From NCBI RefSeq assembly GCF_004116495.1, contig NZ_PDKC01000003.1, positions 1 through 64,000 on the forward strand: a stretch of DNA of 64,000 nucleotides, in the 5' to 3' direction. Source of the stretch: Arcobacter sp. CECT 8985. Lineage in GTDB: Bacteria; Campylobacterota; Campylobacteria; Campylobacterales; Arcobacteraceae. A program made the translations under genes and the position numbers. Under the pieces are notes generated by a model, which had not been told where the DNA came from, did not search any database, and saw nothing but the letters and a program-made list of their open reading frames with translations. This document shows positions 1 through 64,000 of the stretch, one piece after another; within the stretch, counting starts at the first letter, position 1, and every line of letters starts with the position of its first letter.

Positions 1-410
1 TGCACCAGAATTTGAGAAATTAACTGTAGATGCTACAAAAGCTGAAATAAAAATTACAGATACAATAGATGAAGTAAAAGTAACAGTAACAGCAGATGGT
101 GATGTAAAAGAGAATGAAGCAGGAAACTTCAAAGTAAATGTAAGCCAAAAATTAGACCATGATTTAGAAGTAACATTAAGTGATGGCTCAAAAGTTACAA
201 TCAAAGCAGGAGAAACATCAGTAAATGTACCATTATCAGCACAAGGTGATGATGTATGGAAAGATGGAGAAACTGTAGAATTAGGTGCAACTTCAGCAAA
301 AGCATTGCCAAATACAGGTGAGACAAGTGCACCAGAATTTGAGAAATTAACTGTAGATGCTACAAAAGCTGAAATAAAAATTACAGATACAATAGATGAA
401 GTAAAAGTAA
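1..410 (+). repeat. Tandem Ig-like repeat, 83-bp exact core, 327-bp period
   Basis: Bases 1-83 recur without change at 328-410, an offset of 327 bp or 109 codons, inside the adhesin gene. The encoded unit begins APEFEKLTVDATKAEIKI. After the identical core the two units diverge. A third, shortened and diverged unit (FEKLTADTDTVTVKI) begins near 690. The array probably continues upstream of the window. Exact DNA identity limited to the 5' part of the unit suggests recent recombination or gene conversion between repeats. Confidence 0.9.
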
Positions 411-3400
411 GTTTACATGGAATAGATACAAATGAGGGAGAACCTACAGTAACATTTATCGCAAAACTTCCATATGAAGTAAGAGCAGAAGATCCTAAAG
501 TAGTAGTTCATACAAAATTAGGTGATATTACAATCGAACCAAAAGGTACAGTAATTGGAAAAGATCCTGATGGAAATGATATCTTATCAGATGGAAAAAC
601 AGGAAAAATAGAAGTATCAAATCCAAATACAGAAGACGTATATAGAGATGCAAGTACATTAGATAATGAAATTATAAGTGTGGAGGGTGGAAATTTTGAG
701 AAATTGACAGCAGATACAGATACAGTAACAGTAAAAATAGTGGATACTATAACTCCAGTTGATATTTCAATTGATGCTGTAGCAACTGCACCAAAAGTCA
801 TTGATGTTACAACTGTTAATCAGGAAGGAACAGGATTTAATACAACGGCTTATAATAGAGATGGAGAAGAAGTAGATGTTTATATCAAAGACAATCCTGC
901 CGGACTTGGTGTAGAAGGAACAGCCTGGTATACAAATGAATATAGTGAATTAGGACATGATGAAAGAATAGTATTTGATTTTACAAATGATGTAAATTCT
1001 TTAGATGTTTCGTTTGCATGGAGAAATAATCAAGAAACTGCACAAATGACTTTTTCAAATGATGGAAAACAAATAGGTTATGCTACAGTTTCAGGTGGTG
1101 GAACAGATACAGATGCATTTGTTAGATATTTTGACATGAATAACAATTTATTAAAAGAAGTTCCTGCACAAGGTGGATCAGATAGAATTGATTTAGCTTA
1201 TACATTTGAGTTTCCTGATGAAAATGGCGAGCCAATGGCATTTGACAATGTTGAATTTAGTGCTCCAAATCCTCAGGATGATTATTTAATTCACGAAATT
1301 TCATATACAGAAGTTATAGATCCTAAAATTGCGAATATTAGTACAACAGATGGACAAGTTACCTTTACTTTCCAAATAGACGAAGAATACCCACCTCAAG
1401 GGAAAGCAACTGCAATTGTTGAACTAAATGGTAAAGAGTATAATGTAGATTTAAATGCAACAGGTAGAGGAACATTGACTGTTGATGCAAAAGACTTTTC
1501 TGATTTATCAGATATAGATGTAAAAGTAAAAGAAGTAATTGGTGGAAATTATGAAAAAGTAAATTCTGCAAGTGAGTCTTTTGATTTAACTGGATCTTTT
1601 ATTGATGAATTTAGTTCAACTGATGATTCTATAACAATAAATGAAGACCAAACTTATATATTAAGCGCAACTGACTTTGGTGATTATACTGAAAGTGTAA
1701 AACAGTTCAAAATCACAGAAGTTCCAAGTGAAGGTACTTTATATTTAACTGTTCATAAAGGTGAAACAATACTTGATGCAAATGGTGATACTCATGTCGT
1801 AAAAACTGATACAAAAGTTGAAGTTAATGTCGGACAAGTTGTATCTTTAGCAAATGTTGCAGCTGGAAACTTAGTATATGTACCAAAAGAAGATAGTGAT
1901 AATGATGTAAAGTTTAAATTTCAAATTGGCGATGAAAATGGAAATTTCAATGAACATGAATATACAACAGGGATAGAAATAATAGCCGTTGCAGATGCGC
2001 CAAATGCAAGTATTGATGTTACAAAAGTTGAGTCTACAAGTGGTGAAAATAACCAAGGTGGAAATGGAAATGGAAATTCAAATTCTGATAGATTAGATGT
2101 ATTACAAGCAGCACATGAAGGTACAGGTAAAGATGGTAATTTAGATAGAAATTTTAATTATTCAGGAACAAATGATATCGTAAAAGATTATCAAAATGTA
2201 AATGCATCAAGCATAACTACAGATAAAGGGAATGACACATTAGAATTCCAAAGTTTAAATAATGGAAAAAATATCAACACTGGAGATGGTGACGATAAAG
2301 TAGTTGTTAATCAAAGTTCAAGTGCAAATATTAACTTGGGTGAAGGTAATAATACTTATACAGTTGCAGGAAGTTTAAATCAAGGTTCAACACAATCTGG
2401 TTCAGGTGATGATACATTTATTGTAAATCAAGGAACAAATCAAACTACTGTAAATTTAGGTGATGGGAATAATACTATAAGTGTTGGTGAATCATTAAAC
2501 ACAAGTAATGTGAGTACGGGTAGTGGAGATGATACTTTAATTGTCGGAAATAATAGTGATGGCAATACTATATCAACAGGGGCAGGTGATGATATTGTAC
2601 AATTTAATGGAAATGTACAAGATACAAAAGTTGATTTAGGAGATGGAAGTGATAATATCTACTTATCTTCAGATAGTGATGTAAACTTTAATATAAATAC
2701 AGTAATAGATGGAGGAAAAGGACAAGACACTCTTCACTTTTCGGGAAAAATGGAAGATTATAAAGTATCAGTTGGTGTTGACCAAGGAGAAGACCATTTA
2801 ATTAGCTGGGATGAATATGCTCAAATGAACAAAGACCCAGAAGGTTATGCAAATAAAGAGTTTACAATATATGAAGTTGATGGAAATGGTACTTTACAAG
2901 GATCTAAATTCGTTGTAAAAAATATCGAAAATGTTGTATTTGAATCAGATAAAGATAGTGGAACTATAGAAACAACTGAAGAATATAATATTGATTTTAG
3001 TGCTTCCTTAAATGATATTGATGGAAGTGAAAGCTTAACAGTTACAATTACAAATGTTCCAGAAGGTGCAGAGTTTACTTCTACAAATACATCTTACACA
3101 TTGACAAATAATGATGATGGAACATGGACTGTTAATTTACCAGAGGGTGCAAAAAATGTAAGTGATAGTATTACAATGACAGTTCCAAAAGGAACAGAAA
3201 ATATTGATTTAGGAATCACTGCAAGAGCTACAGAGACAAGAGATAATGATAATGGTCAAAATTATGCAGAAACTACAGATAGTGATGCATTAGTTTATGG
3301 TGAAGATGAGTCAAAAACTTTAGATTTTGAAGCAAATACTGTAAAAAGTGATGAAAATATTATCATTGTTTTAGATGTTTCTGGAAGTATGAATGATTAC

Positions 3401-5578
3401 GTGAGACTTGAAGATGGATCATGGACAACTAGATTAGCTCTTGCAAAAGATGCATTAGAAAATATGATAGATACTTATGAACAATACTCTAATGTTAAAG
3501 TAAATTTAACAAAATTTGCAAGAACTGCGGATGATTTAGATGGAGATGGTTCAGATAATGGATGGTATAGTCCAGAAGATGCATTAAATATCATCAATAA
3601 TATGAGTGCAGGTGGTAATACAAACTATGAAGATGCACTAGAAGAAACATATACAAACTATACACCTCCTTCAAATGGTGAAAAAGCTACTGTTTATTTT
3701 ATTTCAGATGGTAAACCAAATGTAGAAAATTATGATGGATTTGAGGAAGAATATGGAATACTAGATAGTAAGTATTTAGATAAATGGAAAGATTTCTTAG
3801 AAGATAATGCAAAAGAGTTAAATGTAATAGGTATAGGAAAAGGGATTACAGATAGTACATATTTAGATATGGTTGCACAAAATGTTGGTAATGTAAAAAC
3901 TAATGTAACAATTCTTGAAGATGAAAATGACCTTAAAGATAAACTTGTAGAAAATGTTTATGAAAAAGTTGAAGGTAATGTTCTTGATAATGTTACAGGT
4001 GGTGATGAGAGTATAACTATTGATTCAATTGAAGTTGATGGTGTTACACATACAATATCAGAATCCTCAAATAATATTCTTACTTTACAAACTAGTTCTG
4101 GTGGAGTATTAGAATTCAACTTTGAAACAGGAGATTATTCATTTGGTGGATTACGAAACAATATAGTTGAAGAAAGTGAAAGCTTTACAATAAATGTAAG
4201 TGATGTAGATGGAGATGCTACTAGCTTTGATGTTAATATTGATATTACAAATACTGTTGATACTGTTGCTAGTGCACCTACATTAAGCTTTAGCATAGAA
4301 GCTAATGGATCACAAGAAATTGAGCATGATTATAATTATACTAGGGATGATTATGATCATTCGCAAAATTTTACTGATGCAGATGATTATATAAATATTA
4401 AAGATGATGTAGACAGTGATTTAAATACAAGTGGTGGAAATGATGTAGTTAAAGTTGGAGATAATGTACATTATGGAAATAATATTAATTTAGGTGATGG
4501 GGATGATTTTATAACTATTGGGGATAGCATAAATGATTATCGTGGACTTTTTGGCTATTCTACTGCAAAAGTAGATGGAGGAGAAGGAAATGATTCTATC
4601 TATCTAAAAGGTTATACTGTTTCTCAGTATAAAAATAATTATGATAATATTCAAGATAAAATCTCAAATTTTGAAAATATCAAATGTAGTGATGGAGTAG
4701 TTAAAGGAGATTCTAGTGTATTTAATACTTCACCTTTATCTTCAACAGTATATAGTTATACAATTACATTAGCTGCAGCATTAGTGGATCTTGATGGAAG
4801 TGAAACATTATCTAAAGTTACAGTAGATAATATTCCTGATACTGTAACTTCTATAAAAGATAGTTCAGGGGTAGAATATAATGTAACTGGTGGAGTAGTA
4901 GAATTACCTGTTGAAAGTGGAAAAGAAGAAGAATTTACTTTTATTTCAAATGAAAAATTAGATTCAACTGATATTAATTCAATGAAAGCAAGTGTAACTT
5001 CAACAGAATCAGAAAGTGATGATACAAACACTGTAACAACAACTGCAAAATTAGAGGTTGATGTAGATGAATCAAATCATATGACAGGAACTGATGCAGA
5101 TGAAAAATTTGATTCACATGGAAGCCATGCAACAATTGATGCAGGAAAAGGTGACGATGAAATTGTATTCCATGCAGGAGATAAAGTTGATGGTGGAGAG
5201 GGTGAAGATACATTATTAATTTTAGATGATGATGAAAGTATAGATATTTCTGGTATTAATACAATTCAAGCAAGTACAGATCTATCACAAGTTCATAATA
5301 TTGAAGCTATTGATTTATCAAATGATATAAAAGATAATTTAGTTATTGATGAAGAGGATGTAAAAAACCTAACAGATAATGAAAATGTTCTTAAAATCTT
5401 TGGTGATGATAGTGGAGATAGAGTTACTTTAGAAGGTGGAAGTGATAATTGGACATCTGGTGGTCAAGTTACAGATGATGATGGGAATACATTTAATGTA
5501 TTTGAAGGTACAGCTTCTGGAACATCAAATATCAAAATACTAATTGATTCTGATGTTTCTGTTGATCCTGATATTTAA
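2..5578 (+). CDS. Giant type I-secreted RTX/VWA adhesin, 5' end outside window
   Basis: This is the C-terminal part (about 1858 residues) of a very large surface or secreted protein. The frame is open from base 2, so the ATG at 305 is internal and not a start. In order it has Ig-like repeats of about 109 residues (2-700), a beta-sandwich-like stretch (about 790-1350), a cadherin-like segment (1630-2020), Gly/Asp-rich RTX-like repeats (2276-2696), a von Willebrand A domain (about 3340-3960) with the MIDAS motif DVSGS at 3374, a second short RTX block (4430-4600), and a C-terminal region with GKGDDE and GGEGEDTL motifs typical of type I secretion substrates. Composition is acidic with almost no Cys. 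LapA/RTX adhesins use such domains for calcium-dependent surface attachment; that role here is inferred. No secretion (TolC/HlyB/HlyD-like) genes lie downstream in this window, so they must be upstream or elsewhere. A transcription terminator follows the stop directly. Confidence 0.85.
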   Translation, partial: APEFEKLTVDATKAEIKITDTIDEVKVTVTADGDVKENEAGNFKVNVSQKLDHDLEVTLSDGSKVTIKAGETSVNVPLSAQGDDVWKDGETVELGATSAKALPNTGETSAPEFEKLTVDATKAEIKITDTIDEVKVSLHGIDTNEGEPTVTFIAKLPYEVRAEDPKVVVHTKLGDITIEPKGTVIGKDPDGNDILSDGKTGKIEVSNPNTEDVYRDASTLDNEIISVEGGNFEKLTADTDTVTVKIVDTITPVDISIDAVATAPKVIDVTTVNQEGTGFNTTAYNRDGEEVDVYIKDNPAGLGVEGTAWYTNEYSELGHDERIVFDFTNDVNSLDVSFAWRNNQETAQMTFSNDGKQIGYATVSGGGTDTDAFVRYFDMNNNLLKEVPAQGGSDRIDLAYTFEFPDENGEPMAFDNVEFSAPNPQDDYLIHEISYTEVIDPKIANISTTDGQVTFTFQIDEEYPPQGKATAIVELNGKEYNVDLNATGRGTLTVDAKDFSDLSDIDVKVKEVIGGNYEKVNSASESFDLTGSFIDEFSSTDDSITINEDQTYILSATDFGDYTESVKQFKITEVPSEGTLYLTVHKGETILDANGDTHVVKTDTKVEVNVGQVVSLANVAAGNLVYVPKEDSDNDVKFKFQIGDENGNFNEHEYTTGIEIIAVADAPNASIDVTKVESTSGENNQGGNGNGNSNSDRLDVLQAAHEGTGKDGNLDRNFNYSGTNDIVKDYQNVNASSITTDKGNDTLEFQSLNNGKNINTGDGDDKVVVNQSSSANINLGEGNNTYTVAGSLNQGSTQSGSGDDTFIVNQGTNQTTVNLGDGNNTISVGESLNTSNVSTGSGDDTLIVGNNSDGNTISTGAGDDIVQFNGNVQDTKVDLGDGSDNIYLSSDSDVNFNINTVIDGGKGQDTLHFSGKMEDYKVSVGVDQGEDHLISWDEYAQMNKDPEGYANKEFTIYEVDGNGTLQGSKFVVKNIENVVFESDKDSGTIETTEEYNIDFSASLNDIDGSESLTVTITNVPEGAEFTSTNTSYTLTNNDDGTWTVNLPEGAKNVSDSITMTVPKGTENIDLGITARATETRDNDNGQNYAETTDSDALVYGEDESKTLDFEANTVKSDENIIIVLDVSGSMNDYVRLEDGSWTTRLALAKDALENMIDTYEQYSNVKVNLTKFARTADDLDGDGSDNGWYSPEDALNIINNMSAGGNTNYEDALEETYTNYTPPSNGEKATVYFISDGKPNVENYDGFEEEYGILDSKYLDKWKDFLEDNAKELNVIGIGKGITDSTYLDMVAQNVGNVKTNVTILEDENDLKDKLVENVYEKVEGNVLDNVTGGDESITIDSIEVDGVTHTISESSNNILTLQTSSGGVLEFNFETGDYSFGGLRNNIVEESESFTINVSDVDGDATSFDVNIDITNTVDTVASAPTLSFSIEANGSQEIEHDYNYTRDDYDHSQNFTDADDYINIKDDVDSDLNTSGGNDVVKVGDNVHYGNNINLGDGDDFITIGDSINDYRGLFGYSTAKVDGGEGNDSIYLKGYTVSQYKNNYDNIQDKISNFENIKCSDGVVKGDSSVFNTSPLSSTVYSYTITLAAALVDLDGSETLSKVTVDNIPDTVTSIKDSSGVEYNVTGGVVELPVESGKEEEFTFISNEKLDSTDINSMKASVTSTESESDDTNTVTTTAKLEVDVDESNHMTGTDADEKFDSHGSHATIDAGKGDDEIVFHAGDKVDGGEGEDTLLILDDDESIDISGINTIQASTDLSQVHNIEAIDLSNDIKDNLVIDEEDVKNLTDNENVLKIFGDDSGDRVTLEGGSDNWTSGGQVTDDDGNTFNVFEGTASGTSNIKILIDSDVSVDPDI
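2276..2696 (+). repeat. RTX-like repeats with ~20-residue period
   Basis: About seven consecutive units of 19-21 residues, each starting with a GxGDD/GxGNN type turn (GDGDDKVVV, GEGNNTYTV, GSGDDTFIV, GDGNNTISV, GSGDDTLIV, GAGDDIVQF, GDGSDNIYL), are followed by a Ser/Thr/Asn-rich half. Canonical RTX repeats have a 9-residue period; here each glycine-rich calcium turn seems to alternate with a second turn without acidic ligands. A beta-roll or beta-solenoid is expected. Confidence 0.75.
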
Positions 5579-5602
5579 AAAGAGAAGTTTCACTTCTCTT
5601 TT
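5578..5602 (+). terminator. Rho-independent terminator after the adhesin gene
   Basis: An 11-bp perfect stem (AAAAGAGAAGT with its complement) encloses a TTC loop and ends in TTTT. It overlaps the adhesin stop codon and should separate it from tkt. Confidence 0.8.
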
Positions 5603-5644
5603 GACTCTTTTTAATCTTTCATATTTTTTTTAAACCTTTTTAGA

Positions 5645-5650
5645 TATAAT
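5645..5650 (+). promoter_or_regulatory. -10 box of tkt promoter
   Basis: A perfect TATAAT preceded by an A/T-rich tract stands 42 bases before the tkt start. No good -35 box is visible, which is usual for Campylobacterota sigma-70 promoters. Confidence 0.6.
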
Positions 5651-5691
5651 CGCCTTAATTTTAAATTTAACTTTAACAAGATAGGAAAATT

Positions 5692-7602
5692 ATGTCTAAA
5701 GAATTACTTCAAAAACAGGCTAATACAATTAGATTTTTAGCTGCTGATATGGTTCAACAAGCAAATTCAGGACACCCAGGTGCACCAATGGGATTGGCTG
5801 ATATTGCAACAGTTTTAAGTTCTCACTTAAATATTAATCCTTCAAATGACAAATGGCTAAATAGAGATAGATTAGTATTTAGTGGAGGTCATGCTACTGG
5901 ATTAGTGTATTCATTACTTCATTTATGGGGATTTGATGTTAGTTTATCTGATATGAAAAACTTCAGACAACATAACTCAAAAACACCAGGACATCCAGAG
6001 TATGGTCATACTCATGGGATTGAGATTACAACTGGACCTTTAGGACAAGGAATCGCAAATTCTGTTGGTTTTTCAATGGCTTCAAAATATGCACAAAATC
6101 TTTTGGGAGATGACGTAATAAATCATAAAGTTTACTGTTTATGTGGTGATGGTGATTTACAAGAGGGTATTTCTTATGAAGCTTGTGCAACAGCAGGACA
6201 TTTAAACTTAGATAATTTAGTAATTATTTATGATTCAAACTCAATTACAATTGAAGGTGATACATCAATTGCATGGAGTGAAAATGTTAAGAAAAGATTT
6301 GATGCAATCAATTTTGAAGTAATAGAAATTGATGGGCATAATTTTTCACAAATTGATAATGCATTAATAAAAGCAAAAGAAGCTACAAAGCCTGTACTTA
6401 TTATTGCAAAAACTGCAATAGGAAAAGGTGCAGCTACACTTGAAGGAAGTCACCATACGCATGGGGCACCTTTAGGTGAAGATGAGATTAGAGCTTCTAA
6501 AAAGAATGCAGGATTTGATCCAGATGAAAAATTTGTTGTTCCTTATGATATCAAAGGTGCATTTGATAAATTAATTAAAGGTGCAGAAGCTGAAAGTGCA
6601 TGGAAAGAATCTTTAAGTGATGAAGTAAAATCAAAAATTGAAAAACTTCAAAATCCTGATTTTGATGCAATTGAGTATCCTGATTTTTCTGATGTTGAAA
6701 GTATTGCTACAAGAGGTTCTAATCATAAAATATTAAATGCAATTGCAAAAGCAGTTCCTGGCTTTTTAGGTGGAAGTGCAGATTTAGCTCCATCAAATAA
6801 AACTGAACTTTCAAATATGGGTGATTTCCCTAATGGAAGAAATATTCACTTTGGTATTAAAGAACATGCAATGGCAGCAATGACAAATGCAATGAATTTA
6901 TATGGATTATTTAGAGTATTTAGTGCAACATTTTTTGTTTTCTCTGATTATTTAAAACCAAGTGCAAGAATTGCAGCACTTGCTTCAATTCCTCAACATT
7001 TTGTTTGGACACATGATTCTATTGGTGTTGGAGAAGATGGACCAACTCACCAACCAATTGAACATTTATCTCAATTTAGAGCATTACCAAACTTTTATGT
7101 ATTTAGACCAGCAGATGCAACTGAAAATGTTGATTCTTGGAAAACTGCTTTTAAATTAAGTGCTCCAACTGCATTTGTTTGTTCTAGACAAAATTTAGAA
7201 GTATTAAAAGATGAAAAAGCATTTGGTGAAGTATCAAATGGTGGGTATTTATTAAAACAAAGAGAAAATGCAACAGTTACAATTATGGCAAGTGGTAGTG
7301 AAGTTATGTTAGCTCTTAAAACTGCTTGTGCTTTAGAAAAAGATGGAATAATTGCAAATGTTGTTTCTGTTCCTTGTTTTGATCTATTTATAGAACAAGA
7401 TAAAGAGTATATTTCTAAAGTTATTGATAATAATACAAAAGTATTTGCTGTTGAAGCGGCAAGAGGATTAGAATACTATAGATTTGCAGATGTTGTTTAT
7501 GGTATGGATACTTTTGGAGCAAGTGCACCAGCAAATGAACTATTTGAAGAGTTTGGTTTTACAGTTGACTCTTTAAAAACTAAAATTAAAAACGATCTAT
7601 AA
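5692..7602 (+). CDS. tkt: Transketolase
   Basis: This cytoplasmic enzyme moves two-carbon ketol units between sugar phosphates in the non-oxidative pentose phosphate pathway and needs thiamine diphosphate and a divalent metal. The 636-residue length is normal for the family. SGHPGAPMG lies near residues 26-34, the cofactor motif GDGDLQEG near 151, and EDGPTHQP near 448 in the pyrimidine domain. An SD-like GATAGGAAA stands before the ATG. It is transcribed alone, between two terminators. Transaldolase, its pathway partner, is 51 kb away at 58420. Confidence 0.97.
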   Translation: MSKELLQKQANTIRFLAADMVQQANSGHPGAPMGLADIATVLSSHLNINPSNDKWLNRDRLVFSGGHATGLVYSLLHLWGFDVSLSDMKNFRQHNSKTPGHPEYGHTHGIEITTGPLGQGIANSVGFSMASKYAQNLLGDDVINHKVYCLCGDGDLQEGISYEACATAGHLNLDNLVIIYDSNSITIEGDTSIAWSENVKKRFDAINFEVIEIDGHNFSQIDNALIKAKEATKPVLIIAKTAIGKGAATLEGSHHTHGAPLGEDEIRASKKNAGFDPDEKFVVPYDIKGAFDKLIKGAEAESAWKESLSDEVKSKIEKLQNPDFDAIEYPDFSDVESIATRGSNHKILNAIAKAVPGFLGGSADLAPSNKTELSNMGDFPNGRNIHFGIKEHAMAAMTNAMNLYGLFRVFSATFFVFSDYLKPSARIAALASIPQHFVWTHDSIGVGEDGPTHQPIEHLSQFRALPNFYVFRPADATENVDSWKTAFKLSAPTAFVCSRQNLEVLKDEKAFGEVSNGGYLLKQRENATVTIMASGSEVMLALKTACALEKDGIIANVVSVPCFDLFIEQDKEYISKVIDNNTKVFAVEAARGLEYYRFADVVYGMDTFGASAPANELFEEFGFTVDSLKTKIKNDL

Positions 7603-7603
7603 T

Positions 7604-7631
7604 ATTAGTAAAGCAATTATGCTTTACTAAT
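7604..7631 (+). terminator. Terminator after tkt
   Basis: A 12-bp perfect stem (ATTAGTAAAGCA and its complement) with an ATTA loop starts right after the tkt stop. The downstream tract is A/T-rich with TTTT at 7638 rather than an immediate U-run, so strength is uncertain. Confidence 0.6.
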
Positions 7632-7779
7632 AAATAATTTTCAAACTACACTTAAACAATAAAAAATCTAAAAAAAGTCACGTTAATATCTTAAATATAA
7701 ATAAATTAAAAATATTATAATAAAAATTTCAAAAAAAAACTCTATTTTGTATAAAAAGTACCTTTTATGTCATATTTTT

Positions 7780-7821
7780 CTTATAAAATTACTTAATTAG
7801 AAAACATAAGTATTTTATAAG
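7780..7821 (+). promoter_or_regulatory. Inverted repeat in the frdCAB leader
   Basis: CTTATAAAAT (7780-7789) pairs with ATTTTATAAG (7812-7821), and ACTTA/TAAGT extend the stem inward after a one-base bulge, giving 15 pairs around an 11-base loop. It ends eight bases before the GGAGGT ribosome site of frdC. It could be an RNA leader stem or an operator; part of the left arm also resembles a -10 box. The function is not known. Confidence 0.45.
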
Positions 7822-7839
7822 ATTACATGGAGGTAATTT

Positions 7840-8610
7840 ATGGAAAATGTTATTGAAGCATACACTGGGGTTACACCTCAGGGAAAAAAGAGTAGAACAC
7901 CTGCTAAATTAGATATTATGCTAACTGCATCAGGTGTTATCCTAGCATTATTTATGATTGGACATATGTTATTTGTTTCAACAATTTTGTTAGGTAAGGA
8001 TGTAATGTATACTGTTACAAAAATGTTTGAACTTGAGTTCTTATTTGAAGGTGGAATACCTGCTGTTGTAAGTGTAATTGTATTAGCTATTACAATTATA
8101 TTTATAGTACATGCAATTTTAGGAGCTAGAAAATTTCCAACTAGTTACAGAGCATATATTAGAATTAGAGAACATTCTAAAATGATGCATCATAAAGATA
8201 CTTCAATGTGGATGTTTCAATGGATTAGTGGTTTAATTATGATGTTTGCTGGATTAGTACACTTATTTATTATGTTTACTCAACCACAAAATATTGGACC
8301 ATTTGGATCTGCATATAGAGTTGTTGAAAATCATATGTGGTTACTTTATATTGTATTATTAATCTGTGTTGAAATTCATGGTTCTGTTGGACTTTACAGA
8401 GCTGCTATGAAATGGGGATGGTTTGATGGTGAAAATCCAAAACAAACAAGAGCAAATTTAATGAAAATGAAAAAAATCTTAAGTTATGTATTTATGACAT
8501 TAGGTGTTGTTACATTAGCTGCTTATATTAAAATTGGATTAGATCATAATATCGCACCAGGTGAAAAATATCAACCAAATACAAATACTATAGAAATATT
8601 AAAAGATTAA
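7840..8610 (+). CDS. frdC: Fumarate reductase, di-haem cytochrome b subunit FrdC
   Basis: This is the membrane anchor of the quinol:fumarate reductase. It carries electrons from menaquinol through two b-type haems to FrdB. The 256-residue protein has five predicted membrane helices (about residues 27-50, 74-97, 125-147, 165-185, 212-230). Conserved His residues lie in or near them (GHMLF, VHAIL, MHHKD, VHLFI, VEIHG) and are candidate haem ligands, as in Wolinella FrdC. A strong GGAGGT SD precedes the start. It is the first gene of frdCAB, 11 bases ahead of frdA, the order usual in Campylobacterota. Confidence 0.96.
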
Positions 8611-8621
8611 AAGGTTTTATT

Positions 8622-10604
8622 ATGAAGATTAAATATTGTGATGCATTAGTAATTGGTGGTGGATTAGCTGGTTTAAGAGCAGCAGTTGCCGCAGCGGATA
8701 AAGGTTTAAGTACAACAGTATTAAGTTTAGTTCCAGTAAAAAGATCACACAGTGCTGCTGCACAAGGTGGTATGCAAGCTTCATTAGGTAATGCAAAAAT
8801 GTCTGAAGGTGATAATGAAGATGTACACTTTGCAGATACAGTAAAAGGTTCTGACTGGGGATGTGATCAAGAAGTTGCAAGAATGTTTGTTACAACTGCA
8901 CCAAAAGCAATTAGAGAATTAGCTAGTTGGGGTGTGCCTTGGACAAGAATTAGAAAAGGTAATCACGAAGCTGTAATTAATACTAAAAAAACAAACATTT
9001 ATGAAGATGAAAATAAACATGGTTTAATTACATCAAGAGACTTTGGTGGTACAAAAAAATGGAGAACATGTTACACAGCTGATGCAACTGGACATACTAT
9101 GTTATTTGCTGTTGCAAATGAAGCTTTAAAAAATAATGTTAATATTGAAGATAGAAAAGAAGCAATTAGTCTTATTCATAAAGATAATAGATGTTATGGA
9201 GCAATTGTAAGAGATTTAATTACAGGTGATATTGTTGCATATGTTTCTAAAGGTACATGTATTGCTACTGGTGGATATGGAAGAATTTATGAAATTACAA
9301 CAAATGCAGTAATTTGTGAAGGTATTGGTACTGCAATCGCTCTTGAAACTGGTGTTGCAAAACTTGGTAATATGGAAGCAGTACAATTTCACCCAACTCC
9401 ACTTTTCCCATCTGGTATTTTATTAACAGAAGGTTGTAGAGGTGATGGTGGTGTTCTAAGAGATGTTGATGGTTATAGATTTATGCCAGATTATGAACCA
9501 GAGAAAAAAGACCTTGCATCAAGAGATGTTGTTTCAAGAAGAATGATGGAACATATTAGAAAAGGTAAAGGTGTTGATTCTCCATATGGTAAACACTTAT
9601 GGTTAGATATCTCTATTTTAGGAAGAGCACATATTGAAAGAAACCTAAGAGACGTACAAGAAATTTGTGAATATTTTGCAGGTATTGATCCAGCTGATGA
9701 AGGTGCAAAAGGTTGGGCTCCAGTTCACCCAATGCAACACTACTCAATGGGTGGTATTAGAACAAAACCAACTGGTGAATCTCCAACATTAAAAGGTCTA
9801 TTCTCTTGTGGTGAAGCAGCTTGTTGGGATATGCATGGATTTAATAGACTTGGAGGAAACTCAGTTTCTGAAACTGTTGTTGCAGGTATGATTGTAGGTA
9901 ACTACTTTGCAGATTTCTGTAAAGACAATGAAATTGAAATAGAAACAAAATATATTGAAAAATTTGTTGATGAAAAAGAAGCATATATTCAAGAATTAAT
10001 TACTAGAAATGGTAATGAAGATGTTTTCAAAATTAAAAACAGAATGAAAAAAATTATGCAAGATTATGTTGGTATCTTTAGAGATGGACAAGGATTAGAA
10101 AAAGCTGTAAATGAATTAGAAGATTTATATAAAAGATCAAAAAATATTTCAATTACAAATAAACAACTTACAGCAAATCCAGAACTTGAAGAAGCATATA
10201 GAGTTCCAATGATGTTAAAAGTAGCACTATGTGTTGCTAAAGGTGCAGCAGATAGAACAGAATCAAGAGGTGCTCATACAAGAGAAGATTATCCAAAAAG
10301 AGATGATGCTAATTGGTTAAAAAGAACTCTTACTTCTTGGAAAGAGGGTGATACAATGCCAACTGTTGAGTATGAAGATCTTGATATCATGAAAATGGAA
10401 ATCCCACCTGCATTTAGAGGTTATGGTGCAAAAGGTATGATTATAGAACATCCAGATTCTGCAAAAAGACAAGCAGAAGTTGATGACTTAACAGAAAAAT
10501 TAGAAGCAGAAGGTAAAGACAGATATGAGATTCAAGATGCATTAATGCCTTTCCCTCTACAAGATGAATATAAAAGAAAAAATATTAGATTAGGAGTTAA
10601 CTAA
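8622..10604 (+). CDS. frdA: Fumarate reductase flavoprotein subunit FrdA
   Basis: The catalytic subunit reduces fumarate to succinate on covalently bound FAD at the cytoplasmic face of the membrane. The 660-residue protein begins with a dinucleotide-binding GGGLAGL motif (about residues 12-18). The flavin-attachment region [10 protein letters not shown] follows near 41-50, and the substrate and active-site stretch HPTPLFPSG and TEGCRGDGG is near 258-276. FNRLGGNS near 408 belongs to the FAD fold. The length matches Wolinella and Campylobacter FrdA. It overlaps frdB by one base, so the two are probably translationally coupled. Confidence 0.97.
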
Positions 10605-11323
10605 TGGCACGTCAATTAACAATAAGAGTATTAAGATACGATCCACAAAGTGGAGATAGTAAACCTTACTTTAAAGATTATTCAATTGAAGAAACAGATA
10701 GTATGACAATCTATTTAGCCCTAACTAAAATTAGAGAGTCTTTAGATGCTGGTTTAAGTTTTGACTTTGTTTGTAGAGCAGGAATTTGTGGTAGTTGTGC
10801 AATGATGATTGACGGAAGACCAAAACTTGCTTGTAGAACATTAACAAAAGATTTAGGAAATGTAATAACATTATTACCTTTACCAACATTCAAACTAATC
10901 AAAGATTTATCTGTAAATACAGGTGAATGGATGGATGGTATGAGTAAAAGAGTTGAATCTTGGATTCATACTAGTAAAGAGACTGATATTGCAAATCTTG
11001 AAGAAAGAATTGATCCAGATGTAGCTGACGAAGTATTTGAACTTGATAGATGTATTGAGTGTGGATGTTGTGTTGCTGCTTGTGGTACAAAATTAATTAG
11101 AGAAGATTTCGTTGGTGCAGTAGGGTTAAATAGAGTTGCAAGATTTGAATGTGACCCACATGATGAAAGAACAGATGAAGACTATTATGAATTAGTTGGA
11201 GATGATAATGGAATCTTTGGATGTATGACTCTTCTTGGTTGTGAGGATACTTGTCCAAAACACCTTCCTTTACAAAATAAAATTGCTTATATGCGAAGAA
11301 AGCTTGCTACTATAAAAGAGTAA
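10604..11323 (+). CDS. frdB: Fumarate reductase iron-sulfur subunit FrdB
   Basis: FrdB relays electrons between the FrdC haems and the FrdA flavin through [2Fe-2S], [4Fe-4S] and [3Fe-4S] clusters. The 239-residue protein has the ferredoxin motif CRAGICGSC with a later Cys (KLACR) near residues 58-79, then [11 protein letters not shown] near 149-159, and [13 protein letters not shown] near 206-218. All expected cluster cysteines can be seen. A bidentate-looking terminator with a cytosine-rich loop follows the stop. Confidence 0.97.
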
Positions 11324-11338
11324 AGACAACCAAATTTT

Positions 11339-11374
11339 AAAAGCTCTAGACCCCCCCATCCCCCTAGAGCTTTT
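11339..11374 (+). terminator. frdCAB terminator with C-rich loop
   Basis: An 11-bp perfect stem (AAAAGCTCTAG and complement, ending in TTTT) encloses a 14-base loop made almost only of C (7 C, then AT, then 4 C). Such a C-run is rare in this A/T-rich DNA. Confidence 0.85.
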
Positions 11375-11527
11375 ATCTAATATAGTTATTAGAAAAAGCG
11401 CAATATGGTATGTCTTGAATAATACTCTTTGTAGTAGGAAGGTAGAAATTCAAAACATTATTTCAAAAGAATATTACGAAACTTTAAAAATCTAATACTA
11501 TAAAAAAGTATAAAACAGCCAAAAGAG
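11375..11527 (+). other. Intergenic stretch between two terminators, no gene recognised
   Basis: The 470-base gap between frdB and aspA has two terminators. The part between them has no convincing ORF. Its end (near 11498-11520) resembles the frdB 3' end (both contain ACTATAAAA(A/G)AGTA), which could be a decayed duplication of that end, or the stretch could be a small RNA ended by the second terminator. Neither reading is proven. Downstream of 11562 the DNA is A/T-rich leader and promoter sequence for aspA. Confidence 0.3.
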
Positions 11528-11562
11528 AAGCCCTAGTTTTACATCCTTCTAGGGCTTTTTTT
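11528..11562 (+). terminator. Second terminator in the frdB-aspA gap
   Basis: A 9-bp stem AAGCCCTAG with its complement CTAGGGCTT, a 12-base loop and a run of seven T is a textbook rho-independent terminator. No annotated gene ends just before it. Confidence 0.8.
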
Positions 11563-11657
11563 ATTCTTCTTTTTTCCTTGAAATTATATTACTTTATAAC
11601 AAATATAACCTAATCAAATAAATATTATAAAAAAAATCCAAAAAATGTCAAAAAAAG

Positions 11658-11671
11658 TGAATAATTATTCA
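11658..11671 (+). promoter_or_regulatory. Candidate Crp/Fnr-type operator upstream of aspA
   Basis: TGAATAATTATTCA is a perfect 14-bp palindrome with the 5-4-5 half-site spacing of Crp/Fnr-family operators. It lies 123 bases before the aspA start. A/T-rich DNA makes chance palindromes fairly common, so the role is inferred from spacing and position. Confidence 0.4.
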
Positions 11672-11793
11672 AAAAATAACTTTTAGTTCATTTTACAGGA
11701 ATAGAATTTCTTTAAGTAAAAAATTAAAATCTTATTTTAAATTTTAATTAAGATTTTAACTTTAAACAAAAACAATTTTTTGAAGGATTTATT

Positions 11794-13194
11794 ATGAAAA
11801 CTAGAATGGAACATGACTTAATTGGAAACAAAGAGATACCAAATGAAGTATATTATGGAGTTCAAACTGCAAGAGCACAAGAAAATTTCCATATTACAGG
11901 TATTACATTATCTAAATTCCCAACATTTATAGAATCACTTGCAAAAGTTAAAAAAGCAACAGCTTTAGCTAACTATAATTTAGGAACTTTAGAAGAAAAC
12001 AAAAAAAATGCAATTTGTGAAGCTTGTGATGAAATTATTGCTGGTTCTTTACATGATCAATTTGTTGTTGATATGATTCAAGGTGGAGCAGGAACTTCTA
12101 TTAATATGAATGCAAATGAAGTTATTGCAAATAGAGCACTTGAAATTTTAGGACATGAAAAAGGTGAATATCAATTTTTACATCCAAATAATGACGTAAA
12201 TAAATCACAATCAACAAATGATTCATATCCAACTGCATTTAGAATTGCATTATTTGAAAAAATTTATGAATTAACTGACTCAATGAATGTTTTAAGAAAA
12301 GCATTTTCTAATAAAGCAGAAGAATTCAAAGATGTTGTAAAAATGGGTAGAACTCAATTACAAGATGCAGTTCCAATGACTTTAGGACAAGAATTCCACT
12401 CTTTTGCAACTATGATTGAAGAAGATATTCAAAGATTAGTTGATGCACAACAATTAGTAAGAGAAATGAACTTAGGTGCAACTGCAATTGGTACAGGAAT
12501 TAACTCTCATCCTGCATATGCACATGAAGTAGAATTAAAATTACAAGAAGTAACTGGAAGACCTTTTGTTACTGCAAAAGACTTAGTTGAAGCTACTCAA
12601 GATACAGGTGCATATGTACAAATTTCTGGAGTATTAAAAAGAGTTGCTACTAAAATTTCTAAAATTTGTAATGACTTAAGATTATTAAGTTCAGGACCAA
12701 GAACAGGATTTAATGAAATTAATTTACCAGCAATGCAACCAGGTTCATCAATTATGCCAGGTAAAGTTAACCCAGTTATTCCTGAAGTTGTAAATCAAGT
12801 AGCATTCCAAGTAATTGGTACAGATGTAACTATTACAATGGCAAGTGAAGGTGGACAATTACAATTAAATGTATTTGAACCAGTTATTGCTTATAACTTA
12901 TTCAATTCAATTAATATGATGAAAAATGCATTTGAAACATTAGCAGAAAAATGTGTTAATGGTATTACTGCAAATGAAGAAAGATGTAAAGATTTAGTAC
13001 TTCATAGTATTGGATTAGTTACTGCATTAAACCCATATATTGGGTATGAAAATTCAACAAATGTGGCGAAAGAAGCATTAGATTCTGGAAGATCAGTTTA
13101 TGACATTGTATTAGAGAAAAAACTATTAACTAAAGATGAATTAGATGATATTATCAAACCAGAAAATATGATTAAACCAAGAGAGAGAAAATAA
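11794..13194 (+). CDS. aspA: Aspartate ammonia-lyase (aspartase)
   Basis: AspA deaminates L-aspartate to fumarate and ammonia in the cytoplasm. The fumarate can feed FrdCAB. The 466-residue length is typical. The fumarase/aspartase signature GSSIMPGKVNP lies near residues 318-328, and TNDSYPTAFR and GRTQLQDA are the other conserved family regions. Aspartase and class II fumarase are close relatives; the N-terminal MKTRMEHDLIG and the neighbours dcuA and ansB favour aspartase. SD is GAAGGA. It heads an aspA-dcuA-ansB cluster. Confidence 0.95.
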   Translation: MKTRMEHDLIGNKEIPNEVYYGVQTARAQENFHITGITLSKFPTFIESLAKVKKATALANYNLGTLEENKKNAICEACDEIIAGSLHDQFVVDMIQGGAGTSINMNANEVIANRALEILGHEKGEYQFLHPNNDVNKSQSTNDSYPTAFRIALFEKIYELTDSMNVLRKAFSNKAEEFKDVVKMGRTQLQDAVPMTLGQEFHSFATMIEEDIQRLVDAQQLVREMNLGATAIGTGINSHPAYAHEVELKLQEVTGRPFVTAKDLVEATQDTGAYVQISGVLKRVATKISKICNDLRLLSSGPRTGFNEINLPAMQPGSSIMPGKVNPVIPEVVNQVAFQVIGTDVTITMASEGGQLQLNVFEPVIAYNLFNSINMMKNAFETLAEKCVNGITANEERCKDLVLHSIGLVTALNPYIGYENSTNVAKEALDSGRSVYDIVLEKKLLTKDELDDIIKPENMIKPRERK

Positions 13195-13233
13195 GCTTAG
13201 GCAATATAATTAAACAAATTTAAGGAGGATGTT

Positions 13234-14535
13234 ATGCTAGTTTTAGAAATAATAGTTGTGTTAGCCGCCATATTCTTAGGAGCAAGAATGGGCGGTATTG
13301 GAATCGGTTATGCGGGTGGACTTGGTGTTCTTGTTTTATGTCTTGGGTTTGGACTTGAACCAGGAAGTATTCCAATCGATGTTATTTTAATTATCATGTC
13401 TGTTATTGCAGCAATTGCAGCAATGCAAGTTGCAGGTGGGTTAGATTATATGGTAAAAATTGCTGAGGATATTTTAAGAAAAAATCCTAAACAAATTACA
13501 TATCTAGCACCAACAGTTACATATTTTATGACACTACTTGCAGGTACAGGTCATACAGCTTACTCTACACTTCCAGTTATTGCTGAAGTTGCAAAAGAGC
13601 AAGGTATTAGACCATCAAGACCTTTAAGTATTGCAGTTGTTGCATCTCAAATAGCAATTACAGCTTCTCCTATTTCAGCAGCAGTTGTTTTCTTTAGTGG
13701 GATTTTAGAACCACTAGGAGTTGGTTATATTCAATTATTAGCAATTGTTATTCCTACTACTTATGCTGCTTGTATGATTACAGCATTTTTTAGTAACTTT
13801 ATGGGAAAAGACTTAAAAGATGATCCAGTATATAAAGATAGATTAGAAAAAGGTCTTGTTAAATTAAGAGGTGAGACTAAAGTTGAAATCAAAAAAGGTG
13901 CAAAATTATCTGTAGCTATTTTTTGTTTAACTATTCTTGCAGTTGTTACATATGCTACATTAATTAGTAAAAAAGTTGGAGTTATTGTTGACCCTTCTTT
14001 ACCAAGAAATGCAGCGATTATGGTATTTATGTTAGCGTGTGCAACAATTATTGCATTAGCTTGTAAAATCGATACAGGAAAAGTTATTAGTGCATCAACA
14101 TTTAAATCAGGTATGAGTGCTTGTATTTGTGTCCTTGGTGTTGCATGGCTAGGAACTACTTTTGTTGGTGCTCACATCAATGAAATTAAAGGTTTTGCAA
14201 GTGATTTATTAAATCAATATCCATGGATGTTAGCTGTTACATTATTCTTTGCAAGTATGTTGTTATACTCTCAAGGTGCAACTACAAAAGCATTAATGCC
14301 AGCAGCTTTAGCATTAGGTGTTGATCCAACTACTGCAATTGCATCATTTGCAGCAGTAAGTGCATTATTTGTTTTACCAACTTATCCAACACTACTAGCA
14401 GCAGTAGAAATGGATGATACAGGTTCTACAAGAATTGGTAATCTTGTATTTAACCACCCATTTATGATTCCAGGTGTTATAGCAATTACATTAAGTGTAA
14501 TTTTTGGATTCATGTTTGCAGGCGTAATTATCTAA
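13234..14535 (+). CDS. dcuA: Anaerobic C4-dicarboxylate transporter DcuA
   Basis: This inner-membrane carrier of 433 residues has about ten or more hydrophobic segments. Its start (MLVLEIIVVLAAIFLGARMG) and the MQVAGGLDY and ASQIAITASPISAAVV stretches match DcuA/DcuB antiporters. Such carriers exchange aspartate or fumarate for succinate in fumarate respiration. DcuA is preferred to DcuB from the N-terminus and from the adjacent aspA, as in Campylobacter. SD is TAAGGAGG, 39 bases after aspA, so cotranscription is likely. Confidence 0.93.
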   Translation: MLVLEIIVVLAAIFLGARMGGIGIGYAGGLGVLVLCLGFGLEPGSIPIDVILIIMSVIAAIAAMQVAGGLDYMVKIAEDILRKNPKQITYLAPTVTYFMTLLAGTGHTAYSTLPVIAEVAKEQGIRPSRPLSIAVVASQIAITASPISAAVVFFSGILEPLGVGYIQLLAIVIPTTYAACMITAFFSNFMGKDLKDDPVYKDRLEKGLVKLRGETKVEIKKGAKLSVAIFCLTILAVVTYATLISKKVGVIVDPSLPRNAAIMVFMLACATIIALACKIDTGKVISASTFKSGMSACICVLGVAWLGTTFVGAHINEIKGFASDLLNQYPWMLAVTLFFASMLLYSQGATTKALMPAALALGVDPTTAIASFAAVSALFVLPTYPTLLAAVEMDDTGSTRIGNLVFNHPFMIPGVIAITLSVIFGFMFAGVII

Positions 14536-14548
14536 TAAGACAAGTTTC

Positions 14549-14568
14549 GTGCAAGAGTAATCTTGCAC
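14549..14568 (+). promoter_or_regulatory. Hairpin between dcuA and ansB
   Basis: GTGCAAGA pairs with TCTTGCAC around a GTAA loop of the stable GNRA type. There is no U-run after it, so it is more likely an mRNA-stabilising or processing hairpin than a terminator. Confidence 0.5.
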
Positions 14569-14604
14569 AAAGCTAATAATCAAACTATTCACAATTTGAA
14601 CTAA

Positions 14605-15663
<1,059 letters not shown>

Positions 15664-15669
15664 AAAGTT

Positions 15670-15695
15670 AGAAAAGAGGATAAAACCTCTTTTCT
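15670..15695 (+). terminator. Terminator after ansB
   Basis: A 10-bp perfect stem AGAAAAGAGG / CCTCTTTTCT with a six-base loop begins seven bases after the ansB stop. It ends the aspA-dcuA-ansB unit. Confidence 0.75.
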
Positions 15696-15755
15696 CAATA
15701 TAAAATAACTTATAAATGTTATAATATTATTTATAATATTTATAAGGTTACTTTG

Positions 15756-17987
15756 ATGCAACAATCACTTATTAAACAATTTTTCTTTTTTTTTCTTCTA
15801 TTTTTTCTTTGTATAAATGTTTATGCAAATGATAAAAAGAATGTATTAATTATTAACTCTTACCATAAAGGTTTTGAATGGAGTGACAGAGTTATTAGAG
15901 GTATGGAAGATATATTTTATAATACAAATATAGATTCAAATATTTTATATATGGACTCAAAAAGAATTGCATCTCAACAATACTATAAAAAATTAAAAGA
16001 GTTATATTTACTTCAACTTTCAAAACACAAATATGATTTGGTTGTTGTTATTGATCCTTTTGCATATGAATTTGTTTTAAAATATTATAAAGATTTATGC
16101 ACTAAAGGTCAACCAATATATTTTATTGGATTAGAACAATTTTCAAGAGAATATGTAAAAAAGTTTGGTCTGGAAGATAAAGTTTCAGGAATGATGGAAA
16201 GAAGAGCGATTCCTGAAACTATAAAAATGATTCCAAAAATTATGCCAGATATTGAAAAACTTTATATTATTAATGACAAAAGTGCAAATGGCGATGATTC
16301 TGAACCTTATATAAAAGAAGCAATAAATCAAATAGGAAATAGATATAAAGTAGAATATATAAGAAGTATAAAATTTAAAGATTTAGTTAAAAAATTTTCT
16401 AAATATAAAAGAAATGAAGCAATATTTTTTATTAGATTTTACAATGATAGTACAGGAAAACTTTATAGAAATTATGAGATTGCTTCATTTATACAAAAAG
16501 CAAAAATTCCAGTTTTTATTACGGATGATTTATTCATAAAAAAAGGTGCTTTAGGTGGTAAATTAGTAAAAATAAGACAACTAGGACGAAACTCTGCAAA
16601 GATTATAATAAAAATTTTAGAAAATCCTAAAGTATCACCAATTATTCAAACAGATATGAGTTATAAATATATATTTGATTATAAAAAAGTAAAAGAGTAT
16701 TTTTTATCTTTGGAGTCTTTAAATAGTGATTTTGAGTATGTAAATGCACCTATATCATTTTTTGATAAATATAGAAAACTTATAGATATTGTGTTTATAA
16801 TATCTCCTTTTTTGTTTTTTTTAATTTTGGGACTTATTCATAACTTGTATCATAGAATTAAAAATGCAAAAAAATTAAAACAAAGAATGGAGTTTGATAA
16901 AGTATTATTAAATTCAGTTCATACTCCTATTTTATGGCAAGATCAAAATGGTTATATTGTTGATACAAACTCAAAATTTAAAGAGTTAATTAACATGTAT
17001 TCAAAAGAGGATAAAGGAAGAAAACTAAAAGAGTATATTGAAAATGGAAATGTAAAAAATCTTTTGGTTGTATTAAAAAGTATGACAAAAAAATCAATGG
17101 GTGAAAATGAACTTTCATTTAGAGATGATAATAATAGTGAACATACTTTTATGATGAATCAGACAAATTATACGGAAAATATTTTTAAAACTAGTGGTAC
17201 TGTTACAGTCTTTACTGATATTACAAAAGAAAAGCAGGCATTAAAAGAAAAAATGAAACATCAAGAATTTAGTATTCAGCAAGCAAAACTAGCAGAAATA
17301 GGGGAGATATTTTCTTCAATTGCTCATCAATGGAAAAGTCCTTTGGTTGAAATAGCAACTATAGCACAAGAGCAAATATATGCAAATGGAACACAAGAAG
17401 ATGAAGAAAACTCAAAATATGTAAATGATATTATGGTCCAAGTTAGATATATGACTGATACAGTAAATGATTTTCAAAATTTTATTAAACCATCAAATGA
17501 AAAGAGTGTATTTAATATTTATGAAACTGTTGTAACAATGATGGAAATAATAAAACACAATATAAAATATAACTATATAAAAGTAAATATTTATGTATCT
17601 GAAAATTGTAATTTAAATATTTTGGGATACAAAAATGAGTTAATGCAAACACTTTTAAATATAGTAAATAATGCAAAAGATGCAATTATAAAAAATAAAA
17701 AAGTAAAAAATATAAAAAAAGGAGTTATTAATATAAGTATTAAAAATATAGATAATCATGTATTAATAGAGATAGAAGATAATGGTGGAGGAATCCCAAA
17801 AGAGCACATAAAAAATATTTTTGAACCTTATTATACAACTAAAAATAATGGTCATGGAATAGGCTTATATATGGCAAAACTTATTATTGAAGATAAAATG
17901 GGCGGTACAATAAGTGCTTTAAATACAGAATATGGTGCAAAATTTAGTATAAAATTGGAATTAAATCATGAAAATATTAGTACTTGA
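15756..17987 (+). CDS. Sensor histidine kinase with periplasmic binding-protein-like domain
   Basis: The 743-residue membrane kinase has a signal peptide (about 1-24), a periplasmic domain of about 300 residues resembling ABC_sub_bind/peripla-binding proteins (VLIINSYHKGFEWSDRV near 30-46), a membrane helix near 347-370, a PAS-like domain (LLNSVHTPILWQDQNGYIVD) and a kinase core. The phospho-acceptor His is in SIAHQWKSP near residue 524. The ATPase has N box NIVNNAKDAI, G1 IEDNGGGIP and G2 GHGIGLYMAK. A TTG lies just before, but the ATG at 15756 is the simpler start. It overlaps its response regulator by 20 bases. The ligand is not known; the neighbours suggest an amino acid or dicarboxylate. 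Confidence 0.9.
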   Translation: MQQSLIKQFFFFFLLFFLCINVYANDKKNVLIINSYHKGFEWSDRVIRGMEDIFYNTNIDSNILYMDSKRIASQQYYKKLKELYLLQLSKHKYDLVVVIDPFAYEFVLKYYKDLCTKGQPIYFIGLEQFSREYVKKFGLEDKVSGMMERRAIPETIKMIPKIMPDIEKLYIINDKSANGDDSEPYIKEAINQIGNRYKVEYIRSIKFKDLVKKFSKYKRNEAIFFIRFYNDSTGKLYRNYEIASFIQKAKIPVFITDDLFIKKGALGGKLVKIRQLGRNSAKIIIKILENPKVSPIIQTDMSYKYIFDYKKVKEYFLSLESLNSDFEYVNAPISFFDKYRKLIDIVFIISPFLFFLILGLIHNLYHRIKNAKKLKQRMEFDKVLLNSVHTPILWQDQNGYIVDTNSKFKELINMYSKEDKGRKLKEYIENGNVKNLLVVLKSMTKKSMGENELSFRDDNNSEHTFMMNQTNYTENIFKTSGTVTVFTDITKEKQALKEKMKHQEFSIQQAKLAEIGEIFSSIAHQWKSPLVEIATIAQEQIYANGTQEDEENSKYVNDIMVQVRYMTDTVNDFQNFIKPSNEKSVFNIYETVVTMMEIIKHNIKYNYIKVNIYVSENCNLNILGYKNELMQTLLNIVNNAKDAIIKNKKVKNIKKGVINISIKNIDNHVLIEIEDNGGGIPKEHIKNIFEPYYTTKNNGHGIGLYMAKLIIEDKMGGTISALNTEYGAKFSIKLELNHENIST

Positions 17988-18621
17988 AGATAATGAAAGA
18001 CTATGTAATCTAATTGCAAGTGCATTAGAAAAAGAAGGATATAAGGTTGATACTTTTTACGATGGAGAGGATGCTTTAGAAGCATTAGTAAATGGTTATC
18101 AATGTTTTGTTTTAGATATCAATGTTCCATCTTTAGATGGTATATCTATTTTAGAATCAATTAGAATGTATCATAATGATATTCCTGTTATTATTATGAG
18201 TTCAAATCATGAATTAGATAAAATTCAAGCTTCATATGAAATAGGATGTGATGAGTTTTTAAAAAAACCTTTTTTTATGTATGAGTTAATTCATAAGATA
18301 AAAAAATTATGTAAATATGAAACTAAAGTTCTAAATTTAGGTGAAGATTGTATCTTTGATTATACAAGACATTGTCTAACTAAAAATAATCAAGAGGTGA
18401 AGTTAGCAAAAAAAGAGATACTTTTTCTTGAATTATTAGCAAAAGATATTCATAGAGTATTTAGCTTTGATGAAATTGAAGAGTATGTATGGGAAGGTGA
18501 ACCAACATCTTTAGGGAATATTAGAGCTTTAGTAAAAAGAATTAGAAAAAAAATTCCTGAAAAATCTATAAAAATTGTAAAAGGACTAGGTTATTCAATT
18601 GATGCTTCAGTAGTTGAATAA
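17968..18621 (+). CDS. OmpR-family response regulator
   Basis: The 217-residue protein has a receiver domain with acidic pocket ED at 7-8, phospho-acceptor Asp50 (CFVLDIN) and the conserved Lys in FLKKPF near 101. A winged-helix DNA-binding domain follows (GNIRALVKRIRKKI and IVKGLGYSI). Its start codon lies inside the kinase gene, so the pair is translated together. The probable target is the symporter gene directly downstream, 83 bases away; this is inferred from position only. Confidence 0.93.
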   Translation: MKILVLEDNERLCNLIASALEKEGYKVDTFYDGEDALEALVNGYQCFVLDINVPSLDGISILESIRMYHNDIPVIIMSSNHELDKIQASYEIGCDEFLKKPFFMYELIHKIKKLCKYETKVLNLGEDCIFDYTRHCLTKNNQEVKLAKKEILFLELLAKDIHRVFSFDEIEEYVWEGEPTSLGNIRALVKRIRKKIPEKSIKIVKGLGYSIDASVVE

Positions 18622-18704
18622 ATTTTAATTTTTTATAAAAAAGTCCATTTTATTTCATTTTATTTTTCTAGAATAGAAGATTAGCTAAATTTTAAGGAGT
18701 GAGA

Positions 18705-19925
18705 ATGTGGGCTTTATATAAAAAAGTGCCTTTATGGCAGAAAATATTTTTAGGATTAGTTCTTGGGTTAATTACAGGACTTGTTTTTAAAGATCTTGCA
18801 ATTTACCTAAAACCTTTAGGAACACTATTTTTAAATCTAATTAAGATGTTAATTGTTCCACTTATTTTTGTGACACTTGTAAGTGGTATTACATCTATGG
18901 ATGATTTCTCAAAAATGAAAAGAGTTGGTTTAAAAACTTTTTTTATATATTTATCAACAACAGCAGTTGCAATAACAATTGGGTTAGCTTTTGGATTTTT
19001 CTTTGAACCAGGTGTAGGAGTATCTTTAGTAAATAAAGAAGCTGTTGTTGCAAAAGCAGCACCATCATTAATAGATACATTATTAAATATAATTACAACT
19101 AATCCAATTAGTAGTTTAGCGCAAGGTAATATTTTACAAATTATCTTTTTTGCAATTATTTTAGGATTATCAATAAATCTTGCAAAAGATAAATCAAAAC
19201 CTGTAAAAGATTTCTTTAATTCATTTTCAGAAGTAATGTTTAAAATGACAGATATTGTAATATCTTTCGCACCTATTGGTATTTTTGGTTTGATGGCTTG
19301 GGTTAGTGCCTCATATGGAATGGATGTTTTATATAGTTTGTTAAAAGTGATTTTATGTGTTTACATAGCTTCAATTTTACATATGGTTTTTACATATGGA
19401 TTAGCAATTAAATTTATTTCAAAATTGAGCATTCTTAAATTTTTCAAAGGAATTATTCCTGCACAGATGATTGCCTTTACGACTACAAGTAGTTCAGGAA
19501 CTCTTCCTGTTACAACATCTAATGTTGTAAATAATTTAGGAACTTCAAAATCAATTTCAAGTTTTGTTTTACCTTTAGGTGCAACAATTAATATGGATGG
19601 AACTGCAATCTATCAAGGAGTATGTGCAATGTTTGTTGCACAAGCATTTGGTGTTGATTTGACATTTTCTAATATGTTAACAATAGTTTTAACTTCAACA
19701 TTAGCTTCAATAGGAACAGCTGGAGTTCCTGGTGCTGGATTGATTATGCTTACTTTAGTATTAACTTCTGTTAATTTACCTTTAGAAGGTGTTGCAATTA
19801 TTGCGGGAATTGATAGAATATTAGATATGGCAAGAACTACTGTAAATGTAACTGGAGATGCAATGGTTACAGTTTTTGTTGCAAAAAGTGAAAATGAGTT
19901 AGATGAAAAAATTTATAATAGTTAA
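18705..19925 (+). CDS. Dicarboxylate/amino acid:cation symporter (DAACS family)
   Basis: This inner-membrane carrier of the GltP/DctA/GltT family takes up glutamate, aspartate or C4-dicarboxylates with protons or sodium. The 406-residue length is normal. Family motifs are the serine-rich TTTSSSGTLPVT hairpin near 263-274, NMDGTA near 297-302 and the second hairpin (ASIGTAGVPGAG). The GTG six bases upstream overlaps the AAGGAG ribosome site, so the ATG at 18705 is the better start. The substrate is uncertain; the context of aspartate metabolism fits Asp/Glu or dicarboxylates. Confidence 0.92.
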   Translation: MWALYKKVPLWQKIFLGLVLGLITGLVFKDLAIYLKPLGTLFLNLIKMLIVPLIFVTLVSGITSMDDFSKMKRVGLKTFFIYLSTTAVAITIGLAFGFFFEPGVGVSLVNKEAVVAKAAPSLIDTLLNIITTNPISSLAQGNILQIIFFAIILGLSINLAKDKSKPVKDFFNSFSEVMFKMTDIVISFAPIGIFGLMAWVSASYGMDVLYSLLKVILCVYIASILHMVFTYGLAIKFISKLSILKFFKGIIPAQMIAFTTTSSSGTLPVTTSNVVNNLGTSKSISSFVLPLGATINMDGTAIYQGVCAMFVAQAFGVDLTFSNMLTIVLTSTLASIGTAGVPGAGLIMLTLVLTSVNLPLEGVAIIAGIDRILDMARTTVNVTGDAMVTVFVAKSENELDEKIYNS

Positions 19926-19949
19926 ACAAGAGAGTTAATTCTCTTGTTT
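19924..19949. terminator. Bidirectional terminator between symporter and YheO-like gene
   Basis: AAACAAGAGA pairs with TCTCTTGTTT over a six-base loop, between two convergent genes. It overlaps the last codons of the minus-strand gene, and T-runs follow on both strands. Confidence 0.75.
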
Positions 19950-20543
19950 TAACCATTTATATATTGTTGCTCTTGATATATTTAATATCTCACATAAGTA
20001 TGCAACAACATTTCTAATTGAAAAAATACCTTTATCATTTAAAAATAGTATTAACTCTTTTTTTTCTTTTATTTTAAGTTCTTCTATTTTTCTATTTTTT
20101 GTTTCTAAAAATTCTTTTATTAATTTATTTGTATGGCTTTTCCAATCCTGTGAAAATAATAGATTAGGGGATTCATTTTTATCTTCAATATTTAAAAATG
20201 ATTTTAAAGAATCGAAAATATTTTCAAATGTTTGTATATTAAAGTTAATACACATAATTCCTATTATTTCATTATTCTCATCTCTAATAATTGAAGATAC
20301 GGTTTTTAATCTTTTACCATCAAAATTAACTTTTTCATATGGTCCTACAATATCAGTTGTTAGTGATTTAAAGTCTTTAACATCATTTATCATTTTATCA
20401 CCTATTTCTCTTTTTGAAAAGGCATTTGAAATATGTACTAATTTTTCTTGTTTCACATCATGTAAAACAACTTCGACATTAGGATAAAAAAGTTTTGTAA
20501 TTGCATCACAAACTGTTATATGTGGTATTAATTTTTTATTCAT
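19935..20543 (-). CDS. YheO/DauR-type transcriptional regulator
   Basis: The 202-residue protein matches the YheO family in layout: an N-terminal PAS-like sensor domain (about 8-118, with VVLHDV and IIGIMCINFNI) and a C-terminal helix-turn-helix (VVAYLCEILNISRATIYKWL, near residue 178). DauR, a family member, regulates D-arginine use in Pseudomonas, but the ligand cannot be read from sequence. It is divergent from lrgAB with 109 bases between the starts, so it probably controls lrgAB and itself. Confidence 0.85.
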   Translation of the reverse strand: MNKKLIPHITVCDAITKLFYPNVEVVLHDVKQEKLVHISNAFSKREIGDKMINDVKDFKSLTTDIVGPYEKVNFDGKRLKTVSSIIRDENNEIIGIMCINFNIQTFENIFDSLKSFLNIEDKNESPNLLFSQDWKSHTNKLIKEFLETKNRKIEELKIKEKKELILFLNDKGIFSIRNVVAYLCEILNISRATIYKWLKQEN

Positions 20544-20574
20544 AATGAATCTTACAATAATTAAAGCTTAAAAT

Positions 20575-20629
20575 ACAAAAAGTCTATAAAAAATAATAAG
20601 TTGACAAAAAGTCTATAAAACTCTATAAT
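20575..20629 (+). promoter_or_regulatory. lrgAB promoter with consensus -35/-10 and 17-bp direct repeats
   Basis: TTGACA (20601-20606), a 17-base spacer and TATAAT (20624-20629) form a perfect sigma-70 consensus. The 17-mer ACAAAAAGTCTATAAAA occurs at 20575-20591 and again at 20604-20620, 29 bases apart, the second copy inside the promoter spacer. A shorter relative (CTCTATAAT) covers the -10. The repeats are a likely operator for the divergent YheO-type regulator. Confidence 0.75.
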
Positions 20630-20652
20630 TTTATTTTTTTTAAGGATATGAA

Positions 20653-21006
20653 ATGTTAAAAGGAATTATTGTCTTACTTGTTTTTCAATTTATTGGAGAG
20701 TGTATATCAAAACTTTTTTCTTTACTTGTTCCAGGACCTGTTATAGGAATGATTTTGTTGTTAATATTTTTAATGATAAGAAAAAGCAGTTTTAAAAGTT
20801 TAGATAATGCGGTTTTTATTCATTTAAGATATTTACCAATGTTATTTATTCCTGCTGCAATGGGAATAATAACACAAGCAGATATTTTACAAAAAGAGTT
20901 TTGGGCTATACTTATTTCTTTATTAGTAGGTACTATTGTTGCACTAATTTTTAGTGCAAAATTAATGGATTATTTAACAGATAGAAAGGCTAAAAATGAA
21001 CTTTGA
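20653..21006 (+). CDS. lrgA: LrgA/CidA family membrane protein
   Basis: The 117-residue protein has four hydrophobic segments and the family core LVPGPVIGMILLL near residues 25-37. LrgA/CidA proteins are holin-like; later work on LrgAB-type pairs links them to pyruvate uptake or release. Which role applies here is open. It overlaps lrgB by 11 bases. The operon has a consensus promoter and a divergent regulator, so regulated expression is likely. Confidence 0.88.
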   Translation: MLKGIIVLLVFQFIGECISKLFSLLVPGPVIGMILLLIFLMIRKSSFKSLDNAVFIHLRYLPMLFIPAAMGIITQADILQKEFWAILISLLVGTIVALIFSAKLMDYLTDRKAKNEL

Positions 21007-21709
21007 TGCATTAGAAAACTATGTAACTTCAACACCTTTGACATGGCTTATATTAACAATGGCATCATTTAAAATTGGAATTATTATTTATGAAAAAACT
21101 AATAAAAATACTTTATTACAACCAATAATAATTGCATACATAATAATTATGAGTGCTATTTTAATTACAGGTACTTCATATAAAGAGTATTTTGATTCAG
21201 TTAAAATAATTCACTTCTTTTTAGGCCCTGCAACAGTTGCATTGGCATTACCTTTATTTAATAATTTAAAATATATAAAGTCTTTGTTTCTTCCCATTGT
21301 TATAACTTTGGTAGTTGCAGGGGTTTTTTCAATAGTTATTGCAGTTGGATTATTATGGAGTTTAGATGCAAATTTACAAACAATTTTATCAATGACAACA
21401 AAATCTATTACTGCACCAATTGCAATTATAACATCTAAACAAATAGGAGCAATCCCATCATTAGCAGTTGGTTTTGTTATTATTACTGGAATAATAGGAG
21501 CTTTATTAGGAACAATTATTTTTAAAATAGTAAAAATCAAACATGAAACTTCTAAAGGCTTTGCTCTTGGTTTAATATCCCATGGAATTGGAACAGCAAG
21601 AGCAATAGAAATAGGGGAAAAAGCAGCTGCATTTTCAGCTTTAGCAATGGGATTAAGTGGTATTTTTACTGCAATATTTCTTCCTATTATGATTTCTTTT
21701 TTTAAATAA
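20996..21709 (+). CDS. lrgB: LrgB/CidB family membrane protein
   Basis: The 237-residue integral membrane protein has about six or seven hydrophobic segments and the family regions TTKSITAPIAI near 140 and SHGIGTARAIEIG near 200. It forms a functional pair with LrgA; translation is coupled through the 11-base overlap. Position next to carbon and amino-acid uptake genes fits a metabolite transport role better than lysis control, but this is inference. Confidence 0.9.
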   Translation: MNFDALENYVTSTPLTWLILTMASFKIGIIIYEKTNKNTLLQPIIIAYIIIMSAILITGTSYKEYFDSVKIIHFFLGPATVALALPLFNNLKYIKSLFLPIVITLVVAGVFSIVIAVGLLWSLDANLQTILSMTTKSITAPIAIITSKQIGAIPSLAVGFVIITGIIGALLGTIIFKIVKIKHETSKGFALGLISHGIGTARAIEIGEKAAAFSALAMGLSGIFTAIFLPIMISFFK

Positions 21710-21733
21710 ATAAATAAATATAATTTATTATAA

Positions 21734-21772
21734 ATAGTTTCTTAATAATGATAATCTTTATTAAGAAACTAT
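21734..21772. promoter_or_regulatory. 15-bp perfect inverted repeat containing a Fur-box candidate
   Basis: The 15-base arms at 21734-21748 and 21758-21772 are exact reverse complements around a nine-base centre. Bases 21744-21762 match the 19-bp Fur consensus GATAATGATAATCATTATC at 16 positions. It lies 54 bases before the TonB receptor start and 24 after lrgB, so it can act as a Fur operator on the receptor promoter and, as RNA, as a terminator-like hairpin for lrgB. Confidence 0.7.
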
Positions 21773-21825
21773 TAACTTTTTTTTACATATACTTCTGCAC
21801 TTTAAAATTTACACAAGGGAAAATA

Positions 21826-23913
21826 ATGAAAAAGAGGTATATGTTTGCATTTTTATTTTTATTAAATAATGTACTTTTGGCCCAAGAATTAGATAGTGTT
21901 TTAGTAATAGGAGCACAAAAATCTTACTTTGAAGAGTATTCTTCAAGTAGTATGAAAGGCGAATTCAGTGATAAAGAGACTCCTTATTCTGTATCTGTAA
22001 CTAAAGGAACCTTAATAGATGATTTACAAGCTCAAAGAATAGAAGATACTTATGATTACACAACAGGAGTAACAAAAGTTGGTAAAAATGCTGATGCTAT
22101 TATGATTAGAGGTTTTCAAACTAATTTACAAAATATTCAAGTAAATGGAATGCCTGGATTAATTAGTAGAATGGGTTCACCTTCAACTGCAAATGTTGAG
22201 AGAATTGAAGTTGTAAAAGGTCCTGCATCCGTACTGTATGGGGCAATGCAACCAAGTGGATTAGTGAATATTCAAACAAAATTACCTCAATCTAAACAAA
22301 GTTTTTCTATAGATACTTCTTTTCAAACTTACATGAGTAATAGTTCAAAATTTGGTGATGATAATGGAGTAACAACTACATTTGATTCAACAGGACCAAT
22401 AACAGATAATTTATTTTATAGGTTTATTGTGGTTGGGGAAAAAATAGATTCATATAGAAAAGATGTTGATTTTAAAAATCTATATGTTTATCCAAGTATT
22501 TTATGGAATATTGATGATGATACTTCTTTATTAGTTGCAATGGAATATGGTACTGAAAAAGGAAGTGCAGATAATGGTTTGGCTGCTGCAAATCATAATA
22601 TTAATGACGTAGCATCATTAGATACAGTATATCAAGAAAAAAATGATTATGACAATGATAAAGGAACAGCATTTGATATTAATTTAGATCATTATATTAA
22701 TAGTGATCTTTCGTATAAATTTGCATGGAGAAGTGTTTTTCATGAAGACGATAGAAAATTGTATGAAAATAGAAAAGTTAATAATAATGTAAATATAGAA
22801 GATACTACATTAACAAGAAGAAATAGACATCAATATAATGAAAGGGATTGGCATAGTTTTGATACAAATTTAAAATATAATACAAAATTTTTAAATATGA
22901 AACATAATATGTTATTTGGTTTATCAGGTGCATATAAAAGAACTGATTATGTAAGAAAGGTTTATGGTGGAATTGTAACTCCAGATCTAAATATTTATAA
23001 TCCAAAATTAGGTGGAGAAGCAATTGATAAAAAAGGAAATAGAAGAGAAACAAAATATTATAGTGCAGGTATTTATGTTCAAGATAAAATTGATGTAACA
23101 GATAAATTAACTTTAGTGGGATCTTTAAGAGCAGATAGAACTAAGATTGATTTTGAGTGTTTAAGGGGTAAATGTGTTGATAATATGGTTAAATTATCGA
23201 CAGATTATGTGGGTTCAATAGGTGCAGTTTATAATATTAATGATATATTCTCAATTTATGGAAGTTATGCACAAAGTTATGATCCAAATTCTGCAGAAAG
23301 ATTGGACAAAACAGGGAATTATTTAGATTCAGAAAAATCAGAACAGTTTGAAATTGGAACAAAGATTAATATTACTGAAAAATTAAATACAATTCTTTCT
23401 TTTTATAAAATAGATAAAAAGAATGTTGCAGAGAGTAATCCTAGTGGATATTATGAGTTAAAAGGAGAAGTTGAAAGTAAAGGTTTTGAAGCAGAAATGC
23501 AATGGCTTCCAACTTCAAATTGGCAATTTAAAACAGGAGTTGCATATAATGAAACGGATTATGTGAGTGGTAAAGATATGGGCAACACTCCTAAAAATAG
23601 TCCAAAATCAACTGCTTTTTTATTTACAAGATATAATATTCCTAAAAAGATATATGATGGAACATTAGGAGTTACAGCAGGGGTTATATATAGAGATGAA
23701 ACATATACTAGTTCTTCAAAAAAAACTAGGGTAGAACTACCTTCTTATACTAGATATGATATGGGAGTTCATTATTCATTAAAAGATTGGGAACTTGCAT
23801 TAAATATAGAAAATATTACAGATAAAAAATATTATGAATCTGGAACAAATGATTATAGAATATATTCAGGTGAACCAAGAAAAGTAACTTTTAATATAAA
23901 ACGAAAATTTTAA
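21826..23913 (+). CDS. TonB-dependent siderophore-type outer membrane receptor
   Basis: The 695-residue receptor takes up a ferric siderophore or similar chelate through the outer membrane with energy from TonB. It has a signal peptide (MKKRYMFAFLFLLNNVLLAQ), a TonB-box-like DSVLVIGA, a plug domain with IMIRGF and VERIEVVKGPASVLYG, and a beta-barrel ending in the typical terminal Phe. The upstream in-frame ATG at 21748 would start inside the Fur-box palindrome and lacks a signal peptide; ATG 21826 has AAGGGA before it. The substrate cannot be told. Confidence 0.9.
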   Translation: MKKRYMFAFLFLLNNVLLAQELDSVLVIGAQKSYFEEYSSSSMKGEFSDKETPYSVSVTKGTLIDDLQAQRIEDTYDYTTGVTKVGKNADAIMIRGFQTNLQNIQVNGMPGLISRMGSPSTANVERIEVVKGPASVLYGAMQPSGLVNIQTKLPQSKQSFSIDTSFQTYMSNSSKFGDDNGVTTTFDSTGPITDNLFYRFIVVGEKIDSYRKDVDFKNLYVYPSILWNIDDDTSLLVAMEYGTEKGSADNGLAAANHNINDVASLDTVYQEKNDYDNDKGTAFDINLDHYINSDLSYKFAWRSVFHEDDRKLYENRKVNNNVNIEDTTLTRRNRHQYNERDWHSFDTNLKYNTKFLNMKHNMLFGLSGAYKRTDYVRKVYGGIVTPDLNIYNPKLGGEAIDKKGNRRETKYYSAGIYVQDKIDVTDKLTLVGSLRADRTKIDFECLRGKCVDNMVKLSTDYVGSIGAVYNINDIFSIYGSYAQSYDPNSAERLDKTGNYLDSEKSEQFEIGTKINITEKLNTILSFYKIDKKNVAESNPSGYYELKGEVESKGFEAEMQWLPTSNWQFKTGVAYNETDYVSGKDMGNTPKNSPKSTAFLFTRYNIPKKIYDGTLGVTAGVIYRDETYTSSSKKTRVELPSYTRYDMGVHYSLKDWELALNIENITDKKYYESGTNDYRIYSGEPRKVTFNIKRKF

Positions 23914-23930
23914 AATTTAAAAATTTTAAT

Positions 23931-23978
23931 ATACATATATCAAGATATATTGATATATGTATAAAATTGTGTTATACT
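23931..23978 (+). promoter_or_regulatory. arsR promoter overlapping ArsR operator 1
   Basis: A 12-bp perfect inverted repeat (23931-23942 with 23951-23962) contains ATCAA-N6-TTGAT, typical of ArsR/SmtB operators. TTGATA (23950) and TATACT (23973) are 17 bases apart and form a promoter that overlaps the operator, so binding would block transcription of arsR. The inner 24 bases (23935-23958) recur inverted at 24691. Confidence 0.75.
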
Positions 23979-24002
23979 TCCATAAAATATAAAAGAGAGA
24001 TT

Positions 24003-24320
24003 ATGGATATATTTTTAAAAACAGTATCTTCTTTAAATGATGAAACAAGAGTAAAAATATTAAAATTTATTAATATTCATGGTTCTTGTTGTGTATGTGA
24101 TTTGGAAAACTCATTTGAAATGATACAATCAAGGCTATCAAGACATCTGAAAATATTAAAAGAAGCAGGATTTTTAAGAGTTGATAGGCAAGGAAGATGG
24201 GCTTACTATAGTATAAGAAAACCACTTGATGAATTTAGATTATCATGTATAAAAGAGATAATGTTTTTAGATGTAGATTTACCGATTTTTCAAAAAAATT
24301 GTAAAAAGGATGATATTTAA
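24003..24320 (+). CDS. arsR: ArsR-family arsenite-responsive repressor
   Basis: The 105-residue winged-helix repressor releases DNA on binding As(III). The metalloid site is probably the Cys cluster CCVCDL (Cys29, Cys30, Cys32), similar to ELCVCDL of E. coli ArsR. The recognition helix is QSRLSRHLKILKEAGFL. An in-frame ATG at 23967 exists, but ATG 24003 has AAAGAGAG before it and gives the family's N-terminus. Its stop overlaps the next start by one base. Autoregulation is inferred from the operator upstream. Confidence 0.92.
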   Translation: MDIFLKTVSSLNDETRVKILKFINIHGSCCVCDLENSFEMIQSRLSRHLKILKEAGFLRVDRQGRWAYYSIRKPLDEFRLSCIKEIMFLDVDLPIFQKNCKKDDI

Positions 24321-24673
24321 TGACAGAAACACTTTTTGTATATGGAACACTTATGCCAAATTGTCCAAATGGTTTTGTACTAGAAAATATTGTAGGAAAA
24401 TTTGTGCCTGCAACTGTTAAGGGAAAACTAATTGATGCAGGATGGAGTGCAAGTATGGGATACCCTGGAATAAGATTAGAAGCAAAAGAAGACACAATTC
24501 ATGGATTTTTATTTTATTCAAATAATTTAATTAATAATTGGGATTATTTAGATGAGTTTGAAGGTAGTGAATTTGTAAGACAAGAAGTAACTGTTGAAAG
24601 ATATGATGAGTTAGAAGTAGATACATATATATATGTGTTAAAAGATGAAATTGAAGAAAAACAAGAGTATTAA
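24320..24673 (+). CDS. Gamma-glutamylcyclotransferase-like (AIG2/GGCT fold) protein
   Basis: The 117-residue protein begins with FVYGTLMPN, the substrate-binding YGxL loop of the GGCT fold, and has LDEFEG with acidic residues at the position of the catalytic Glu. Family members cyclise gamma-glutamyl groups to 5-oxoproline; some act on gamma-glutamyl amines and some on glutathione. Its coupling to arsR (one-base overlap) suggests a link to arsenic stress, perhaps thiol or gamma-glutamyl turnover. That link is inference. Confidence 0.8.
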   Translation: MTETLFVYGTLMPNCPNGFVLENIVGKFVPATVKGKLIDAGWSASMGYPGIRLEAKEDTIHGFLFYSNNLINNWDYLDEFEGSEFVRQEVTVERYDELEVDTYIYVLKDEIEEKQEY

Positions 24674-24690
24674 CTCTTTTTTTTTATTTA

Positions 24691-24714
24691 ATATATCAAT
24701 ATATCTTGATATAT
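24691..24714. promoter_or_regulatory. ArsR operator 2, inverted copy of operator 1
   Basis: These 24 bases are the exact reverse complement of 23935-23958, again with ATCAA-N6-TTGAT. The site lies 17 bases after the GGCT-like gene and 17 before arsB. It may control a second promoter for arsBC or allow ArsR to loop the DNA between the two sites, 756 bases apart. Confidence 0.75.
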
Positions 24715-24730
24715 ATATTTAAGGAATAAA

Positions 24731-25984
24731 ATGATTTTAGCAAGTTCAATATTTATAATTACCTTAGTATTTGTAATTTGGCAACCAAAAGGTTTACAAA
24801 TAGGTACAACTGCAATAATTGGAGCTATTGTTGCATTGATTATGGGAGTTGTAGATATTTCGGATGTATTTGATGTAACAAAAATTGTTTGGGATGCAAC
24901 TTTGGCATTTATCGGAATCATAATTTTATCAATGGTTTTAGATGAAATTGGCTTTTTTGAATGGTGTGCTATTAAAATGGCAAAACTATCAAAAGGTAGT
25001 GGAAATAGAATGTTTATATATTCACTACTTCTTGGTTCTTTTGTTTCTGCACTGTTTGCAAATGATGGAGCTGCACTTATTTTAACTCCAATTATTTTAG
25101 CAAAAATGAAAGTATTAAAACTAAATGCAAAAACTATATTGGCTTTTTTACTTGCAGGTGGGTTTATAAGTGATAGTGCATCTTTACCTTTTGTATTTTC
25201 AAATTTAACAAATATTGTAACTGCAAACTATTTTAATATAGGATTTTTAGAGTATTTATCAAATATGATATTACCTTACATTGTAAGTACAGTTGTTTCT
25301 ATATTTATTTTGTGGTTAATACTTGGGAAAGATATCCCTAAAAGGATAGATATATCTTTATTAAAAGAACCTGATGAGGTTTTAAAAAGTAAACCTTTGT
25401 TTATATTTTCTTGGTTTTTCTTAGCATTACTTTTAGTTGGATATTTTGTTGGTGATTATTTTGATTTACCAGTTAGTTTATTTGCTCTTAGTGGAGGATT
25501 GATTTTCCTTTTTATTGCAAGTTATACAAAAAATGCAAAAGCATGGCTTACAATAAAAACTGCACCTTGGCAAGTTGTATGGTTTAGTATTGGTCTTTAT
25601 ATTGTAGTTTATGGATTAAAAAATGCTGGACTTACTGATTATTTATCATCAGTATTAATTCAATTATCTAATAAGGGGGATTTTGTAGCAATTATATCTA
25701 CAGGATTTATATCTGCTTTTTTAAGTGCTATTATGAATAATATGCCAACTGTTATGATTATGGATATAGCTTTAAAAAATGTTCCTCATGATGTTTTAGC
25801 ATATTCTAATATTATAGGGTGCAATTTAGGCCCTAAAATGACTCCTTTTGGTAGCCTAGCTACGCTATTATGGCTGCATGTATTAAGTAAAAAAGGTGTA
25901 AATATCAGTTTTTGGCAATATACAAAATTTGGTTTATTAGTAACACCTCCTGTGTTATTTATTGTATTGTTAAGTCTATTGTAA
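24731..25984 (+). CDS. arsB: Arsenite efflux permease ArsB
   Basis: ArsB exports arsenite across the inner membrane using the proton gradient. The 417-residue protein has about eleven or twelve hydrophobic segments, an ALFANDGAALILTPI motif near 110 and the family signature NIIGCNLGPKMTPFGSLATL near residue 358. SD is AAGGAATAA. It is followed at 13 bases by arsC. No arsA ATPase gene is nearby, so it probably works without it. Confidence 0.94.
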   Translation: MILASSIFIITLVFVIWQPKGLQIGTTAIIGAIVALIMGVVDISDVFDVTKIVWDATLAFIGIIILSMVLDEIGFFEWCAIKMAKLSKGSGNRMFIYSLLLGSFVSALFANDGAALILTPIILAKMKVLKLNAKTILAFLLAGGFISDSASLPFVFSNLTNIVTANYFNIGFLEYLSNMILPYIVSTVVSIFILWLILGKDIPKRIDISLLKEPDEVLKSKPLFIFSWFFLALLLVGYFVGDYFDLPVSLFALSGGLIFLFIASYTKNAKAWLTIKTAPWQVVWFSIGLYIVVYGLKNAGLTDYLSSVLIQLSNKGDFVAIISTGFISAFLSAIMNNMPTVMIMDIALKNVPHDVLAYSNIIGCNLGPKMTPFGSLATLLWLHVLSKKGVNISFWQYTKFGLLVTPPVLFIVLLSLL

Positions 25985-25997
25985 TAAGGAAAAAGTT

Positions 25998-26402
25998 ATG
26001 AATAAAAAAGTTTTAATTTTATGTACGGGAAATTCATGTAGAAGCATTATTGCCGAAGCTTTGATAAATGCTAAGCTTGAGGGAATTGATGCAGATTCTA
26101 GTGGTGTAAAAGCAAGTAGAAAAGTAAATGCAAATGCAAAGAAATTATTAGAAAGTAAAGGTATTTGGAGAAGTTCATATCATAGTAAAACATTAGATAG
26201 TGTGATAAAAAATAATTATGATTTAGTTGTTACAGTTTGTGACCATGCAAATGAAACATGTCCTATGTTTCCTAAACCTATTAAAAAGATTCATGTTGGA
26301 TTTGAAGATCCTGATGGAAAAGGGTATGAAGCTTTTGAAAAAACTTATGATGAAATTGAAAAAAAACTTTTGCCAAAAATAAAAGAAGTTTTAAATGTTT
26401 AG
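25998..26402 (+). CDS. arsC: Arsenate reductase, thioredoxin-coupled LMW-PTP type
   Basis: ArsC reduces arsenate to arsenite for export by ArsB. The 134-residue protein has the nucleophilic loop CTGNSCR (Cys9-X5-Arg15) and two more cysteines at 81 and 88 (VCDHANETC), which are the relay cysteines of the thioredoxin-coupled class known from Staphylococcus aureus ArsC. It overlaps the next gene by eight bases. The small CxxC protein at 27364 might help re-reduce it, which is a guess. Confidence 0.94.
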   Translation: MNKKVLILCTGNSCRSIIAEALINAKLEGIDADSSGVKASRKVNANAKKLLESKGIWRSSYHSKTLDSVIKNNYDLVVTVCDHANETCPMFPKPIKKIHVGFEDPDGKGYEAFEKTYDEIEKKLLPKIKEVLNV

Positions 26403-27354
26403 TTATTGGGAAAAACTTGTAGATTATCTTATTTACGAATTATTTAACCTAGATAAAACTGCACATTTAACCCAAGTATTGCATTTTTTTATATTTGATA
26501 CAATAAAAATATTTATTTTATTAATTGGAATAATATTTATAGTATCTTATTTAAGAACATGGTTTAATGTAGAAAAAGTTAGAGCATATTTACAAGGTAA
26601 ATCTGAATTTACAGGAAATATTCTTGCAAGTATATTTGGAATAATTACTCCTTTTTGTAGTTGTAGTGCTATTCCCCTTTTTTTAGGATTTTTACAAGCT
26701 AGAATACCCTTAGGCGTTACTTTTTCTTTTTTGATATCAGCCCCTTTAAATAATGAAATAGCAATTGCAATGTTATTTTCATTATTCGGTTGGAAAATTG
26801 CTGCTATATATATTGGTTTTGGGTTACTTGTTTCAATAATTGGTGGATATGTAATTGGTAAGTTAAAAATGGAAAAATATATATTACTTGATGTACAACC
26901 AATAGAAGGAAATTGCGAAAATCCCACAATTGATTTGGATAATAAAACAAGAATAAAAGATGCTTGGGTATATACTATGGATATATTTAAAAAAATATAT
27001 TTATATGTGATTATTGGTGTTGGTGTTGGAGCATTTATTCATGGATATATTCCAACAGATTTCATTGTTAAATATACAGGAGGAGATGCTTGGTATACAG
27101 TTCCTTTATCTGTTATTTTAGGAATACCTATGTATGCAAGTGCAGCAGGAGTTATGCCTTTAGTTGAAGTATTGACTTCAAAAGGAATGTTATTAGGTAG
27201 TGCTTTATCTTTTATGATGGCTGTAACAGCATTATCTTTGCCTGAGGCAATGATTTTAAAAAGATTATTGCATACTAAACTTATTGTTACTTTTTTTGCA
27301 ATAATAGGAACAGGAATTATGATAATTGGATATATATTTAATACTATTTTATAG
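26395..27354 (+). CDS. ArsP-type permease (DUF318/YraQ family)
   Basis: The 319-residue protein has about eight membrane segments in two halves and the family motif TPFCSCSAIPLF near residue 85, with a cysteine pair expected to take part in metalloid transport. A related Campylobacter protein, ArsP, exports trivalent organoarsenicals; other family members are linked to copper or zinc. The ars operon context favours an arsenical. The start lies within arsC. Confidence 0.82.
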   Translation: MFSYWEKLVDYLIYELFNLDKTAHLTQVLHFFIFDTIKIFILLIGIIFIVSYLRTWFNVEKVRAYLQGKSEFTGNILASIFGIITPFCSCSAIPLFLGFLQARIPLGVTFSFLISAPLNNEIAIAMLFSLFGWKIAAIYIGFGLLVSIIGGYVIGKLKMEKYILLDVQPIEGNCENPTIDLDNKTRIKDAWVYTMDIFKKIYLYVIIGVGVGAFIHGYIPTDFIVKYTGGDAWYTVPLSVILGIPMYASAAGVMPLVEVLTSKGMLLGSALSFMMAVTALSLPEAMILKRLLHTKLIVTFFAIIGTGIMIIGYIFNTIL

Positions 27355-27363
27355 GAGAATAAA

Positions 27364-27594
27364 ATGAAAATTGAAATTTTAGGTACAGGGTGCTCAAAAT
27401 GTAAAGCACTTTTTGAAAATGTAAAAACTGCAGTTGCTCAAAACAATATATTTGCACAAATTGAAAAAGTTGAAGATTTAGTAAAAATAATGGAATATGG
27501 GGTAATGAATACTCCAGCATTAGTAATAGATGGGGAAGTTAAATCAACAGGAAAAGTTCTAAATGTAGATGAACTTAAAGAGTTATTAAAATAA
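27364..27594 (+). CDS. Thioredoxin-like small redox-active disulfide protein
   Basis: The 76-residue protein has a thioredoxin fold pattern with the active-site CSKC (Cys10, Cys13) and the cis-proline region NTPALVIDG. Small proteins of this kind often follow DUF318 permeases, as here, 9 bases after. It may deliver electrons or metalloid to the permease or reduce ArsC. It is the last gene of the ars operon. Confidence 0.88.
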   Translation: MKIEILGTGCSKCKALFENVKTAVAQNNIFAQIEKVEDLVKIMEYGVMNTPALVIDGEVKSTGKVLNVDELKELLK

Positions 27595-27686
27595 TAATTT
27601 TATATTAATTGAATAAAAGGCCATATTTAATAGATAATTAACACTTCTTATATAAAATCTTAGGTTATTTTTTAATAGGGTTATAT

Positions 27687-29090
27687 ATGAAATTAAAAGA
27701 AGAAGTAGTGGAAAACAAAATCAATGTTTTCTATAAAGCAGTTTGGAGATGGCATTTTTACGCTGGAGTTTTTGTAATACCTTTTATGCTTATATTAGCA
27801 TTAACTGGTATTATGATGATGTATATTAGTTTTTTTGATGGAAGAGATGGGGAAAAAATAAATATTACTATTCCTCAAAACACTCAAATGTTAAGTTTAG
27901 AAAAACAAGCTTTTGTAGCAGAAAATTCATATAAAAATTCTAAGCTTGTAGAGTTTATAAAAGCACCTAAAAAAGATAGGGCAAATGTATTTAGACTTAA
28001 ATTAGAAGATGGTTCTCAAACTTTAGTAGCTATAAATCCATATACTGGAACGATTATACAAGATTGGAAGAGAAGACAAGGTTGGTATGATTTAGCAGAT
28101 AATATTCACAGTGATTTATTAATAGGAAAACCTGGAGATAGAATTTTAGAAATAGCTGCTGGTTTTGGTATTATTTTAATTATTACTGGTTTATATCTTT
28201 GGTGGCCAAGAAAAGAGAGTTTTTTAAAGACTTTAAAATTTGATTTTTCATTAAAAGGTAGAGAATTTTTCAAAAACTTCCATATTACACTTGGGGTATA
28301 TATTTCAATTTTCTTTTTTCTTTTTTTATTATCTGGAATGTCTTGGACAGGTGTTTGGGGTGCTAAGATAGTTCAAGCTTGGAGTACTTTCCCTGCACAA
28401 AAGTGGGATAAAATTCCTTTATCAAATAAAACTCATGCTTCTTTAAATTATGGTCCTAGTGAAGGTATGCCTTGGGCAATAGAAGAAACAAAGTTACCAG
28501 CTTCTGGTTCAAATATGGGAACAGCTGGAACATTAAAAGGGCAAAGAGTAAATCTTGATAGTATAAATGATTTGGCACAAAGAATAGGTTTTGAATCTAG
28601 ATATAGAATCTCTTTACCTAAAGGTGAAACTGGAGTTTGGACTATTAATCAAGATACTATGAATAGTGATGCAAAAAATCCTTTTGCTGATAAAACAGTT
28701 CATGTTGATAAATACACAGGAAAAGTTTTAGCAAAAGTTACTTTTGATGATTATTCTCTTGCAGGGAAAGTTATGGCTGTATCAATTCCTATACATATGG
28801 GATTGGTAACTATTTGGAACCTTTTGATAAATACTTTTATCTGTTTATCTGTAATAGCCTTAAGTATTACTGGACTTGTAATGTGGTGGAAAAGAAGACC
28901 ACCAAATGCAGGTTTTAGATTGAGTGCTCCACCTATGCCTAAAAAACTTCCTCATTGGCAGAATGCAATGTTAATTATGTTGTTTTTATCTTTATTATTC
29001 CCTTTAGTAGGTATTACTTTAATAATAATTTTATTTTTAGATTTAGTTTTATTATCAAAAGTACCTAGACTAAAAAGGTTCTTTATATAG
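27687..29090 (+). CDS. PepSY-associated membrane protein, putative ferric-siderophore reductase
   Basis: The 467-residue protein matches the PepSY_TM layout: helices near 22-47, 156-175, 207-230 and 375-400, with periplasmic PepSY segments between them and two short C-terminal hydrophobic stretches. WRWHFYAG near 18-25 and HSDLLIG, NFHITLG and IHMGLV provide membrane-near His residues as in haem-binding members such as FpvG/FoxB-type reductases. It may reduce iron released by the siderophore system whose receptor lies at 21826, on the other side of the ars operon. Confidence 0.82.
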   Translation: MKLKEEVVENKINVFYKAVWRWHFYAGVFVIPFMLILALTGIMMMYISFFDGRDGEKINITIPQNTQMLSLEKQAFVAENSYKNSKLVEFIKAPKKDRANVFRLKLEDGSQTLVAINPYTGTIIQDWKRRQGWYDLADNIHSDLLIGKPGDRILEIAAGFGIILIITGLYLWWPRKESFLKTLKFDFSLKGREFFKNFHITLGVYISIFFFLFLLSGMSWTGVWGAKIVQAWSTFPAQKWDKIPLSNKTHASLNYGPSEGMPWAIEETKLPASGSNMGTAGTLKGQRVNLDSINDLAQRIGFESRYRISLPKGETGVWTINQDTMNSDAKNPFADKTVHVDKYTGKVLAKVTFDDYSLAGKVMAVSIPIHMGLVTIWNLLINTFICLSVIALSITGLVMWWKRRPPNAGFRLSAPPMPKKLPHWQNAMLIMLFLSLLFPLVGITLIIILFLDLVLLSKVPRLKRFFI

Positions 29091-29174
29091 TTAAAAGTAT
29101 GTTACTTACTAAAAGTAAAATAGTAATTAAGTTTACTCAATATATAATCTTTTAGCAAAATCAAGGATTAAATA

Positions 29175-30050
29175 TTGAATGAACAAAAATTGGGATTTAT
29201 ATATGCTTTATGTGCTTTTTTCTTCTGGGGACTAGTGCCTATTTATTACAAACAAGTAATGATGGTTCCTCCTTTTGAGATTTTGGCTGCACGAGTTGTC
29301 TTTTCTGTAATTGTACTACTATTTTTACTTACAGTTAGTAAACAGTTTAATACAATTAAACCAATACTAAAAAGTTTATCAAAAATGAAATATTTGATTA
29401 TTGCATCTTTACTTATTTCTTTGAATTGGTTTACTTTTATTTATGCAATATCTGTTGATAAGATTGTAGAAGCAAGTTTAGGATATTTTATTACTCCTTT
29501 AGTTAGTGTTGCTTTAGGATTTTTTATATTTAAAGAAAACATTAATAAAACACAGAAAATTGCTATATTATTAGCCTTTGTTGCAATGATTTATCAACTT
29601 ATAACAATTGGAAATATTCCCATAATTGCACTATCTTTAGCATTCTCTTTTGGTTTTTATGGAATGGTTAGAAAAAAAGTACAAATTGCTTCAATACCAG
29701 GACTTTTTATAGAAACAATTATTATTCTTCCTATTGCACTAATATATTTATATTTTATATATAATAATGGCACAAGTGTATTTAATACATTGAGCTTTTA
29801 TAATCTATCAATGTTAAGTTTAAGTGGATTAGTTACAGTGTTGCCACTACTTTGGTTTAATAGTGCTGCAATTAGAATGGATCTTACTACTTTGGGATTT
29901 TTACAATATATTGGTCCAACTGTTGCATTTTTAGTTGCAATTTTTATTTATGATGAAAATGTGAATATAAATAAATTAATCATATTTTTTATAATTTGGA
30001 TAGCATTAGTGATATTTTCATTTGATGCTGTTAAAAGAAGAAGAAAATAG
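29175..30050 (+). CDS. rarD: EamA-family transporter RarD
   Basis: The 291-residue inner-membrane protein has ten predicted helices. The N-terminal AFFFWGLVPIYYKQV and LLISLNWFTFIYA stretches match RarD. The substrate is not known; E. coli RarD is annotated for chloramphenicol sensitivity. The start is TTG at 29175 with AAGGA seven bases before it; the ATG at 29179 is out of frame. A TATAAT at 29143 is a good -10 box. Confidence 0.88.
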   Translation: MNEQKLGFIYALCAFFFWGLVPIYYKQVMMVPPFEILAARVVFSVIVLLFLLTVSKQFNTIKPILKSLSKMKYLIIASLLISLNWFTFIYAISVDKIVEASLGYFITPLVSVALGFFIFKENINKTQKIAILLAFVAMIYQLITIGNIPIIALSLAFSFGFYGMVRKKVQIASIPGLFIETIIILPIALIYLYFIYNNGTSVFNTLSFYNLSMLSLSGLVTVLPLLWFNSAAIRMDLTTLGFLQYIGPTVAFLVAIFIYDENVNINKLIIFFIIWIALVIFSFDAVKRRRK

Positions 30051-30061
30051 TCTTCTTCTTT
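30034..30061. terminator. Bidirectional terminator between rarD and the stress protein gene
   Basis: AAAGAAGAAGA pairs with TCTTCTTCTTT over a six-base loop, located at the 3' ends of two convergent genes and overlapping the rarD stop. Confidence 0.7.
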
Positions 30062-30066
30062 ATTCT

Positions 30067-30906
30067 TTATCTAAAAAGTAAAATAGGTTTTCTCATTTTT
30101 GTAATAACTTTTGATGTAAAACTACCAAATATAAACTCTTTAATTCTTGAATGACCAAATGCACCCATAGTTAAGATATCATAATCATTTTCATTAAAGT
30201 AATTAACTAATAAATCTTCATTCTCACCATTTAAAATATTAGTAGTTACCTCATAATTTTTCTTAGAGTAAATCTCTTTTGCTTCATTTAATAGCTTTAA
30301 CCCTTCTATTTCATTTGTTGTAATATTTACAATTTCTCTTTTTATTTGTTTAAATAAAGGATTATTTGCTGTTTGATCTAAAAGTTTTTTTGATTCTGCT
30401 GAACCATTATATGCAATTAGCATTTTTTGAGGTTCAATATATTCACTATTTACTAGTAAAACTGGTTTATGTACAGCTCTAATAATTCCTTTTACATTAT
30501 CTCCAATTTCATGTTCTGCATGACTTGTAATCCCAATTACTAATGCTTCAATTTCATTTTCATATTCTGCAATGTTTTCTACAATCTCTCCATGTATTTG
30601 TGAGATTGAAACTTCATTTTTACAAGTTTTAATTGCTCTTTGTTTTAATTCATTAAGTAATTCTTTACCCTCTTTTTTTATTCTTTTACACTCTTTTTCT
30701 TCTTTTTGGGCTAACTCTTCTAGCATATCTTCTCTTTCTCCAAGAGCAATACTTCCAGATAAATCAACATTTGTAACGCTATATGTTCTTTCTACAACAT
30801 TTAAAAATTTTAAAGGAAGATTCATATTATTTGCAATTAATATTGCATAATCACAAGTGTCATATGAAAAATTTCTACCATCAACGCAACATAAAACATA
30901 GCTCAT
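30067..30906 (-). CDS. Universal stress protein with two Usp domains
   Basis: The 279-residue cytoplasmic protein has two tandem UspA-like domains (about 1-148 and 155-279). The second keeps the ATP-binding pattern G2xG9xGS (GAFGHSRIKEFIFGS); the first has a weaker version (GITSHAEHEIGDNVKG). Such proteins bind ATP or other nucleotides and act in stress or in control of membrane partners. It lies one base after the SulP gene, so it is probably cotranscribed and may regulate that transporter. Confidence 0.88.
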   Translation of the reverse strand: MSYVLCCVDGRNFSYDTCDYAILIANNMNLPLKFLNVVERTYSVTNVDLSGSIALGEREDMLEELAQKEEKECKRIKKEGKELLNELKQRAIKTCKNEVSISQIHGEIVENIAEYENEIEALVIGITSHAEHEIGDNVKGIIRAVHKPVLLVNSEYIEPQKMLIAYNGSAESKKLLDQTANNPLFKQIKREIVNITTNEIEGLKLLNEAKEIYSKKNYEVTTNILNGENEDLLVNYFNENDYDILTMGAFGHSRIKEFIFGSFTSKVITKMRKPILLFR

Positions 30907-30907
30907 T

Positions 30908-32398
30908 TTAGTGGCCTCCCATTATTTTATCTATCTCTTCTGGTTTATCAGCAATTCCAAATCTATCGATGATTGTTTTGTTTGCTTCATTTTTACCAAC
31001 GATTTGCACATCACAACCTTCTCTTCTAAATTTAATTACTGCTTTATCTAAAGCATCAACTGCTGAAACATCCCAAAAGTGTGCTTTAGATAAATCTATA
31101 ATAACTTTATCTAATACTTCTTTAAAATCAAATGCTTCATAAAACTTATCAGAACTATTGAAAAATACTTGTCCTACAAATTTGTATGTTTTAACTTCTT
31201 GTTTTTCATCATATGAAGTTTCCCAATACATAAAGTGTGAGATTTTATTAGCAAAGAATAAAGATGCCAATAGAACTCCAGATATTACACCTTGTGCTAG
31301 GTTATCTGTATAAACAGTAACACAAACAGTTGTAAGCATAACAATATTTGTAGATAATGGAAGTTGTTTTAAGCCTTTTATTGAAGCCCAATCAAATGTA
31401 CCAATTGAAACCATAATCATTACAGAAACTAATGCTGCCATAGGAATTTGTGAAATTATATCACTTAAGAATACAACCATAATAAGTAATACAAACCCAG
31501 CAATAAAAGTAGATAATCGTCCTCTACCACCTGATTTAATATTAATAATTGATTGTCCTATCATTGCACAACCTGCCATACCCCCTAAGAATCCAGTTGC
31601 AATATTTGCTATACCTTGACCTCTTGCTTCTGTTTTTTTATTACCTTTTGTATCTGTTAATTCATCAACAATTGTTGCTGTCATAAAAGATTCCAATAGG
31701 CCAACAATTGCTAAAGCAATAGAGTATGGAAAAATGATTTTTAATGTTTGTAAATCTAATGGAATATCAGGAATTAGAAATATTGGTAGAGTATCAGGAA
31801 GCTGTCCCATATCTCCTACTGTTCTTACATCAATTCCCATAATATATACAATTATAGTTAATACAACAATTGTTACTAATGGTGAAGGTAATATTTTACC
31901 AACTACAGGAATATAAGGGAATAGATATATAATTCCTAAACCAGCAATTGTTAATGCATATACATGCCAAGTTACATTTGTTAATTCTGGAAGTTGTGCC
32001 ATAAAGATTAGAATAGCTAAAGCATTTACAAATCCAATAACAACTGCTCTTGCTACAAAACTCATCAATTTATGAATACCAATGTAAGATAAAATAATTT
32101 GTATAAGACCTGTTAAAAGTGTGGCTGCAAGTAAATATTGTAAACCATGATCTTTTACTAAATCTACCATTACTAATGCCATTGATCCAGTAGCTGCACT
32201 TATCATTCCTGGTCTACCACCAACAAAAGAGATAACTACTGCAATACAAAAAGAAGCATAAAGTCCAACTTTTGGATCAACTCCTGCAATAATTGAGAAT
32301 GCAATTGCTTCAGGAATCAAAGCTAGCGCAACAACGATTCCTGATAGTAAATCAGCTCTAATATTAGAAAACCAATCTTTTTTTATGGTTTGATACAT
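30908..32398 (-). CDS. SulP-family anion transporter with STAS domain
   Basis: The 496-residue membrane protein has the SulP start signature [20 protein letters not shown] near 20-40, about ten to twelve helices, and a C-terminal STAS domain (about 395-490, with [21 protein letters not shown]). SulP proteins carry sulfate, bicarbonate (BicA type) or dicarboxylates. The substrate cannot be told; no cysteine or sulfate genes are near. It pairs with a universal stress protein gene, a known kind of neighbour for SulP. Confidence 0.88.
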
Positions 32399-32498
32399 AT
32401 AATTCCTTATGTTTTTGATTTTTTGCTTATTTGAAGGTCGATATTTTATCTAAAAATTGATTTTATAATTATTATGGTAAGCAGAAGAAGAAAATTTA

Positions 32499-35045
32499 CT
32501 AATCTTCCTCTTGGCAAATTAAGTTAATAATTTCTTCTTGCTTACCACAAAATTCACCGGTTTTTTCTATTAATATTAAGTCTCTTGTAAAGCCTTTTGT
32601 TGTTGCAAGTTTTGCACTTTCTATTTCTATATTAAAATCATCAAAAATTTTAGCAACATAAGCAAATAAACCTTTTTGATCTTTTGCTCGTATCTGAAGT
32701 GATGCTAAATATGGACTATGATTACAGTTTGCAATCATTTGATTCTTTTTGATAATGGGTTTTTTAACTTTTTGTTTTTTACTCATATCAAATGAATTTT
32801 CAATTATATATTTTATATGTGATAGGTCTTCATCTTCAACTTTTTCAGTAAAGGTAATTTCAAAGGCTTTTTTCTCATCATATAATTTATAAATATCCAT
32901 ACTTAATATATTTAAAAATTCCAAATTTCCAAGTAGAAATCCCAAATTTAATGGAGCTTTTCTAATAATTCGTAATACAAGTCTCTCTTCATTCATTATT
33001 TTATAAATATAATTATTTACATCTTTTGCTTTTATTGCAATATCCAAAATATCATCAGCTTTTAATCTTAAGAATATTTGATTTGATGAAATATAAGAGA
33101 TTTTTTTCTTCGTAATATATGGTAATTCTTTATATCTTTTTAGATTTTTTATTGTATTGATTTTAGCAATTCTTCTAGAACTTTCTTTTACTAAATCATG
33201 ATTTTCAAATGCAGGAAGAGATTGCAAATATAACTCTTTTAATAAAGATGAAACAGAACTATTATAGATATTTTCTCCAACTGAAGAGATATCAGCATAT
33301 GTAACAACATATAACATTTTTAAAATCTGTTTTGTTTTTACTAATCCTGTAAATGCAAGAATAATTCTTTCTGAATAAATATCTTCATTTTTAGAATAAG
33401 CACTCATCATATTGTGGTATCTTATTAGATGAGCAGCAGTTTGAATTTGATATTCATCTAATTGTAATGATGTTGCAAAATTTTTGAATAATTTTTCACC
33501 TGCTACATGGTGATCTGCTGTTCTTCCTTTTCCTACATCATGTAACAATGCAGCAAGTTTTACAATTGATTTTTCATTTGTATTTAATGACTCATAAATC
33601 TCTTTTACGTAATTATCCTGAATATTTTCAACTTTTTTTAATGTTTTTAAAGAGTGAATATCAACTGGGTGTTGGTGATACCCATCAAATTGCGGTTGAT
33701 TTATCATCTTTTTTGTAATTGGAAGAATAGTTTTAAAAAGACTTGCATTATATAAAAGCTTAATAATAGGGTAAAGATGTTCTTTTAATAAAATAGCTTT
33801 AATATTTTTCTTTAATTCTTTACTTTGTTTTTTTGGAATTTTTGATTTACTAGCAAAATATACATAAGATATATCAAAAGAGTTAACTTCTTTAGGAAGA
33901 GAGATTAACTCTTTTAATAAATTATTTAAAGCTATAGGTTTTCTATTAAATGATGTATAGATTTTACCTTTATGAAGATAAACATCTTTTTTTAATCTTG
34001 ATTGTTTTATTACTTTTATTTCTGTTTTATTCTCTAGTAAAAAACTTGTAAATCTTTTAACAATAAGGGTTGAAAAGAAGTGTATTGTATGAAGAGAACC
34101 TAATAGTTTAGCCATACATTGTCTCTCTTTTGTATATCTAGGAGTATTTACAAAACCAAGTTTTGTACTTAAATCAGGCAAAATATCAAGATTTACTTTA
34201 TCAAGCTTTTTTCTTGAGATATTATGTAAAGCATTTCTAATTTGAAAAATATATTCAAGGGAACTTCTATATCTTTTATGCTCTTCTTCATTTATTATTT
34301 TCCCTATTAACTCTTTTGTACTTTTTGCTCCATAAAGAATATATGACATCCAAAAAATCATATTTGATTCTCTTAATCCACCATATCCATCTTTTATATC
34401 TGGTTCCATTTTTAGTGGGTTTTTCAATAATCTTTGTTTATGTTCTTCTAGTTTTTCAGATACAAACTCTTTTATATCTGTTCTTCTTATACTATTTAAT
34501 GCATTTTCATATGCATACCAAAGGTATTTAGATCCATAAATTACTCTTGATTCAATAATTGCAGTTTTAATTGTAATATCTTCTTTTACAGCTTCTTCTA
34601 TATTTTTAATCTCATGAACTCTTGATCCAAGTTTTAATCCACAATCCCAAGCTAATGTGATAAATTCTTCCATCATCTCTTTTAGGTTGTACCCTTTAAT
34701 ATCTTCATATAGAATCATCAAATCAATATCAGAGTATATACAAAGTTGTTCTCTTCCATAACTTCCAAGAGCTACAAGAGTAATAGGTATTGAAGTACTC
34801 ATAGGTTGGTATGAACCAAAATATTTTCTTAAAATGTATTTGTATAAAGAGATAAGAAATTTATCAATGTGTTTTGTATTTTTTACAAAAAAATCTTTTC
34901 CACCTGTTGTATCTAAGATTACATCAATTGATTTTTTATACTCTTTAATATGATTTCTAAAAACTTTAGAAATTTCAAAATTGCTTGCATTATTTGATAT
35001 AAGTTCTTCTACTTGTAGATTAACTTCATTTAATGTATTTATCAT
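32499..35045 (-). CDS. glnD: PII uridylyltransferase/uridylyl-removing enzyme GlnD
   Basis: GlnD senses glutamine and adds UMP to, or removes it from, Tyr51 of PII proteins. The 848-residue protein has a nucleotidyltransferase domain with GSYGREQLCIYSDIDLMI near 112-130, a GlnD helical domain, an HD domain with LAALLHDVGKGRTADHH near 507-523, and two C-terminal ACT domains (about 690-760 and 775-848). Both PII proteins in this window keep Tyr51, so substrates are at hand. It overlaps the Fis-type gene by four bases and belongs to a minus-strand operon divergent from amt1. Confidence 0.95.
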   Translation of the reverse strand: MINTLNEVNLQVEELISNNASNFEISKVFRNHIKEYKKSIDVILDTTGGKDFFVKNTKHIDKFLISLYKYILRKYFGSYQPMSTSIPITLVALGSYGREQLCIYSDIDLMILYEDIKGYNLKEMMEEFITLAWDCGLKLGSRVHEIKNIEEAVKEDITIKTAIIESRVIYGSKYLWYAYENALNSIRRTDIKEFVSEKLEEHKQRLLKNPLKMEPDIKDGYGGLRESNMIFWMSYILYGAKSTKELIGKIINEEEHKRYRSSLEYIFQIRNALHNISRKKLDKVNLDILPDLSTKLGFVNTPRYTKERQCMAKLLGSLHTIHFFSTLIVKRFTSFLLENKTEIKVIKQSRLKKDVYLHKGKIYTSFNRKPIALNNLLKELISLPKEVNSFDISYVYFASKSKIPKKQSKELKKNIKAILLKEHLYPIIKLLYNASLFKTILPITKKMINQPQFDGYHQHPVDIHSLKTLKKVENIQDNYVKEIYESLNTNEKSIVKLAALLHDVGKGRTADHHVAGEKLFKNFATSLQLDEYQIQTAAHLIRYHNMMSAYSKNEDIYSERIILAFTGLVKTKQILKMLYVVTYADISSVGENIYNSSVSSLLKELYLQSLPAFENHDLVKESSRRIAKINTIKNLKRYKELPYITKKKISYISSNQIFLRLKADDILDIAIKAKDVNNYIYKIMNEERLVLRIIRKAPLNLGFLLGNLEFLNILSMDIYKLYDEKKAFEITFTEKVEDEDLSHIKYIIENSFDMSKKQKVKKPIIKKNQMIANCNHSPYLASLQIRAKDQKGLFAYVAKIFDDFNIEIESAKLATTKGFTRDLILIEKTGEFCGKQEEIINLICQEED

Positions 35046-35797
35046 GTTAATAAGTCTTTATTTATGTCAAGTTTTTTTCTTAATGTGATTCTATTTAGAC
35101 CTAAATGTTTTGCCATTTGAACCTGGGATTTATATTTTTTCTTTGCAGCTTTTAATAATGGGACTTCAAATAGATATAAAAAGTCTTTATATGAATTTTC
35201 ACCCTCTAGGTTAGTTAACATATAGTTTTCTAAAAACATAAGAATTTCATCTTCTCCAATTGTTTCAAATAAATATGAAAAATAGATAGATTTTCTTAAA
35301 CTATGGGCATTTTTACTAGTATTTAGCATAAGCTTTGAAGGAACAATTTTTTCACTTCTTAGAACTTTACTTGCTTCATTTGAAAATTTTTGAGTTATTA
35401 GTTTTAAATCATCTTCTCTTTGAGATAAAGGAGGAATACTTAATGTAATGGAAAAAATATCACTTAATTTATTGTTTAAAGATTGTGCTTCAGTTGTAGC
35501 AATTACTCTTATTTGGTTCTGTTCAATCCAAGAAATAAGAAGATCAATATTTGTAACTTGTTCAACTTTATCTATAATAATAGATTCTTTATTTAACGTT
35601 AAAACTCCATCTGTTATATCTCTTTGAAGTTCATGTGGAGTAAAAATCCTAGCTTCAGGTACAATATATTTTGCTAATGTTTTTTTTCCAACTCCTATTT
35701 CTCCATAAATAAGAGCATGTATATTAACTGATTGCAAAAGTTTTGCAGAGTTTAAAATCTCTTTTGAGTTAGGTGATACTGCAATAAATTCTTCCAT
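35042..35797 (-). CDS. Degenerate NtrC-like AAA+/Fis-type regulator without GAFTGA
   Basis: The 251-residue protein looks like a shortened sigma-54 activator. It has a Walker A-like GEIGVGKKTLAKYI (32-45), a Walker B-like SIIIDKVEQV near 73-82, a sensor-I-like IRVIATTEAQ near 96-105, an arginine region SQREDDLKLI near 125-134, and a C-terminal Fis-type helix-turn-helix (VQMAKHLGLNRITLRKKL, near 228-245). Only about 30 residues separate Walker A from Walker B, so the stretch that would hold GAFTGA is absent. It should not remodel sigma-54 holoenzyme, but may still bind DNA. Operon position with glnD points to nitrogen control. There is no receiver domain. Confidence 0.8.
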   Translation of the reverse strand: MEEFIAVSPNSKEILNSAKLLQSVNIHALIYGEIGVGKKTLAKYIVPEARIFTPHELQRDITDGVLTLNKESIIIDKVEQVTNIDLLISWIEQNQIRVIATTEAQSLNNKLSDIFSITLSIPPLSQREDDLKLITQKFSNEASKVLRSEKIVPSKLMLNTSKNAHSLRKSIYFSYLFETIGEDEILMFLENYMLTNLEGENSYKDFLYLFEVPLLKAAKKKYKSQVQMAKHLGLNRITLRKKLDINKDLLT

Positions 35798-35813
35798 CTA
35801 TTCTCCTTTATTA

Positions 35814-36671
35814 TTATTTCTTTTTTGTAAAATATATAAAAATTGACAAAGCAACTAATATTAATGATACTCCAGCGATTAAATATAAAGCGTTAACCAT
35901 TTTATCATAATCTGCAATTGCTATTTTAAAAACAACTATTAAAGCTTCAATTGATAAAGCAATAATAATAGTAATTAAAAATTTAGTAATCATTTTTGTT
36001 TCAACTATTGAATTTTTAGCATATGATTTAAAAAATACTTCTTGTTCTAAGATTGTTTTTGCCAAATCAAATATTGCAATTCCCAATGTTAATGCAATAA
36101 TTGGTTTAAACATTAGTTCAAGTTTTATATCTTGATTCTTAAATAGATATACTCCAAAATCATATAATGAAAATAAAATAGTAATTGTTGCTAATGTAAT
36201 CATTGTAAAACCAACAAATAAATAAAAGGCTTTTGTTATACTATGAAAAGGTTTATGAAGTTCAATCAAATTTAACTTTTCTAATAAAACATCAAGTCTA
36301 AAGTCTAAAAATATAATATTGTCATCTTCTTGAATTGATACAGTTATACAGTTGTTTCTTGTTGCACTACTAATATAAGGTTTTGATATTGCAACATGAT
36401 TATTTTTTAATTCAAGTTTTGAAAGTAAATGAGATCTATCTTTATCCTTGCCTTTATCATCTGTATTATGTTTATAAATATCTGCTGAGGTTTGTATTTT
36501 TGAGTCTTTATTTACAAGATATACTAATTCTAAAGATGGAAATAAATTAAACAATTGTATAAAATTGTAATTTTTATGGGGTGATAATTTCCCTATATTC
36601 TTTAAACTTTCTTGTAAATAGTATTCTATTTTTTCTTTATTTTCTTCATAAAGATCCAAAAACTCTCTCAT
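35814..36671 (-). CDS. Membrane protein with PDC/Cache-like sensor domain
   Basis: The 285-residue protein has a soluble N-terminal domain of about 145 residues, whose pattern (FPSLELVYLVNKDSKIQTSA, then SKPYISSATRNNCITVSI and FLDFRLD) resembles PDC/dCACHE sensor domains, followed by four predicted membrane helices (about 148-172, 188-207, 226-250, 257-280). There is no signal peptide or kinase, cyclase or chemotaxis output domain. It is the first gene of the minus-strand operon with the Fis-type regulator and glnD, so it may sense a signal in nitrogen metabolism; this is inference. SD AAGGAG is clear. Confidence 0.65.
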   Translation of the reverse strand: MREFLDLYEENKEKIEYYLQESLKNIGKLSPHKNYNFIQLFNLFPSLELVYLVNKDSKIQTSADIYKHNTDDKGKDKDRSHLLSKLELKNNHVAISKPYISSATRNNCITVSIQEDDNIIFLDFRLDVLLEKLNLIELHKPFHSITKAFYLFVGFTMITLATITILFSLYDFGVYLFKNQDIKLELMFKPIIALTLGIAIFDLAKTILEQEVFFKSYAKNSIVETKMITKFLITIIIALSIEALIVVFKIAIADYDKMVNALYLIAGVSLILVALSIFIYFTKKK

Positions 36672-36692
36672 ACAAACTCCTTAATTCTAACA

Positions 36693-36745
36693 ATTATAGC
36701 AAAATAAGAATTCAGAGCAATAAAAAATTGTATAAAAAATAAACA
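36693..36745 (-). promoter_or_regulatory. Promoter and operator of the glnD operon
   Basis: On the minus strand a TATAAT lies at 36698-36693, 22 bases before the PDC-like gene. The 17-bp dyad TGTATAAAAAATAAACA at 36729-36745 has its centre 39 bases upstream of that -10 box. A partial relative of the motif (TGTATA at 36748) sits next to it. Confidence 0.55.
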
Positions 36746-36812
36746 TTTGTATATAAACTAAGAAAAGTAACAAAAAATAGGGATATATTGTAAAAAAAGA
36801 ATATTTTTTAAA

Positions 36813-36867
36813 TGTATAAAAAATAAACAGATGTAGTGTTTACAAACTTTGGTAAATATTTTATACT
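36813..36867 (+). promoter_or_regulatory. amt1 promoter and operator
   Basis: TTTACA (36839-36844), 17 bases and TATACT (36862-36867) form a good sigma-70 promoter 27 bases before the amt1 start. The 17-mer TGTATAAAAAATAAACA at 36813-36829 is identical to that at 36729-36745, 84 bases away. Its centre is 41 bases upstream of the -10 box, a position suited to an activator. Confidence 0.7.
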
Positions 36868-36893
36868 GACAGCATAAAAACCAAAGGAGACTT

Positions 36894-38108
36894 ATGGAAA
36901 ATTTCGCAGATGTAAAATATATATTAGATGGATTCCTATTTGTTATGATGGGACTTCTTGTAATGTGGATGGCGGCTGGATTCGCTATGTTAGAAGCAGG
37001 TTTAACTAGAACAAAAAATAATGCAACAGTATTAACAAAAAATATAGCTTTATATGGAATATCTTGTATAATGTTCTATTTTATTGGATACAACTTCATG
37101 TATGGTGATGGTTCAGCATTCATTGGAACTGGTGCAATGTTATCAGGGAAAACAAATGAAGCAATGGGTTACCCAGTAATGGCAGATTTCTTTTTCCAAG
37201 TTGTTTTTGTTGCAACTTCTGCATCGGTTATTTCAGGTACAATTGCAGAAAGAATGAAATTATGGCCTTTCTTAATCTTTACAGTAGTATTAAGTGGTGT
37301 TATTTACCCAATTCAAGGGCACTGGACATGGGGTGGAACAGGATTAGGTGGAATTATTGATGGTTTCTCTGATTTTGCTGGTTCTACTATTGTTCACTCT
37401 GTTGGTGGATGGGCTGCACTTGCTGGTGTACTTATTCTTGGAGCAAGAAAAGGTAAATATGGTAAAGATGGACAAGTAAGACCAATTCCAGGTTCAAACT
37501 TAACATTAGCTACACTAGGTACATTCATTTTATGGATGGGATGGTTTGGTTTTAATGGTGGTTCACAATTGGCATTAGGTTCAAAAACAGATATTGATGG
37601 AATTGCAATGGTTGTTGCTGATACAAATATGGCTGCAGCTGCTGGTGCTATTGCTGCTGCTATTTTAACTCAACTTATTTATAAAAAAGTTGATTTAACT
37701 ATGGTATTAAATGGTGCTTTAGCTGGTCTTGTTTCTTGTACTGCTGGACCTGATTTAGGTATGATTATTGCATTCATTGAAGGTATTATTGGTGGTGCAT
37801 TAGTTGTAGTTGCAGTTCCATTTTGGGATAAATTAAAAATTGATGATCCTGTTGGTGCTTTATCTGTTCACTTGGTTGCAGGTATTTGGGGAACGTTAGC
37901 AGTTGGTATTTTTAATCCAGAAGTTACTTTCTTTACACAATTAAAAGGTGTGGTTGTAATTGGTATATTTGTTTTCGTTAGTTCATTTATTGTATGGAAA
38001 ATCCTTGATATAATTATGGGGTTAAGAGTTGATGAAGAGACTGAGGTAAATGGATTAGATATTCATGAAACAGGTTTAGAAGCTTATCCTGAATTCAAAA
38101 GATCATAA
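36894..38108 (+). CDS. amt: Ammonium transporter 1
   Basis: The 404-residue inner-membrane channel has the eleven-helix layout of the Amt/Mep/Rh family, with GFAMLEAGLTRTKN near 26-39, FQVVFVATSASVISG near 100-114, and the twin histidines of the pore in STIVHSVGGW and LSVHLVAGIWGT. Ammonium is taken up at low concentration, and the PII protein of the next gene blocks the channel from inside. The C-terminus keeps GLDIHETGLEAYPEF, the region that contacts GlnK. SD is AAAGGAGA; glnK follows after 21 bases. Confidence 0.96.
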   Translation: MENFADVKYILDGFLFVMMGLLVMWMAAGFAMLEAGLTRTKNNATVLTKNIALYGISCIMFYFIGYNFMYGDGSAFIGTGAMLSGKTNEAMGYPVMADFFFQVVFVATSASVISGTIAERMKLWPFLIFTVVLSGVIYPIQGHWTWGGTGLGGIIDGFSDFAGSTIVHSVGGWAALAGVLILGARKGKYGKDGQVRPIPGSNLTLATLGTFILWMGWFGFNGGSQLALGSKTDIDGIAMVVADTNMAAAAGAIAAAILTQLIYKKVDLTMVLNGALAGLVSCTAGPDLGMIIAFIEGIIGGALVVVAVPFWDKLKIDDPVGALSVHLVAGIWGTLAVGIFNPEVTFFTQLKGVVVIGIFVFVSSFIVWKILDIIMGLRVDEETEVNGLDIHETGLEAYPEFKRS

Positions 38109-38468
<360 letters not shown>

Positions 38469-38471
38469 AAA

Positions 38472-38490
38472 AAGAGGCACTTTGCCTCTT
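38472..38490 (+). terminator. Terminator after glnK 1
   Basis: A perfect 8-bp stem AAGAGGCA / TGCCTCTT with a CTT loop stands just after the stop, closing the first amt-glnK unit. The tract after it is T-poor, so efficiency is uncertain. Confidence 0.65.
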
Positions 38491-38500
38491 CTTAAACAAT

Positions 38501-38555
38501 TGTATATTTAATATACAGAAATATACTCTAAATTATCTTGATTTAACTATATAAT
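38501..38555 (+). promoter_or_regulatory. amt2 promoter and operator
   Basis: TGTATATTTAATATACA (38501-38517) is a perfect 8+1+8 palindrome with the same TGTATA-N5-TAxACA form as the two sites before amt1. TATAAT lies at 38550-38555. The distance from dyad centre to -10 is 41 bases, the same as at amt1. No clear -35 is seen, consistent with dependence on an activator. Confidence 0.7.
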
Positions 38556-38586
38556 TATCCCCATTAAAAAAACGGAGGATAATTAT

Positions 38587-39774
38587 ATGGAAATAAACTC
38601 AATTTCTTATATAATTGATACACTTTTTGCAATCTTTGCAATGGTGTTAATTATTTTTATGGTTCCTGGCTTTGCTATGCTTGAAGCAGGACTTGTAAGA
38701 ACAAAAAATGTAACTGCTGTATTAACTATAAATACTTTAATCTATTGTGTAGCTTCAATGGCATTTTTATTAATTGGATATTCTATTGCTTTTGGAGATT
38801 TTGGAAGTGATACTATGAGTAAATGGGCTGCATTTATGTTCCAAATGGCATTTGTTGGTAAAGTTGTAAATATTATGAGTGGTGGAGTTAGTGAAAGAGC
38901 GAAAATAATTCCATTAACTATATTTACAGTTATTATGGCTGCAATTATTTATCCATTAATTGTAAATGTAACTTGGGGAACAAATATTTTAAAAGGAACA
39001 TTTCTTGAATTAAATATGTATGATTTAGCTGGTTCTACTGTTATTCATAGTACTGGTGGATGGGCATTACTTGCTGCAATTTTGATAATTGGTTCAAGAC
39101 ATGGTAGATATACAAAAGATGGTGCAATAAGAGTAATTCCAGCTTCAAATGTTCCTTTGGTTACTTTAGGTGCATTAATTTTATGGATTGGATGGTTTGG
39201 TTTTAATGGTGGTAGTGTTGGCTCAATTGCAAGTAAAGAAAATGCAGATGCTGTTGCATTAACAATTATGAATACAAACACAGCGGGACTTTCTGGTGCA
39301 ATAATGGTATCAATTATCATGTATTTGAAATACAAAAAATTGGATTTGACTATGATTTTAAATGGTGCTTTAGGTGGTCTTGTTGCAATTACTGCAGGTC
39401 CAGATTTATATGATATTCATACTCCAATTATTATTGGTGCAATAGGTGGAGCTTTAGTTGTTTTTGCTGTAACATTTTTTGATAAATTAAAAATTGATGA
39501 TCCAGTTGGGGCTTTATCTGTGCATTTAGTAAATGGTATTTGGGGAACTCTTGCAGTTGGAATTTTTGCAAGTAATGGCAATGACATCACTTTATTAGGA
39601 CAAGTAAAAGGAATTATTGTAGTTGGAATGTTTGCATTTATTTGTTCGTATATTGTATTATTTATAATAAATAAAATTATTCCTTTAAGAGCAACTCATG
39701 ATGAAGAAGTTCAAGGATTAGATGTGGAAGAGTGTGGTCTTGAAGCTTACCCTGAATTTAAAAGAGCATTTTAA
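38587..39774 (+). CDS. amt: Ammonium transporter 2
   Basis: This second Amt of 395 residues has GFAMLEAGLVRTKN near 28-41, twin-His motifs STVIHSTGGW and LSVHLVNGIWGT, and the PII-contact tail GLDVEECGLEAYPEF. It differs from the first where the usual FQ-F-ATSASVISG pore stretch reads FQMAFVGKVVNIMSG, and it lacks the GHWTWGG segment. Affinity or control may thus differ. SD CGGAGG is strong. A second PII gene follows after 86 bases. Confidence 0.94.
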   Translation: MEINSISYIIDTLFAIFAMVLIIFMVPGFAMLEAGLVRTKNVTAVLTINTLIYCVASMAFLLIGYSIAFGDFGSDTMSKWAAFMFQMAFVGKVVNIMSGGVSERAKIIPLTIFTVIMAAIIYPLIVNVTWGTNILKGTFLELNMYDLAGSTVIHSTGGWALLAAILIIGSRHGRYTKDGAIRVIPASNVPLVTLGALILWIGWFGFNGGSVGSIASKENADAVALTIMNTNTAGLSGAIMVSIIMYLKYKKLDLTMILNGALGGLVAITAGPDLYDIHTPIIIGAIGGALVVFAVTFFDKLKIDDPVGALSVHLVNGIWGTLAVGIFASNGNDITLLGQVKGIIVVGMFAFICSYIVLFIINKIIPLRATHDEEVQGLDVEECGLEAYPEFKRAF

Positions 39775-39842
39775 TATATTTAATTGCAAAAAGTGGCTTA
39801 AGATAATTTTAATTTAAACAAAATTTGTTAAAATATATATAA

Positions 39843-40199
<357 letters not shown>

Positions 40200-40201
40200 A
40201 A

Positions 40202-41224
40202 ATGCAGCAATTCGAAATATATTCACCTTTGGATATGCATCTTCATTTAAGAGATGAAGATATGTTAAAATTAGTGGCTCCAAAAACCTCAAATACTTTT
40301 GCTGGTGCACTTGTTATGCCTAATTTAGTCCCACCTGTTACTACTAAAGAGGCTTTATTATCATATAAACAAAGAATAAAAGAAGCTTGTAATGATGATA
40401 AATTTGAGCCTTTTATGACTCTTTTTTTTAAAAATGATTATACTTATGAATTTTTAAATGATATAAAAGATGATATTATAGCATTAAAATTATATCCAGC
40501 AGGTATCACTACAAACTCTGAAAATGGTGTTTCTTCAATGGATATAGAAGTTTTAAGACCTACTTTAGAAATATTAAGTGAATTAAATATCCCTTTGTGT
40601 GTTCATGGTGAAACAAATGGTTTTGTTATGGATAGAGAAAAAGAGTTTATGCCAATTTATGAGTCATTAGCTATTGCTTTTCCTAATTTAAAAATTATTA
40701 TGGAACATATTACAACAAAAGATGCAGTTGAACTAATGAATAAACATAATAATTTATATGCTACAGTTACTTTACATCATCTTTTGATAACACTTGATGA
40801 TGTTGCTGGTGGAGCATTAAAACCACATCTATTTTGTAAACCAATTGCAAAGAGATATGAAGATAGAAGTGCACTTTTAAATGCAGCTTTAAATGCTCAT
40901 CCAAAACTTATGTTTGGAAGTGATAGTGCTCCTCATCCAAAGCATAAAAAAGAGTGTTGTGGATGTGCTGCTGGAGTTTTTACTTCGCCAATTGCACTTC
41001 AAGTATTAACTGAACTTTTTCATAGGTATGGGAAATTAGATAATTTAAATGCTTTTGTTAGTTTAAATGCACAAAAAATATATAATTTCAAAGCAATAGA
41101 TAAAAAAATAACATTAGTTAAACAAGAGTTTATAGTTCCTGAAATTTATGAATATAAAAATGAAAATGTAGTTCCAATGTATGCAGGTGAAAGTATTGCT
41201 TGGAGTATAAAAGAAATTAAATAA
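40202..41224 (+). CDS. pyrC: Dihydroorotase
   Basis: PyrC closes carbamoyl-aspartate to dihydroorotate in pyrimidine synthesis. The 340-residue length and the zinc motif DMHLHLRD near 11-18 mark the short class II enzymes (E. coli PyrC type). ADD-like VHGET near 137 and GSDSAPHPK near 239 give further metal or active-site residues. It starts two bases after glnK 2, with GAGGAAG inside that gene as the ribosome site, an unusual partner that couples nitrogen status with pyrimidine supply at transcript level. Confidence 0.95.
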   Translation: MQQFEIYSPLDMHLHLRDEDMLKLVAPKTSNTFAGALVMPNLVPPVTTKEALLSYKQRIKEACNDDKFEPFMTLFFKNDYTYEFLNDIKDDIIALKLYPAGITTNSENGVSSMDIEVLRPTLEILSELNIPLCVHGETNGFVMDREKEFMPIYESLAIAFPNLKIIMEHITTKDAVELMNKHNNLYATVTLHHLLITLDDVAGGALKPHLFCKPIAKRYEDRSALLNAALNAHPKLMFGSDSAPHPKHKKECCGCAAGVFTSPIALQVLTELFHRYGKLDNLNAFVSLNAQKIYNFKAIDKKITLVKQEFIVPEIYEYKNENVVPMYAGESIAWSIKEIK

Positions 41225-41229
41225 TATAT

Positions 41230-41254
41230 TATTAAGAAGGGTTACTTCTTAATA
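41230..41254. terminator. Bidirectional terminator between pyrC and fliM
   Basis: A perfect 10-bp stem TATTAAGAAG / CTTCTTAATA with a five-base loop lies between the convergent genes and overlaps the fliM stop. Confidence 0.65.
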
Positions 41255-42346
41255 TACCCCTTTTTCTGCAAGAAGACGTCTAATATTAGCATTTGTTTCT
41301 TTTGCTTTTTGTTCTCTATCTTCTCTCATAACTCTTAAAATTTCAAGTGTTTCTTGTTTTTCATGGTCAATGTTTGATTCAATTTGAACAGCTTTCCTAT
41401 TATTTGAGAGTCCTGATAAACCAACAAATTTTTCTTTTCTATTTATATAAACTTTAGAAGAAGATGAACTCGCATTTTTATTAAATACAATTACATCATT
41501 TTTCTTTATATTTAATATATCTTCTACATACATCTCTGTTTCAGCCATGATTGCTTCAACATGCATTTTTGCACCAGAAATAAGTGTAGTAATATCTCTT
41601 CTTCTACTGATTTTTCTATTTTTACCTTCAGAAAAAATTCTTTCAACAATTTTATTTAATAACTGCTCTATGTAAGAAATAGGGTAACAAATAGATAAAA
41701 ATCCTGATTCTTCATCAATTGTAATTTCAAGTACAACAAGAAGTACAATTTCATGGTCAGAGATAATTTGAATGGCATTTGCATTTGTATCTCTAGATTC
41801 AATTTTAAAATTTAAAGTTGTTACTTCATCCCAAGCTCTATACATATGTTTAACAAACATTTTATAGAAGTGATCAAAAATTTCAACTTCAATTTCAGTT
41901 AATTCTCTATCTAGGTTATCACTTGCTGCAACTGCTCCACTTCCTAAAAGTTCAGCAATTATTTTATGTGAAATTCCTGGGTTACATTCAATTACAATTC
42001 TTCCTTCTAAGGGCTTAATTGATAATGTATTTAAAGAAGTTAATTGAGGAATTGACAAAATAAATTCCCCATAAGTCATTTGTTCAATTGAATAGAGTTT
42101 TATATCAACAATTTTTCTTAACATTGCTGAAAGATCAGTAATCAGATCTCTTAGCATTTTATCATGTAAAGTTGAGAATGCTTTAAATTGCTCATTTGAA
42201 ATTCTATTTGGCTTTTTAAAATCATATATTGAATAATTTTTTTCTTTAGATATAGGTTTTTCTTCGACCGTAGTGTCGATATCTTCACCCTGTTCAGCAA
42301 TATCTAAAAGAGCATCAATTTCATCTTGACTTAAAAATTCAGCCAT
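41249..42346 (-). CDS. fliM: Flagellar motor switch protein FliM
   Basis: FliM forms the C-ring with FliG and FliN and binds phospho-CheY to change rotation. The 365-residue protein has the N-terminal CheY-binding peptide LSQDEIDALL (5-14), the middle CheC-like domain (about 60-235) with LLGSGAVAA near 132, and a C-terminal SpoA-like domain. It carries a charged C-terminal extension (about 320-365). It overlaps flgI by one base, so both are translated together. Confidence 0.95.
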   Translation of the reverse strand: MAEFLSQDEIDALLDIAEQGEDIDTTVEEKPISKEKNYSIYDFKKPNRISNEQFKAFSTLHDKMLRDLITDLSAMLRKIVDIKLYSIEQMTYGEFILSIPQLTSLNTLSIKPLEGRIVIECNPGISHKIIAELLGSGAVAASDNLDRELTEIEVEIFDHFYKMFVKHMYRAWDEVTTLNFKIESRDTNANAIQIISDHEIVLLVVLEITIDEESGFLSICYPISYIEQLLNKIVERIFSEGKNRKISRRRDITTLISGAKMHVEAIMAETEMYVEDILNIKKNDVIVFNKNASSSSSKVYINRKEKFVGLSGLSNNRKAVQIESNIDHEKQETLEILRVMREDREQKAKETNANIRRLLAEKGVY

Positions 42347-43401
42347 TATTGTCCTCTTATTTCAACATCAGCATCAATTGAACCTAAATCTTTTATAAGT
42401 TTTATAGTTTCAATTATATCTGTGATTGGTAGTTTCATTATTTTCATTGCTCTCATCAAGTCTGATACTGTAGGAGCACTTTTTGTATTTATTAGAGCAT
42501 TATCAATATTAACAACTGGTTTATTACCAATTTTTACATTATCTCCGATATCTACACCTTTATTTATTTTATTATCATTCCATTGTTCATCATCTAAAGG
42601 AGATTTTTTTACTCTTAGAGTAAATCCATCTCTAGAAACAGTTACCGGATCAACTTTTATATCTGCACCTGCAATTATCATTTCTCTGTTCATATCAATA
42701 ATAATTTTCTTTTTGAATGAATCATCAAGTTTAATATTTTGAACAATAGACAAAAATTTAACCATTGACATATCTTTTGGTTTTTTTACATTTATTGTTC
42801 TTGTATCTTCTGCACTAGCAAGCTTTTTACCAAATCTTTTATTTATTTTATTTTCAATGGTAAATGCATGCTTTGCACTACTTTTTTTCAAACTCAATGT
42901 TATCATATTTTCATCTTTTAAATCATATGCAACTTCATTCTCAATTGTAGCACCTTCATATATAAAACCAGTTGTTAAGTTGTTTAAATCAGCAACAATT
43001 GTTCCTTGTGCAAGAGCATAAACATTTCCATCAACACCTTTTAATTGTGTTAAAAGTAGCTGTCCGTGGTCTATTGATTTTGCATCACCAATTGCAGAAA
43101 CTTTAATTTTAATTTTATCACCTTGTCTAGAAAAAGCAGGAAGTTTTGCTGTTACCATAACTGCTGCAATATTTTTAGATTTAATAGAAGATGTTGGAAT
43201 CTTAATATATGAGTTTCTAAGTAGATTTTGCAATGATTGCATTGTAAATTGACTTTTATCACCTGTTCCTGCAAGTCCTACAACTAAGCCATAACCAATG
43301 AGTTGGTTATCTCTTATTCCCACTACATTAGATATATCTTTTATTGACTGTGCAAAAATTGATGATGTTAAAAATAATAAAATAACAACGATACTTTTCA
43401 A
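42346..43401 (-). CDS. flgI: Flagellar P-ring protein FlgI
   Basis: FlgI builds the P-ring around the rod in the peptidoglycan layer. The 351-residue protein has a signal peptide (MKSIVVILLFLTSSIFAQ) and family motifs IKDISNVVGIRDNQLIGYGLVVG (start) and GTGDKSQFT near 46. It is periplasmic. The gene is followed by fliM rather than flgJ, and is divergent from the acidic repeat protein gene with 91 bases between. Confidence 0.95.
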   Translation of the reverse strand: MKSIVVILLFLTSSIFAQSIKDISNVVGIRDNQLIGYGLVVGLAGTGDKSQFTMQSLQNLLRNSYIKIPTSSIKSKNIAAVMVTAKLPAFSRQGDKIKIKVSAIGDAKSIDHGQLLLTQLKGVDGNVYALAQGTIVADLNNLTTGFIYEGATIENEVAYDLKDENMITLSLKKSSAKHAFTIENKINKRFGKKLASAEDTRTINVKKPKDMSMVKFLSIVQNIKLDDSFKKKIIIDMNREMIIAGADIKVDPVTVSRDGFTLRVKKSPLDDEQWNDNKINKGVDIGDNVKIGNKPVVNIDNALINTKSAPTVSDLMRAMKIMKLPITDIIETIKLIKDLGSIDADVEIRGQ

Positions 43402-43458
43402 AGAAACACACCTTTTTCAATTTCATTTTATTTTATCTAAAATTTTATAAAATATAGG

Positions 43459-43464
43459 TATAAT
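43459..43464 (+). promoter_or_regulatory. -10 box for the flagellar operon at 43493
   Basis: A TATAAT (GGTATAATCT) stands 28 bases before the TTG start. I see neither a sigma-54 (GG-N10-GC) nor a clear sigma-28 promoter in this divergent region, so sigma-70 control is likely. Confidence 0.55.
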
Positions 43465-43492
43465 CTATACAAAAATTATTTTAGGGTTATAT

Positions 43493-44824
43493 TTGAACAT
43501 TTATATTTATGGAAATTCAGACTTTAAAGAAGAAATAAATAATCTTCTAGAGCATTCAAATGTTAAATTTAGACTAGATGAAAATAGCTCAATAATCCAA
43601 TTAGATAGTATTGAGCAATTAAAAAATGCCATTGAAGAAGAGCCTGAAGATATATACTTAATAGATGATTCAAAGATAATAAAGAAAAAATCAATCAATT
43701 CAAAATTCAAGTTTTTAAGACCTAAAGATGGTATAGAACAAGAATATCTACTTGACCATGGCATAGGTGATATGTCTATTGATTCACTAGAAGAATTGAC
43801 AACTCATATTATCAATAAAATAGAAAAATCAAATAAAAAAAGTATTATTGATGATGGTGTTGAAGAATCTATTCGAAATATTGTTGATGAAGCCTATGAA
43901 GATGAAGAAGAATATGAACCATTAGATGATGAATTAAGTTCTTTATTAACACATATTGATCCAAATGAAGATGAACCCATGAATGATTTCTTTGATCAAA
44001 CTCCTAAAATGGATGATAATGATATAGCAACGTCTTCAAAAGATTATTTTGATGAATTTATTAATGAAGAAGATAGACCTATGACATATGCTGAAATCTC
44101 AGCAGCTAAACAAAGTGAAGAAAATTTTGAATCAGAAGATTATAAGTCTGATTCAAGTAATGATACAGATTTCTCAGACTTAGATGAAATGATGAATATG
44201 TCTGATCAATTATCACACGACGATAATCACGATGATGACTTTTCAGATTTAGATGACTTAATGAATTTACCAGATGAACAATTATCGAATAAGTCTGATA
44301 ATAGTGAAGATTTTTCAGATTTAGATGATTTGATAAATATGAATAATAATGATGTTAATAGCGAAGAAAAAAGCTATGAAGATGAAACTCCAGAAGAGAT
44401 AAAAGAGGAATTAATTAATGCTTTGGAAGAGGAAAATGCAACAGAAAATGATTTATCAGATTTAGATGAATTAATGAAAGAACAAGATCCTATAGACACG
44501 CAAGAAAATAATGATATAATTAGTAAAGAAAAATTAGAAGATATAAAAGAGAATATAGCAGCAAAAGGAGAAAAAATGGCAAGTGAGTTTTCTGAATTAG
44601 ATAGTTTAAATGAAAATGATGTTTTATCTGCATTAGAGGGATTAAACGATGATATAAAGCCAAGTACTTCTTTACCTGATATAGAAGAGATAAAACCATC
44701 TACAAGTAGTAGTGATAAAGAATCAATATCATTAGATAGTAGTAATGCACAAGATATTGTAGCTTTAGTACAAAAATTGTTAAATAATAAAACTTTGGAG
44801 ATAACAATAAAGATAAAAGATTAA
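43493..44824 (+). CDS. Acidic protein with DFSDLDDLM repeats, flagellar operon
   Basis: The 443-residue protein is not recognised as a known family. The first 120 residues look folded (MNIYIYGNSDFKEEINNLLE, then RPKDGIEQEYLLDHG). Residues from about 120 to 410 are highly acidic and of low complexity, and contain five copies of a motif like DFSDLDDLMN (DNA near 44168, 44233, 44308, 44449, 44581). The tail (QDIVALVQKLLNNKTLEITIKIKD) looks folded again. The start is TTG with TTAGGG before it. It ends three bases before fliQ. It may be the counterpart of the acidic poly-E-rich proteins found near flagellar genes in Helicobacter, with low confidence. Confidence 0.75.
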   Translation: MNIYIYGNSDFKEEINNLLEHSNVKFRLDENSSIIQLDSIEQLKNAIEEEPEDIYLIDDSKIIKKKSINSKFKFLRPKDGIEQEYLLDHGIGDMSIDSLEELTTHIINKIEKSNKKSIIDDGVEESIRNIVDEAYEDEEEYEPLDDELSSLLTHIDPNEDEPMNDFFDQTPKMDDNDIATSSKDYFDEFINEEDRPMTYAEISAAKQSEENFESEDYKSDSSNDTDFSDLDEMMNMSDQLSHDDNHDDDFSDLDDLMNLPDEQLSNKSDNSEDFSDLDDLINMNNNDVNSEEKSYEDETPEEIKEELINALEEENATENDLSDLDELMKEQDPIDTQENNDIISKEKLEDIKENIAAKGEKMASEFSELDSLNENDVLSALEGLNDDIKPSTSLPDIEEIKPSTSSSDKESISLDSSNAQDIVALVQKLLNNKTLEITIKIKD

Positions 44825-44827
44825 TAT

Positions 44828-45094
44828 ATGGAAATGGATCTAATTGGAATTGCTGAGAATACAGTAAAAATTATATTAATATTAGGAATGCCATCTTTAA
44901 TTGTAAGTATGGTTATTGGATTATTAATATCAATATTTCAAGCTGTTACTCAAGTTTCAGATGCTTCATTATCTTTTGTTCCAAAAGTTATATTTGTTTC
45001 TGTTTTTGTATTGATCTCATTACCTTGGATGGGTGATCATATAGTAACTTATGCACAAGATTTGTGGAATATAATGCTAGTTTTTGGGAAGTAA
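44828..45094 (+). CDS. fliQ: Flagellar export gate protein FliQ
   Basis: FliQ is part of the FliPQR export gate of the flagellar type III secretion system. The 88-residue protein has two membrane hairpin helices (about 15-38 and 50-75) joined by the family motif SIFQAVTQVSDASLSFVPK. It lies between the acidic repeat gene and the FliJ-like gene, each within four bases. Confidence 0.95.
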   Translation: MEMDLIGIAENTVKIILILGMPSLIVSMVIGLLISIFQAVTQVSDASLSFVPKVIFVSVFVLISLPWMGDHIVTYAQDLWNIMLVFGK

Positions 45095-45097
45095 AAA

Positions 45098-45502
45098 ATG
45101 ATTAAAAAGTTGTATGAGTTAAAAAAGACTCAAGTAGATAGAAAGTTAATGGAGAAGGGACAATTAATGAGTCAAATTGATGCAATTGATACAGAGCTTT
45201 CTATTACTCAAGCAAAAATCAATACAACTGGGGTTCAACCTCATGGAGCAATTTCAGATTTTACAATTTTACAAATGCATAAAAATAGTATGAAACTTCA
45301 TATGAGTAAATTAAAAGTAAAAAAGACAAATTTACAGAAAAAATATGAAGTAGTAGTAAATGAGCTTATAGAACTTCAAAAAGAGAGTGAGCAGTTTGAT
45401 TATCTTTTGCAAGAAGAAAAAAAACAGAAAATAAAAGCTGTATTAAAAGCAGAAGAAGACGCTGCAGCAGAGTACATGCAAAGTAAGTATATAAGGGGTT
45501 AA
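45098..45502 (+). CDS. FliJ-like coiled-coil flagellar protein
   Basis: The 134-residue protein is almost all helical coiled coil rich in Lys, Glu and Gln, with size and heptad pattern like FliJ (export ATPase stalk and chaperone escort). No sequence motif proves it. Position between fliQ and a MotE-like gene supports a flagellar role. It could also be an unrelated structural protein. Confidence 0.6.
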   Translation: MIKKLYELKKTQVDRKLMEKGQLMSQIDAIDTELSITQAKINTTGVQPHGAISDFTILQMHKNSMKLHMSKLKVKKTNLQKKYEVVVNELIELQKESEQFDYLLQEEKKQKIKAVLKAEEDAAAEYMQSKYIRG

Positions 45503-45509
45503 CTATAAA

Positions 45510-46001
45510 ATGCTAAGTAAGATATTTTTTATTTCATGTTTTTGTACAACATTATTATTTTGTGCACAAGAGAGTACATCGGATTTTATAAAACAGAAAA
45601 TTGAAATAAGAGAATTAAAAAAAGAGTTAAACGATTTTTATAATAAAAAAGAAACTGAATATAAACAAAGAAAAAAAGAGTTACAAGATATATTAACAAA
45701 AATTGAAAAAGATAAAGAAGAGATAAAAAATACAAGAGATAGTAATTTAAAAATATTACAAGATATTAAAGGAGAAGTGTCATCTAAAACTTCAAAAATC
45801 TATAACAATATGAAACCAAAAGTAAGTGCCCAAATTTTTGATAAAATGATAGAAGAGGGAAATATTCAAGATGTATTTGATATTATCTTGAAACTTAAAG
45901 AGAAAAAAGTTACTCTAATATTGAAATTTTTAAATGTAAATAATGCTTCACAATTAACACTAATGTTAAAAGAATATGCTAAAAAAAATATAAAAGGATA
46001 G
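45510..46001 (+). CDS. MotE-like periplasmic flagellar protein
   Basis: The 163-residue protein starts with a signal peptide (MLSKIFFISCFCTTLLFCA), followed by a coiled coil (about 25-95) and a small C-terminal MgtE_N-like domain (MKPKVSAQIFDKM...IILKLKEKKVTLILKFL). That layout is known for MotE, a chaperone-like protein for the stator protein MotC/PflB in Campylobacterota and others. The name is a fit of layout and context rather than of a diagnostic motif. Confidence 0.65.
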   Translation: MLSKIFFISCFCTTLLFCAQESTSDFIKQKIEIRELKKELNDFYNKKETEYKQRKKELQDILTKIEKDKEEIKNTRDSNLKILQDIKGEVSSKTSKIYNNMKPKVSAQIFDKMIEEGNIQDVFDIILKLKEKKVTLILKFLNVNNASQLTLMLKEYAKKNIKG

Positions 46002-46005
46002 GTTT

Positions 46006-46533
46006 ATGGCAGAAGAAGAAAATAGCGTACCTGCAAAAAGTGGTGGAAAAGGACTAATGATAGTCTTAATTATATTAGTTGTAGTACTTTTACTTGCAGT
46101 AGGTGCAATGGGATACTTTATGCTTACAAAAGGCTCATTATCAGAGAACTCAAATGTACAAGAAAATGCAAAAGAACAAAAAGATTCTAATACACAAGAG
46201 ACTTATAGAGCTGCAATAAATGATTTAGTTTTAAATATTACTAATTCAAGAGGAAGAGAAAAGTTAATGAAGTTATCTTTTACTATTACAAGTACAGAGC
46301 CAACTATTGCGCAAATTTTTGAAAATCATAAACCTGAAATAGTAGATATTGTTATTTCTCAAATTAGTGCAAGAAGTTCAGAAGAACTATTAACTGTTGG
46401 GGGTAAGGCACTATTAAAAGAAGAATTGATTGATGAAATAAATTCAGTAATAAATGAAGTGAATGCATCAAATGAAGATATTAAAAAAGATAGTATTAAA
46501 AATCTTTATTTCACTACTTTTGTAATTAAATAA
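46006..46533 (+). CDS. fliL: Flagellar basal body-associated protein FliL
   Basis: FliL surrounds the stator units and supports torque. The 175-residue protein has one membrane helix (about 17-40) and a periplasmic domain with YRAAINDLVLNITNSRGREKLMKL near 66-88 and the terminal FTTFVIK typical of the family. It follows the MotE-like gene at four bases. Confidence 0.93.
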   Translation: MAEEENSVPAKSGGKGLMIVLIILVVVLLLAVGAMGYFMLTKGSLSENSNVQENAKEQKDSNTQETYRAAINDLVLNITNSRGREKLMKLSFTITSTEPTIAQIFENHKPEIVDIVISQISARSSEELLTVGGKALLKEELIDEINSVINEVNASNEDIKKDSIKNLYFTTFVIK

Positions 46534-46550
46534 TTAATAAGAGGATTAGT

Positions 46551-46982
46551 ATGATAATAGCAGTAAAAAGAACATCTAAAAAAAGATTGATAATAAAAAT
46601 TATATCAATTTTTGCTGTAATAGCTATGTTTGTAGCTTACTATTCTCATATGAGCGATAAATTTACACAAGATGCAAAAAAAGAAAAATTGGAAAAAATG
46701 TCTCAATCAAAATCCCAATTAGAGAAAAAAAGAAAAAGCGAGATAGAAAAAATTATCTATAGAGAAGTTGAAAGTGCAGTTGATTTAGTAGGTCAATTAA
46801 ATGTTAGAAATGTAAAAATTATTGGCAATAGAATTGTGATAGTTTGTGACCCTGATACTAATATAGATGCTTTAGTTGTACGATATGGGACTATGGCTTT
46901 AGTAAAAAGAACAATAGATGATATAAAAATTGCAATAGATTTAAAATATGTAGTTGAAAGTAAGTATAATGAAAATAATTAG
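46551..46982 (+). CDS. Single-pass membrane protein of unknown function, flagellar operon
   Basis: The 143-residue protein has a basic N-terminus, one membrane helix (about 12-32), a short coiled coil (about 38-68) and a small C-terminal alpha/beta domain (about 70-140) with NVRNVKIIGNRIVIVCDP. I do not recognise the family. It overlaps flgH by 14 bases and has AAGAGG before its start, so it is a real, cotranscribed gene, perhaps a basal-body or motor accessory factor. Confidence 0.7.
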   Translation: MIIAVKRTSKKRLIIKIISIFAVIAMFVAYYSHMSDKFTQDAKKEKLEKMSQSKSQLEKKRKSEIEKIIYREVESAVDLVGQLNVRNVKIIGNRIVIVCDPDTNIDALVVRYGTMALVKRTIDDIKIAIDLKYVVESKYNENN

Positions 46983-47682
46983 TTTAATAATAACTACCTT
47001 TGTGGTATCTGTACTTTTTTCAGGTTGTATTGCAACTCCTGAAACATTAGATTTTTCAAAACCAAAAATGCAATTACCAAAACCTAAAAAAGAAGTAAAA
47101 AAGAAAAAAGGCTCTTTATATACAAGAAAAGGACCTTCATTATTTGCAGATAAAAAAGATCTACAAATTGGAGATATCATTCAAATTAGAATTGATGAAT
47201 CATTAAACTCAGATACTAAAAATAAAAGAGAGTTAACAAGAAGTGATGATACAAGTTTAGGTGGCGGACTTTTAACTCCTATGAGTGGGAATGTTCTTGG
47301 TGGAACTGTTGGAAAAGTTGCAAATAAGTTTAATAGATCAGCAGGTGTAAGTTTTAACTCTACTAATGAAAGTAAAAATAATGGTGAAGCAAAAACAACG
47401 CTAGATGAGTCTTTTTCTACTACAATTTCTGCTATAATAGAGCAAACATATAGAAATGGCAATTATTATATAAGAGGTAATAAACAGTTATTAATTGATG
47501 GACAAAAACAAGAATTAATAATTACAGGAGTAATTAGACCATATGATATTACACCAGATAATAGTATTTCTTCTTCTCAAATAGCAAATTTAAAAATATT
47601 ATATGTCAAAAATGGAGAAGAAAAAGATGTAATGCATACTCCATGGGGAACGCAATTATTACAAAAGATCTGGCCTTTCTAA
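46969..47682 (+). CDS. flgH: Flagellar L-ring lipoprotein FlgH
   Basis: FlgH forms the outer-membrane L-ring. The 237-residue protein has a lipoprotein signal MKIISLIITTFVVSVLFSGC with the lipid-bearing Cys20, and family stretches QIGDIIQIRIDES, GNYYIRGNKQLLIDGQKQEL and GVIRPYDI. The TTG at 46954 would lengthen the n-region; the ATG at 46969 gives a standard lipoprotein signal. The start lies inside the preceding gene. Confidence 0.94.
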   Translation: MKIISLIITTFVVSVLFSGCIATPETLDFSKPKMQLPKPKKEVKKKKGSLYTRKGPSLFADKKDLQIGDIIQIRIDESLNSDTKNKRELTRSDDTSLGGGLLTPMSGNVLGGTVGKVANKFNRSAGVSFNSTNESKNNGEAKTTLDESFSTTISAIIEQTYRNGNYYIRGNKQLLIDGQKQELIITGVIRPYDITPDNSISSSQIANLKILYVKNGEEKDVMHTPWGTQLLQKIWPF

Positions 47683-47703
47683 GCTAAAATTAAGAATTGT
47701 AAT

Positions 47704-47726
47704 GCAATAATTAGTTAAATTATTGC
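47704..47726 (+). promoter_or_regulatory. Inverted repeat before flgK
   Basis: GCAATAATT and AATTATTGC are separated by five bases, two bases before the AAAGGAG ribosome site of flgK. Without a U-run it may be a leader hairpin or a weak attenuator between flgH and flgK. Confidence 0.4.
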
Positions 47727-47740
47727 AAAAGGAGTATATT

Positions 47741-49594
47741 ATGCTAAATTCATTGAATGTAGCCCAAACTGGTTTAGCAGCTGCAAAAATAGCAGTTGAA
47801 AATGTTTCTAATAATATAGCTAATGAAAATACTCCTGGTTACAAAAGAAGAGTAATTGATCAATCTGAGTTACCTCATAATGACTCTAGATTTTATGGGC
47901 GTGGAGTTCAAGCAAGTGCTGCATATAGAATTACATCAACTTTTATGTCTCGTAATTTAATATCTGAAACAACAAGAGAAGCTTACTTTAATCAAAGAGG
48001 TGAGATGCTTGGTAATATAGAAACAATTTTTAAAGAGACTGATGAAAGTGGTATCTCAAAAGACTTGACTAGATATTTAGATTCCCTTGAAAATTTAAGA
48101 TCAAGTCCTACTTCAGAAATATATAAATCAGATGTAAAAACTCATGCAGAATTACTTATTAATAATCTTAAATCTACTTATTCTGACATAGAAAAAGCAG
48201 AAGAGTTAACAAAACAATCTATGAAAGATAATGTTGATGCAGTTAATTCAATATTAAAAGAGATTGGAAAATTGAATGCGCAAATGGCAGAAACAAAAAC
48301 TGCATCAAATGATTTATTAGATAAAAGAGATCAATTAGAATTAAATTTAGCAAAATATGCAGATATTGATTCAGAAGTTATAAATGGAACATATACATTA
48401 AAAATAGGTAATGTTGTTGCAATTGGGAATAATACTGTGGTAAGAGATATAACAGTTGAAGATTATTATTCTCCACAACAAGATAGATTTATAAAAGATG
48501 ATGGAAAGACAAGTTCTCTATTAGATGGAATAACTTTTGATAATGAAGATACTATTACGTATAAATTAAATAATAAAGATCAAGTAAGTGTTCAATATGG
48601 TGAGGGAATAGATGAAGATGGAGATGGAAGCATTGATTTTAATGTGGATGAAACTAATATTGTAAGAGCATTAGTAAGTAAAATTAACAGTGATCCAGAG
48701 TTATCAAAAACTGTAAAAGCTTACAATGGTACTTATACATCTCAATCTGATGGTTCTAAAACAACTGATGATTCTAAAGATAACTATTTATTAATTGAGT
48801 CAATAGTAGCAGGAGAAAAAGGCAAATTTTCAGGACATATTCAAGTTACTGAGCAAACGGATGCTACTGATGCTTCTACTATTACATCTAAAAATTCATT
48901 ATTTAAAAATGAGTACCAAAGTAATGAAGGACGAAATAGTGTTCAAGTATATTCAGCAGATGCTCCAATTGAGTTATCTTCAGGTATATTAAAATCACAA
49001 GCAGAAAATTTGACAACAGATTCTGCTAATAATAGATTTACACTTTATAAAAATAAGTTAGATGCCTTTGCTCAAACATTAAGTGATATTACAAGTAGTT
49101 ATGTAAAAACTGGTACAGATAGTTATGTAAGTGGTCAAATTTCAACTGATAATTATACAGGGAATCAAAATGATATTCAATCAATTAATCTTTTTTCGGG
49201 TGGAGATGTTAAAACGCTTAATTTTGATGATCAAGGACTTGATAATTTAAGTCAAGCAGATCTTGATTATTTGGCTTCTCTTCAGTGGAAAAAAGATATT
49301 TCTTTTGAAGGTAAAGGACAAGATGTTCCAGGTGCAAAAGCAACATCTTTTGCAGAGTATTATCAAGATGTAAGAGTTACTGTATCTTCAGATAAAGAGA
49401 CTGCAGATCATCAGTTAAATACTCAAAAAGCAGTTAAACAATCAGTTCAAAGTAGTTATGATGAATTGGTAAAGGTTGATAAAGATGAGGAGATGTTAAG
49501 TCTAATCAAATTTCAATCAGCATATACTGCAAATGCAAAAATTGTTACAGTCGTAGATGAAATGCTACAAACTTTATTGGGAATGAAAAGATAA
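47741..49594 (+). CDS. flgK: Flagellar hook-filament junction protein FlgK
   Basis: FlgK joins hook and filament. The 617-residue protein has the N-terminal NVAQTGLAAAKIAVENVSNNIANENTPGY region (D0 helix, ANxxTPGY motif) and a C-terminal D0 helix with MLSLIKFQSAYTANAKIVTVVDEMLQTLL. The ATG at 47741 has AAAGGAG before it; an in-frame ATG lies six codons upstream but would overlap that site. Confidence 0.95.
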   Translation: MLNSLNVAQTGLAAAKIAVENVSNNIANENTPGYKRRVIDQSELPHNDSRFYGRGVQASAAYRITSTFMSRNLISETTREAYFNQRGEMLGNIETIFKETDESGISKDLTRYLDSLENLRSSPTSEIYKSDVKTHAELLINNLKSTYSDIEKAEELTKQSMKDNVDAVNSILKEIGKLNAQMAETKTASNDLLDKRDQLELNLAKYADIDSEVINGTYTLKIGNVVAIGNNTVVRDITVEDYYSPQQDRFIKDDGKTSSLLDGITFDNEDTITYKLNNKDQVSVQYGEGIDEDGDGSIDFNVDETNIVRALVSKINSDPELSKTVKAYNGTYTSQSDGSKTTDDSKDNYLLIESIVAGEKGKFSGHIQVTEQTDATDASTITSKNSLFKNEYQSNEGRNSVQVYSADAPIELSSGILKSQAENLTTDSANNRFTLYKNKLDAFAQTLSDITSSYVKTGTDSYVSGQISTDNYTGNQNDIQSINLFSGGDVKTLNFDDQGLDNLSQADLDYLASLQWKKDISFEGKGQDVPGAKATSFAEYYQDVRVTVSSDKETADHQLNTQKAVKQSVQSSYDELVKVDKDEEMLSLIKFQSAYTANAKIVTVVDEMLQTLLGMKR

Positions 49595-49609
49595 TAAAAG
49601 GAGTCTGTC

Positions 49610-50983
49610 ATGGCTGAAGGAATTTTAGGATTAGGAACAGGACAATCTACAGGTTTAAGTCAAGAACTGATTGATAAGTTAAAAGCAGCAGAACGAAAAG
49701 GACAAGTTGAACCTTTAGAAACTGATTTGAAAAATTTAGGATTAGAAAAAGAAAAACTTGCAGATATTAGAACTAAATTTAATGCATTATTAGATGCAAT
49801 TAAACCTTTTGACCTTTTTGTATCTGGGGGAGTTAATGCATTTAATCAAAAAGCAGCTTCAACTACAGGAAGTTCAGTTGTTTTTGATGCTCCAGATGTA
49901 GCATCATTAAAAGAAGGTGTTACAACAGTAGATGTAACACAATTATCACAAAAAGATGTTTTTCAATCTAATACATTTACAATGGAAGACTTAAATAGTG
50001 ATACCCCTCTTGATGCAGGTGACTTTACAATAGAAATTGGAGGAGAAACTCATACTTTTGATGCTCCTAGTTATTTTGGATTAGTAAATAGAATTAATGA
50101 TGCAAATATTGGAGTTACTGCTTCAATAGAACCTACTGGTCCTGATAGTAATAGAATAGTAATTAAAAGTGATGGAGCTGGTACAGAAAATGCTATAAAA
50201 ATAAGTGGACCAGCAAGTCAAGTTTTAGGTTTTACTACTGACGGAACAACAGAGAATCCAGCAAGTCATACATTAGTTGCAAAAAATATGAAAGCAACAG
50301 TTGATGGAGTAGAATATGAAAGTTCATCAAATGATATTACAGTTGATGGAGTGCTTAAAATAACTGCTGTTACTAAAGGTACTTCTTCTATTAATATTAC
50401 AAAAGATACAAATGCCTTTGTTGATTTATTAGATGATTTTGTTGCAAAATATAATGATTTTACAAGTAGTTTAAATGAAGAACTTGTTGATCCACAAACT
50501 AATATATCAGATAAATCTTCACTTAGAAACTTATTATCTGGTGTTAAAAATAGAATCATGGGTGAATATGGTGGCACAGGAGAAGATGATAAAAAATCTT
50601 TATTCATGTATGGATTTCAATTAGATTCAAAAGGTAAATTAAGTTATGATAGTGGTGAATTACAAAAAGCTATTGATAAAGATTTTGATGGCTTACAAGA
50701 ATTGTTTATTGGAAAAGCTGAAAGTAAAGGTTTAGGTACAAATTTAAAAGAATACATGGATGATGCTACTTATGATAATGGTATTTTACATGAATATGAT
50801 GATTATTTGACAGATAGAGAAAAAACCTTAACAGAAGAAAAAGATAAAGCAGTTGCAAAATTAGATTTAAAATACTCAACATTAGCACAACAATTTGCTT
50901 CATATACTGCAATTATTACTAAAATGGAAAGTTCATTTTCAGGATTAAAACAGATGATTGCTCAATCAACTGCAAGTAATTAA
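49610..50983 (+). CDS. fliD: Flagellar filament cap protein FliD
   Basis: FliD caps the growing filament and guides flagellin folding. The 457-residue protein has a glycine-rich start with LSQELIDKLKAAERKGQVEPLE, a middle FliD domain, and a C-terminal coiled coil (about 395-450, with AVAKLDLKYSTLAQQFASYTAIITKMESSFSGLKQMI). Domain order agrees with the family. It ends in a strong terminator and is followed by fliS. Confidence 0.95.
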   Translation: MAEGILGLGTGQSTGLSQELIDKLKAAERKGQVEPLETDLKNLGLEKEKLADIRTKFNALLDAIKPFDLFVSGGVNAFNQKAASTTGSSVVFDAPDVASLKEGVTTVDVTQLSQKDVFQSNTFTMEDLNSDTPLDAGDFTIEIGGETHTFDAPSYFGLVNRINDANIGVTASIEPTGPDSNRIVIKSDGAGTENAIKISGPASQVLGFTTDGTTENPASHTLVAKNMKATVDGVEYESSSNDITVDGVLKITAVTKGTSSINITKDTNAFVDLLDDFVAKYNDFTSSLNEELVDPQTNISDKSSLRNLLSGVKNRIMGEYGGTGEDDKKSLFMYGFQLDSKGKLSYDSGELQKAIDKDFDGLQELFIGKAESKGLGTNLKEYMDDATYDNGILHEYDDYLTDREKTLTEEKDKAVAKLDLKYSTLAQQFASYTAIITKMESSFSGLKQMIAQSTASN

Positions 50984-51009
50984 TAGTCAAAATAATTTTT
51001 TGACTATTA
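50981..51009 (+). terminator. Terminator after fliD
   Basis: A perfect 12-bp stem TAATAGTCAAAA / TTTTGACTATTA with a five-base loop includes the fliD stop codon. A new TATAAT at 51037-51042 then serves fliS. Confidence 0.75.
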
Positions 51010-51036
51010 GTTCTCATAACTAATTTTAAGTTAATA

Positions 51037-51042
51037 TATAAT
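51037..51042 (+). promoter_or_regulatory. -10 box for fliS
   Basis: TATAAT 42 bases before the fliS start, just after the fliD terminator. No sigma-28 or sigma-54 element was seen. Confidence 0.5.
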
Positions 51043-51083
51043 ATACTAAAGTCTTTAAGAACTAGAACTTTTGGAGTTATTTA

Positions 51084-51440
51084 ATGGGAATTGAAGCATA
51101 CCAACAACAAAATGCTGTATCTGATGATCCTTATGTATTGATATTGAAATTATATGAGGGTTTATTAAAATACTTATCTTTTGTAAAAAATGCTATGGAG
51201 AATGGCGAGATTGAGCAAAAGTTTAATTATATAAACAAATCTATTGCTATTTTTGATGAATTAAGGAATGTTCTAGATTTTGATGGTGGAGATGTAGCTT
51301 ACTATCTTGATGGATTATATCTTTATCAAATAGAAACACTTTTTTCAGCAGGTGTAAATGATAATATAAACTCTATAAACCAGGTTATGAAAGTAACTCA
51401 AGGTTTAATTGACGCATGGAAAGACGAAACTGGTCTTTAG
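51084..51440 (+). CDS. fliS: Flagellin chaperone FliS
   Basis: FliS binds the C-terminus of flagellin in the cytoplasm and prevents early polymerisation. The 118-residue helical protein starts with YQQQNAVSDDPYVLILKLYEGLL and has YINKSIAIFDELRNVLDFDGGDVAYYLDGLY, the typical family pattern. It overlaps the next gene by 25 bases. Confidence 0.93.
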   Translation: MGIEAYQQQNAVSDDPYVLILKLYEGLLKYLSFVKNAMENGEIEQKFNYINKSIAIFDELRNVLDFDGGDVAYYLDGLYLYQIETLFSAGVNDNINSINQVMKVTQGLIDAWKDETGL

Positions 51441-51688
51441 AAGCGTTGAGTGAGTTAAGATATATTGACTCACTTGATTCTTATGACAGAGCTCAACAAC
51501 TTATTTATTGGAATAATAAATACCTTACTTCAAATGAAATTACTGATTTTGATTTGGAATTAAAAGATTTAGAAGAATTATCAGAACTTTTTTTTAAAAA
51601 CATAAATTTTTTAAAAAAATATAAAGAGATTGCAAGAAAAGAATTAAATAACGTTGTAAAGTTAAAAGAGTTTGCTAAAAATAAATAA
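51416..51688 (+). CDS. Small helical protein after fliS, FliT-like candidate
   Basis: The 90-residue protein is helical and charged, with no strong motif. It starts inside fliS and follows in the place that FliT (export chaperone for FliD) takes in other bacteria; its size also fits. Sequence alone does not prove it. Confidence 0.55.
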   Translation: MERRNWSLEALSELRYIDSLDSYDRAQQLIYWNNKYLTSNEITDFDLELKDLEELSELFFKNINFLKKYKEIARKELNNVVKLKEFAKNK

Positions 51689-51689
51689 A

Positions 51690-52661
51690 TTAAAAAATAT
51701 CTATTTTAATATTTTCACTGCCAATATAACTTCTACATAGTTTTGGAATTTTGCTTTTTCTACAATACTCTTTAAACTCTTTTTTCATGGGAAGTGTTAT
51801 ATAAGGACAAATCCAAATATAATCATCAATCAAAGAAACTGAGAATTTATTTGAAATAACTGATTCTTTTTGCTTTAAAATTTCTTCTCTTTGAGCACTA
51901 GATATTAAAATACCCATTTTTTTTAGATGTTTATCTATTACTTTAATATTTAGATTATTGTCATTTGTTTTTTTAAATATATATAATTTTTTTTGTTTGA
52001 AAATTGGTTCAAAATCTATATTTAAAGAGTTTAAATCACTTTGTAAATATTTGAAGCTATTTGAGACACCATTTTTAAACTCATTTAAAAATTCATTTGA
52101 AAATTTGTGTCTAAAATAATTTCTTTTATATTTGTTTTCATAGTTTGATTGATCAACAAAATATTTTATATTATTTTTCTTTAAGTAATTTTCTAATTCA
52201 TCTTTACAAATATCTAATAATGGTCTTATTATTGTATAATTTTGTTTTTTTTGGACTCTTTGAAGTCCTAATAATTCAACTAATCCAGCACCTTTTGATA
52301 ATTGCATTAAAAACCATTCAAGTTTGTCATTTAATTGATGTGCAGTGATTAGATTTTTATAGTTATTCTCTTTTATTATTTTTTCAAAAAAACTGTATCT
52401 AATATCTCTAGCTTTTTTTTCAAAATTACTTCCTTTTAAATGAACATCTTTTAAATATATATTTTTATTGTATTTAGAAGCTAAATATTTTGCATAGTCA
52501 ACTTCTTCTTTTGACTGTTCTCTTAAATTATAGTTTACAATTGCAATATCAAAAGAGATTTTATTTTCATAAAGTAAAAAAAATAGTGCAGTTGAATCAA
52601 CACCAGCAGAGAATGCTAATAGATTTCTACTTGATGTAAGTTTTGATAAGTCTAGTTGCAT
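51690..52661 (-). CDS. tilS: tRNA(Ile)-lysidine synthase
   Basis: TilS puts lysine on C34 of tRNA-Ile(CAU) so that it reads AUA. The 323-residue protein has the ATP-binding PP-loop as FSAGVDSTAL (18-27), with Ala in place of the usual second Gly, and the second motif TAHQLND near 105. It is much shorter than the E. coli enzyme, as usual in Campylobacterota, with a reduced C-terminal part. It overlaps rimO by 10 bases. Confidence 0.93.
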   Translation of the reverse strand: MQLDLSKLTSSRNLLAFSAGVDSTALFFLLYENKISFDIAIVNYNLREQSKEEVDYAKYLASKYNKNIYLKDVHLKGSNFEKKARDIRYSFFEKIIKENNYKNLITAHQLNDKLEWFLMQLSKGAGLVELLGLQRVQKKQNYTIIRPLLDICKDELENYLKKNNIKYFVDQSNYENKYKRNYFRHKFSNEFLNEFKNGVSNSFKYLQSDLNSLNIDFEPIFKQKKLYIFKKTNDNNLNIKVIDKHLKKMGILISSAQREEILKQKESVISNKFSVSLIDDYIWICPYITLPMKKEFKEYCRKSKIPKLCRSYIGSENIKIDIF

Positions 52662-53995
52662 TTCTCAATAACTGTAGCTAATAATTTGTCACCAGCTAAT
52701 TGTGTAGCTTTTACTTTATATCTTTTCCCAAATTCAATTTGTTCATCTGTTTCATTGTCATTGATATAAATTTCACCATCAATTTCAGGCGCCCAAATAG
52801 TTTTTCTTGCACTTAATAAATATTCATGTTCATCACTTTGGTTATCAACATAAACTTCAAAAGTTTTTCCAATCTCATTTTCAAGTGAAATCAAAGTAGT
52901 ATCTGCAATTATTTCACCAAGAGTTTCTGCTCTTTGATCAATTATCTCTTGAGCTACTTTATTTTGATTTTCATATGCAGTTGTTCCTTCTTCATCTGAA
53001 TAAGAGAATACATTTGCTCTATCAAATTTAAACTCTTCTACATATTTGCATAACTCTTCAAAATCTTCTTGTGTTTCTCCTGGGTGACCTGCAATAAAAG
53101 TTGTTCTAACAAATGAATTAGGTTTTGATTTCATATGTGACATTAATTCTCTTAATTTTTCTACACCTTTTCCTCTTTTCATTATCTTAAGCATAGAAGC
53201 ACTTATATGTTGTAAAGGCATATCAAAGTAGTTTTCAAAAACTTTTGAATCAGCAATTTTGTCTATTAAATCTAATGAAGTAGTTGATGGATACAAATAT
53301 AAAATTCTAGCTGTTTTAATACCTTCTATATTTTCTATTTCATTTATTAAATCAATAAGTCCATCTTTGTGCCCTAAATCTCTTAAAAATGATGAAGAAT
53401 CTTGTGATACAAAAGAAAAGTCTACATATCCTTTAGCTACTAATGATTTTACTTCTTTTACAAGTGATTCTAAAGTTCTTGAATGAAGCTTTCCTTTGAA
53501 GCTAGGAATTGCACAAAATGAACAGGCTTGATTACATCCTTCACTTAATTTAACGTAAGCATGATAATTTGAACCAGTAATTACTCTTTCATTTGTATCA
53601 TTTGCTAAAAATACTTCATTTTTAAAGTTTGATTGTTTTTGTTGAACTAGTTCATCAATCCTATCATAATCACCAACTCCTGTAAAAACATCAATTTCTG
53701 GTAACTCTTTTTGAAGTTCTTCTTTATATCTTTCACTTAAACATCCAGCCATAACTAATACTGAATCTTTTTTTCTTTGCTCATGTAGATTTAAAATAGT
53801 GTTAATACTCTCTTCTTTTGCACTATCAATAAATCCACATGTATTTACAATAATAATATCTGCATTTTCATTATCATTTGTTAGTTTATATTCACTTAAT
53901 TTACCAAGCATTACTTCTGAATCTACTAAGTTTTTTGTACAACCTAAAGATACTAAATGTAGGCTTTTTTGTGGTTTCTCTTTGGAAAAATTCAT
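52652..53995 (-). CDS. rimO: Ribosomal protein S12 methylthiotransferase RimO
   Basis: This radical-SAM enzyme adds a methylthio group to Asp89 of ribosomal protein S12. The 447-residue protein has the N-terminal UPF0004 domain with Cys19 (LGCTKN), CGF and CLS cysteines for the second cluster, the radical-SAM motif CNQACSFC near residue 154-161, and a TRAM domain at the end. The lack of a CDGCRAC type tail and S12-type N-terminus favour RimO over MiaB. Confidence 0.94.
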   Translation of the reverse strand: MNFSKEKPQKSLHLVSLGCTKNLVDSEVMLGKLSEYKLTNDNENADIIIVNTCGFIDSAKEESINTILNLHEQRKKDSVLVMAGCLSERYKEELQKELPEIDVFTGVGDYDRIDELVQQKQSNFKNEVFLANDTNERVITGSNYHAYVKLSEGCNQACSFCAIPSFKGKLHSRTLESLVKEVKSLVAKGYVDFSFVSQDSSSFLRDLGHKDGLIDLINEIENIEGIKTARILYLYPSTTSLDLIDKIADSKVFENYFDMPLQHISASMLKIMKRGKGVEKLRELMSHMKSKPNSFVRTTFIAGHPGETQEDFEELCKYVEEFKFDRANVFSYSDEEGTTAYENQNKVAQEIIDQRAETLGEIIADTTLISLENEIGKTFEVYVDNQSDEHEYLLSARKTIWAPEIDGEIYINDNETDEQIEFGKRYKVKATQLAGDKLLATVIEKCN

Positions 53996-54052
53996 ATACT
54001 TCCTATAACTTTTTTCGCAATTTTATCATAAAATATGAAAATCAACAAATAT

Positions 54053-54874
54053 TTAAACCCATAGGTTATCAAGTAGTCTTGTAGAATTAAATCTTGCAAC
54101 TACTAAAATAATTGTATTTTTTAATTCTACTGTATTTATTGGTTCAAAGTTTTTATTAACTACTTCAATATATTCAATATCCAAATCACACATTACTTCT
54201 TTCATTGCATTTTTAATAGTTTTTACATCAAACTCTTTTTTCCCAATTAATTGTCCAGCTTTTGTAAGTGATTTAGATATTTTAAGTGCTTGAACTCTTT
54301 GTTCTTTATTTAAATAAACATTTCTACTACTTAGTGCAAGTCCATCTTTTTCTCTTACTATATCACAAGGAATAATATTTATATCTAAAAATAGATTTCT
54401 AACCATTTGTTGTATTAATGACAGTTGTTGTGCATCTTTTTTACCAAAATATGCATTTGTAGGTCTTGTTAAATTAAAAAGTTTAAGTACCACTTGTAAC
54501 ACACCATCAAAATGTCCTGGTCTACTTGCCCCTTCTAAAATATAACTTTTATTAGGAGCTTTAATTAATACTTCTTCTTTTTCATACATAGTTGAAGACT
54601 CAGGCATAAAAAGATAATCAACTTTGCACATTTCACATATTTTAATATCAGCTGCATCTTTTTTAGGATAGTTATCTAAATCTTCACCTGGTAAAAATTG
54701 TGTTGGATTTAAAAAAATTGATACTATTACAATCTTATTTTCTTCTCTTGCACGTTTTATTAATGATATGTGACCATCATGAAGTGCACCCATTGTTGGA
54801 ACAAATCCAATTTTATCTTTTTTAATAGTTTTTCTTATTTGTTTTAATTCTTCAATAGTTTTTAATATTTTCAA
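54053..54874 (-). CDS. panC: Pantothenate synthetase
   Basis: PanC joins pantoate and beta-alanine with ATP to give pantothenate. The 273-residue enzyme has the HIGH-like motif ALHDGHISLI (30-39), NPTQF near 59, YFGKKDAQQLSLIQQMV near 147 and SSRNVYLN near 189. It lies between rimO and an orphan ABC permease gene, ten bases after the latter. Confidence 0.96.
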   Translation of the reverse strand: MKILKTIEELKQIRKTIKKDKIGFVPTMGALHDGHISLIKRAREENKIVIVSIFLNPTQFLPGEDLDNYPKKDAADIKICEMCKVDYLFMPESSTMYEKEEVLIKAPNKSYILEGASRPGHFDGVLQVVLKLFNLTRPTNAYFGKKDAQQLSLIQQMVRNLFLDINIIPCDIVREKDGLALSSRNVYLNKEQRVQALKISKSLTKAGQLIGKKEFDVKTIKNAMKEVMCDLDIEYIEVVNKNFEPINTVELKNTIILVVARFNSTRLLDNLWV

Positions 54875-54883
54875 GTTTTTCCC

Positions 54884-55843
54884 TTAATTGTTATTATAAT
54901 TAGGATTTAATTTCAAAAGAATTACATCAGCTAGTATATTACCAAGTAGAGTTAAAAAGGCTGTAATTATCAAAATTCCCATAATTACAGGATAATCATG
55001 TGCTAATGCACTTTTATAAAAAAGTAATCCCATTCCATCAATAGAAAAAATTGACTCTAAAATAACACTACCTCCAATAATTCCTGGCAGTGATAATCCA
55101 AGAAGGGTTATAACAGGAGGGTATAAATTTGGTAAAATATAGTATCTTAAAATCTTTTTTTTACTAAGTCCTCTTGATTTTGCATAGAAAATATAATCTG
55201 TTTTAAGTATTTCAATAACAAGTGATCTTACGTATAAAGTAAGACTTCCTATTCCTGCAAAAACAATTACAAAAATTGGCAAAATAAGATGCCAAATAAA
55301 ATCCAAATAATAAGTTAAACTTCCATCATTTTTAACAGAGTGAACTCCTGCAATTGGGAATATTTTAAAATTAACTGCAAAAATTAAAATTAAAATTAAT
55401 GCCAAATAAAAAGAAGGCATTGAAAAACTTAATAACGATAATTGTGTTGTAACTTTATCAAATAACTTACTTTTATTTAATGCAGCTTTTATTCCAAGAT
55501 ACAATGAAATAATAAATATTAGTATCATGGATGAAATATTTATTATTAATGTAATTGGTAATCTTTGCAAAATCTCATCTTTTACTAAACTGCCACTGGC
55601 AAAAGATATTCCAAAGTTTAAATGTAAAATAGCTTTTAGCCAAGATATATATTGCATATAAAGTGGTTTATCAAGTCCATATATTGCTTTAAGGTTTTCT
55701 ATAGATTCTTTTGTAATATTTGGATTTAATTCACCACTAGCAAAGAATGAGTTTGGTGCTAAGTTTATTGCCAAAAAAGAGATGACACTAATAATAAAAA
55801 GCATAATAAATAAATAAAATAGCTTTTTTAATAGTATTCTCAT
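54884..55843 (-). CDS. DppB/OppB-type ABC transporter permease, without partner genes
   Basis: The 319-residue membrane protein has six helices and the EAA-type loop YAKSRGLSKKKILRYYILPN near 223-242, with the N-terminal LFYLFIMLFIISVISFLA typical of the peptide/nickel DppB family. Such permeases work with a DppC permease, ATPases and a binding protein; none of these is adjacent. It is the first gene of the minus-strand run permease-panC-rimO-tilS. Partners must be elsewhere, or this is a remnant of a yejABEF-like operon. Confidence 0.88.
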   Translation of the reverse strand: MRILLKKLFYLFIMLFIISVISFLAINLAPNSFFASGELNPNITKESIENLKAIYGLDKPLYMQYISWLKAILHLNFGISFASGSLVKDEILQRLPITLIINISSMILIFIISLYLGIKAALNKSKLFDKVTTQLSLLSFSMPSFYLALILILIFAVNFKIFPIAGVHSVKNDGSLTYYLDFIWHLILPIFVIVFAGIGSLTLYVRSLVIEILKTDYIFYAKSRGLSKKKILRYYILPNLYPPVITLLGLSLPGIIGGSVILESIFSIDGMGLLFYKSALAHDYPVIMGILIITAFLTLLGNILADVILLKLNPNYNNN

Positions 55844-56045
55844 TCTTCTTTTTTTCTCTCTTATTAACTGGATTATTATAAATAATTTTATATTTAGTAT
55901 CTAAAAAAAGTAGATTTTCATATAAAAATGTATTTTATCATTTTTTCAATTATTTTAAGGTCATTGAACATTTTTATTTTTATTTTTTAATTGTTAAATA
56001 AAAAATCTAGTATAATATTTAATAATTTAATAAATGGAATTAAAA

Positions 56046-56402
56046 ATGTTAGGTATTGATGTAACTTCAGTTGATAGAATAAAAAGAATGTTTGAAAAGT
56101 TTGGAATAAAAGCTTATCAAAAGTTTTTAAGTGAAGAAGAGATAAAACTTATAAAAAGAGCTGAAACAGCTGCAGGTTTTTGGGCAGCAAAGGAAGCTGC
56201 AAGTAAAGCAATCGGAACGGGTATTGGAAAAGAGTGTGGATTTCATGATATAAAAATATCAAAAGACGAATTAGGTGCACCAAAATTAAAATATAAAAAA
56301 CACATAAGAAAAAAGTTTAATATAAAAAAATCTCATCTTTCAATAACACATGATGCAAACTTGGCAATTGCAGTAGTAAAAAATAGTAAAAAGAAAAAAT
56401 AA
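56046..56402 (+). CDS. acpS: Holo-[acyl-carrier-protein] synthase
   Basis: AcpS moves phosphopantetheine from CoA to acyl carrier protein. The 118-residue protein has the family start MLGIDVTSVDRIK with the metal-binding Asp5 and the WAAKEAASKAIGTG motif near residue 45. The in-frame ATG at 56034 adds four residues not seen in the family and would remove the TGGAAT ribosome site; 56046 is preferred. A TATAAT lies at 56011. Confidence 0.93.
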   Translation: MLGIDVTSVDRIKRMFEKFGIKAYQKFLSEEEIKLIKRAETAAGFWAAKEAASKAIGTGIGKECGFHDIKISKDELGAPKLKYKKHIRKKFNIKKSHLSITHDANLAIAVVKNSKKKK

Positions 56403-56412
56403 CTATTTTTTA
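56377..56412. terminator. Bidirectional terminator between acpS and ruvX
   Basis: A perfect 11-bp A/T stem TAAAAAATAGT / ACTATTTTTTA with a 14-base loop spans the convergent 3' ends of the two genes. Confidence 0.55.
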
Positions 56413-56783
56413 CTTAGATATCTTTCTAAAATAATTTTAGCTGCAAGAGAATCAACTCTTCCATCTCTTTTATATTTTATCTCACCTTTCATCATCTCTT
56501 CTGCTTCAATAGAACTCATGTTCTCTTCACAATATTCAAAAGGAATATCAAGTTCTAGAAGATTAACAAAATGAGATATTCTTCTTTGCATCTCTTCACT
56601 AGCACTTGGAAAACCAACAATTAGTTTATCTATCTCCCACTCTTTTAAAAATGTATTTATTTCATTTGCTGCTTGATTTCTATTTTTTCTCAAGATTGCA
56701 TCTTTTGGTGTTACAATATTTGAAGTTAAACAAATTGCAACACCAATTCTTTTCAATCCAATATCAATACTTGCTAGTTTCAA
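56403..56783 (-). CDS. ruvX: RuvX/YqgF-type RNase H-fold nuclease
   Basis: The 126-residue protein has the RNase H fold motif SIDIGLKRIGVAI (5-17) with the first catalytic Asp, CEENMSSIEAEEMM with the Glu near 89, and GRVDSLAAKIILE with the last Asp near 112. YqgF proteins process the 5' end of pre-16S rRNA and may act as Holliday junction resolvases. It overlaps metF by four bases. Confidence 0.93.
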   Translation of the reverse strand: MKLASIDIGLKRIGVAICLTSNIVTPKDAILRKNRNQAANEINTFLKEWEIDKLIVGFPSASEEMQRRISHFVNLLELDIPFEYCEENMSSIEAEEMMKGEIKYKRDGRVDSLAAKIILERYLSKK

Positions 56784-57691
56784 GATAGTATCTCATCTGC
56801 TAAGTCAAATTTATTTGCTGTCATTAGATGAATTTTTGGATGAAGTTTTTTTATATTTGAAAATAGATCTTTACTTAATTGCATACCAACTTTATACTCC
56901 TCTTCAGGAGAAATTTGATTTGCCATTTCTAATTTATCTATCCAATTTTGTGGTACATGAATACCTGGAACTTGTGCAGATAAAAATAGAGCAGTTCGAA
57001 GTTTTGTTATAGGAAAAATTCCAAAAATAAGTTGTGCTTTTTTCTTATTTCCAACTACTCCTTCTTTTGCTTCATTAAAAGTTTCTAAAAGTTTTTTTGC
57101 ATTGTCTAATTCAAATACAGGCTGTGTAATTATTCCCATTGCTCCATTTTGAATTTTTGTATGCATTTTCTTTTCAAGTGAAGAAAAACTTCTTGCATAT
57201 GCATTTGTTACAGCAAATGGATAAATTTGTTTAGGTTCAATTTTAAAAGGATGACCTGCTATATCCATTCCATAATTAAATGATTTTATAATTTTTAAAA
57301 GCATTGATGAGTTTGATTCAAATACACCTTTTGCATGTGGTTGATCACTCATTTTTGCTGGATCCCCTGTAAGTGCTAAAATAGCTCTAACATCAAACTC
57401 ATTTGCACCAAGTAAATCAGCTTGAAGTGCAATTTTATTTCTATCTCTCATACTCATTGTAGCAATTACAGGTTTATTAAACTCTTGTTGTAATCTTAAA
57501 CTTGCAAATAGTGCATTGTATTTTAGTTTTGCAAGTGGATTATCTGTTGCTGAAAAACCATCAACTCTATTTTGTAAATCAAATTTTTTAATTCTTTCAA
57601 TAATATTATGCATTATTGGCTCGTGTTGAGGTGTTGTTTCTAGTGTAAGATACTTATCTTCTTGAAGTTTTTGTATAAGGCTTTGAAACAT
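56780..57691 (-). CDS. Methylenetetrahydrofolate reductase-like protein
   Basis: The 303-residue protein has the TIM-barrel pattern of MetF: YLTLETTPQHEP at the start, VIATMSMRDRN near 75, ILALTGDPAK near 104, and GAMGIITQPVFEL near 183. MetF makes 5-methyl-THF for methionine synthesis with FAD. The N-terminal motif ExTPPxxP is varied to ETTPQHEP, and its overlap with ruvX, not met genes, leaves some doubt whether it is the main MetF or a paralogue. Confidence 0.85.
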   Translation of the reverse strand: MFQSLIQKLQEDKYLTLETTPQHEPIMHNIIERIKKFDLQNRVDGFSATDNPLAKLKYNALFASLRLQQEFNKPVIATMSMRDRNKIALQADLLGANEFDVRAILALTGDPAKMSDQPHAKGVFESNSSMLLKIIKSFNYGMDIAGHPFKIEPKQIYPFAVTNAYARSFSSLEKKMHTKIQNGAMGIITQPVFELDNAKKLLETFNEAKEGVVGNKKKAQLIFGIFPITKLRTALFLSAQVPGIHVPQNWIDKLEMANQISPEEEYKVGMQLSKDLFSNIKKLHPKIHLMTANKFDLADEILS

Positions 57692-57774
57692 TAAAAAACT
57701 ATCCTTTTAGTATATTTTAGGTATTATTATACCTTTTAAAGATTAAAAGTATTTATTATAGCAGGGAAAAGACG

Positions 57775-58395
57775 ATGAAATTAGCAGTTTTTGATTTTGA
57801 TTCTACACTTATGGATGGAGAAACAATAGACTTTTTAGCAAAGCCACTTGGACTTGAAAAAAAAGTTGCAAGTATAACAAAAGAAGCAATGGCAGGAAGA
57901 TTAGATTTTTTTGAATCATTAGTTGAAAGAGTATCTTTGCTTAAAGGATTAGAGTACCAAAAAGCAGTTGATATTTGTAAAGATTTACCACTTATGCCAG
58001 GTGCTTATCAAACAGTTCAAGAATTAAAAAAAATGGGTTATAAAGTAGTTTGTTTTTCAGGTGGTTTTAGAATAGGAACAACTCCTGCAAAGGAAAAACT
58101 TGGGCTTGATGCAGATTTTTCAAATATTTTGCATGAAAAGAATGGAATATTAACTGGTTTAGTTGGAGGAGATATGATGTTTGGTTTTTCCAAAGGTGAT
58201 ATGATTCAAAGAGTTCAAGCTATGCTTGGAGTATCAGTTGAAAATACATTAGTAGCAGGAGATGGTGCAAATGATGTAAGTATGTTTCCATATGCATCTA
58301 AAAAAGTTGCATTTTGTGCTAAAGATGTGCTAAAAAAAGAAGCAAATATAATTGTAGATAAAAAAGATTTGACACAAATCTTAAATCATATATAA
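57775..58395 (+). CDS. serB: Phosphoserine phosphatase
   Basis: SerB removes phosphate from O-phosphoserine, the last step of serine synthesis. The 206-residue HAD-family enzyme has motif I DFDSTLMDGE (6-15), motif II FSGGF near 93, Lys in motif III (FSKGD near 140) and motif IV GDGANDVSMF near 162. It lacks the N-terminal ACT domain of longer SerB proteins. It is divergent from the metF-like gene. Confidence 0.94.
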   Translation: MKLAVFDFDSTLMDGETIDFLAKPLGLEKKVASITKEAMAGRLDFFESLVERVSLLKGLEYQKAVDICKDLPLMPGAYQTVQELKKMGYKVVCFSGGFRIGTTPAKEKLGLDADFSNILHEKNGILTGLVGGDMMFGFSKGDMIQRVQAMLGVSVENTLVAGDGANDVSMFPYASKKVAFCAKDVLKKEANIIVDKKDLTQILNHI

Positions 58396-58419
58396 ATAGT
58401 AAGCATTAAAGGAACGAAA

Positions 58420-59412
58420 ATGAGTTTAAAAGAGAATATTAATTTTTCATTGTGGTGTGATTTTATTGAAAGAGATTTTTTAGAAAATAGATTTCAAGAG
58501 ATTATTAATGATAATATAATTTATGGAGCAACTTCTAACCCAGCAATTTTTGAATCTTCAATTACAAGTTCTCTTGCTTATAAACAACAAATTGATATGT
58601 TAAAAGCAAATAGTTCAAAAACTATATATGAAGAATTAGCTATCAAAGATATTAAAAGAGCAGCAGAATTATTAAAACCTTTATATAAAGAAAATAACAA
58701 TGATGGATTTGTATCTTTAGAGGTTGATCCAACATTGTGTGATGATGCCCAAGGTACTATTGATGAAGGGCTTAGACTTAACTCTTTAATTGGTTATGAT
58801 AATGTTATGATTAAAGTACCTGCAACACAAGCTGGATATGTAGCAATGAAAGAGTTGACAAGTCAAGGTATAAATGTTAATGCAACACTTATTTTTTCAA
58901 GTGAACAAGCTATAAAATGTGCAAAAGCACTAAATGAAGGAATAAGAGAATCAAACAAAGATATCAAAGCAGTAATTTCTGTATTTGTATCAAGATTTGA
59001 TAGATTATGCGATGATTTAGTTGTATCTAAAGGTTTTAAAAAAGCAAAACTAGGGATTATGAATGCAACAAAATGTTATCATGAAATTAATAAATTTGAA
59101 AATGATAATATTAGAACTTTATTTGCAAGTACTGGGGTAAAAGATGATGAGTTATTACCAAGTTATTATGTTGATAGTCTTTTGTATCCAAACTCAGTAA
59201 ATACTGCTCCTTTAGGAACAATTGAAGATTGGGTAAATGATGGACAAAAAGAGCCTGCTCAAATTCCTTCATTAGATGATTGTGATGAATATTTTGCAAC
59301 ATTATCAAAAGAGGGAATAAATATTGATGAGGTTTCACAAAAATTATTAAACGATGGATTAGAAGCGTTTAAAGTTTCATTTAGTGATTTATTAAATAAG
59401 TTAGCAAAATAG
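58420..59412 (+). CDS. tal: Transaldolase
   Basis: Transaldolase moves dihydroxyacetone units between sugar phosphates with a Schiff-base lysine. The 330-residue protein has [13 protein letters not shown] near 33-45, VSLEVDP near 100 and the active-site Lys in NVMIKVPAT near 130. The length and the ATSNPAIF motif match the long Campylobacterota and cyanobacterial type (Tal subfamily 2-like). It starts 24 bases after serB with AAAGGAACG. Confidence 0.94.
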
Positions 59413-59485
59413 CCGTAAAGACTACTTTCTTAAGAGAAATTTTGCTAAACTTTGTGCAATCAGAATAAGAATAAAAGGGTTTATA

Positions 59486-60850
59486 ATGAATAATTGGAGT
59501 CCAAGTAGCTGGAGAGATTTTCCTATAAAGCAACAGCCACAATATAAAGACTTAGAAAATTTAGCAAAGGTTGAAGCAGAATTATCTTCATATCCTCCAC
59601 TTATTTTTGCGGGAGAAGCAAGAAGTTTAAAAAGTAAATTAGCAGATGTTGTAAATGGAAAGTCTTTTTTACTTCAAGGTGGAGATTGTGCTGAGTCATT
59701 TAATGCATTTAATGCAAATAATATAAAAGATTTATTTAGAGTAATGATGCAAATGGCAGTTGTTTTAACATTTTCAGGGGGTTGTCCTGTTGTAAAAGTA
59801 GGAAGAGTAGCTGGTCAATTTGCAAAACCAAGAAGTGCAGATTTTGAAGAAATAAATGGAATCTCTTTACCTTCATATAGAGGAGATATTGTAAATGGTA
59901 TTGACTTTGATGAAAAAGAAAGAATTCCAAAGCCTAAAAAATTACTAAAAGCATATAATCAAAGTGCTTCAACTCTTAATTTACTAAGAGCATTTGCAAG
60001 AGGTGGTATGGCAGATTTAAATAAAGTACACTCTTGGAATTTAGATTTTGTTAAAGGTAATACTTTAGGTGAAAAGTATGAACAAATAGCAGATAAAATT
60101 TCAGAAACTCTTAAATTTATGCAAGCTTGTGGAATTAATTCTGCAAATTCGCATCAATTAAGAGAGACAACTTTATATACTTCTCATGAAGCATTATTAT
60201 TAAATTATGAGCAAGCATTAACAAGAAAAGATTCATTAACTGGTGATTGGTATGATTGTAGTGCACACATGTTATGGATTGGTGATAGAACAAGAGGTTT
60301 AAATGATGCTCATATTGAATATTTTAGAGGTATAAAAAATCCAATTGGTTGTAAAGTAGGTCCTTCAATGAAAGAGGATGAACTTATAGAATTAATTGAT
60401 AAATTAAACCCTGAAAATGAAGCAGGAAGATTAAATTTAATTGTTAGAATGGGTGCAGAAAAAATTGCAGATAATTTCCCAAAACTTTTAGCAAAAGTTA
60501 AAGCTGAAGGTAAAAATGTATTGTGGTCAAGTGATCCAATGCATGGAAATACAATAAAAACTGATAATGGATTTAAAACAAGAGATTTTGAATCTATTTT
60601 ATCAGAAGTAAAACAATTTTTTCAAATTCATAAAGCTGAAGGTACATATGCAGGTGGGATTCATTTAGAAATGACTGGTCAAAATGTAACAGAATGTACA
60701 GGGTCTTGTTCTTCTGCAATTACTCAAGAAGGGTTAGCAAGTAGATATCATACTCAATGTGATCCAAGATTAAATGCTGATCAAGCATTAGAATTATCTT
60801 TCATGATAGCTGAAACATTAAAAGAAGCTAGAAAAGATTTAATAATATAA
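59486..60850 (+). CDS. Class II 3-deoxy-7-phosphoheptulonate (DAHP) synthase
   Basis: This enzyme joins phosphoenolpyruvate and erythrose 4-phosphate in the first step of the shikimate pathway. The 454-residue protein has the plant-like class II start [29 protein letters not shown] near 62, [14 protein letters not shown] near 104 and [14 protein letters not shown] near 391. Erythrose 4-phosphate comes from Tkt and Tal. No feedback ACT domain is seen. A terminator follows. Confidence 0.96.
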
Positions 60851-60872
60851 AAAGAGGTTAATTCCTCTTTTT
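60849..60872. terminator. Bidirectional terminator between DAHP synthase and Spx-like gene
   Basis: A perfect 9-bp stem AAAAAGAGG / CCTCTTTTT with a six-base loop and T-runs on both sides separates the convergent genes. Confidence 0.8.
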
Positions 60873-61212
60873 AAAGAAAAATATTTTTATATTCTTGCTC
60901 ATCAAAACCTACAATAACTTTATCATTATACTCAATTACAGGTCTTTTTATAAGCATTGACTCTTTACTAAGCCATTGTTTTTTACCTTCTTCATCAAGG
61001 TTTAAATCTTTTAGTTTTAAGTTTCTATATGTAGTTCCTCTATTGTTAAATAGTTTATCAATAGAAGAGTTATCTACCCAATGATTAATCATAGAAGATG
61101 TAACTTCTTGCTTTTTAAAATCAAAAAAATCTACTTCAAAATCATGTTCTTTAAAAAATTTAAGTGCTTTTTTTACACTATCACAGTTTTTTATACCATA
61201 TACTTTTATCAT
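60871..61212 (-). CDS. ArsC/Spx-like (YffB-type) protein
   Basis: The 113-residue protein has the ArsC/Spx thioredoxin-like fold with a single N-terminal Cys in KNCDSVKKAL (Cys10) and the family end MLIKRPVIEYNDKVIVGF. It lacks the second Cys of Spx's CxxC. YffB-type proteins may be glutathione-dependent thiol reductases; arsenate activity is not implied, since a true arsC lies at 25998. It follows gatC after three bases. Confidence 0.85.
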   Translation of the reverse strand: MIKVYGIKNCDSVKKALKFFKEHDFEVDFFDFKKQEVTSSMINHWVDNSSIDKLFNNRGTTYRNLKLKDLNLDEEGKKQWLSKESMLIKRPVIEYNDKVIVGFDEQEYKNIFL

Positions 61213-61215
61213 AGG

Positions 61216-61506
61216 TTACTCAATAATTTTTGGTACTACAAAATATCCATTTTCAGATTTTGGAGCATTTTCTAAAATTTGTTTAGATCTTTCTAAATCG
61301 TGTTGAGCAATATCTTCTCTTAATGGAGTTCCACCTTCAACTGTATTAAATGTTGCATCAATATTACTAACATCAATTTCATTTAGGTTTTCAACAAAGT
61401 TTATAATATCTGCAAGTTCACTTTTTAAACTCTCTTTTCTTTGCTCATCAATCTCTAGACTTGATAGTTTTGATAGCTTTTCTATTAGTTTATCATCAAC
61501 TGTCAT
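61216..61506 (-). CDS. gatC: Asp-tRNA(Asn)/Glu-tRNA(Gln) amidotransferase subunit C
   Basis: GatC is the small stabilising subunit of GatCAB, which amidates mischarged tRNA. The 96-residue protein has the family pattern IEKLSKLSSLEIDEQRKESLKSELADIINFVENLNEIDVS in the first half and TPLREDIAQHD later. gatA and gatB are not in the window, as usual in Campylobacterota where the genes are split. Confidence 0.93.
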   Translation of the reverse strand: MTVDDKLIEKLSKLSSLEIDEQRKESLKSELADIINFVENLNEIDVSNIDATFNTVEGGTPLREDIAQHDLERSKQILENAPKSENGYFVVPKIIE

Positions 61507-61563
61507 TTTTTCCCTTATTTTTGTTTTCGGTTTAAAATTTTTTAAATTATATCTAAAAAGAGT

Positions 61564-62727
<1,164 letters not shown>

Positions 62728-62749
62728 TCAAAAATCAAGTTTAATTTAT

Positions 62750-62784
62750 ATTTTGTATAAAAGATATGAATTTTCATACAAAAT
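62750..62784. promoter_or_regulatory. Inverted repeat between tgt and the COG3400 gene
   Basis: ATTTTGTAT and ATACAAAAT form a 9-bp dyad with 17 bases between, in the divergent promoter region. It may be an operator. Chance is possible in such A/T-rich DNA. Confidence 0.35.
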
Positions 62785-62822
62785 TAAAAAAATAAATAAA
62801 ATTAAAATTTAGAAGATTTAGA

Positions 62823-62828
62823 TATAAT
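62823..62828 (+). promoter_or_regulatory. -10 box of the COG3400 gene
   Basis: TATAAT stands eight bases before the ATG at 62836, too near for a normal leader with ribosome site, so the transcript would be nearly leaderless. No SD is seen before this ATG. Confidence 0.45.
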
Positions 62829-62835
62829 ATTTTTT

Positions 62836-64000
62836 ATGAAAAAGATACTCGTAATATTAGATGGTATTGTTGCAAAGAACTTAATGCAAAGGATAGTTGA
62901 AACTAATACAGGTGAAAACTATTATGATATTATATATGTTAATGATGCAATAATCCCAGAGCAAAAATTATCAAATTTTACATTTTATAAATTTGATCCA
63001 ACATCAAAATCAAAACTTGCAATGGTTTTAGATAAAAATATTCATTATGAAGTGTTGATTGTTCTTAATTCAAAAGATGATATGTTAAGTGTAATTAGTA
63101 ATATAAAATCACATAAACACAACTTACAAATGAATATTTTAGATTATTGGAATTTGGAGCTTGAAGACCCCTATGTTAATGTATATAAAGGAATAGAAGT
63201 TTTAGCAAATGGAATGGTTGAAAGACTTCCAAATATTCCTGTAATTGCACAAAATATAGGATTAAAGCACGGTGAAATTATGGAAATAAGAATACCTTTT
63301 GGTAGCTCTTATGCATATAGGTATATAGGTTCTATTGAGCAAAAAAATTGGAGAATATTTGCATTATATAGAAATGAAAAACTAAAAGATTTAAAGCCAT
63401 CTTCTATTTTAAAACCAAATGATATTATTTTAGTAATTGGTGAACCAAAAGTATTAATGCAAGTTTATAGTGCTATTGGTAAAACAAGAGGACAATTTCC
63501 AATGCCTTTTGGACATAATATATATTTGTATCTTGATTTATTTTTGATGAAAAAATCAAGAATAGAAAAAGCAGTATACGAAGCAAAACATCTAAATAAA
63601 AAACTTAAAAATAGTAAGTTAATTATAAGAATCACAAGACCAACAACAGTTGGAATTATGAATATGATAAAAAGTAAATTTAAAGATGATTCAACAGTGA
63701 TAATTGAAATAGATTATCACAATTTAGGCTTTAGAAGAATAAGAAAAATGGATTTTAAAAAGTTTGATATAGGTATGCTTATGTTAACAAATGAGATGTT
63801 TAAAATAAAAGATATCTCACTTGAGTTAATGCAGTTAAAAATGCCATTGTTTAAACTAGGGAAAGAGCCTGTTGGAGCTACAAAAAATACTCTTATTTTA
63901 TTAAATGATACAAAATCATACGAACAAATATCTCCTATTGTTTTTGATATTTCTAGTCAATTAAAAACAAAAACAAAAATATTTGATATGGATCCAATAG
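62836..64000 (+). CDS. COG3400/TrkA-type NAD-binding protein, 3' end outside window
   Basis: The frame is open for 388 codons up to the window edge without a stop. It starts MKKILVILDGIVAKNLMQRIV, a Rossmann-like start with some loss of the GxGxxG, followed by a TrkA_C-like domain (about 120-205, with LKPNDIILVIGEPKVLMQV). This matches COG3400 proteins, which stand next to tgt in other Campylobacterota. They are thought to be cytoplasmic and related to potassium-uptake regulators; the role is not known. Confidence 0.85.
   Translation, partial: MKKILVILDGIVAKNLMQRIVETNTGENYYDIIYVNDAIIPEQKLSNFTFYKFDPTSKSKLAMVLDKNIHYEVLIVLNSKDDMLSVISNIKSHKHNLQMNILDYWNLELEDPYVNVYKGIEVLANGMVERLPNIPVIAQNIGLKHGEIMEIRIPFGSSYAYRYIGSIEQKNWRIFALYRNEKLKDLKPSSILKPNDIILVIGEPKVLMQVYSAIGKTRGQFPMPFGHNIYLYLDLFLMKKSRIEKAVYEAKHLNKKLKNSKLIIRITRPTTVGIMNMIKSKFKDDSTVIIEIDYHNLGFRRIRKMDFKKFDIGMLMLTNEMFKIKDISLELMQLKMPLFKLGKEPVGATKNTLILLNDTKSYEQISPIVFDISSQLKTKTKIFDMDPI

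Follow-up and report, generated by a model that had tools for sequence, protein, structure and literature searches.

The window analysed here is a 64,000-nucleotide stretch of contig NZ_PDKC01000003.1 of Arcobacter sp. CECT 8985, and our interest centers on a 251-aa gene on its minus strand, labeled ntrX* throughout, which lies among the following genes:

32499..35045, minus strand: glnD, encoding the PII uridylyltransferase/uridylyl-removing enzyme, with its ATG at 35045
35042..35797, minus strand: ntrX*, an NtrC derivative with neither receiver nor GAFTGA, made up of an AAA+ remnant and a Fis-type HTH, according to TIGR01818 and PDB folds
35814..36671, minus strand: a membrane protein of 285 aa, heading the ntrX*-glnD operon
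36894..38108, plus strand: amt1, ammonium transporter
38130..38468, plus strand: glnK1 (PII)
38587..39774, plus strand: amt2, ammonium transporter
39861..40199, plus strand: glnK2 (PII)

The overlap of ntrX* with glnD, pointed out in the initial annotation, consists of a shared 4-bp ATGA. The amt-glnK genes adjoin ntrX*, as does glnD in the Arcobacteraceae. The 285-aa membrane protein belongs to no Pfam family and has amt and ntrX* as conserved neighbors; it occurs in Arcobacteraceae and again beside ntrX* in the distant family f15, and may act as a sensor or in association with Amt.

Four elements of the ntrX* product are needed in what follows:

35684..35704, minus strand: Walker A motif GEIGVGK (residues 32-38), present in 59/59 homologues
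35567..35581, minus strand: Walker-B-like strand IIIDK (residues 73-77), with the catalytic Asp-Glu pair missing in 59/59 homologues
35063..35170, minus strand: Fis-type HTH (residues 210-245), where conservation is highest, with the recognition helix LGLNRITLRKKL
35081..35095, minus strand: NRITL, whose I (the x of NRxTL) varies together with operator positions 3-4

When aligned with its homologues, with E. coli NtrC and with the NifA-like protein encoded in the window genome, ntrX* starts just ahead of Walker A, and since this motif begins near residue 32 there is no space for a receiver domain, none of which was found. GAFTGA, the Walker B Asp-Glu pair, the arginine-finger motif and GNVRE were each absent from all 59 homologues, while NRxT(L/V) was present in every one. 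The absence of both receiver and GAFTGA loop is thus as first proposed, and so are the Walker A, the sensor-I-like motif (RVIATT) and the Fis-type HTH; the Walker-B-like motif credited to the protein is visible as well but, the Asp-Glu pair being lost in the whole set, it is a non-catalytic strand remnant. The gap between Walker A and B is indeed short, although it measures about 37 residues (lysine to Walker-B-like Asp) and not the 30 or so given initially.

Pfam returned only partial matches of ntrX* to Sigma54_activat and to a Fis-type HTH, both below cut-off, while ntrC was its best match in NCBIfam and the corresponding model, TIGR01818, was matched by 59/59 homologues. The structural comparison with NtrC that had been suggested was carried out on a confident AlphaFold model (pLDDT 94): the AAA+ part (residues 1-180) folds like NtrC4 (Z 16.7), followed by FlrC, NtrC1 and other bEBP AAA+ domains with Z of 16-17, VpsR being also among the matches. 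These first 180 residues cover about 235 target residues, hence some 55 residues have been cut out. The protein therefore combines an NtrC-type AAA+ fold with a Fis-type HTH and is best matched by NtrC models; its HTH is highly conserved, and the alignment of homologues has ten invariant columns.

Homologues of ntrX* were found in 147/200 sampled Campylobacterales genomes, a count that leaves out two further weak matches, and the frame is therefore not a chance ORF. In a wider Campylobacterota sample every match at E ≤1e-10 belonged to the Campylobacterales. Among named genomes the closest were Malaciobacter and other Arcobacteraceae, and the window genome is accordingly a probable Malaciobacter. 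The loss of several catalytic motifs could be taken as the mark of a decaying, pseudogene-like relic devoid of function, but frames intact in 147/200 genomes, the ten invariant columns, the conserved HTH and the matched operators described below leave this reading with a practically negligible probability. We conclude that ntrX* is an intact, conserved, lineage-specific descendant of NtrC minus its receiver and sigma-54 machinery.

The loss of rpoN had been put forward as the reason why GAFTGA disappeared, and a genome check for rpoN had been recommended. One genus of Arcobacteraceae, probably Aliarcobacter (to which butzleri belongs), does lack rpoN; the same genus, however, also lacks ntrX*, and the window genome, which has ntrX*, carries rpoN about 2 kb from nifH, so the explanation was wrong or incomplete. 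Across the 200 genomes, 110 had both ntrX* and rpoN, 37 only ntrX*, 38 only rpoN and 15 neither; ntrX* thus occurs independently of rpoN, and several of the 37 genomes with ntrX* but without rpoN are single-contig assemblies. The sole full sigma-54 activator of the window genome is NifA-like and lies about 10 kb from rpoN; rpoN, nifH and this activator are all found within about 10 kb (G000:C22:61435-71978; loci L001, L009 and L125). As RpoN and FlgRS, which regulate flagellar genes, are reported in a survey to have been lost from Arcobacter (PMC9321776), the rpoN of the window genome looks part of the nif cluster and seems to serve nitrogen fixation only.

Three predicted operators and their -10 boxes were located around the amt genes and the ntrX* operon:

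36813..36829, plus strand: predicted operator of amt1, exact dyad TGTATAAAAAATAAACA, starting at -81 from the ATG
36862..36867, plus strand: -10 box TATACT of amt1, beginning 32 nt past the operator end
38501..38517, plus strand: predicted operator of amt2, exact dyad TGTATATTTAATATACA, starting at -86 from the ATG
38550..38555, plus strand: -10 box TATAAT of amt2, beginning 32 nt past the operator end
36729..36745, minus strand: predicted operator TGTTTA-N5-TATACA, in position to regulate the operon at 36671-32499
36693..36698, minus strand: TATAAT, 30 nt downstream of the preceding operator

The two dyads upstream of amt1 and amt2 had already been noticed and are exact; the one at 36729-36745 is a third. 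Its position, together with the TATAAT, ahead of the membrane protein-ntrX*-glnD operon makes autoregulation likely, and the homologous operon promoters at two further loci (L049 and L050) also have the site and the -10. In the whole 2.79-Mb window genome, exact TGTATA-N5-TAWACA occurs at eight places, seven of them at nitrogen genes: two at amt1 and one each at amt2, glnA (85 bp upstream), urtA, eutB and puuE, the allantoinase gene, which is followed by an allantoicase gene. The eighth lies within a transporter gene and was taken as chance. The motif had been read from the three amt sites, and without these 4/5 remaining dyads are at nitrogen genes; at urtA the -10 spacing seen elsewhere is missing.

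We then gathered the upstream regions of glnA, amt and glnK across the Campylobacterales and sought the site within 200 bp. In ntrX*-positive genomes TGNNTA-N5-TANNCA was present in 34/49 promoters of glnA and 66/76 of amt, in most cases between -80 and -90, against about 1% expected from shuffled sequences, and in ntrX*-negative genomes in 0/19 glnA and 0/4 amt promoters. The site was missing from 15/49 glnA promoters of ntrX*-positive genomes (4/5 in family f14). Among 104 distinct site-bearing promoters, 89 had a TAnnnT starting 31-32 nt past the operator (shuffles: mean 9.8, maximum 17), and just one contained a sigma-54-like -24/-12 element. When real sequences served as control, site and -10 coincided at 6/993 other promoters of the fetched loci, namely at three ntrX* operons, one nitrate transporter-like and two outer-membrane porin-like genes, the last two labels having been read by eye. 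The nitrate transporter-like gene with operator and -10 box is found at L140:860-2140, and nitrate uptake may be included in the ntrX* regulon of some species.

The predicted target promoters are thus of the sigma-70 type, and ntrX* would act independently of sigma-54. That ntrX* might still be linked to sigma-54, for instance by joining NifA in mixed rings as an accessory subunit, could be argued from the rpoN and NifA-like activator of the window genome and from the retained Walker A; given the 37 genomes with ntrX* but without rpoN, the -10 boxes in place of -24/-12 elements and the loss of GAFTGA and arginine finger from all homologues, such a role is highly improbable, and sigma-54 dependence proper was rejected on the rpoN-less genomes together with the promoter structure. 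The same promoter geometry bears on the sign of regulation, which is not readable from sequence as such. A GAFTGA-less NtrC has been reported to repress some genes in Caulobacter (PMC10274813), and ntrX* could likewise repress nitrogen genes; an operator centered about 52 bp upstream at fixed spacing from the -10 is nevertheless an activator position and not a roadblock, so repression appears quite unlikely and we infer that ntrX* activates.

The operators can be tied to ntrX* by the covariation of half-site positions 3-4 with the x residue of NRxTL, a motif of the recognition helix. Where the protein carries NR(I/A)TL, TA is found at these positions (TGTATA) in 77/94 half-sites, whereas with NRNTL they read AT, CC, CT or GT, with TA in 2/78; V-type proteins have mixed half-sites. 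The relation is visible even between two species of one genus (g38), since the protein of G041, from the otherwise N-type family f6, reads NRITL and both amt genes of this genome carry TGTATA-N5-TATACA, whereas in its congener G118 NRNTL goes with TGCCTA-N5-TAATCA at amt. Perhaps three independent changes, some of which may be gene replacements, underlie this covariation, which offers a natural residue-operator code for a Fis-type HTH. It also weighs on the possibility that the dyads are bound by some other transcription factor, with ntrX* just co-occurring with the nitrogen regulon, a reading to which the location of ntrX* inside an unrelated housekeeping operon in several families lends some weight. 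We regard this as unlikely, because the 6-5-6 layout suits an NtrC-type HTH, the half-site follows the NRxTL residue, and none of the sampled glnA and amt promoters of ntrX*-negative genomes has the site. Consensus sites of NtcA-like factors read GTA-N8-TAC and those of GlnR-type factors TGTNA-N7-TNACA; a CRP-type (NtcA-like) or GlnR-type factor was rejected, as spacing and letters do not fit and the half-sites follow the ntrX* recognition helix.

A second gene accompanies ntrX*. In 16 fetched loci ntrX* is adjoined by a gene of 210-258 aa with a PAS domain at the N-terminal end and a remainder matching NtrB, here called eroded NtrB. The copy of the window genome is not linked to ntrX*:

G000:C11:101484-102167: eroded NtrB of the window genome, assigned by NCBIfam and fold

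NR(II) was its sole NCBIfam match at E ≤1 (1.1e-5; residues 118-190 vs. 209-285), and other members match NtrB weakly. Among PDB entries, the modeled C-terminal domain (pLDDT 92) is best matched by the NtrB CA domain 1r62 (Z 14.0, rmsd 2.7, 118 residues); other kinase CA domains lie at most 1 Z below it, so that the fold identifies a CA domain and the sequence identifies NtrB. A comparison with E. coli NtrB by hhalign gave a weak PAS match and nothing else, and a PDB sequence search gave no firm match. From the NCBIfam match, the weak matches of other members and the modeled fold, the eroded NtrB appears to descend from NtrB. H-box, G1 and G2 motifs were found in 0/34 members, hence it cannot be a kinase of known type.

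The eroded NtrB is present in 144/200 genomes, 142 of which also have ntrX*; ntrX* stands alone in five, the partner alone in two, and 51 genomes have neither. Six of these seven exceptions are assemblies less than 92% complete, and the losses of the two genes coincide in separate families; Fisher's p for the co-occurrence is 4e-39, a value that overstates independence because the sampled genomes are related. This nearly perfect co-occurrence is newly described here. Gene neighborhood fails as proof of function for families f4, f5, f9, f16 and f20-f22, in which the genes sit in housekeeping operons, ntrX* being flanked by slyD and fabD and the eroded NtrB lying next to an rpoD-like gene. The slyD-ntrX*-fabD order is fixed in many families, in a tol-pal type operon distant from nitrogen genes (L054-L058, L060-L063, L072-L075). 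Unlinked copies of the eroded NtrB are mostly found directly 3' of an rpoD-like gene of about 620 aa (L097-L114), and genomes of family f14 have a second, divergent paralogue (L115, L116).

The initial annotation had proposed a relic NtrC acting at sigma-70 promoters of nitrogen genes, and the comparative evidence (regulon, conservation, -10 spacing, covariation) strongly supports this proposal as a prediction from sequence. We consider ntrX* to be very probably a sigma-70 nitrogen regulator derived from NtrC, which would bind the predicted 6-5-6 operators, its own operon included, and may receive input from the eroded NtrB. Presumably as a dimer, ntrX* would bind TGNNTA-N5-TANNCA (TGTATA-N5-TATACA in the window genome), centered some 52 bp ahead of the inferred start, and would activate housekeeping promoters, namely those of its own operon with glnD, of amt-glnK and glnA, and of the ethanolamine, allantoin and urea-uptake genes; ATP may act as ligand only. 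The input would probably come from the eroded NtrB, which most likely senses PII/GlnK by direct contact and would thereby free or block ntrX* with no phosphotransfer. PII is suggested by the adjoining amt-glnK and, in Arcobacteraceae, glnD, by the occurrence of PII in 169/200 genomes of the order and by the CA domain of NtrB, on which PII docks in enteric bacteria; signaling by contact is suggested because no phosphotransfer residue remains. Taken alone, this step of eroded NtrB and PII is somewhat favored, the chances being slightly better than even. A similarly cautious preference applies to the broader picture, in which the whole NtrB-NtrC system would have turned, in most of the order, into a phosphorelay-free pair relaying the PII/GlnK state by contact to sigma-70 RNA polymerase with the old regulon kept.

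In the open-access literature we found no description of the ntrX*/eroded NtrB pair and no account of transcriptional control of nitrogen assimilation in free-living Campylobacterota (Arcobacteraceae and relatives). For nitrogen assimilation in these bacteria, the present analysis puts forward a regulator with its operator and target promoters, together with a likely partner, and each of these can be tested directly. TyrR and VpsR are other bEBP-derived regulators that work at sigma-70 promoters with no need of sigma-54; their ligands and regulons are different, and they keep sensory N-terminal domains while ntrX* has none. With canonical NtrC (NR-I; TIGR01818) ntrX* shares the AAA+/Fis-type HTH ancestry, the 6-5-6 dyad and, as predicted, a regulon of glnA, amt-glnK and alternative nitrogen sources; unlike it, ntrX* is without the receiver, the GAFTGA loop, the catalytic Walker B pair and the arginine finger, would act at sigma-70 promoters, and has TGNNTA-N5-TANNCA as predicted operator vs. 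TGCACC-N5-GGTGCA. The eroded NtrB resembles NtrB (NR-II; PRK11073; 1r62) in its PAS domain and NtrB-type CA fold but differs from it in the loss of H-box, G1 and G2 (0/34).

A parallel in promoter type comes from Rhodobacter capsulatus and Caulobacter, whose NtrC proteins are GAFTGA-less and active at sigma-70 promoters, the Caulobacter protein being needed for glnA (glnBA) expression (PMC10274813 and references therein). As in these bacteria, ntrX* lacks GAFTGA and its target promoters are of the sigma-70 type. Their NtrC, however, retains the receiver and a phosphorylatable Asp of importance for activation, and an NtrB kinase is present (PMC10274813), whereas ntrX* and its partner are both without phosphotransfer parts and aspartyl phosphorylation has no counterpart in them. 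If the proposed mechanism is true, the pair would clearly exemplify a two-component system whose halves have both lost phosphotransfer and which yet does the same job.
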